IMG/VR virus record: IMGVR_UViG_3300027741_000206
Span: 1 to 29,056 of that record
DNA from: a virus
Length of the DNA: 29,056 bases
Direction: 5' to 3' (one strand)
The translations under genes were made by a program, and so were the position numbers. Shown here in pieces: positions 1 to 29,056 of the stretch. Position 1 is the first letter of the stretch. Every line of letters begins with the position of its first letter. The notes under the pieces were generated by a model, which saw only the letters and a program-made list of their open reading frames with translations, was not told the origin of the DNA and did no database searches.

Positions 1-1456
1 ATTCCAAGAAGAAATGGTACACACGTTTCACGAAAATCGTTTCTGTATCGCAAAGATGCCTCGACAGGTTGGTAAAACAACTACGACTGTCGGTTTTATG
101 CTTTGGTCTGTACTGTTCCAGGATGACTACAGTATCGCTATTCTTGCAAATAAGGGTTCTCTTGCTCGTGAAATTTTAGGTCGTATTCAATACGCATATG
201 AATATTTACCATTGTGGTTACAACAAGGTATCATTACTTGGAATAAAGGTAATATTGAGTTAGAAAACAAGTCAAAGATTGCTGCGTTTGCAACATCAGC
301 CTCTGGTGTTCGTGGTGGTACATACAACTTAATTTTCCTTGATGAATTTGCTTTCGTTCCAAAGAACATGGCAGATGAATTCTTTACGTCAACATATCCT
401 GTTATTTCATCTGGTAAAACTTCAAAAGTTATTATCGTTTCAACGCCATATGGATTGAATCACTTTTATAAGATGTGGGTGGATGCAATAGAAGGTCGTT
501 CTACTTACAAATCACTTGAGGTGCATTGGTCGCAAGTACCAGGTCGTGATGCGGCTTGGAAAGAAGAAACGATACGAAACACTTCTGAAGAACAATTCAG
601 ACAAGAGTTTGAAACTGAATTTATTGGGTCATCGGCAACATTGATATCTGGTGCTAAACTGCGTAGTTTGGCATTCCATAATCCAATTTCTTCAATTGAA
701 GGATTAGATATATATGAAGAACCTATTAAAGACCATCTCTATATTGCTACGGTAGACTGTGCTGAGGGTGTCGAGCAAGACTATTCAACCATTAATGTGT
801 TGGATGTATCTCAAACACCATACAGACAAGTCGCTAAATATCGTAATAATAAACTACCTTTATTGTTTTTCCCGACTGTAATCTATTCGATTGCAAAGAA
901 ATACAATGAAGCATATGCTTTGATTGAGACAAATAATATTGGCCAACAAGTGGTTGATATTTTACACTATGATTTAGAATACGAAAACATTTATAAACTA
1001 GAACACCATCACATTAAGGGTCAAAGTATCTCTGGCGGGTTCAAAAGAGCTGCAGCTTTTGGTATCAAAACAACAAAGTCAGTTAAAAAAATTGGTTGTG
1101 CCAACTTAAAAACATTAGTTGAAAACGACAAACTGATTGTAAATGACTTTGATACTATTGCTGAAATGAATACTTTTGTCCGAGTCCGTGACAGTTATGC
1201 TGCGGAAGAGGGTAATAATGATGACTTGGTAATGGGTCTGGTTATTTTTGCATGGTTGACAGCTCAAACATTCTTTAAAGACAGTACAAATATAGACATT
1301 CGTAAATTGATGTTAGCAGAACAGAATATGTTAGTTGACGAAGATTTAGCGCCAGTTGGTATATTTGACGATGGGTTAAAAGAAGAAATTACCATTGATA
1401 GTAGAAATGGGGATGTTTGGACTGAAAAGGGATATACATCTTCCGCAACTTTCTAA
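1..1456 (+). CDS. 17: Terminase large subunit, gp17-like (5' end outside window)
   Basis: This is the DNA-packaging motor ATPase and headful nuclease that docks on the portal and fills the prohead. The reading frame is open from base 2 (F-Q-E-E before the first ATG at 14), so the true start lies upstream; compared with T4 gp17, about 150 N-terminal residues are missing. The motifs run in the expected order: Walker A RQVGKTT (near base 70), Walker B LIFLDEFAF (near 340), and motif III-like STPYGLNHFY. The RNase H-fold nuclease domain has acidic positions in TVDCAEGVEQDY, ALIETNNIG and NNDDLVMGLVIF. The close parallel to T4 gp17 along the whole length makes the call secure. The stop is followed within 4 bases by a late-promoter-like octamer for gene 18. 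Confidence 0.97.
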   Translation, partial: FQEEMVHTFHENRFCIAKMPRQVGKTTTTVGFMLWSVLFQDDYSIAILANKGSLAREILGRIQYAYEYLPLWLQQGIITWNKGNIELENKSKIAAFATSASGVRGGTYNLIFLDEFAFVPKNMADEFFTSTYPVISSGKTSKVIIVSTPYGLNHFYKMWVDAIEGRSTYKSLEVHWSQVPGRDAAWKEETIRNTSEEQFRQEFETEFIGSSATLISGAKLRSLAFHNPISSIEGLDIYEEPIKDHLYIATVDCAEGVEQDYSTINVLDVSQTPYRQVAKYRNNKLPLLFFPTVIYSIAKKYNEAYALIETNNIGQQVVDILHYDLEYENIYKLEHHHIKGQSISGGFKRAAAFGIKTTKSVKKIGCANLKTLVENDKLIVNDFDTIAEMNTFVRVRDSYAAEEGNNDDLVMGLVIFAWLTAQTFFKDSTNIDIRKLMLAEQNMLVDEDLAPVGIFDDGLKEEITIDSRNGDVWTEKGYTSSATF

Positions 1457-1459
1457 AAA

Positions 1460-1467
1460 ACTAAATA
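1460..1467 (+). promoter_or_regulatory. Candidate T4-type late promoter for gene 18 (ACTAAATA)
   Basis: ACTAAATA differs from the T4 late octamer TATAAATA at the first two positions. The identical octamer precedes gene 67. With T4 geometry (octamer at -13 to -6) transcription would begin near 1473, leaving a leader of about 39 bases that contains the strong ribosome site AAAGGAG before the ATG at 1512. Confidence 0.5.
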
Positions 1468-1511
1468 GACAATACAAGAAAAAATTAACTCACAACTAAA
1501 GGAGAAGTCCA

Positions 1512-3200
1512 ATGGCATTTCAGCTCTCACCTGGGGTAAACGTATCAGAAATCGACCTGACTACAATTGTCCCTTCAGTCGCCACATCAATTGGCGCATT
1601 TGCCGGGCCGTTTGCGTGGGGTCCAATCGGTGAAATTATTACTATCTCTGACGAAGTTCGTCTTGCTGATACTTTTGGTAAGCCTAACTCAACTAATTAT
1701 GAATATTGGTTCTCTGCTTCTAACTTCCTAGCATATACTTCTAATCTAAAAATTGTTCGTGCGGCTAATACTGCATCAACATTCAACGCTACTGCTAACG
1801 GTACAACTATTCTAATTAAGAATAACGATGACTGGTTAGCAAATCATACCGGTTATGCCGATGGTTCTTACGGTGGTTTTGCAGCTCGTCACGCAGGTGA
1901 CCTTGGTAACTCATTAAGAGTTTCTATGGCAGATGCAAACACTTATACAAATTGGACATATTCAACACAATTTACAGCCGCACCAGGCACATCAACTTAT
2001 GCATCATCAAGAGGTGCTGCTAATGATGAAATTCACATTATCGTTGTAGACGAAGACGGTTATTTTTCAGGTTCAAGAGGAACAGTTTTAGAAAAATTCC
2101 CATTTGTATCTAAAGCATCTGATGCAAAAGATGATTCTGGTAATTCAAGTTACTATAGAAATGTTATTGTATCTAATTCAAAATACATTCGTTGGTTGTC
2201 ACACCCAGCATCTGCAAACGTATCAGGCAACTTGCCTTGGGGCTCTGCTGCGACTGCAAATACATTCAAGTTATTGATTGCTAATACAACATCATCACTA
2301 TCTGGTGGTGCTGATGGTAACATAGTTACTGCAAACGTATCTACTGCATATGACTTTTTTGATCCATCTGATTCAGTTGACATTTCATTGATTATCTCTG
2401 GACCATCAAACGCAACATTAATTACTTCTTTAATCGGTAAAGCAGAAACACGTAAAGATTGCGTAGTGTTTGCTTCTCCAGGTAAATCAGATGTTGTTAA
2501 CAATGCAGGTTCTGAAGTTACTTCTATTACAACTCTACGTAATTCATTGACTTCATCTTCATATGCGTTCCTTGATTCTAACTGGAAATATCAGTACGAC
2601 AAGTATAACGATGTATACCGTTGGGTACCATTAAATGGTGACGTTGCAGGCTTATGTGCTCGTACAGATAACGACCGTGATCCATGGTTCTCTCCTGGTG
2701 GTTTGAATCGTGGTGTTATCAAAAATGTTATCAAACTTGCATGGAATCCTACAAAAACAAATCGTGATAGTCTGTACACAGTTGGTGTAAACCCAATTGT
2801 ATCCTTCCAAGGTGAAGGCACAGTTCTATTCGGTGACAAAACATTGTTGTCTAAACCATCTGCATTTGACCGTATCAATGTACGCCGTTTGTTCATTGTA
2901 CTTGAAAAAGCAATTGCTAAGGCTGCAAGATATTCATTGTTTGAATTCAATGACCAATTCACAAGAGCACAATTTGTTGCACTAGTAGAACCATTCTTGC
3001 GTGACGTACAAGGTCGCCGTGGTATCACTGACTTCAGAGTTGTTTGTGACGAAACAAATAACACTGGACAAGTTATTGATTCTAACCAGTTTATTGGTGA
3101 CATTTATATCAAACCTGCTCGTTCAATCAACTTCATCCAACTTAACTTTGTTGCTGTACGCACTGGCGTATCATTCAGCGAAGTGGTTGGTAAGTTCTAA
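1512..3200 (+). CDS. 18: Contractile tail sheath protein, gp18-like
   Basis: Subunit of the contractile sheath that surrounds the tail tube and drives it through the cell envelope. The 562-residue protein starts MAFQLSPGVNVSEID, the typical beta-strand opening of myovirus sheath proteins (PGV...E.D). It ends with a conserved C-terminal domain (FIGDIYIKPARSINFIQLNF) that forms the inner sheath lattice. T4 gp18 is about 100 residues longer; the difference would be in the outer, variable domains. The start is fixed by a strong AAAGGAG site 9 bases upstream. The gene lies between 17 and 19 as in T4. It is transcribed late, probably from the ACTAAATA site at 1460. Confidence 0.95.
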   Translation: MAFQLSPGVNVSEIDLTTIVPSVATSIGAFAGPFAWGPIGEIITISDEVRLADTFGKPNSTNYEYWFSASNFLAYTSNLKIVRAANTASTFNATANGTTILIKNNDDWLANHTGYADGSYGGFAARHAGDLGNSLRVSMADANTYTNWTYSTQFTAAPGTSTYASSRGAANDEIHIIVVDEDGYFSGSRGTVLEKFPFVSKASDAKDDSGNSSYYRNVIVSNSKYIRWLSHPASANVSGNLPWGSAATANTFKLLIANTTSSLSGGADGNIVTANVSTAYDFFDPSDSVDISLIISGPSNATLITSLIGKAETRKDCVVFASPGKSDVVNNAGSEVTSITTLRNSLTSSSYAFLDSNWKYQYDKYNDVYRWVPLNGDVAGLCARTDNDRDPWFSPGGLNRGVIKNVIKLAWNPTKTNRDSLYTVGVNPIVSFQGEGTVLFGDKTLLSKPSAFDRINVRRLFIVLEKAIAKAARYSLFEFNDQFTRAQFVALVEPFLRDVQGRRGITDFRVVCDETNNTGQVIDSNQFIGDIYIKPARSINFIQLNFVAVRTGVSFSEVVGKF

Positions 3201-3206
3201 TAAATA
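3199..3206 (+). promoter_or_regulatory. Late promoter for gene 19 (AATAAATA)
   Basis: AATAAATA matches the T4 late octamer at seven of eight positions and overlaps the gene 18 stop codon. T4 geometry puts the transcription start near 3212, with an ACAGGAG ribosome site in the leader before the ATG at 3226. Confidence 0.6.
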
Positions 3207-3225
3207 AAGAAAACAGGAGAAAAAA

Positions 3226-3771
3226 ATGGCATTTAATGTAAATGATTTTAGAGCTCAAATGACAGGGGACGGTGCCCGTCCTAATCTATTTGAAATCTCT
3301 ATGCCGTTCCCTGCGTTCTCTGCGCCGGGAAATGCTCAAACAAAACTTACGTTCATGTGTAAGACTGCACAACTACCAGGTTCAACACTTGGTGTTGTGA
3401 CAACACAATACTTTGGTCGTGAGTTAAAATTTGTCGGTAACAGAACTTTTGCTGACTGGACAATTACAGTTATTAATGATGAAGATTTTGTTATCCGTAA
3501 TGCCTTCGAAAGATGGATGAACGGTATCAATAGTCACAATCTTAACGTGCGTAACCCAGCTGCACTTGCACCATTAGGTTACTCAGTCGATGGCTCAGTA
3601 ACACAATTTGGTAAACAAGGCAACACATTGAAGAAGTATAAGTTTGTTGGTTTATTCCCAACAGATGTAACTCCTATTGATGTTGATTGGGGTTCTAACG
3701 ATACTATTGAAGAATTTAGCGTCACACTCGCCTATCAATGGTGGGAATCAGCTGACGATAATGTGGTATAA
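3226..3771 (+). CDS. 19: Tail tube protein, gp19-like
   Basis: Major subunit of the rigid tail tube through which DNA is ejected. The protein has 181 residues (T4 gp19 163). It has the family layout: an N-terminal RPNLFEISMPFP strand, CKTAQLPGSTLG, a central W-T-I-T-V-I-N-D-E-D segment and a C-terminal VTLAYQWWES strand. The start has a good AGGAG site. It directly follows the sheath gene and ends just before a strong terminator, so tube transcripts probably stop there. A second protein of the same architecture lies at 10755-11294. Confidence 0.93.
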   Translation: MAFNVNDFRAQMTGDGARPNLFEISMPFPAFSAPGNAQTKLTFMCKTAQLPGSTLGVVTTQYFGRELKFVGNRTFADWTITVINDEDFVIRNAFERWMNGINSHNLNVRNPAALAPLGYSVDGSVTQFGKQGNTLKKYKFVGLFPTDVTPIDVDWGSNDTIEEFSVTLAYQWWESADDNVV

Positions 3772-3772
3772 A

Positions 3773-3802
3773 GAGAAGGGCTTCGGCCTTTCTCATTTTT
3801 TT
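3773..3802 (+). terminator. Rho-independent terminator after gene 19
   Basis: A 9-bp stem (3773-3781 with 3786-3794, one G-T pair) closes a cTTCGg tetraloop, the most stable RNA tetraloop type. It is followed by ATTTTTTT. It sits immediately after the gene 19 stop and should strongly reduce read-through into gene 20. Confidence 0.93.
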
Positions 3803-3817
3803 ATAGGATGATAATTT

Positions 3818-5479
3818 ATGGCAGTTAAGCTGTTTGGCTTTACACTCGGCAAAAAGGACATAGTTCAGGTTCAAGCACCTGAACAGCCTTCGTTCGCCTT
3901 ACCAACCGAAGCAATGGATGATGGTGCTATTACCATCACGCAAAATGCACACTATGGCACATACGTTGACCTAGAAGGTTCTGTTCGTAACGAAATAGAA
4001 CTTGTTACACGTTATCGTGAAATGGCTAATCATCCAGAGTTAGAGATGGCAATTGATGATATTGTCAATGAAGCTATTACACATGATGTGTCTGGTAAAA
4101 CAGTTGATATTGTCTTAGATAATCTCAAACAACCAGAAACAATTAAGAAAAAAATTATTGAAGAATTCGATACAATTTTAAAATTGTTAAACTTCGGTAA
4201 TTTATCAGATGACCTTTTTAAGAGATGGTATATTGATGGTAGAATTTACTATCATATTGTTGTTGATGAAACAAAACCAAAAGAAGGTATACAAGAATTA
4301 AGATACATTGACCCACGTAAGATTCGTAAGGTCCGTGAAATCAAAAAAGACAGAGACCCAAAAACTGGTGCTCAAGTTATTGCTTCTATTGCCGAATACT
4401 ATGTTTACAATGATAAAGGCACAGTAACTCAGGCATATACAAGTAGTGTTAATGCAGGTCTAAGAATTGCACCAGAGTCAATCATTAATGTAAACTCTGG
4501 TTTGATGGATGCAAAAAACACATTCGTCATTTCATATCTACACAAAGCAATCAAGCCACTGAATCAGTTGCGTATGATTGAAGATGCGGTTGTTATCTAT
4601 CGTATCTCAAGAGCACCTGAACGCCGTATTTTTTATATTGACGTTGGTAACTTACCAAAAGGTAAAGCAGAACAATATCTCCGTGATGTTATGATTAAGT
4701 ATCGTAACAAAATGGTGTATGATGCAAGTACTGGTGAATTGCGTGATGACCGCAAACACATGTCTATGTTAGAAGACTTCTGGTTGCCACGCCGTGAGGG
4801 TGGTAAAGGTACAGAGATTACAACACTGCCTGCTGGTCAAAACCTTGGTGAGTTAGAAGACGTTAAGTACTTCAGACAAAAACTATTACAATCATTGAAC
4901 GTGCCTATTAGCCGTTTAGAACCACAACAAGGTGGTATGATTGGTGTTGGACGTACAACTGAAGTCACAAGAGATGAAGTTAAGTTTACAAAGTTTATTG
5001 TTAGATTGCGTAACAAGTTTTCTCAAATTTTTGACCATGCATTAAAAACACAATTAGTCTTAAAAGGCATTTGTACTTTAGAAGAATGGGACGAATTCAG
5101 AGAAGACATTTACTACAACTACATGAAGGATAACAACTTCACCGAAATGCGTGATGCTGAAATCCTCCGTGAAAGATTAAGTGTGTTGCAAACTGTTGAC
5201 CCATATATCGGTAGATACTACTCTATGGAATGGGTTCAAAAGAATGTACTTCAAATGGACAAAGAATTAATTGCCGAAATGAAGAAACAGATTGCAAAAG
5301 AAGAAGCAGCAGGAACTGGCGGACCAACAATGCCACCAGAGATGCAACAGCAACAACAAGCTGATGCAGAAGCAAATCCCCCTGTAGACAATACACAAGA
5401 TGAATCTTCAAATGAATCACAAACTCCTCAATTAGACGCAGATGTGGAAAAATATTCATCTCGACTAAATAAGAAATAA
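3818..5479 (+). CDS. 20: Portal vertex protein, gp20-like
   Basis: Dodecameric portal at one capsid vertex; it nucleates prohead assembly and is the channel and docking site for the terminase. The 553-residue length is close to T4 gp20 (524). Conserved portal features include the early ITQNAHYGTY segment, LRYIDPRKIRKVREI, the long MLEDFWLPRREGGKGTEI-type core and LEPQQGGMIGVGRTTEVTRDE. The C-terminal tail is low complexity (QQQQQADAEANPP, D/E/S rich). The ATG has an AGGAT ribosome site. The gene follows the gene 19 terminator with only 15 bases between. The only promoter-like octamer is TATAAAGA at 3767-3774 (one mismatch to the late octamer), whose start would fall inside the terminator hairpin and so bypass it; this is weak evidence. 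Confidence 0.95.
   Translation: MAVKLFGFTLGKKDIVQVQAPEQPSFALPTEAMDDGAITITQNAHYGTYVDLEGSVRNEIELVTRYREMANHPELEMAIDDIVNEAITHDVSGKTVDIVLDNLKQPETIKKKIIEEFDTILKLLNFGNLSDDLFKRWYIDGRIYYHIVVDETKPKEGIQELRYIDPRKIRKVREIKKDRDPKTGAQVIASIAEYYVYNDKGTVTQAYTSSVNAGLRIAPESIINVNSGLMDAKNTFVISYLHKAIKPLNQLRMIEDAVVIYRISRAPERRIFYIDVGNLPKGKAEQYLRDVMIKYRNKMVYDASTGELRDDRKHMSMLEDFWLPRREGGKGTEITTLPAGQNLGELEDVKYFRQKLLQSLNVPISRLEPQQGGMIGVGRTTEVTRDEVKFTKFIVRLRNKFSQIFDHALKTQLVLKGICTLEEWDEFREDIYYNYMKDNNFTEMRDAEILRERLSVLQTVDPYIGRYYSMEWVQKNVLQMDKELIAEMKKQIAKEEAAGTGGPTMPPEMQQQQQADAEANPPVDNTQDESSNESQTPQLDADVEKYSSRLNKK
5464..5471 (+). promoter_or_regulatory. Candidate late promoter for the prohead-core cluster (ACTAAATA)
   Basis: Same octamer as the one before gene 18. 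It lies in the last codons of gene 20. The expected start near 5477 gives a leader with AAAAGGA before the gene 67 ATG at 5500. Confidence 0.5.
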
Positions 5480-5499
5480 TCTAAAAAGGAAATTACACT

Positions 5500-5676
5500 A
5501 TGTCAACATCAGAATTCATTGACGAACTAGCCGCAGGTAATGCGGCGTCTGCTAAAGATATCTTAAACGATATGCTTTCTGCTCGTGCTTTTGAAGCACT
5601 AGAAGGTCGTAAAATTGAGCTTGCACAAAACATTTTTAACGGTAGTAACGAAGAAGTTGCAACAGAAGAAGAATGA
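5500..5676 (+). CDS. 67: Prohead core protein, gp67-like (58 aa)
   Basis: A short gene of 58 residues, beginning MSTSEFIDELAAGNAAS and ending with acidic residues (EEVATEEE). It fills the gap between portal and the next gene, has an AAAAGGA ribosome site, and its stop overlaps the next start as ATGA. The pattern of an N-terminal amphipathic helix, A-x-D-I-L-N-D-M-L-S-A-R-A, then E-G-R-K-I-E-L-A-Q-N-I-F, parallels T4 gp67 (a small acidic prohead core protein, 80 aa, with LFAEAMAAR and IAIARNFL at the same places). The long acidic tail of T4 gp67 is largely missing here. The likely role is the internal core that shapes the prohead, degraded by the gp21 protease at maturation. Confidence 0.82.
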   Translation: MSTSEFIDELAAGNAASAKDILNDMLSARAFEALEGRKIELAQNIFNGSNEEVATEEE

Positions 5677-6572
5677 AATCTCTATTAGAATTTAAATCTA
5701 TTGTTGAAGAAGAAAAAGCAGACTACTCTAAGTTTGATGCTTTGGTTCGTGCTGGTCTTGCCAATAAGGCACAGATTCAGCGTATTCACAAAATCTTAGA
5801 AAAGATGGGTGAAGAAAAACCAACATTCAACAATGCAGATAGAATGATTATTCAAAACCTCTTTAATAAGATGGTAGATTTGATTTCTAATAACAAATCA
5901 ATCAACATGCAGGCACGCCGTGCTGTTAAAGAAGATGAAGATTTTGTTGATGTTGAGCAGTTAGATGAATCTAATCCAGGCCCAACACCTCCATATGTTT
6001 TGTTATTAAAGAGAAAAGCAATTCGTCTGTATCCAGATGGAACAAAAATTGCCTTATATCATAACAAACAATTAAACAAATACTTCTCTGTACCATATGA
6101 TAGTCCAATAGAAGTTGCTGCAATTCAAGCAGAAGGTGTTGTAATTATAAAACACAACAAACCAATTGGTACCCGTGTTGCTGATATTGGTCCTGGTAAT
6201 AAAGAACACAATGTAAAAACTGATAAAGCTTGGGATGATGCTCAGACTAAAAAGAAACTACCACAAGATGCAGAATTTGCCGCACAAAGACGCAAAGTAA
6301 GACTTGCATCAAATGGACGTATGGATGAAGAATCTGAAATTACCGAAGCGGTAATGGATACCCTACATAAGATAGTAAATGACAAACAAGCACAGTCGGT
6401 TAAGTTTGCATCTGGTCATACACGTAAGGTTGACCACTTTACCGCATCTGCATTGACGCAAGTACACAAAGCATTAAATGATGATAACAAGAAAAAGTTT
6501 GCAGATTTAGTACACAAGTCTCCAGAACATTTTACGAAAGCATCTGACTTTGCTTTCAAACATGCAAAATGA
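5673..6572 (+). CDS. Unknown protein in the prohead-core cluster (299 aa)
   Basis: I do not recognise a named family. Two parts are visible. An N-terminal helical segment (about 1-90, K/E rich, with LVRAGLANKAQIQRIHKILEKM) leads into a beta-rich middle (about 105-165: YVLLLKRKAIRLYPDGTKIALY). A separate C-terminal helical module (about 225-299) contains VKFASGHTRKVDHFTASAL and an SPEHFTKASDFAFKHAK end. The start overlaps gene 67 by ATGA and its end overlaps the next gene by ATGA, so it is translationally coupled to two core-protein candidates. T4 has no gene of this size between 67 and 21. Inference: a late structural or core protein, possibly processed by gp21. Confidence 0.8.
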   Translation: MKSLLEFKSIVEEEKADYSKFDALVRAGLANKAQIQRIHKILEKMGEEKPTFNNADRMIIQNLFNKMVDLISNNKSINMQARRAVKEDEDFVDVEQLDESNPGPTPPYVLLLKRKAIRLYPDGTKIALYHNKQLNKYFSVPYDSPIEVAAIQAEGVVIIKHNKPIGTRVADIGPGNKEHNVKTDKAWDDAQTKKKLPQDAEFAAQRRKVRLASNGRMDEESEITEAVMDTLHKIVNDKQAQSVKFASGHTRKVDHFTASALTQVHKALNDDNKKKFADLVHKSPEHFTKASDFAFKHAK

Positions 6573-7006
6573 GTTTTTTAAATTCACTAATTGAAAATAA
6601 GTTAGATGAGGCAAAAGATAAACTCTTTGCACATTTAAATGAAGTAGTAGCAAAACGTCTTGCAGAAGCAAAGCGTTATGTTGCAGAAGATATGTTTGAA
6701 AAAGTTTTGGATGAAGCTAAACGCAACACAAACATTATCAAACAAGGTAGAATTCAAAAGATTCGCCGCAGAGTTAGAAGAAATGCCAAGGGGCGTATTG
6801 TTGTTCAAAAGAATGTTAAGCGTTCTGGTATTAAAGGTTATAGAATTTCAGGTAACACAGTTAAACGTATACCTGCAACAGTAAGATTAAGAAAAGCAAG
6901 ACTGTTAAAAAGGTCTTGGAAAACAACTAGAAGAGCAAAACTGCGCCGCACATTAGTGAAAAGAAAAATGAGTATGCGTAGACGTTCATCAATAGGACTA
7001 AGATAA
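6569..7006 (+). CDS. 68: Small, strongly basic prohead core-type protein, gp68-like by position
   Basis: The protein has 145 residues. The N-terminal 50 form a charged amphipathic helix (MSFLNSLIENKLDEAKDKL then FAHLNEVVAKRLAEAKRYV). The remainder is extremely rich in Arg and Lys (QKIRRRVRRNAKGRI, RKARLLKRSWKTTRRAKLRR, ending KRKMSMRRRSSIGLR). T4 gene 68 encodes a core protein of nearly the same size (141 aa) in the same slot between 67 and 21, so the name rests on position, size and character rather than clear sequence identity. The basic tail could bind DNA, RNA or the acidic scaffold. The start overlaps the previous stop by 4 bases. Confidence 0.6.
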   Translation: MSFLNSLIENKLDEAKDKLFAHLNEVVAKRLAEAKRYVAEDMFEKVLDEAKRNTNIIKQGRIQKIRRRVRRNAKGRIVVQKNVKRSGIKGYRISGNTVKRIPATVRLRKARLLKRSWKTTRRAKLRRTLVKRKMSMRRRSSIGLR

Positions 7007-7007
7007 A

Positions 7008-7358
7008 ATGGCATATGAAATAATCAACACACAACGCTCAACATCAATTATTAGAGTTGTTGATGCTGGCGCAGCTACAATTGCATTAGCAGATTTGTCT
7101 GCCAACGCAAACGAAACCATTAACTCTGCAAATATCAAACGTGTAACATGGTCAACTAACGGTAACATTACCATTGTTAGAAACTCTGTTCCAATTTTAA
7201 CTTTGCATAATGCAGGTTCAATGTTATTGGATGATTTTAATTACTCAATTGCCAATAATTCAACTCAATCAATTGTTGTTACAATTACAACAGGTGGTTC
7301 TCTTGTAATGGAAGTAAGTAAAGCCGCAACATATACAGTTGCTCCATCAGGATACTAA
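7008..7358 (+). CDS. Unknown small beta-rich protein (116 aa)
   Basis: The protein has 116 residues and no motif I can name. It is almost all alternating hydrophobic/polar beta-strand sequence (SIIRVVDAGAATIALADL, KRVTWSTNGNITIVRNS, SIVVTITTGGSLVMEVSKA), rich in Thr, Asn, Ser and Val with very few charges. This is the look of a small virion or decoration protein. It starts one base after the preceding stop (TAAaATG) and ends one base before the gene 21 ATG, so it is part of the same late translational unit. A capsid-associated or head-completion role is an inference from location only. Confidence 0.8.
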   Translation: MAYEIINTQRSTSIIRVVDAGAATIALADLSANANETINSANIKRVTWSTNGNITIVRNSVPILTLHNAGSMLLDDFNYSIANNSTQSIVVTITTGGSLVMEVSKAATYTVAPSGY

Positions 7359-7359
7359 T

Positions 7360-8010
7360 ATGAAACTTATTAGAGAACATATAGAAGCAGTTAAATATCT
7401 AACTGAAGCTTCCGAGAACGGTAAAAAGAATCTTTATATCGAAGGTACTTTTTTAGTTGGTGACACGGTTAATAAAAATAATCGTATGTATGAAATGAAA
7501 ACTTTACGTAATGAAGCGAAAAGATATACCGAAGAATACATTAATACCAATCGTGCGTTGGGTGAATTAGGACATCCTGATACCCCAACAATTAACTTAG
7601 AAAGAGTCTCACACAAAATTGTTTCCCTCAAAGAAGATGGAAATACATTTTATGGTAAGGCTCTTGTTCTTGATACACCCTATGGTCAAATCGTTAAAAA
7701 TTTTATTGATAACGGAGTTAACTTAGGCGTTTCATCAAGAGCACTAGGTTCTGTAACCATGACTAGAGAAGGTTACAATCTTGTCCAAGACGACCTAAGA
7801 TTGGCAACGGCGGCTGATATTGTAGCAGACCCATCTGCACCAGGCGCATTTGTTAACGGCATCATGGAAAACAAAGAATGGATGTTTGTTGAAGGACGCT
7901 TTGTAGAAGCAGATTTTGATAACGCTAAAAGACAAATAACAAGAGCATCTCCTAAACAAGTTGAAGCAGTTGCTCTTAAATTGTTTGAAAATTACCTCAG
8001 AAAACTTTAA
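7360..8010 (+). CDS. 21: Prohead maturation protease, gp21-like
   Basis: Serine protease that is assembled in the prohead core and cleaves core and capsid proteins before DNA packaging. It has 216 residues (T4 gp21 212). Family landmarks are LYIEGTFLVGD near 25-35, ALGELGHP with the catalytic His at 72 (T4 His85), and GVSSRALGS with Ser125 aligned to T4 Ser140. The downstream DPSAPGAFV corresponds to T4 GPSAPDAWV. I choose the ATG at 7360 rather than an in-frame TTG at 7339, because the TTG lies inside the upstream gene and the ATG begins the conserved sequence. The next gene has its own late promoter. Confidence 0.93.
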   Translation: MKLIREHIEAVKYLTEASENGKKNLYIEGTFLVGDTVNKNNRMYEMKTLRNEAKRYTEEYINTNRALGELGHPDTPTINLERVSHKIVSLKEDGNTFYGKALVLDTPYGQIVKNFIDNGVNLGVSSRALGSVTMTREGYNLVQDDLRLATAADIVADPSAPGAFVNGIMENKEWMFVEGRFVEADFDNAKRQITRASPKQVEAVALKLFENYLRKL

Positions 8011-8013
8011 TTT

Positions 8014-8021
8014 TATAAATA
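8014..8021 (+). promoter_or_regulatory. Late promoter for genes 22 and 23 (TATAAATA)
   Basis: Exact T4 late octamer, 4 bases after the gene 21 stop. The predicted start near 8027 gives a 17-base leader with AAGGAG ahead of the ATG at 8044. It fits the need for high expression of scaffold and capsid. Confidence 0.85.
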
Positions 8022-8043
8022 AGAAATCATAAGGAGATTCCTA

Positions 8044-9330
8044 ATGTCAAATAACAAATTAATGGAAGCAGCTGCAGACATTCTTGCGGGAAGCAAGTCA
8101 AAAGCAGGCGCTATGCCAATGCAAAAATTACCAGGTGACGGCCATCATTCTGCTTTACTTGGTGGACCAACAAACAAGCCTTCTGAAGGCGAAGACCGTG
8201 TTGGCGAAGATCCTTACAAGGATTACGACATGAAACCAAATGGTGCTAAACAGACCAATCAGATTCCAAAAACTAAGCCTTCATCTGCATCTACTGCTAA
8301 CGTAAACAAGATGCAAGCAGGTGACGGCAAAACAACTTTAACACCTTCTACAAAAGTTGAAGAAGTTGAAAATTATTCTCTAGAAGAATTAGAAGAGTTT
8401 ATGGTTTCTGAAGACTTTGAACAACTTGATGAGTTATCAAAAAATACACTCAGGTCATATCTAAAAGGCAGTAGAGCTGAAAATCAAGGATCATTAGGAT
8501 CTGCCGGTCATATGTCAGATAAAGCTCGTAGTCTTGGTAGAACAGATGACCATAAAGATGATGGTAGATATGAAGGTGCTAAAGCAGCAAAGAAAAGATT
8601 AAACGCAATGAAAGAGGATGTTGAAGCTCTCTTTGCTGATGATTCTACCATCTCAGAAGAATTTAAATCTAAAGTTTCTACAATTTTTGAAGCTCGTGTC
8701 GAAGACCGTGTATCACAAATTGAAGAAGAAATCGAAACACGTTATGCAGGCATGCTTGAAGAAGCAGTCGAATCAGTTAAAGCTGACCTTACAGAAAAAG
8801 TTGACGATTATCTTTCATATGTTGTTGAACAATGGATGGAAGAAAACCAAATCGCAATCGAAACTGGTCTACGTGCAGAACTAACAGAAGACTTTATTGG
8901 TGGCTTGCGTAACCTATTCGCAGAACACTATATTGATGTTCCTGCCGAAAAGATTGACCTCGTTGATGAACTTGCTGGTAAAGTTGAAGAACTAGAAGGC
9001 AAACTTAACGAAGAAATCGAGCGTGGTGTATCATATGCTAAGGCATTAGTTGAATCACGTAAGAGTGAAATTGCTCGTGAAGTTACTGAAGGACTCACTG
9101 CCACTCAAGCTGAAAAAATCAAATCACTCGCAGAGGGTGTAGAATTCTCCACAGAGGACGAATACCAATCAAAGCTTGAAACAATCCGTGAAAATTACTT
9201 CCCATCTGGCACTAAGAAAGCCAATGCGTCACAACTACACGAACAGTTTGAAGAAGAGGACGAAAAGAAAGTCATTAATGACCCATTCGTTGCTGCTGTC
9301 TCACAAGCAATTTCTAAATCAAAATTTTAA
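8044..9330 (+). CDS. 22: Prohead scaffold core protein, gp22-like
   Basis: Major internal scaffold around which gp23 assembles, later proteolysed by gp21. The call rests on its position between 21 and 23 plus its character: 428 residues, mostly acidic helix and predicted coiled coil (about 190-390, many E-x-x-x-x-V/L repeats such as KVSTIFEARVEDRVSQIEEE). The C-terminus resembles T4-type gp22 (VINDPFVAAVSQAISKSKF). The N-terminal third is a low-complexity G/K/P/N-rich region. It is much longer than T4 gp22 (269 aa). Strong AAGGAG ribosome site; ATG chosen accordingly. Confidence 0.88.
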   Translation: MSNNKLMEAAADILAGSKSKAGAMPMQKLPGDGHHSALLGGPTNKPSEGEDRVGEDPYKDYDMKPNGAKQTNQIPKTKPSSASTANVNKMQAGDGKTTLTPSTKVEEVENYSLEELEEFMVSEDFEQLDELSKNTLRSYLKGSRAENQGSLGSAGHMSDKARSLGRTDDHKDDGRYEGAKAAKKRLNAMKEDVEALFADDSTISEEFKSKVSTIFEARVEDRVSQIEEEIETRYAGMLEEAVESVKADLTEKVDDYLSYVVEQWMEENQIAIETGLRAELTEDFIGGLRNLFAEHYIDVPAEKIDLVDELAGKVEELEGKLNEEIERGVSYAKALVESRKSEIAREVTEGLTATQAEKIKSLAEGVEFSTEDEYQSKLETIRENYFPSGTKKANASQLHEQFEEEDEKKVINDPFVAAVSQAISKSKF

Positions 9331-9354
9331 TTTAAACCCCTAGGAGATAAAAAA

Positions 9355-10683
9355 ATGTATTTGTCCGAAGACCTACAAAGAAAATGGGAAGGCGTATTAG
9401 ACCACGTTGACCTCCCAAAAATTAATGACCCATACAAACGTGCGGTTACTGCTGTTGTTTTAGAAAATCAAGCAACAGAAATGATGAAATCAGGAATGAT
9501 TAACGAAGCTGTGCCAACTAACTCTGCTGGTACAGGCGGTTTCGGTGGTGGTGCAACTGCAGCAGGTCCTGTTGCCGGTTTCGACCCAATCTTAATCAGT
9601 TTGGTTCGCCGTTCATTACCTAACTTGATTGCATACGATATCTGCGGTGTTCAACCAATGACAGGTCCAACAGGCTTGATTTTTGCAATGCGTTCAGTTT
9701 ATGGTTCACAAACACAATCAACAAGTAACGAAGCATTCTACAACGAAGCTAATACTGCTTTCTCTGGTGGTGCAACACAGACTCAAGGTACTCTTGCTGC
9801 TGGTCTTGGTGGTTCTACTAGCAACACTTTTGCGAACACAATCTTCTCTAACTCTCAGCCATATTTGACTGCAGCAGGCGAAGATAATCCGTTCCGTGAA
9901 ATGGGTTTCTCAATTGAGAAAGTTACAGTAACTGCTAACACACGTGCTCTAAAAGCAGAATACTCAATCGAACTTGCACAAGACTTGAAAGCAGTTCACG
10001 GTTTAGATGCAGAAACAGAATTGTCAAACATTCTTTCTGCTGAAATTCTTGCTGAGATTAACCGTGAAGTTGTTCGTACAATCTACGGTACTGCTGTTAC
10101 AGGCGCACAAATCGGTACTACAACTGTTGGTACATTCGACTTAGACACTGACTCTAACGGTCGTTGGATGGTTGAAAAAGTTAAAGGTCTTGCATTCCAG
10201 ATTGAACGTGAAGCTAACGCAATTGCTAAAGCTACACGTCGTGGTAAAGGTAATATCATGATTTGTTCTTCAGATGTTGCATCTGCATTGGCAATGGCTG
10301 GTATCCTTGACTACAACTCTGCATTGACTTCTCAAGTTAACTTGACTGTTGATGATACAGGCAATACATTTGCTGGTACATTGTTCGGTCGTATCAAAGT
10401 TTACATTGATCCATATTTCATTGCAACTGGTACATCTGAGTTTGCCGTTATCGGTTACAAAGGTACTAACGCATATGATGCTGGTCTATTCTATTGCCCT
10501 TACGTTCCTCTACAAATGGTTCGTGCAGTTGATACAACAACATTCCAACCAAAAATTGGTTTCAAGACTCGTTACGGCATGGTTGCTAACCCATTTGCAC
10601 AAGGCACAACACAAGGTGTTGGTAAATTTGCAGTATTGACAAACAACTACTATCGTGCGTTTGTTGTTAAGAACATCATGTAA
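9355..10683 (+). CDS. 23: Major capsid protein, gp23-like
   Basis: Precursor of the main hexamer-forming HK97-fold capsid subunit. It has 442 residues against 521 in T4. Clear T4 blocks are LVRRSLPNLIAYDICGVQPM, TGLIFAMRSVYG, LKAEYSIELAQDLKAVHG, ILAEINREVVRTI, IGYKGTNAYDAGLFYCPYV and FKTRYGMVANPFAQG. Most of the length difference is in the region corresponding to the T4 insertion domain. Residues 49-51 are I-N-E, fitting the gp21 consensus (I/L-x-E), so cleavage after Glu51 is likely and would release a 51-residue propeptide. Strong TAGGAG ribosome site. A terminator follows directly. No gene 24 vertex paralogue is seen nearby. Confidence 0.97.
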   Translation: MYLSEDLQRKWEGVLDHVDLPKINDPYKRAVTAVVLENQATEMMKSGMINEAVPTNSAGTGGFGGGATAAGPVAGFDPILISLVRRSLPNLIAYDICGVQPMTGPTGLIFAMRSVYGSQTQSTSNEAFYNEANTAFSGGATQTQGTLAAGLGGSTSNTFANTIFSNSQPYLTAAGEDNPFREMGFSIEKVTVTANTRALKAEYSIELAQDLKAVHGLDAETELSNILSAEILAEINREVVRTIYGTAVTGAQIGTTTVGTFDLDTDSNGRWMVEKVKGLAFQIEREANAIAKATRRGKGNIMICSSDVASALAMAGILDYNSALTSQVNLTVDDTGNTFAGTLFGRIKVYIDPYFIATGTSEFAVIGYKGTNAYDAGLFYCPYVPLQMVRAVDTTTFQPKIGFKTRYGMVANPFAQGTTQGVGKFAVLTNNYYRAFVVKNIM

Positions 10684-10706
10684 TAAACCCCACTAAGAGG
10701 GTACTT

Positions 10707-10738
10707 AAAAGAGGAGTAGAAATACTCCTCTTTTTTTT
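10707..10738 (+). terminator. Rho-independent terminator after gene 23
   Basis: A perfect 8-bp stem (10711-10718 GAGGAGTA with 10723-10730 TACTCCTC) closes a GAAA tetraloop. It can extend by four A-T pairs and ends in a run of eight T. This is a strong terminator for the capsid transcript, placed just ahead of the next late promoter. Confidence 0.95.
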
Positions 10739-10741
10739 CTT

Positions 10742-10749
10742 TATAAATA
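10742..10749 (+). promoter_or_regulatory. Late promoter immediately ahead of the second tube-like gene (TATAAATA)
   Basis: Exact late octamer, separated from the downstream ATG at 10755 by only 5 bases. With T4 spacing (octamer at -13 to -6) the first transcribed base would be the A of that ATG. It sits at the tail of the gene 23 terminator, so it restarts transcription just after the stop. Confidence 0.8.
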
Positions 10750-10754
10750 CCAAT

Positions 10755-11294
10755 ATGAGCGCACTAGATAGAAACCCAACAAATCCAAACGTACTACAAC
10801 CGAATAAATTCATATTGAATTTTGCTCGGGCTCCAAGTATGCAATATTTTTGTCAGTCTGTAGGTATACCTGGTATTGCATTATCAGAAGTACCACAAAA
10901 CACTCCATTCGTTGACGTATATGTTCCTGGTGAAAAGGCTATATACGATATGCTGAGTGTTACGTTTTTGATTGATGAAGAATTAAAAGCATGGACTGAA
11001 ATGCATGACTGGATTCGTGCGATGACTTTCCCTACAAACTTTGATGAGTATAAAAATTTAGGTAGACTCAATAGAATTGCCAGTGCAACACAATCACCTA
11101 AGCCACAATACTCTGACGCTTCAATTACTGTATTGTCTTCATCTAATACGCCGTACTTTAAGTTTAAATTTTACGATTGTTTCCCAACATCGGTATCTCA
11201 ATTCATTTTGAGTGCTACCGATAGTCCAGATACTACCATGAGTGCCGATGCCACTTTTAGATTCAGTTATTTTGACATAGAAAAATTGTTTTAA
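10755..11294 (+). CDS. Second tail-tube-like protein (gp19/gp54-type fold)
   Basis: The protein has 179 residues and shares the layout of gp19 encoded at 3226: PNKFILNFARAP strand, CQSVGIPGIALSEV (compare CKTAQLPGSTLG), a D/G-E turn, LSVTFLIDEELKAW (compare WTITVINDEDF) followed by a W-I/M helix, and a C-terminal FRFSYFDIEKLF strand. Proteins of this type form tube-initiating or tube-capping rings (T4 gp54 has a gp19-like fold, and gp3 is the tube terminator of similar size), so a tail-completion or tube-end role is likely. I cannot decide which. No ribosome site precedes the ATG; see the late promoter at 10742. Confidence 0.82.
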   Translation: MSALDRNPTNPNVLQPNKFILNFARAPSMQYFCQSVGIPGIALSEVPQNTPFVDVYVPGEKAIYDMLSVTFLIDEELKAWTEMHDWIRAMTFPTNFDEYKNLGRLNRIASATQSPKPQYSDASITVLSSSNTPYFKFKFYDCFPTSVSQFILSATDSPDTTMSADATFRFSYFDIEKLF

Positions 11295-11318
11295 AAAGGC
11301 TTGACAGGCATCCTTTTT
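11293..11318 (+). terminator. Weak terminator-like hairpin before uvsY
   Basis: AAAAAGG (11293-11299) pairs with CCTTTTT (11312-11318); only two G-C pairs, with the 3' arm itself forming the T tract. Its loop contains the TTGACA element of the uvsY promoter. It may end the preceding transcript inefficiently. Confidence 0.4.
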
Positions 11319-11329
11319 TAGTGTATCCT
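11301..11329 (+). promoter_or_regulatory. Sigma70-type early promoter for uvsY
   Basis: TTGACA (11301-11306), 17-base spacer, TATCCT (11324-11329). Start expected near 11336, with the ribosome site AGGAGGA just before the ATG at 11353. A late-like TGTAAATA at 11331-11338 overlaps the start region and could add late expression, but this is weaker. Confidence 0.75.
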
Positions 11330-11352
11330 ATGTAAATAGGAGGATTTTAATT

Positions 11353-11787
11353 ATGAAACAGCTTGATGATTTATTAGAAATGTGGCGTGCCGATTCTGTC
11401 ATTGATAGAACAGAACCAGGTAAAGCACTTATCAACATCCCACAACTACACAGTAAGTATTTGAATATTCTTTCAAGGCATCGTTTGCTTTCAAAAGAAG
11501 CTGAATTCAAGTTTAACAAGATGAAGAAGTTGAAATGGGAATACTACACAGGTAAGTTAGACAAAGACCAACTAGAAAAACATGGATGGGAGCCATTTCC
11601 ATTTGTGCTCAAATCCGACATTACTACATACTTAGAGAGTGATGATGATATCAACAAGTACATTGCTCAAAAAATAGTACATGATGAAATTGTGGATGTA
11701 TGCCAAAGCATATTAAAAGAATTGAACAGCAGGACCTTCCAACTTAGAGACTTTATTGCCTGGGAGCGGTTTATTCAAGGTGTTTAA
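11353..11787 (+). CDS. uvsY: UvsY recombination mediator
   Basis: Loads the UvsX recombinase onto gp32-coated single-stranded DNA during recombination-dependent replication. The protein has 144 residues (T4 UvsY 137). It aligns along its length with T4 UvsY: an N-terminal LDDLLEMWRADSVIDRTEP (T4 LEDLQEELKKDVFIDSTKL), a central KKLKWEYYTGK (T4 ALKARLDYYSGR) and a C-terminal LNSRTFQLRDFIAWERFIQG (T4 IKSRGFAIKHIQDMRAFEAG). Excellent AGGAGGA ribosome site. In T4 uvsY follows uvsW; here it precedes it and an endonuclease gene separates the two. The early-type promoter suggests expression at the start of DNA replication. Confidence 0.92.
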   Translation: MKQLDDLLEMWRADSVIDRTEPGKALINIPQLHSKYLNILSRHRLLSKEAEFKFNKMKKLKWEYYTGKLDKDQLEKHGWEPFPFVLKSDITTYLESDDDINKYIAQKIVHDEIVDVCQSILKELNSRTFQLRDFIAWERFIQGV

Positions 11788-11814
11788 CATAGAATGTTAA
11801 ATAATCATTTTTTA
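11783..11814 (+). terminator. AT-rich hairpin with T tract after uvsY
   Basis: TTTAACAT (11783-11790) and ATGTTAAA (11794-11801) form an 8-bp stem with a 3-base loop, overlapping the uvsY stop codon. TAATCA and a T run follow. The stem is low in G-C, so termination may be partial; it could separate early uvsY mRNA from the endonuclease gene. Confidence 0.5.
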
Positions 11815-11820
11815 TAAATA
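11813..11820 (+). promoter_or_regulatory. Late promoter of the HNH endonuclease gene (TATAAATA)
   Basis: Exact late octamer. The predicted start near 11826 leaves a 13-base leader with ATAGGAG before the ATG at 11839. A private late promoter is a common feature of free-standing homing endonuclease genes in T4. Confidence 0.8.
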
Positions 11821-11838
11821 AAGACATAGGAGAAAAAT

Positions 11839-12393
11839 ATGTCTAATTATAGAAAAATTTGTCAAAAATATTATGGATACACAAAAGAACAAATGATTGG
11901 TATGGATGTTCATCATATTGATGGTAATAAAAATAATAATGAACCATCAAATTTATTACTTGTTACTCCAGAACAACATAAAGAAATACATCAAAATGAT
12001 TTTGTTATGTGGGCTAGAACAGGTTCTAAATTAGGAAATGAAGCATTTATTAAAAGATTAAAAGAAAAGGGTCCAACCGAAAAAGAACTAGCTCACAGAG
12101 AAAAAATGGCAATACTTAGAAAAAAAGGATTGCATAGAGTTCCACATAGTGAAGAATCAAAAAAGTTAATTGGTGAAAAAACAAAAGAAAGATTAAAAGA
12201 TAAAACAAAACATCCTTTATGGGGTAAAACAACTTATAATGTAACATCACCAGACGGAGAAAATTTTATTATATCTGGTGGATGGAAACAATGGTGTATT
12301 GATAGAGGATTAAATTCTTCAAATATGTTAAAAGTTGCAAAAGGTGAACGAAAACATTGTAAAGGTTGGAAAGCAAAAATTATTAATGAGTGA
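11839..12393 (+). CDS. Free-standing HNH homing endonuclease
   Basis: The protein has 184 residues in three visible parts. The HNH core (about 20-55) has DVHHIDGNKNNNEPSNL and LVTPEQHKEIH. A NUMOD3-like DNA-contact segment (about 110-135) has SEESKKLIGEKTKERLKD and HPLWGKT. A C-terminal helix-turn-helix-like module (about 155-180) has WCIDRGLNSSNMLKVAKGE. This build is that of phage-borne mobile endonucleases that cut a related allele and spread by repair. The gene lies between uvsY and uvsW, is visibly more AT-rich than its neighbours, and has its own late promoter. Its last two codons and stop (AATGAGTGA) contain the uvsW start codon. The target is probably the uninserted uvsY-uvsW junction (inference). 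Confidence 0.93.
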   Translation: MSNYRKICQKYYGYTKEQMIGMDVHHIDGNKNNNEPSNLLLVTPEQHKEIHQNDFVMWARTGSKLGNEAFIKRLKEKGPTEKELAHREKMAILRKKGLHRVPHSEESKKLIGEKTKERLKDKTKHPLWGKTTYNVTSPDGENFIISGGWKQWCIDRGLNSSNMLKVAKGERKHCKGWKAKIINE

Positions 12394-13849
12394 TATTATA
12401 TTACATAAATTGAATGAAGCATTTATAAAATTTGAATGTGAAAAAGCATTAGCTCAAGAACTTTCTATATATTTTGAATTTTATGTTCCAGGTTTTCAAT
12501 TTACTCCTGCATACAAATCAAGAGTATGGGATGGTAAAATTAGGCTTGCAGACCTAAGAAACTTTACCATCTATCACGGTCTTGTTCCATACATTGAAAC
12601 ATTTTGTAAAGAACGTGACTACAAATTAGAGATTGACCCTGATGTTAATTGTACAGAAAATTATTCTGTTGTTGAGGCAGAACAATTCATATCGACATTA
12701 AATATTCCTCTTGAAGTAAGAGACTATCAATTAAAGTCATTTGTACATGCGGTTCGTAATAGACGAATCTTATTGTTGTCACCTACTGCATCAGGTAAAT
12801 CACTAATCATTTATTTGATACTTCGTTATCTACAAGTTAATTGTAAAAGAGGTTTGTTGATTGTGCCTACAACATCTTTAGTTGAACAAATGTATAAAGA
12901 CTTTAGTGACTATGGTTATGATTCAGACCAATACTGCCATCGCCAATATTCTGGTAAAGAGAAACACACAAACAAGTTTCTAACGATTACTACATGGCAA
13001 TCAATTTACAAAAACGACAAAGACTACTTTGAGCAATTTGACTTTGTTCTTGGTGATGAGGCACATCAATTCAAAGCCAAATCACTGACGACTATTCTAT
13101 CTGGTTGTTCTAATGCCAAGTATCGTATTGGTACAACAGGTACACTTGATGGTACACAGACACATAAACTTGTACTTGAAGGTTTGTTTGGTCCTGTTTA
13201 CAGAGCAACATCTACCGCAGAGTTAATGGAAAAAGGTCAACTTGCTGCATTTAAGATTAAGTGTTTGATTCTGAAATACGATGATGCAATATGTAAACAA
13301 GCTAAGTCATGGGACTATAATACAGAACTTGAATACATAGTTAAAAACAAACAAAGAAATGAATTCATTAAAAACTTGGTGTTGTCTTTAAAAGGTAATA
13401 CACTTGTCTTGTTTCAATTCGTTGAGAAACACGGCAAAGATTTACATGCACTGATTAAAGAGAATACCAAAAATAGACATGTGTTCTTTGTATACGGCGA
13501 CACAGATGTTGATGTTAGAGAATCGGTTCGTGCAATTACTGAAAAAGAAAAAGATGCAATTATTGTGGCATCTTATGGCACTTTTAGTACTGGCGTTAAC
13601 ATTCGCAACCTACACAACATCATCTTTGCTTCTCCCTCTAAGTCTCGTATTCGGAACTTGCAGTCAATCGGTAGGGGTTTAAGATTAGGTGATAACAAGG
13701 AAGAGGCCGTTCTCTTTGACATAGCGGATGATTTTAGAATAGGCAAATATACCAATTACACGTTGCATCATTTCGTGGAACGTGTTAAAATATACGATGA
13801 TGAAAAATTCAATTACAAATTCTACAATATCAACCTCAAACATGAATGA
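12386..13849 (+). CDS. uvsW: UvsW helicase
   Basis: SF2 RNA/DNA helicase that unwinds R-loops and branched intermediates and drives the switch from origin- to recombination-dependent replication in T4. The protein has 487 residues. Motifs: YKSRVWDGKIRL (N-terminal substrate domain, T4 FRYGNWDGRIRL), Walker A SPTASGKS with Lys138, GDEAH (Asp224-His227), GTTGTLDG, VASYGTFSTGVNIRNLHN and QSIGRGLR. It ends with DDEKFNYKFYNINL, closely matching T4. An in-frame upstream start at 12335 lies inside the endonuclease gene; I choose the ATG at 12386 because conserved sequence begins there. It has no good ribosome site of its own and overlaps the endonuclease stop by 8 bases, so translation is probably coupled. 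Confidence 0.95.
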   Translation: MSDIILHKLNEAFIKFECEKALAQELSIYFEFYVPGFQFTPAYKSRVWDGKIRLADLRNFTIYHGLVPYIETFCKERDYKLEIDPDVNCTENYSVVEAEQFISTLNIPLEVRDYQLKSFVHAVRNRRILLLSPTASGKSLIIYLILRYLQVNCKRGLLIVPTTSLVEQMYKDFSDYGYDSDQYCHRQYSGKEKHTNKFLTITTWQSIYKNDKDYFEQFDFVLGDEAHQFKAKSLTTILSGCSNAKYRIGTTGTLDGTQTHKLVLEGLFGPVYRATSTAELMEKGQLAAFKIKCLILKYDDAICKQAKSWDYNTELEYIVKNKQRNEFIKNLVLSLKGNTLVLFQFVEKHGKDLHALIKENTKNRHVFFVYGDTDVDVRESVRAITEKEKDAIIVASYGTFSTGVNIRNLHNIIFASPSKSRIRNLQSIGRGLRLGDNKEEAVLFDIADDFRIGKYTNYTLHHFVERVKIYDDEKFNYKFYNINLKHE

Positions 13850-14291
13850 TTTAATCCAAGGCGTTAAGATAGTCCGTTTGCAAAGCGGAGAAGACATTAT
13901 TGCAAGTATAATAGAAGATGATGAATCAGATATGGTTATGTTGAATAATCCTATGCATCTTATCTTTAAAAGAACTTCTCAAGGTTCAATGATGGTTATG
14001 TTACCGTGGTTACCTATTGAGTTGATTAAAGATAATACAGCTACGATTTATTCCTCTGACATTCTTACCATGGTAGACCCAAAAGATGCCCTCATTGAGT
14101 ATTACGGTAATATGATTAATACGGAACAGTTGAAGAATCTGAGTGATGACACCCTCGTTAATAACTTGAAAGAAGCTATTCACGATAATGAGGATGATGA
14201 GTTTGATATTGAGGAAGAGAACGAAGAACGCCTAACTAAAGAAGAATCAATCGAAGTCTTCAATCGGAAGAGAAGCAACAGGTTACATTAA
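13842..14291 (+). CDS. Sm-like (LSm-type) small protein
   Basis: The protein has 149 residues with the ATG at 13842 overlapping the uvsW stop by 8 bases; a longer in-frame start upstream lies within uvsW and is not conserved-looking. The N-terminal 80 residues look like an Sm-fold beta barrel: a short helix then GVKIVRLQSGEDIIASIIED (strands 1-2, with the G-x-D/E-x-x-x-x pattern), DMVMLNNPMHLIF, MMVMLPWLP and ATIYSSDILTMVDP. The C-terminal 60 residues are helical and highly acidic (DNEDDEFDIEEENEER). An Sm-like protein of apparent cyanophage origin has been described structurally, and this may be its relative. Role unknown; RNA binding is possible by analogy with Hfq but not shown. Confidence 0.62.
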   Translation: MNDLIQGVKIVRLQSGEDIIASIIEDDESDMVMLNNPMHLIFKRTSQGSMMVMLPWLPIELIKDNTATIYSSDILTMVDPKDALIEYYGNMINTEQLKNLSDDTLVNNLKEAIHDNEDDEFDIEEENEERLTKEESIEVFNRKRSNRLH

Positions 14292-14364
14292 TCATTAACA
14301 TCAAACGGAACACCGAGAGTATATAACATGTCAAGCAGTTTGTCAATAGAGAAAAAGGGTATAT

Positions 14365-14928
14365 ATGAGTGAGAAGAAACCAAAACATTATGTGAACAAT
14401 GCCGATTTTTTAGAGGCTCTAATAGAGTACAAGAAAAATTGTGTGGTTGCCAAACAAGAGGGTAAACAGGACCCACAGATTCCAAATTACATTGGGGAAT
14501 GTTTCCTGAAGATTGCAGAACACCTGTCTCGCAAGCCTAACTTCTTTTCATATTCCTTCCGTGATGAAATGATATCAGATGGTATTGAAAACTGCCTAAT
14601 GTACTTTCGTAACTTTGATCCAGACAAGTCAAAGAACCCATTTGCATACTTTACCCAAATCATTTACTTTGCCTTTCTACGCCGTATTATGAAAGAGAAG
14701 AAACAACTCTATGTTAAGTACAAGGCAACAGAACAATTCGGTATACTTGATGAATTTGAAATGTATGAAGATTCGGATGGCAACATGAAACAGTTCCAAT
14801 TATATGACAACATTTCCGAATTCATTCAAAATTTTGAAAACAATAAGAAAAAGAAAAAGGATGGCAAGTCTAAAGGCCTAGAAAAATTTATTGAAGAATT
14901 GCCTGAAAAACCATTGACAAATATCTAA
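14365..14928 (+). CDS. 55: Late-transcription sigma factor, gp55-like
   Basis: Small sigma-family protein that directs host RNA polymerase to late promoters together with the sliding clamp and gp33. The protein has 187 residues (T4 gp55 185). It begins KKPKHYVNNADFLEALIEYK, contains the sigma region 2-like core RDEMISDGIENCLMYFRNFDPDKSKNPFAYFTQIIYFAFLRRI, and ends with a short hydrophobic-containing tail (GLEKFIEELPEKPL) of the type that contacts the sliding clamp or the beta flap. Start at 14365 follows a GGGTATAT stretch; the ribosome site is weak. The presence of this gene agrees with the TATAAATA-type promoters in the window. The last codons contain the -35 element of the next promoter. 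Confidence 0.93.
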   Translation: MSEKKPKHYVNNADFLEALIEYKKNCVVAKQEGKQDPQIPNYIGECFLKIAEHLSRKPNFFSYSFRDEMISDGIENCLMYFRNFDPDKSKNPFAYFTQIIYFAFLRRIMKEKKQLYVKYKATEQFGILDEFEMYEDSDGNMKQFQLYDNISEFIQNFENNKKKKKDGKSKGLEKFIEELPEKPLTNI

Positions 14929-14942
14929 ACTTGTGTTACGAT
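14914..14942 (+). promoter_or_regulatory. Sigma70-type extended -10 promoter for the 47-46-def operon
   Basis: TTGACA (14914-14919), 17-base spacer ending in TGT, TACGAT (14937-14942). The -35 lies inside the last codons of gene 55. Expected start is at about 14948-14950, essentially at the ATG of gene 47 (14950). Confidence 0.75.
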
Positions 14943-14949
14943 GTAGATT

Positions 14950-16020
14950 ATGAAAATTTGTATTCTAGGTGATACGCATTTCGGTATGCGTGGTGATTCG
15001 TTAGAGTTTCACCGTTATTATAAAAAATTCTATGATGAAGTATTCTTTCCGTATCTAATCGAAAACAAGATTGATACGGTGTTTCAACTTGGTGATTTGT
15101 TTGACCGCAGAAAGTTTATCAACTTCAACTCATTGTACCTGTGTCGTAAATATTTCTTTGACAAGCTCAGAGACAACAATATTTCACTTCACACATTACT
15201 AGGTAATCACGATGTTGCCTTTAAGAATACACTTGAGGTAAATTCAACCAGTTTGTTACTACAAGAATATGAAAACATTAGAATCTATGATGATTTTGAT
15301 ACAGTATTCTTTGATGGTGTTGAGATTGATATTGTGCCTTGGCTTTGTGCAGACAACCAAGATGATATCTTTGCAAATATAAAAACAAGTAGAAGTCAAA
15401 TTTGTTTTGGGCATTTTGAGATTGATGGATTTGAAATGGATCGTGGCAATATTTGTCATGGAGGTATTGACAAACAACCATTAAACAAGTATGATATCGT
15501 ATTGACAGGACACTTTCATCATAAATCAGATGACGGGCATATCTATTTTGTTGGCACACCAGGAGAAATGACTTGGGCTGATTATAATGACCCAAGAGGT
15601 TTTCATACCTTTGATACAAGTACCCGTGAACTAGAATTCATACAGAATCCATATCGTATGTTCCATAAGTTGTCTTATGATGATGCAGTAACTGATTTTG
15701 AATATTGGAAGTCATTTGATTATGCCGCATTGAAAGAAACATATGTAAAGGTGATTGTTGTTAACAAACAAAATCCTTATCTGTTTGATACCGTGATTGA
15801 TAACTTATACAAGGCAGATGTTTCAGACATTTCTATTGTTGAAGATTTTACAGATATCGTTATTGAGAATGACCAAGAACTGATTGACCAAGCTGAAGAC
15901 ACTATGACAATACTGTCCAAGTATATTGATAATTTGACTTTGAATGTTGAGAGTGACAAACTAAAATCTCTAATGAGAGAACTCTACATTGAGGCATTGA
16001 ATACAGAAACTACTGAATGA
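14950..16020 (+). CDS. 47: Recombination nuclease subunit gp47 (Mre11/SbcD-like)
   Basis: Metallophosphoesterase half of the gp46/47 complex that resects DNA ends for recombination-dependent replication and takes part in host DNA breakdown. The protein has 356 residues (T4 339). Phosphoesterase motifs in order: GDTHFG (Asp8, His10), QLGDLFDRR (Asp49), LLGNHD (Asn86, His87, Asp88), and later FGHFEIDG and LTGHFHH. The C-terminus (about 225-356) is the capping and gp46-binding region. No Shine-Dalgarno sequence is visible before the ATG. The end overlaps gene 46 as ATGA. It is the first gene of a five-gene coupled operon. Confidence 0.95.
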   Translation: MKICILGDTHFGMRGDSLEFHRYYKKFYDEVFFPYLIENKIDTVFQLGDLFDRRKFINFNSLYLCRKYFFDKLRDNNISLHTLLGNHDVAFKNTLEVNSTSLLLQEYENIRIYDDFDTVFFDGVEIDIVPWLCADNQDDIFANIKTSRSQICFGHFEIDGFEMDRGNICHGGIDKQPLNKYDIVLTGHFHHKSDDGHIYFVGTPGEMTWADYNDPRGFHTFDTSTRELEFIQNPYRMFHKLSYDDAVTDFEYWKSFDYAALKETYVKVIVVNKQNPYLFDTVIDNLYKADVSDISIVEDFTDIVIENDQELIDQAEDTMTILSKYIDNLTLNVESDKLKSLMRELYIEALNTETTE

Positions 16021-17729
16021 TAATTTTTCGTTATGTTAGGTGGAAGAATCTTCTTTCCACTGGCAATTATTTTACAGAAATAAAACTAGACAACAACATC
16101 AACACACTTGTTGTTGGTGAGAATGGTTCTGGTAAATCAACAATGCTTGATGCATTGTGTTTTGCTTTGTTTGGTAAAGCGTTTCGTAATGTCAACAAAC
16201 CAAATCTACTAAATTCAATCAATGGTAAAGATTGTATTGTTGAAGTTGAATTCAATACCAATAACAAGTCATACAAAATTATTCGTGGTATCAAACCAAA
16301 CAAATTTGAAATCTATTGTGATGGTGAATTATTAAATCAAGATGCAGCTGTAAGAGACTATCAGGAATACCTTGAGAAGTTTATTCTGAAACTGAACTAC
16401 AAATCATTTACACAAATTGTAATTCTTGGTTCTGCATCATTTGTTCCTTTCATGCAATTGTCGGCATCAGACCGAAGAGCAATCATTGAAGACTTGTTAG
16501 ACATTCAAATCTTTTCGACCATGAATGGTTTGTTGAAAGATAGATTGACTAACAACAAAGATATGATGGTGCATTATAAAAATGCAATTGAACTTACACA
16601 ACAACGATATGATTTGCAAGACAAACATATCAAAGGGCTTAAACAAAATAATGAAGACAAGGTGAATGAGTATGTTAGTGAGATACACGGGAATACAGGT
16701 GCCATACAAACCTTACATGGAGAAATTGCTAACCTCTCCTCACAGGTCGAAACACATCAAAACATGGTCGCAGAAAAAACTTTGGTTGAGAATAAGGTCA
16801 AACAACTTACAAAACTTGAATCGCAGATTGAAAGCAATCTATCCAAATTTTGTAAGGATATCAGTTTCTTTGCACACAATGATGATTGTCCAACGTGCAG
16901 GCAAGCCATTGCCTCCGAGTTTAAAGAAACGGAGTTACAGACTCTACAATCAAAGGCGCAAGAATGTGAACACGGACTGACACAATTAGAAGTTAAGTTA
17001 TTGGAAGAACAAACTAAACTGAATGAAATAACTGAAATTCAAAAACGAATTCAGTCCTTACAGATTGAGATTGCAACCAAGAACACTTCTATTGTTGAAA
17101 CAAACAAATACATTGCTAAGTTGGAAAAATTAATTGAAGAATTAAAAACAAACAAGGCATCAACAGAGATAGAAGAATTAGAATTAAAGACATTAAATGA
17201 TACGTTAACTGAGTTAAAAGGTAATTTAAGAACTCTTATTGATGAAAAGACATACTATGAGATAGCATCTGGTCTGTTAAAAGATACTGGTATAAAAACA
17301 AAAATTATCAAACAGTATCTGCCAATCATCAACAAGTTGGTGAACAAGTATCTTGCATCATTAGATTTCTTTGTGAACTTTAATCTTGATGAATCTTTCA
17401 AAGAAACAATCAAGTCAAGGCATCGTGATGATTTCACCTATAACAATTTTAGTGAAGGTGAAAAACAACGAATTGATATGGCTTTGATGTTGACATGGCG
17501 TGCAGTTGCCAAGTTGAAGAATTCATCTAACACTAATTTGTTGATACTTGATGAAGTGTTTGATTCAAGTTTAGATACAAATGGTACTGAAGAACTGATG
17601 AAGATTCTTCATATGCTTGAAGGTGTGAACCTGTTTGTTATCTCTCACAAAGGAGATATTTTACAGGATAAATTTAGTAACGTGATTCGATTTGAGAAAG
17701 TAAATAACTTTAGTAGGATAATGAAATGA
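16017..17729 (+). CDS. 46: Recombination nuclease subunit gp46 (Rad50/SbcC-like)
   Basis: ATPase partner of gp47. The protein has 570 residues (T4 560). Walker A is GENGSGKS (Lys40). The Q-loop region includes NYKSFTQIVILGSASF. There are two long coiled-coil arms (about 180-290 and 300-420) around a zinc hook CPTC (Cys291, Cys294). The C-terminal lobe carries the ABC signature FSEGEKQRIDMAL and Walker B LLILDEVFDSSLD with the H-loop SHKG. All catalytic features are present. It starts within the gene 47 stop (ATGA) and ends in the same way with the deformylase gene. Confidence 0.96.
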   Translation: MIIFRYVRWKNLLSTGNYFTEIKLDNNINTLVVGENGSGKSTMLDALCFALFGKAFRNVNKPNLLNSINGKDCIVEVEFNTNNKSYKIIRGIKPNKFEIYCDGELLNQDAAVRDYQEYLEKFILKLNYKSFTQIVILGSASFVPFMQLSASDRRAIIEDLLDIQIFSTMNGLLKDRLTNNKDMMVHYKNAIELTQQRYDLQDKHIKGLKQNNEDKVNEYVSEIHGNTGAIQTLHGEIANLSSQVETHQNMVAEKTLVENKVKQLTKLESQIESNLSKFCKDISFFAHNDDCPTCRQAIASEFKETELQTLQSKAQECEHGLTQLEVKLLEEQTKLNEITEIQKRIQSLQIEIATKNTSIVETNKYIAKLEKLIEELKTNKASTEIEELELKTLNDTLTELKGNLRTLIDEKTYYEIASGLLKDTGIKTKIIKQYLPIINKLVNKYLASLDFFVNFNLDESFKETIKSRHRDDFTYNNFSEGEKQRIDMALMLTWRAVAKLKNSSNTNLLILDEVFDSSLDTNGTEELMKILHMLEGVNLFVISHKGDILQDKFSNVIRFEKVNNFSRIMK

Positions 17730-18304
17730 GTGATATATTAAAAATTGATACCGCAGTAGCTTCTGGAATCAAAAAGGTAGAAGAAAAAATAAATCCTTTA
17801 CCTGTCTTTGATGACAACAATGCTTTATTGTCTGTTGCAGTACCTGAATACACAGGTACTTTGCCAAGTGCTGCGATGACCACTTTAACTAAACGGTTGA
17901 AGATGACTATGAGACTATACAGTGGATTAGGTCTTGCTGCAAATCAATGTGGTATAAAAGAACGTGTGTTTGTTATTGGTACAGAACAGTTTCAAATGGC
18001 ATGTATCAATCCAAAAGTACTTGCAGTATCAGAAGACCTTGTAGAAGATACCGAGGGTTGTCTTTCGTTCCCTGCTTTCTTTTTAAACTTTCCTCGTCCC
18101 AAATGGATTGAAGTAGAGTATGTAAATGAACAAGGTGAAACAATTCAAACACATTTAGATGGCTTGACTGCAAGATGTTTTCTACATGAACTCGACCATT
18201 TGAATGGTGTTAAGTTTACCAAGTATGTTGGTGCGGCATCTATTCTACAGGCAAAAAGAAAACAAGAAAAAATGATTAAGAAAATCGTTCGGAGAAAGAA
18301 ATGA
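17726..18304 (+). CDS. def: Peptide deformylase
   Basis: Metal-dependent enzyme that removes the formyl group from the initiator methionine of new proteins. The protein has 192 residues. All three family motifs are intact: GLGLAANQCG (motif I), EGCLSFP with the metal-binding Cys (motif II) and HELDHLNG with two His ligands and the catalytic Glu (motif III). An N-terminal extension of about 35 residues and a basic C-terminus (KRKQEKMIKKIVRRKK) are extra; the latter could contact ribosomal RNA (inference). Deformylase genes occur in several marine T4-like phages. ATGA overlaps on both sides place it firmly in the 47-46 operon, next to a GNAT acetyltransferase. Confidence 0.95.
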   Translation: MSDILKIDTAVASGIKKVEEKINPLPVFDDNNALLSVAVPEYTGTLPSAAMTTLTKRLKMTMRLYSGLGLAANQCGIKERVFVIGTEQFQMACINPKVLAVSEDLVEDTEGCLSFPAFFLNFPRPKWIEVEYVNEQGETIQTHLDGLTARCFLHELDHLNGVKFTKYVGAASILQAKRKQEKMIKKIVRRKK

Positions 18305-18732
18305 ATCTTGCCACATTAGATGACTTGTCTGTGATAGAATCTATTTTTGCACCGTATAGAAAGGAATATTTTCCTCATATACGGCAAGATTACCTGAAAA
18401 GAAAAATCGAAGCAAAGAATGTTATTCTGCAAGATGGTGTGGTGATTGTTTTTGGTGTGTATAAACGAAAACAGAAAATTGGTAAATTAGAATCACAAAA
18501 AGGTGATGCACACATTGGCCAGATTGTCACACTACAACAAGGTTCAGGCAATGCAAGAAAAGTATTGAATGAATTCTTTTCAATGCACAAAGTTGTTTGG
18601 TTGACTGTCAGAGAAGCGAATACACGGGCAAGAGCATTTTATGAAAAAAATGGAATGAAGAATGTCGGTGATATCAGTTGGTCTGGTGGTAGTATTCCTG
18701 GTGTTGTATATAAATTTGAAAACAAAGAATGA
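18301..18732 (+). CDS. GNAT-family acetyltransferase
   Basis: The protein has 143 residues. A GNAT fold is visible in the second half: a central strand (DAHIGQIVTL), the acetyl-CoA pyrophosphate loop Q-Q-G-S-G-N-A followed by a helix (RKVLNEFF), then VVWLTVREANTRARAFYEKNGMKNVG, the classic N-x-x-A-x-x-F-Y-x-K-x-G-F/M motif B. The N-terminal third (DLSVIESIFAPYRKEYFPHI) carries the variable acceptor region, so the substrate cannot be named. Proteins of this type acetylate protein N-termini, small molecules or tRNA. Its immediate coupling to deformylase makes N-terminal protein acetylation a reasonable guess, no more. It overlaps both neighbours by ATGA. Confidence 0.82.
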   Translation: MNLATLDDLSVIESIFAPYRKEYFPHIRQDYLKRKIEAKNVILQDGVVIVFGVYKRKQKIGKLESQKGDAHIGQIVTLQQGSGNARKVLNEFFSMHKVVWLTVREANTRARAFYEKNGMKNVGDISWSGGSIPGVVYKFENKE

Positions 18733-20306
18733 AATATTTTTACGAAAAAAATAGAGAACTGCTTGAATCAGATGTGAACAAGAAGTTTGAGGACATCCTT
18801 GCAATGAGTAAGGATGAGTTTCGTGCTTGGGCTATTGATTTGAGAAAAACAGTTGTCTATTTGTGGGATGAAAAAGGTCAACCTCCAAGAGTTGGGTATG
18901 ATGAACAAGAAATCATAGACCAGTTTAATGAGATGACTTCTTTTCCTGTCCACAAGTTTCTCGTTAAAGATGAACTCACTGGCGAAGAAGATGTTATTCG
19001 GAACACAAGTGTAATTGGTAATGCAGTCAATCAATGGTTTCCTACCATGATGAAGACTCGTATCAACTACACAGCAGATGTGAACAGTGGCAAATCAATT
19101 TACGATTACTTTGCCAAAGAAGAACTGTTAGATACATTCATTACGTATGCATCACGGCACTTCAAAAGAGATTCGTTCTATCATTATTCTGCACCAATTA
19201 AATTGAATCAGGTGATTGAGATTGGTTCTTTGACTTTCCGTGCAACATCAACCAATGAATTTCTGCAATGGTTTGAAACAAAGGCTCGTGCATATGGTAC
19301 GCATGACTACTGGATTGAACCTAATGCAGGTGATAAAGAGTACACTGGTTACAATGAAGAATTGAAAGACCAGACATATCTGCGAATCACAAAAGATGAA
19401 TTGCTTGCATTAGATTTTATTCCTGCAAACTGTACAACGAATGTTGAGCATAAAGATGCACAGTTGTTCCGTATTCGTTTGTATGAAAAAGGACAGAAAC
19501 TATTTCCTGTTGGTCTAAAAGCATTCCGTATTTCATTCTGTCAGTATGCAGTTAACTTCCCACCATTGACTGCAAAGTTTTTGTATGAGAGATACACTGA
19601 CCATATCAAAACACAAGAACAAATTAATTTGTATGACCCATCATCAGGATGGGGTGGTAGATTGTTGGGTGCATTATCTGTTGATGATGAAAGAAACATT
19701 CATTACATTGGTACGGATCCAAACAAAGACCACAGTACAGAAAATGGCCGAACAAAGTACCATGAGTTTGCCGACTTCTTTAATACAAAGACATATCGTG
19801 CAACAGGATTATATCCAAAGATACACACATACGAAATCTTCCAACATGGTTCGGAAGAGATTCATAAAGACCCTGAGTTTAAAAAATACAAAGGTAAGTT
19901 GGATATGATTTTTACATCACCACCTTATTTTGCAAAAGAAGCTTACTCAGAAGATGCTGAACAATCATACAAGAAGTTTTCTCAATATGATTTGTGGCGT
20001 GATGGGTTTCTACGTCAAACGCTTGAGACATGTGTTGAGTATTTGAACCACGACCGATATCTTTTGTGGAATATTGCTGATGCAGTTTTTGGTGGTGAGA
20101 TGTTGCCACTTGAACAAGATTCGATTGATATACTTACCTCTAAAGGTATGATATATAAAGGCAAGATAAAAATGGCACTTGCACAGATGCCAGGCGGTAA
20201 CAGAATTGATACTGAGACTGGTCTGCCTAAGGCGAAAAACTTTTGTAAGATAAACGACAAAATGTGGCTCAAATATGAACCCATTTTTGTGTTTTATAAA
20301 CCTTAA
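18729..20306 (+). CDS. SPPY-type DNA methyltransferase with a large N-terminal domain
   Basis: The protein has 525 residues. The C-terminal half is a SAM-dependent amino-methyltransferase: motif I DPSSGWGG (Asp303-Gly310), an acidic loop GTDPNKD, and the catalytic motif IV TSPPYF (Ser397-Tyr400), followed by KKFSQYDLWRDGFL and LLWNIADA. Motif I precedes motif IV. SPPY with this order suggests N4-cytosine or N6-adenine methylation of DNA. The N-terminal 280 residues match nothing I can name and may recognise the target or partner (inference). No restriction enzyme is present in the window, so it is an orphan, perhaps protecting phage DNA. It is the last gene of the coupled operon and its start overlaps the GNAT gene. 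Confidence 0.85.
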   Translation: MKYFYEKNRELLESDVNKKFEDILAMSKDEFRAWAIDLRKTVVYLWDEKGQPPRVGYDEQEIIDQFNEMTSFPVHKFLVKDELTGEEDVIRNTSVIGNAVNQWFPTMMKTRINYTADVNSGKSIYDYFAKEELLDTFITYASRHFKRDSFYHYSAPIKLNQVIEIGSLTFRATSTNEFLQWFETKARAYGTHDYWIEPNAGDKEYTGYNEELKDQTYLRITKDELLALDFIPANCTTNVEHKDAQLFRIRLYEKGQKLFPVGLKAFRISFCQYAVNFPPLTAKFLYERYTDHIKTQEQINLYDPSSGWGGRLLGALSVDDERNIHYIGTDPNKDHSTENGRTKYHEFADFFNTKTYRATGLYPKIHTYEIFQHGSEEIHKDPEFKKYKGKLDMIFTSPPYFAKEAYSEDAEQSYKKFSQYDLWRDGFLRQTLETCVEYLNHDRYLLWNIADAVFGGEMLPLEQDSIDILTSKGMIYKGKIKMALAQMPGGNRIDTETGLPKAKNFCKINDKMWLKYEPIFVFYKP

Positions 20307-20320
20307 AACAAAAGTATTAC

Positions 20321-20338
20321 TGTTGCTTTCATGCAACA
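20321..20338 (+). repeat. Inverted repeat next to the VWA-gene promoter
   Basis: TGTTGC (20321-20326) and GCAACA (20333-20338), with a 6-base centre, followed directly by GGGGCTTGAC, whose last bases form the -35. No T tract follows, so it is not a standard terminator. A near copy lies at 22784-22801 before the AAA+ gene; it could be an operator. Confidence 0.6.
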
Positions 20339-20343
20339 GGGGC

Positions 20344-20371
20344 TTGACTTCCTCATTGGTTCTGTTACAAT
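20344..20371 (+). promoter_or_regulatory. Extended -10 promoter for the VWA/HEXXH gene
   Basis: TTGACT (20344-20349), 16-base spacer ending TGT, TACAAT (20366-20371). The start near 20378 gives a short leader with ATAGGAA before the ATG at 20400. Confidence 0.75.
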
Positions 20372-20399
20372 AGTCTTATAAATCGAGATAGGAAAATCA

Positions 20400-22781
20400 A
20401 TGAGTTTTACAGTTGAACAAAAAAATCTCTTGACCAAATTAATGGCAAGTGAGAATCTTACAGTCGAACACCAAAAAATCCACACGGCTAAATTCGATCC
20501 TATAAATCGTGTTTTATATCTTCCTATCTGGCAAGATATGAGTGGTTTCATGTACGACCATTTAGGCGGTCATGAAGTAGGTCATGCATTGTATACACCT
20601 GCGGATGGTTGGCATGATGCCGCTGTTGACAAAACAAAAAATAAAAACTACAAATCTTTCCTGAATGTTGTGGAAGATGCTCGCATTGAGAAAAAAGTAA
20701 CCCGTAAATTTCCTGGTCTGAAAACTTCCTTTAAAAAAGGTTTTCAAGAATTGCTTGACCGTGACTTTTTCGGTATCAAATATAAAGATGTTAACAAATT
20801 GGCTTTCATTGAACGCCTGAATCTTTATACAAAATCACAATACACTGCTGATTATATTAAATTCACCACACAAGAAATGGTCTATGTTACTAAGGTACAA
20901 AACCTTGAAACATGGGATGATGTTCTTGCCTTGACTGGTGAAATTTACGATTATTCAAAAGATGAACAATTCGACATGCACATGGAACAACAAATGCGTG
21001 ATTTTGAAATGTTCAATTCTGATGATGATACCGATACTGATTCTAATTCCGATTCTGATTATGAATACTCTGAGGAAGAAGATGAAACTGGTGAGCCACA
21101 AGATAGTGACGACTCTGAAAAATCCGATGAAAAATCAGAAAAACAAACAGAAGAATCTGGTGATGTTGATGCTGACTCAGACGATACAGAAGAAGAAGAA
21201 GATACGGAAGAAACCGAATCAGAAACAATCAATGAGCTTGACCGATACAAAGAATCGGTAGAATCACAACGTGACCAATTTACACCTGAATGTAGTACTG
21301 ACGACTCTTATCGCCAGAATGAAAATTCATTGCTTGATGCAAAATGCAAACCATACCTTTATGTGGATGTGCCTACTGTAAATGCTAAGAATGTATTTAC
21401 AAGTGCTAAACGTGTACATGAATTGTTGACTATAGGTTTCGATGAACAAATTGAAGGTGGTTATTTTGATAACGCATATGTTCAAGGATTAGTGAACGAT
21501 TTCAAGAATAAGAATGACCGTTACATTGGTCTGCTTGCTAAAGAGTTTGAAATGCGTAAGGCTGCCAAGGCGTTTAGTAAATCTAAATTGTCTGACACTG
21601 GTGACATTGATATCAACAAATTGTCCAATTATAAATTTGATGATAACATTTTCCGCAAAGTGATGATGATACCAAAAGGCAAGTCACACGGTCTTGTATT
21701 GTTGCTTGATTGTTCTGGTTCTATGTCTGAAAATATGGAAGGTTCAATTGAACAGATTCTGGTTCTTTCCCTGTTCTGTCGCAAAGTGAATATTCCTTTC
21801 CGTGTGTTTGGTTTCACTGATTGTATTTCAACATACAATTTTGACCGTAATCTTGACCTAGATGCTTATAATGAAGACATTTCATTCTCTAATAATCCTG
21901 GTGAATTAGGTTTTTCTAATGTTCAATTACGTGAGTACTTGAATTCTAAAATGTCAAATACCGAATTCACTAAGTGTTTGCGAAACATGATTTTGTTGAA
22001 ACAATCCTACAGTGTTATAAGATATCAAAATCGTGTTAGACGCCCTGCTAGTGAGAATCTTTCTAACACACCTTTGGTTCAGGCTGTATTTGCAATCGGT
22101 TCAATTATGGATAACTTCCGTAAATCTAACAATGTTGATTTGACCAGTTTGATTATTGTACATGATGGTGATGCTGATACTGCTTCTTCCCATTATGTTG
22201 AAGTTGACCACAAAGACTATGACGGTAAAATGATTAAAAAAGTTTGGTCATATAGTTTTGATTTGCGGACTTACAATGTTATTGTGCGTGACCGTAAAAA
22301 CAAATTTCAATATGTAATGAAACAAAATCCAGAAAAGAGTTATTCTCATTATACCAATGAGGAATTGTTACGTGCTGCATTAGAATGGGTTCGTGTTGTT
22401 GGAAAATCCAAAGTGTTTGGATTCTTCATTCTCGGTTCACGGTACTCTGTGTCAAAAAATTCAATTCGTAATCGTTACTTTTTTGATGATGGTAAATCTC
22501 TTGCTGATTTGAGAAAAGAAAATGCGTTTGGTTATTTTGATACAGAAAAAAATCTGTTGAAGAAATTCAAAGCCGATAAATTCCTAATTTCAAATACTGT
22601 AGGCTACAATTCATTCTATTTGATTTCTGGTGGTTCTGATTTGCAAACCGAGGAAGAACAACTTGAAATTACTGGTACAGTTACCTCAAATAAATTGAAA
22701 AATGCTTTTATGAAAATGACAAAAAAGAAACAAGTGAATCGGGTACTAGTATCCAAATTCATTCAAGGAATGGCAGTTTGA
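20400..22781 (+). CDS. Giant VWA-domain protein with HEXXH motif (CobT-like)
   Basis: The protein has 793 residues. Near the N-terminus is HEVGH (His58-His62), a zincin-type metal site, followed by NVVEDARIE, where a third ligand is usual. A very acidic low-complexity linker spans about 208-275 (many D, E, S). The C-terminal part holds a von Willebrand A domain starting LLLDCSGSMS, with an intact MIDAS D-x-S-x-S (Asp437, Ser439, Ser441). The acidic-linker-plus-VWA layout resembles CobT, partner of the CobS ATPase in aerobic cobalt chelatase, and the next gene is CobS/MoxR-like. No CobN-type subunit is in the window. An alternative is a VWA-linked metallopeptidase activated by a MoxR ATPase. 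The function is not established. Confidence 0.8.
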   Translation: MSFTVEQKNLLTKLMASENLTVEHQKIHTAKFDPINRVLYLPIWQDMSGFMYDHLGGHEVGHALYTPADGWHDAAVDKTKNKNYKSFLNVVEDARIEKKVTRKFPGLKTSFKKGFQELLDRDFFGIKYKDVNKLAFIERLNLYTKSQYTADYIKFTTQEMVYVTKVQNLETWDDVLALTGEIYDYSKDEQFDMHMEQQMRDFEMFNSDDDTDTDSNSDSDYEYSEEEDETGEPQDSDDSEKSDEKSEKQTEESGDVDADSDDTEEEEDTEETESETINELDRYKESVESQRDQFTPECSTDDSYRQNENSLLDAKCKPYLYVDVPTVNAKNVFTSAKRVHELLTIGFDEQIEGGYFDNAYVQGLVNDFKNKNDRYIGLLAKEFEMRKAAKAFSKSKLSDTGDIDINKLSNYKFDDNIFRKVMMIPKGKSHGLVLLLDCSGSMSENMEGSIEQILVLSLFCRKVNIPFRVFGFTDCISTYNFDRNLDLDAYNEDISFSNNPGELGFSNVQLREYLNSKMSNTEFTKCLRNMILLKQSYSVIRYQNRVRRPASENLSNTPLVQAVFAIGSIMDNFRKSNNVDLTSLIIVHDGDADTASSHYVEVDHKDYDGKMIKKVWSYSFDLRTYNVIVRDRKNKFQYVMKQNPEKSYSHYTNEELLRAALEWVRVVGKSKVFGFFILGSRYSVSKNSIRNRYFFDDGKSLADLRKENAFGYFDTEKNLLKKFKADKFLISNTVGYNSFYLISGGSDLQTEEEQLEITGTVTSNKLKNAFMKMTKKKQVNRVLVSKFIQGMAV

Positions 22782-22783
22782 CC

Positions 22784-22801
22784 TGTTGTTTCTACGCAAC
22801 A
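22784..22801 (+). repeat. Inverted repeat next to the AAA+ gene promoter
   Basis: TGTTG (22784-22788) and CAACA (22797-22801) with an 8-base centre, just after the stop of the VWA gene, followed by CA and GGGGCTTGAC. It matches the element at 20321 in sequence and position relative to the -35. Confidence 0.6.
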
Positions 22802-22808
22802 CAGGGGC

Positions 22809-22836
22809 TTGACAAATCTGCCCACTGTGTTATACT
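22809..22836 (+). promoter_or_regulatory. Extended -10 promoter for the CobS-like AAA+ gene
   Basis: TTGACA (22809-22814), 16-base spacer ending TGT, TATACT (22831-22836). The -10 block TGTTATACT is identical to that of the promoter at 24074. AAAAGGAA precedes the ATG at 22869. Confidence 0.8.
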
Positions 22837-22868
22837 ATGTGTATCTTGTGAATTAAAAGGAATTTGTA

Positions 22869-24038
22869 ATGACTAATCGTGTTGAGCTTCGTGATGAATT
22901 TTTAAGTCGCCTAACTAAATTGGGTAAACCAATTGTTACTCGCAACGAAGTTAAAGAAATTTGTAAATCAGTGGGTATTACTGCTCAGTGGTTTGTTAAC
23001 AATCCAGAAAATCGTATCGGTCGTGGTCAATACAAAGTCCCTTCCACTCCCGCAATTGCAATGACAGCTCAAGTTTTACCTATGACTAAACAAGTAGAAA
23101 AATCTGAGAACCGTATTCAGAATGTTCAAACAGATTTGGACTCTACTGATTTGGTTCCTAAATCATATAAAAATTATGTGCCGTTCGGCAACTTTGAAGA
23201 TGTGCTTTCGATTGTAAATGCACAACGATTCTTTCCTGTTTTCATTACTGGTCATTCTGGTAACGGTAAAACAATGTCGATTGAACAGGCTTGTGCCAAG
23301 TCTAAACGTAAATTTGTTTGCGTATCAATGACACCTGAAACCGATGAAAGTGATTTACTCGGTAACTATGTTTTGATTAATGGTAATATGGAATGGCGTG
23401 ACGGTCCAGTTACAACTGCTGCTCGCCAGGGTGCTGTTTTGTGTATTGATGAAATTGATTATGGTGCTCAAAACCTTTCCTCTTTGCAACGTGTACTTGA
23501 AGGTAAACCTTTCATGTTGAAAAAGAAAGGTGAGATGATTGTACCTGCCGCAGGTTTTACTGTATTCGCTACTGCAAATACAAAAGGTAAAGGTTCTGAT
23601 GATGGTCGTTATATGTTCACCAACGTATTGAATGAGGCTTTCTTAGAACGATTCCGTACAACAATGGAACAAGAATTCCCTCCAGTCAAAGTTGAACGGA
23701 AGATTATCGAAAAAGAATTGACCTCTGTTGGTCGTGCTGACACTGATTTCGCTGAGAAACTTGTTACATGGGCTGATGTTATTCGTAAAACATTCGCTGA
23801 CGGCGGTTGTGATGAAGTGATTTCTACTCGCCGTTTGGTACACATTGTTGAAACATATGGTATCTTTGGTGATAAGATGAAGTCCATCGGTTTGTGTTTG
23901 AACCGTTTTGATGCTGACACTAAGGCATCATTCCTTGACCTGTATACCAAAGTCGATGCAGGTGCAAATACCGAAGTGATTCTTGCCACTACAATGACAG
24001 AAGAACCTGAAATTAATGAGGATGATATCCCATTTTAA
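22869..24038 (+). CDS. cobS: CobS/MoxR-like AAA+ ATPase
   Basis: The protein has 389 residues. The N-terminal 60 resemble a small DNA/protein-binding helix domain (EFLSRLTKLGKPIVTRNEV, then ENRIGRGQYKVP, as in CobS N-termini). The AAA+ core has Walker A GHSGNGKT (Gly128-Thr135), ESDLLGNYVLINGNMEWRDGP, Walker B VLCIDEID (Asp194, Glu195), sensor 1 FTVFATANT and an arginine finger region (ERFRTTM). CobS powers cobalt insertion in aerobic B12 synthesis; MoxR relatives instead remodel VWA-linked complexes. CobS homologues are known in marine T4-like phages. Paired here with a VWA protein under a matching promoter, so the two probably act as one machine. The substrate is not evident. Confidence 0.85.
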   Translation: MTNRVELRDEFLSRLTKLGKPIVTRNEVKEICKSVGITAQWFVNNPENRIGRGQYKVPSTPAIAMTAQVLPMTKQVEKSENRIQNVQTDLDSTDLVPKSYKNYVPFGNFEDVLSIVNAQRFFPVFITGHSGNGKTMSIEQACAKSKRKFVCVSMTPETDESDLLGNYVLINGNMEWRDGPVTTAARQGAVLCIDEIDYGAQNLSSLQRVLEGKPFMLKKKGEMIVPAAGFTVFATANTKGKGSDDGRYMFTNVLNEAFLERFRTTMEQEFPPVKVERKIIEKELTSVGRADTDFAEKLVTWADVIRKTFADGGCDEVISTRRLVHIVETYGIFGDKMKSIGLCLNRFDADTKASFLDLYTKVDAGANTEVILATTMTEEPEINEDDIPF

Positions 24039-24045
24039 TTAGGGC

Positions 24046-24092
24046 AATAGTGCGTTCTTTACCTTAAAAAGTATTGACGCACTATTTTTTTT
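24046..24092 (+). terminator. Terminator of the AAA+ gene, overlapping the next promoter
   Basis: AATAGTGCGT (24046-24055) and ACGCACTATT (24077-24086) pair perfectly over 10 bp, followed by six further T. The loop is 21 bases and can pair internally (CTTT with AAAAG). The 3' arm contains most of the TTGACG -35 element of the following promoter. Confidence 0.85.
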
Positions 24093-24102
24093 ATGTTATA
24101 CT
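24074..24102 (+). promoter_or_regulatory. Extended -10 promoter for the small winged-helix gene
   Basis: TTGACG (24074-24079), 17-base spacer ending TGT, TATACT (24097-24102). Transcription would start near 24109, so the RNA begins with the hairpin at 24111. Its T-rich spacer is the T tract of the upstream terminator. Confidence 0.78.
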
Positions 24103-24110
24103 TACACATC

Positions 24111-24147
24111 ATTTGAGGGATTGAGTCGCCTCTCAAATAATTTTTTT
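24111..24147 (+). terminator. Terminator-like hairpin at the very 5' end of a leader
   Basis: A 9-bp stem (24111-24119 with 24130-24138, one G-T pair) with a 10-base loop, then AA and seven T. It starts within about 2 bases of the predicted transcription start. It could attenuate transcription, release a tiny RNA of about 39 bases, or simply protect the mRNA 5' end. Confidence 0.6.
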
Positions 24148-24175
24148 AGCGATTCGTTTTTATCATGGAGTCTAT

Positions 24176-24448
24176 ATGACAACAAAATCTAAAGTCCTTG
24201 CCTATCTTTCTAAAGAAGGTTCTTACAACACTTTGACCGCAAACAAAATGCAGTCAGTTTTCGGTGTTGCAAACCCATCCGCAACCATCAATGAGTTGCG
24301 TAATGAAGGTAATGCAATCTACTTGAACAGCCGTATCAATACAAGCGGAGAGAAAGTTTCTTTCTACCGTTTGGGCACACCAACTAAGCGCATGGTCGCT
24401 GCAGGCATTGCTGCAATCCGTTCACAAGGTGAACGTGCTTTTGCCTAA
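24176..24448 (+). CDS. Small winged-helix (HTH) protein
   Basis: The protein has 90 residues. The segment KVLAYLSKEGSYNTLTANKM, then VFGVANPSATINELRNEGNAIYLNSR and a wing with KVSFYRLG, is the pattern of short phage helix-turn-helix proteins (leading helix, turn, recognition helix at about 30-46, beta wing). The C-terminal 20 residues are helical and basic. It probably binds DNA, perhaps as an early regulator; its targets are unknown. It has its own strong promoter, a structured 5' leader of about 65 bases, a GGAG ribosome site and its own terminator, so it is a single-gene unit with independent control. Confidence 0.7.
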   Translation: MTTKSKVLAYLSKEGSYNTLTANKMQSVFGVANPSATINELRNEGNAIYLNSRINTSGEKVSFYRLGTPTKRMVAAGIAAIRSQGERAFA

Positions 24449-24468
24449 AATTTCTTAGGAAAAGCCTC

Positions 24469-24504
24469 AAAGAAGCGATATATAATAGTATCGCTTCTTT
24501 TTTT
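24469..24504 (+). terminator. Strong terminator after the winged-helix gene
   Basis: A perfect 12-bp stem (24469-24480 AAAGAAGCGATA with 24489-24500), an 8-base loop and four further T. The loop begins with TATAAT, a perfect -10 hexamer (24481-24486), but no -35 or TGN is present at the right distance, so its use as a promoter for the next gene is doubtful. Confidence 0.92.
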
Positions 24505-24518
24505 ATTATAAGGTTATT

Positions 24519-25334
24519 ATGGAAATACAAGTTAAAATTGATGATTTGAAAAAACATAAACTGTTTGTTGCCACTCCTATGTACGGTGGAATGAATCACG
24601 GTTTATATATGAAGTCTTGCCTAGACCTACAGACAACAATGCATCGCTATGGAATCGAAGTTAAGTTTTCATTCCTGTTTAATGAATCACTAATCACAAG
24701 AGCTCGCAATTATTTGGTTGACGAGTTTCTACGCACAGATTACACACACTTACTTTTTATTGATTCAGATATTCACTTCAATGCACAAGACGTAATTGCT
24801 TTGTTGGCACTCGACAAAGATGTTGCTGGTGGTCCTTATCCCAAGAAGTCTATGAATTGGAGTAACATTGCTCATGCAGCAAGAAAACATCCAGACCTAG
24901 AACCAAAAGAGTTAGAGAACTTAGTTGGTGAGTATGTGTTCAATGTTGTAAAAGGAACATCCACATTCTCTGTTACCGAACCACTTGAAGTCATGGAAAT
25001 TGGTACAGGTTTTATGATGGTGAAACGTGAAGTGTTTGACAAGATGAAAGAAGAATATCCTTCTATTCGTTACAAACCAGACCACGTTGGACAAATGAAC
25101 TTTGACGGCTCACGATACATTCATGCTTACTTTGATACAGTAATTGACACCAAAGAATCAATCGTTGGTGGTGGTTCTGAACGATATCTTTCCGAAGATT
25201 ATATGTTCTGTCAAATGTGGCGTAAAATGGGTGGCACAATTTTCTTATGCCCTTGGATGAAAACACAACACATTGGCACTTACGCATTTACAGGTAACAT
25301 GCCTGCTGTTGCGAATTATACTGGTAAATTGTAA
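24519..25334 (+). CDS. GT-A-type glycosyltransferase-like protein
   Basis: The protein has 271 residues. It opens with LFVATPMYGGMNHGLYMKS, and SLITRARNYLVDEFLRTDYTH leads into LLFIDSDIHF, where the D-S-D triplet (a D-x-D sugar-nucleotide/metal motif) follows a hydrophobic strand. Later are GTGFMMVKREVFD and the acceptor-side SEDYMFCQMWRKMGGTIFLCPW ending in H-I-G. This is the layout of family 2-like enzymes common in marine T4-like phages, usually annotated only as glycosyltransferases. The acceptor may be DNA, a virion protein or a host glycan; nothing in the sequence decides. No clear promoter is seen; the ribosome site is a weak AAGG 9 bases upstream of the ATG. Confidence 0.8.
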   Translation: MEIQVKIDDLKKHKLFVATPMYGGMNHGLYMKSCLDLQTTMHRYGIEVKFSFLFNESLITRARNYLVDEFLRTDYTHLLFIDSDIHFNAQDVIALLALDKDVAGGPYPKKSMNWSNIAHAARKHPDLEPKELENLVGEYVFNVVKGTSTFSVTEPLEVMEIGTGFMMVKREVFDKMKEEYPSIRYKPDHVGQMNFDGSRYIHAYFDTVIDTKESIVGGGSERYLSEDYMFCQMWRKMGGTIFLCPWMKTQHIGTYAFTGNMPAVANYTGKL

Positions 25335-25339
25335 AGAAT

Positions 25340-25443
25340 AAGGGGAGTAAAATCTCCTTAGTCTGTTTCTAAAACAGACAACCAAAACTAATAATTTTGG
25401 TGTGTTAGTATGGTGTGTAAAAAACACCGTGGGTAAAAACCAC
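25340..25443 (+). ncRNA. Run of five consecutive small hairpins in a leader
   Basis: Five stem-loops follow each other with almost no spacing. HP1 is 25342-25359 (GGAG/CTCC plus G-T pairs, loop TAAAAT). HP2 is 25361-25379 (8-bp GTCTGTTT/AAACAGAC, loop CTA). HP3 is 25382-25400 (6-bp CCAAAA/TTTTGG, loop CTAATAA). HP4 is 25412-25428 (5-bp GGTGT/ACACC, loop GTAAAAA). HP5 is 25429-25443 (4-bp GTGG/CCAC, loop GTAAAAA). The stems differ in sequence while the loops stay A-rich with a TAA core, which argues for conserved structure. It occupies nearly all of the 133-base gap before the next gene and is probably its 5' leader. Confidence 0.6.
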
Positions 25444-25467
25444 ATTAAATTTTATATAGGGAAAAAA

Positions 25468-26637
25468 ATGAAAAAAAATATGATTAAAGAAATTACCAAG
25501 AATGGGTCTTTCACAGAGGAAGATTTAGAAAATGTAAAGAGTCTTCTAAACATAGACGCTTATCCACAGTTCTATAAACTTTATGATGGAACAGAATATT
25601 CTTTGCCTGAAGGTATTGAATATGTTGACACTATTATAATTGATGCAAAAGCCTTGACAAGAGAAGGCACAATCGGTAGTTCACAACCTACCCGTGCCTC
25701 TGGTGGTAATCAAAAACGTGAAGAATTGGCAAGAGATATTTTTGAAACAGGATGGAAACTTTTTTGTAGCCCCATTTCTGTTATACAAAGAAACAACAAA
25801 ATTATCTTCCTCGATGGAAGAACAAAAGATAAAATTCTCCTAGAAGTAAAATATGGAAATCGAATTGTTCGTTTGTATAAATTTGTAGGCGAACATGAAA
25901 ATGATGTTGAGTTACAAGATGATGCAATTGAAGATTTTGGTTTAGAAGGTAATGAAGAACCTTATACTGCTGGTTATAATGTACAAGCAGACTTCTTTGA
26001 AGTTGGAAAGAAAAAAGTTGCCAGAGGAACTCTAGAGCCAAGTCAGAGTGCAATTCTTGCTTGGGTTAATAAACGAGCAAAAAGTTTTGCCAAACAAAAG
26101 CGTGACGATATTGCTTCAAGAATTTTTAATCACTACAGTAATACAAATGCTGGATTAGAAGTTGAATCTTGGACGCCAGAAGAAGCAGATGTTTGGATGA
26201 AAAAGAATAATTATATTTCAGTCGGACATGTAATGTATTTGGTTGTATCTGCTGAAGTTACTTCTAAGGCTTTATTTGCTGCTTCAAAACTTGCACAAGA
26301 AAATCCTGGTAAAGAAATTCGTGTTGTATTACACACTGGTTACTTGACTGGATGGGACAGACCAAAAACATATGTCAATAAGATTAAGAAATTCAAAAAT
26401 GAATGGTATCTTAAATTGTCACAAATAAGTTTTGGTTTCTTCAAAGGTACACAATTCACAGATTCACCAATCAAGTTGTATGGTGTTATGCCTGCAAACA
26501 TTGTTAACTTATGTGAAGATGATGGCAAATTAATTATCTTTGGTAAAAATGACCAGAAGATTGAAAACTTTAATCAATCTAGGACTTCAGCTAATCTTTC
26601 TCGTTACTTTGATGTTGAAGAATTAGAAGAAGTTTAA
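25468..26637 (+). CDS. Unknown protein with a possible ParB-like segment (389 aa)
   Basis: An in-frame GTG at 25402 lies inside the hairpin run; I choose the ATG at 25468, preceded by ATAGGGA. Residues about 90-140 (QKREELARDIFETGWKLF, then SPISVIQRNNKIIFLDGRTKDKIL) resemble the ParB/Srx fold, in which a P-x-x-V strand is followed by a D/N-G-R-T/H-R/K helix. The remaining 250 residues (ILAWVNKRAKSFAKQKRDDIA, VGHVMYLVVSAEVTSKALFAA, VVLHTGYLTGWDRPKTYVNKI) are not recognised. The ending is acidic (YFDVEELEEV). The composition is even and the frame intact. A nucleotide- or DNA-related role would suit a ParB-like domain and the nearby nucleotide and replication genes, but this is inference. Confidence 0.75.
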   Translation: MKKNMIKEITKNGSFTEEDLENVKSLLNIDAYPQFYKLYDGTEYSLPEGIEYVDTIIIDAKALTREGTIGSSQPTRASGGNQKREELARDIFETGWKLFCSPISVIQRNNKIIFLDGRTKDKILLEVKYGNRIVRLYKFVGEHENDVELQDDAIEDFGLEGNEEPYTAGYNVQADFFEVGKKKVARGTLEPSQSAILAWVNKRAKSFAKQKRDDIASRIFNHYSNTNAGLEVESWTPEEADVWMKKNNYISVGHVMYLVVSAEVTSKALFAASKLAQENPGKEIRVVLHTGYLTGWDRPKTYVNKIKKFKNEWYLKLSQISFGFFKGTQFTDSPIKLYGVMPANIVNLCEDDGKLIIFGKNDQKIENFNQSRTSANLSRYFDVEELEEV

Positions 26638-26657
26638 TAAAGGGAAAACTATAAATT

Positions 26658-27005
26658 ATGATTACAACTGCTTTTGATGAAGTAAAAGCCTCACAAACTG
26701 CAACAACAGGTGGTCGTAAATTTGATGGTGACAAACTAGAATATGGTTTGTTGCCACCTGTTGCACTTGAAGCTACTGTTGATGTACTTACCTTTGGTGC
26801 TCAGAAGTATGAGAGAGATAATTGGAAAAGAGTGCCTGATTCTAAACGCAGGTACTATGATGCACTTCAACGGCATCTATGGGCATGGAAAAAGGGTGAG
26901 ATTCTCGACCCTGAGTCCGGCAAACATCACCTAGCTCACGCTATGTGTTGCCTCATGTTTCTATATGAACATGATATAATGTATTCTTTAGATACATCGA
27001 ATTAA
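26658..27005 (+). CDS. dATP/dGTP pyrophosphohydrolase-like protein (DUF5664 type)
   Basis: The protein has 115 residues. GGRKFDGDKLEYGLLPPVAL, VLTFGAQKYERDNWKR, YYDALQRHLWAWKKGE and the C-terminal HHLAHAMCCLMFLYE match the all-alpha family known as DUF5664 or dATP/dGTP diphosphohydrolase N-terminal domain, related to MazG enzymes. The E-x-x-x-D and H-H-x-x-H residues are probable metal ligands. The likely role is removal of selected purine dNTPs, to balance pools or exclude a base from phage DNA. It lies 20 bases after the ParB-like gene (weak AAGGGAAAA ribosome site) and directly upstream of the sliding clamp. Confidence 0.8.
   Translation: MITTAFDEVKASQTATTGGRKFDGDKLEYGLLPPVALEATVDVLTFGAQKYERDNWKRVPDSKRRYYDALQRHLWAWKKGEILDPESGKHHLAHAMCCLMFLYEHDIMYSLDTSN
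26972..26980 (+). promoter_or_regulatory. Possible extended -10 promoter for gene 45
   Basis: TGATATAAT: a TGN plus a perfect -10 hexamer inside the end of the upstream gene. No -35 is seen at 16-18 bases. Start near 26987 would give a leader of about 36 bases with TTTGGAG before the gene 45 ATG. Confidence 0.35.
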
Positions 27006-27022
27006 TTTTTTGGAGTTATATT

Positions 27023-27706
27023 ATGAAATTATCAACTGAAACAATCTCCGTCTTAAAGAACTTTGGTGCCATCAATCAAGGCATCATGTTCAAAAAAGGC
27101 AAAACACTTAAAACAGTTTCTTCACACAAGAACATTCTTGCAGAAGTTACAATCAAAGAAGATATTCCCGCAGAGTTTGGTGTCTATGACCTGAACAACT
27201 TCCTGTCGGTTGTATCTCTACACAAAGACGACCCATCATTTGAGTTTGATGATAAACATGTTGTTATCTGTGGCAACAAAGGTCGTTCCAAAATCAAGTA
27301 TCGGTTCTGTGAACCTACTATGATTGTTACCCCACCAGAGAAAGCAATCTCAATGCCTGATGCAGAGATTAAATTCAGTTTGTCGGCTGAAGACTTTGAC
27401 TGGATTCTCCGTGCTGCTTCTGTACTATCTTCACCACAGATTGCTATTGAATCAGACGGCAAGAAAGTTACCATCGTAACCTTAGATTTGCAAAACGATT
27501 CCGCACATACTGATTCACTTGACTTGACAGAAGGTGATGGTAGCAAGTATCGTATGGTTTTCAAAACAGAAAACTTGACTAAGATTATGCCTGGTGCATA
27601 TGAAGTTGCAATTTCATCAAAAGGAATTTCACACTTCCAACACAAAACTAATCCTCTTAAATACTGGATTACAACAGAGTCCGGTTCTAAATTTGAAAAG
27701 GCTTAA
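27023..27706 (+). CDS. 45: Sliding clamp, gp45-like
   Basis: Trimeric DNA polymerase processivity clamp; in T4 it also activates late transcription by contacting gp55 and gp33. The protein has 227 residues (T4 228). The opening KLSTETISVLKNFGAINQGIM closely matches T4 (KLSKDTTALLKNFATINSGIM), followed by the clamp strand FGVYDLNNFLSVVSLHKDD (T4 VAIYDLNGFLGILSLVNDD). The C-terminal domain has KIMPGAYEVAISSKGISHF (T4 KMQPGNYKLLLWAKG). Good GGAG ribosome site. Genes 45 and 44 flank an unrelated small gene here, whereas in T4 they are adjacent. Confidence 0.96.
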   Translation: MKLSTETISVLKNFGAINQGIMFKKGKTLKTVSSHKNILAEVTIKEDIPAEFGVYDLNNFLSVVSLHKDDPSFEFDDKHVVICGNKGRSKIKYRFCEPTMIVTPPEKAISMPDAEIKFSLSAEDFDWILRAASVLSSPQIAIESDGKKVTIVTLDLQNDSAHTDSLDLTEGDGSKYRMVFKTENLTKIMPGAYEVAISSKGISHFQHKTNPLKYWITTESGSKFEKA

Positions 27707-27708
27707 TC

Positions 27709-28074
27709 ATGGAACAGAGGCGTAATTTTCTCAAAGGTGCAGGCATCATTGGTGCCTTTGTTGTTGGTGCTGCTTCTTACAAACAAGTGAAAGAAATGGC
27801 TACTGAACATAAAGACATTAGTCATAAAGAAATGGCTACTGAACATAAAGACATTAGTCATCTTGCACCACCTATTAATGCAATAACTATTCAATTTACA
27901 GGAGCATATGGTGAGAAACCTAAAGCACCAGAACCAACTATGGGTCAACATACATTCTATGTCAATGGTTGGAATGAAGAAGTTACACACCGTGTTTCTA
28001 TGACTGTCGGTAAAGACAATCGTTTGTGGATGAAAATTGGAGATGAATGGCACAGAGTTGCTATTGAATCTTAA
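27709..28074 (+). CDS. Small exported or membrane-anchored protein with twin-arginine signal
   Basis: The protein has 121 residues. The N-terminus MEQRRNFLKGAGIIGAFVVG has the twin-arginine pattern (R-R-x-F-L-K with Arg4-Arg5) followed by a hydrophobic helix to about residue 24. Next is a perfect 12-residue tandem repeat (KEMATEHKDISH twice, about 28-51). The rest is a small beta-rich domain (AITIQFTGAYGEKP, HTFYVNGWNEEVTHRVSMTV, LWMKIGDEWHRV). Tat substrates are normally exported folded; here the segment could instead act as a membrane anchor. No family recognised. It is inserted between clamp and clamp-loader genes, 2 bases after the gene 45 stop and without a strong ribosome site. Confidence 0.75.
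   Translation: MEQRRNFLKGAGIIGAFVVGAASYKQVKEMATEHKDISHKEMATEHKDISHLAPPINAITIQFTGAYGEKPKAPEPTMGQHTFYVNGWNEEVTHRVSMTVGKDNRLWMKIGDEWHRVAIES
27790..27861 (+). repeat. Perfect 36-bp tandem duplication inside the twin-arginine gene
   Basis: Two identical 36-base copies, 27790-27825 and 27826-27861, starting AAAGAAATGG and ending TTAGTCAT. The length is a multiple of three, so the frame is kept and 12 residues are duplicated. Absence of any mismatch suggests a recent slippage or recombination event, or an assembly artefact. Confidence 0.97.
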
Positions 28075-28103
28075 TGTGAATTATTTTATTATGAAAGTGG
28101 TGT

Positions 28104-29036
28104 ATGGAACATTTATTATGGACAGAGAAGTATCGCCCTCAAACAATTGAAGATTGTATTCTACCTGAACGGCTGAAACAACCTTTTCAGGAGTATGTGA
28201 ATCAACATAATATTCCTAATCTATTGTTGAGTGGTGGTGCTGGCGTTGGTAAGACAACAGTCGCCAAGGCTATGTGTAACGAAATCGGATGTGACTTCAT
28301 GGTCATTAACGGTTCAGATGAATCTGGTATTGATACATTTCGTACCAAGATTAAAAACTATGCTTCATCTATGTCATTATCTGGTGGTCGTAAGGTCATC
28401 ATTATTGATGAGGCAGATTATCTAAATCCAAACTCAACACAACCTGCTTTGCGTAATGCAATTGAAGAATTTGCAGTCAACTGCTCATTCATCTTTACTT
28501 GTAATTACAAAACACGTATCATTGAACCATTACATTCTCGCTGTGCTGTGATTGACTTCACACTAAAGAACAATGAGAAGGCTCAGATGGCAGGTGGATT
28601 CTTTAAGAGAATTCAGTCAATTTTGCAAAGTGAAAAAGTTGAGTATGATGACAAGGTAATTGCAGAACTAATCAAGAAACACTTTCCAGACAATCGCCGT
28701 ATTCTGAATGAGTTGCAACGATACTCACAGTTTGGTAAGATTGATACTGGTGTTCTTTCACAGATTGGTAATGTTCAACTGACAGAGATTACTAAACATA
28801 TCAAAGACAAAGACTTCACTGCAATTCGTAAGTGGGTCGCATCTACTGATTTGGATACTAACACAATGTTCCGTCAGTTATATGATTCCTTGTATGACTT
28901 TATGAAACCACAATCTATCCCACAAGCAGTGGTGATTATTGCTGACTATCAATATAAGAACGCCTTTGTTGCTGATACTGAAATCAATCTTGTCGCATGT
29001 CTGACCGAACTGATGGTCGAATGTGAGTTTCTATGA
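28104..29036 (+). CDS. 44: Clamp loader large subunit, gp44-like
   Basis: AAA+ ATPase of the gp44/62 complex that opens the gp45 ring and loads it at primer-template junctions. The protein has 310 residues (T4 319). Motifs: LWTEKYRPQTIEDCILP at the start (T4 LEQKYRPSTIDECILP), Walker A SGGAGVGKTTVAKAMC, FMVINGSDESGID, Walker B VIIIDEADYL, sensor 1 FIFTCNY, and the arginine-finger region EPLHSRCAVIDF (the S-R-C motif). The C-terminal collar ends near LVACLTELMVECEFL. The ribosome site is weak (GAAAGTGG). The stop overlaps the following start as ATGA. Confidence 0.95.
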   Translation: MEHLLWTEKYRPQTIEDCILPERLKQPFQEYVNQHNIPNLLLSGGAGVGKTTVAKAMCNEIGCDFMVINGSDESGIDTFRTKIKNYASSMSLSGGRKVIIIDEADYLNPNSTQPALRNAIEEFAVNCSFIFTCNYKTRIIEPLHSRCAVIDFTLKNNEKAQMAGGFFKRIQSILQSEKVEYDDKVIAELIKKHFPDNRRILNELQRYSQFGKIDTGVLSQIGNVQLTEITKHIKDKDFTAIRKWVASTDLDTNTMFRQLYDSLYDFMKPQSIPQAVVIIADYQYKNAFVADTEINLVACLTELMVECEFL

Positions 29037-29056
29037 TTGAATTGTTTAGACCTACC
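29033..29056 (+). CDS. 62: Start of clamp loader small subunit, gp62-like (cut by window end)
   Basis: Only eight codons are visible (M-I-E-L-F-R-P-T). The ATG overlaps the gene 44 stop by 4 bases, the usual coupling of 44 and 62 in T4-like phages. Identity rests on position only. Confidence 0.6.

Follow-up and report, generated by a model that had tools for sequence, protein, structure and literature searches.

The window (the whole stretch of DNA analysed, 29,056 nt) is a 29-kb sequence record from a T4-like phage with genes for a sliding clamp, a clamp loader, and related functions. In it, a 133-nt leader separates a glycosyltransferase-like gene (phrog_1574, with a weak Anp1 match; 24519-25334, + strand) from the ATG, at 25468, of a gene for a predicted ParB/sulfiredoxin-fold protein of 389 aa (25468-26637, + strand). 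Five stem-loops (HP1-HP5) on the + (coding) strand occupy positions 25339-25443 of this leader. They are followed by the ribosome-binding site (GGGAAAAAA) and the AUG start codon (25468-25470), which together span 25459-25470 on the + strand. The mechanically called ORF starts at a GTG at 25402, which falls within the array. An overlapping 44-kb contig has the identical leader, as well as RegA and DNA polymerase genes.

Inspection of the window by eye also showed T4 late promoter-like sequences (TATAAATA) ahead of genes at 10684-10754 and 11788-11838, and sigma70-like TTGAC...TATACT/TACAAT sequences at 20307-20399, 22782-22868, and 24039-24175. Between the clamp and clamp-loader genes lies a 121-aa ORF (27709-28074) with no match in PHROG or Pfam. 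It starts with MEQRRNFLKGAGIIGAFVVGAASY, which looks like a predicted twin-arginine (Tat) export signal, and continues with a duplicated KEMATEHKDISH stretch.

HP1 (25339-25360, +) reads UAAGGGGA-[GUAAAA]-UCUCCUUA and has 8 bp, including one G-U pair. The earlier note on this DNA, made from its letters, gave the loop as TAAAAT. That reading shifts the stem pairing of the same site out of register; the full stem leaves a GUAAAA loop. The counterpart of HP1 in L003, a homologous leader described below, is AAGGGAA[GTAAAA]TTCCCTT, in which a G-C pair has become A-U by a double change and the G-U pair has become G-C. HP2 (25361-25379, +) reads GUCUGUU-[UCUAA]-AACAGAC and has 7-8 bp; it has 8 bp and a CUA loop if the last U-A pair closes. 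In L003 this hairpin has a GTAAAA loop (GTCTGTT[GTAAAA]GACAGGC). HP3 (25381-25401, +; ACCAAAA-[CUAAUAA]-UUUUGGU, 7 bp) has an identical stem in L003 and there the loop CUAAAAA. HP4 (25412-25428, +; GGUGU-[GUAAAAA]-ACACC, 5 bp) can be extended to 25409-25431 and is missing from the L003 leader in the leader comparison. HP5 (25429-25443, +; GUGG-[GUAAAAA]-CCAC, 4 bp) has an identical stem and the loop GUAAAAU in L003, and its loop in the window starts 35 nt 5' of the start codon. With full stems, the window loops are thus GUAAAA, (U)CUAA(AA), CUAAUAA, GUAAAAA, and GUAAAAA, from HP1 to HP5.

Folding and shuffling confirmed that the five hairpins, which the earlier note had placed at 25340-25443, are real. 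The minimum free energy of the leader is -35.5 kcal/mol, compared with -18.8 +/- 3.1 in dinucleotide shuffles (z = -5.33; none of the 200 folded as low), and the ensemble probabilities of the five helices in a 200-nt context are about 0.66-0.99, with HP3 and HP5 the weakest. Three GUAAAA-loop hairpins were observed in the window leader, where 0.016 were expected from shuffles (0 of 3000). The + strand is favored because its fold z is stronger (-5.3 vs -3.4 on the - strand) and because the stems of HP1 and of HP2 in L003 contain G-U pairs, which become A-C mismatches on the opposite strand. Sequence inspection found no U tract after any of HP1-HP5, which rules out an intrinsic terminator, as the earlier note had held. 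A search of Rfam gave 0 matches for the window at the gathering threshold. Other intergenic hairpins in the window have different loops (UUCG, GAAA, and AUAAUA).

By sequence, the 389-aa downstream protein matched nothing in Pfam, PHROG, other protein family libraries, or the PDB. The AlphaFold2 model (mean pLDDT 79.7) gave Foldseek matches to ParB-N, KorB, PadC, Noc, and sulfiredoxin, with a probability of 1.00 for ParB-N, PadC, Noc, and sulfiredoxin. Whole-chain TM scores were low, so the match is at the domain level. The model also matches uncharacterised cyanophage ParB/sulfiredoxin proteins over nearly the full length. The predicted structure is thus of the ParB/sulfiredoxin type, and the earlier description of the downstream gene as ParB-like holds at the level of the fold. 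Proteins with the ParB fold are known chiefly for binding DNA or nucleotides. Searches of INPHARED phages gave no homologues for the window and L020 proteins, and only a chance match for L096. In Synechococcus phage S-MS29 (L270), a protein distantly related to the cyanophage ParB-like protein is encoded within a tRNA gene cluster, between tRNA-Ala and tRNA-Asn.

We gathered homologues of the downstream gene from IMG/VR. Six further leaders carry hairpins with GUAAAA loops about 20 nt apart, ahead of proteins 34-73% identical to the window protein (L003, 73%; L091, L092, and L231/L232, 37-39%; L065, 35%; L096, 34%). There are three GTAAAA-loop hairpins each in L003, L091, L092, and L231, two in L065, and one in L096. 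A common anatomy is seen in the leaders of the window/L002, L003, L065, L091, L092, and L231/L232 and is weaker in L096. Within the arrays, successive loops are spaced 16-29 nt apart (22-26 nt for the first interval). Between the last hairpin loop and the AUG there are 35-43 nt, or 54 nt in L096. L096 fits the motif poorly, with its one GUAAAA hairpin and a fold z of -0.9. GUAAAA at the ribosome-binding site is limited to one sub-branch, where an extra unpaired copy lies between the Shine-Dalgarno and the start codon (L091, L092, and L231; AGGGGUAAAACUAUG in L231).

The stems are unrelated both between phages and within one leader, for example AAGGGAA[GTAAAA]TTCCCTT, CAGAGG[GTAAAA]CCTCTG, and AACGGAGA[GTAAAA]TCTCCGTT. 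In an alignment of 14 distinct hairpins, which were picked for pairing, all six stem positions vary on both sides, and 91.7% of cells pair, compared with 47% after shuffling and no more than 55% after sliding. The unselected count of GTAAAA sites weighs more: in leaders, 18 of 22 sites form the loop of a stem with 4 bp or more, whereas outside the leaders 15 of 358 do so in four phage records (Fisher p = 2e-18). For the window, L003, L065, L091, L092, and L231, 0 of 3000 shuffles gave as many GTAAAA hairpins as are present. L091, L092, and L231 are closely related, and so are the window and L003; these leaders therefore do not represent seven independent events. In the tree, the array is present on both main branches of the family. 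The L089 leader (1988-2097) has no GUAAAA, and its two comparable loops read AUAACA and AUAAACA. In this single case, the motif may have changed in both loops together.

Not all homologues have the element. Short leaders without hairpins precede the gene in a close clade (L025, L035, L087, and L088; 46-51% identical to the window protein) and in a distant subfamily homologous by profile (L020, L023, and L027), and the ParB-like protein therefore does not need the array. The bare clade shares its upstream gene with the window, yet has no hairpins there. The much more distant ParB/Srx homologue of cyanophage MED4-213, taken to be M4QDH6 from the protein length and the phage, also has a leader without the array. 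An acidic tail (EEDEEEL-like) tends to end the proteins of array-bearing phages and DGIIN ends those of the bare clade, a single clade-level difference that proves nothing. The distribution is best read as an array ancestral in the main family and lost once; independent gain in separate lineages is possible. Hairpins with compensatory changes, which the earlier note had proposed to look for in homologous leaders, thus occur in six of them, across both main branches of the array-bearing family; one clade and one distant subfamily lack them together with the entire leader. These leaders support its suggestion of a structured RNA that presents repeated single-stranded A-rich sites to a protein, such as a translational operator. 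The array is a real, conserved RNA element with strong comparative support, and its loop motif is, provisionally, an apparently undescribed one. Literature searches, which had most subscription papers outside their scope, gave nothing relevant on GUAAAA hairpins in phages.

The upstream stop codon ends 4 nt before HP1 and in L092 is overlapped by the first hairpin. In L096, the ParB-like gene sits behind a gp46-like SbcC-type gene, not a glycosyltransferase gene, and the GTAAAA hairpin is kept. Because this copy retains the hairpin elsewhere in the genome, the element appears to belong to the ParB-like gene. The leader is the only such hairpin cluster in the 171 kb of phage G008. Among 38 viral contigs with a two-site GTAAAA pattern, true arrays occurred only ahead of the ParB-like family, in leaders already known. 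A loose three-loop pattern gave, among the matches listed for viral contigs, only repeat-type sequences such as GGTG[GTAAAA]CATC beyond the known leaders. In genome contigs, there was no relative by protein, and the DNA pattern gave only non-array or unrelated matches. The same pattern picked up tandem degenerate short repeats with GTAAAAC outside long ORFs in L337 (2140-2200 and 3900-3970), L341, and L373 (Photorhabdus), several of which can form small hairpins; we found no evidence that these are related to the array.

The site after the phrog_1574 gene is a variable insertion site (window 24519-26637, L004, L006, L020, L024, L025, L065, and others). Depending on the phage, the next gene encodes a ParB-like protein (of two subfamilies), a dATP/dGTP pyrophosphohydrolase, a nucleotide-kinase-like protein, or others.

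Several known systems share features with the array. The operator of gene 43 in T4 and RB69 consists of the ribosome-binding site and a hairpin some 40 nt ahead of the start codon, and gp43 reads the loop bases -UAAC-/-UAAA- in autogenous control (PMC3014915). It resembles the array in being a phage leader hairpin 5' of the ribosome-binding site with a conserved loop, and in its letters and distance. It differs in having one hairpin with a conserved top, whereas the array has several with free stems, and in the protein involved. The array is not a gp43-type operator, as it leads a ParB-like gene and not a DNA polymerase gene; GUAAAA hairpins are missing from the gp43 leaders of G001 and G008. 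In the autogenous operator of T4 gene 32, a structured nucleation site lies upstream and binding then spreads over the A+U-rich ribosome-binding site (PMC3014915). Upstream nucleation and spreading to the ribosome-binding site are similar to what we propose for the array, but the gene 32 operator consists of a pseudoknot and unstructured UUAA(A) repeats and is read by a different protein. The RegA operator, an unstructured AUG-containing site with 5' poly(A), was rejected, as the sites of the array are hairpin loops well upstream of the AUG.

CsrA binds a hairpin loop and the Shine-Dalgarno on glgC (PMC7652899). CsrA/RsmA targets and CsrB also repeat a loop motif on unrelated stems, and glgC combines a hairpin-loop site with a Shine-Dalgarno site, but the motif there is GGA rather than GUAAAA and the array has few sites. 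With GUAAAA loops instead of many GGA loops, and no terminator after it, the array does not match a CsrB-type sponge RNA. TIGR-Tas systems have stem-loop arrays and a ParB-like partner, TasParB (PMC12045711), so that the combination of a stem-loop array with a ParB-like gene, in phages, is shared. However, each of their units has a box C (CCA) and a box D (UG) that flank two spacers of 8-12 nt. The array, with loops of 3-8 nt spaced 16-29 nt apart, has no room for two such spacers, and its variable parts pair with each other. Six records (some of them fragments) gave no match to a Nop-domain Tas gene and no convincing IS110-type match. A TIGR-Tas array was thus rejected on the missing Nop protein and the different unit design. 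Orphan phage proteins with the ParB-CTPase fold have been surveyed (PMC12704722). They share the fold of the downstream protein, but we found no leader RNA element with them, and the distant MED4-213 relative has no array. Our verdict is that the array is a variant of a multi-site mRNA operator that matches no Rfam family and has a putative binder.

We propose that 25339-25443 is a cis-acting leader that controls translation as a multi-site operator, with the ParB-like product as its most likely reader; we consider this about an even call. GUAAAA and its variants would be offered several times over, at intervals of about 20 nt and on separate short stems, as docking points for an RNA-binding protein. 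Binding would probably begin on the hairpin loops and then reach the A-rich ribosome-binding site about 35-43 nt downstream, where the bound protein would block, or less likely help, translation. The most likely binder would be the ParB-like product itself, resulting in autoregulation. We infer loop, step, and binder from different observations. The loops are constant and the stems free, which points to recognition of the loop as the protein site. That translation is the controlled step is suggested by the place of the array in the leader, by its nearly fixed distance from the start codon, and by the further GUAAAA that one branch has at the ribosome-binding site; T4 gp43 and CsrA on glgC offer the parallels described above. 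The exclusive linkage of the array to one gene family favors the gene's own product as the binder, and it is this linkage that suggests RNA binding by the ParB-like product. Against this reading stand the homologues with bare leaders, the poor fit of L096 and L089 to the motif, the restriction of GUAAAA at the ribosome-binding site to one sub-branch, and the usual binding of DNA or nucleotides by ParB-fold proteins. Still more tentatively, and somewhat doubtfully, a ParB-fold phage protein may have become a sequence-specific binder of GUAAAA hairpin loops that controls, or works with, its own arrayed leader RNA.

The same operator could instead be read by another phage protein (RegA, gp43, or the Sm-like DUF6561) or by a host RNA-binding protein, which we consider rather unlikely. 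The motif is short and A-rich and resembles the sites of several RNA-binding proteins; three phage records with an array encode RegA, and two of these also gp43. However, a general regulator should have further targets with the same hairpins, and phage G008 has none. RegA and gp43 are unlikely because of their own leaders, which carry no GUAAAA hairpins in these phages, and because of their known sites, those of RegA being without clear structure (PMC3014915). The earlier note had suggested as partner an Sm-like protein at 13842. This DUF6561 protein (window 13797-14291) does model as Sm/LSm, with 3by7 (Sm/LSm-like) as the closest solved structure (target-normalised TM 0.8-0.9). Nothing ties it to the array, however: DUF6561 is present beside UvsW-like helicase genes in all six T4-like phage records searched, in two of which no ParB-like gene was found. 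Self-regulation by the downstream product, the other option raised then, fits the distribution better. It is unlikely that the array is a separate functional RNA cut from the transcript, such as a decoy, a sponge (compare CsrB, which titrates CsrA), or an RNA that forms a ribonucleoprotein with the ParB-like protein. CsrB likewise repeats an identical loop on stems that are unrelated (PMC7652899), and an array that begins directly past the upstream stop codon could be cut out, but the leader location, the near-constant distance of the last hairpin to the start codon, the missing terminator, and the mere 1-5 sites per array argue against this.

A little less probable still is a role of intercistronic hairpins in protecting or processing the upstream message, or in stopping ribosomes from reading through, with the loop irrelevant or chosen for stability. 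The closeness of HP1 to the upstream stop codon, and the overlap in L092, would fit this role. It does not need a conserved loop on free stems, however, and the hairpin is kept behind another gene in L096, is absent from the bare clade behind the same gene, and has a loop different from those of the other intergenic hairpins in the window. We regard as very unlikely an RNA-RNA contact in which GUAAAA loops pair with UUUUA(C), for instance in the anticodon loop of lysine tRNA, as proposed for the A-rich loop of HIV-1. UAAAA is complementary to, and can pair with, UUUUA of the UUU anticodon loop. Contact of an A-rich loop with tRNALys3 has been described (PMC7793103). Against this, the variants CUAAUAA, AUAACA, and AUUAAAA would pair less well, and no candidate partner gene was identified. 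Mimicry of an anticodon loop was dropped, as the loops are mostly of 6 nt rather than 7. Least credible of all is an artefact of chance or composition: the region is AT-rich and the stems are short, but shuffles did not reproduce the hairpins of the window or of five further leaders, and both the Fisher test and the recurrence in divergent phages speak against it.

A conserved RNA element was here found from raw sequence. If the binder is another protein, the leader would still be a clean bait for a new RNA-binding protein. The array turns RNA binding by a ParB-like phage protein into a simple, testable question. If the ParB-like protein does bind RNA, an RNA function would be added to a fold associated chiefly with DNA partitioning and nucleotide switching, and the constant loop on free stems would be a ready-made RNA tag.
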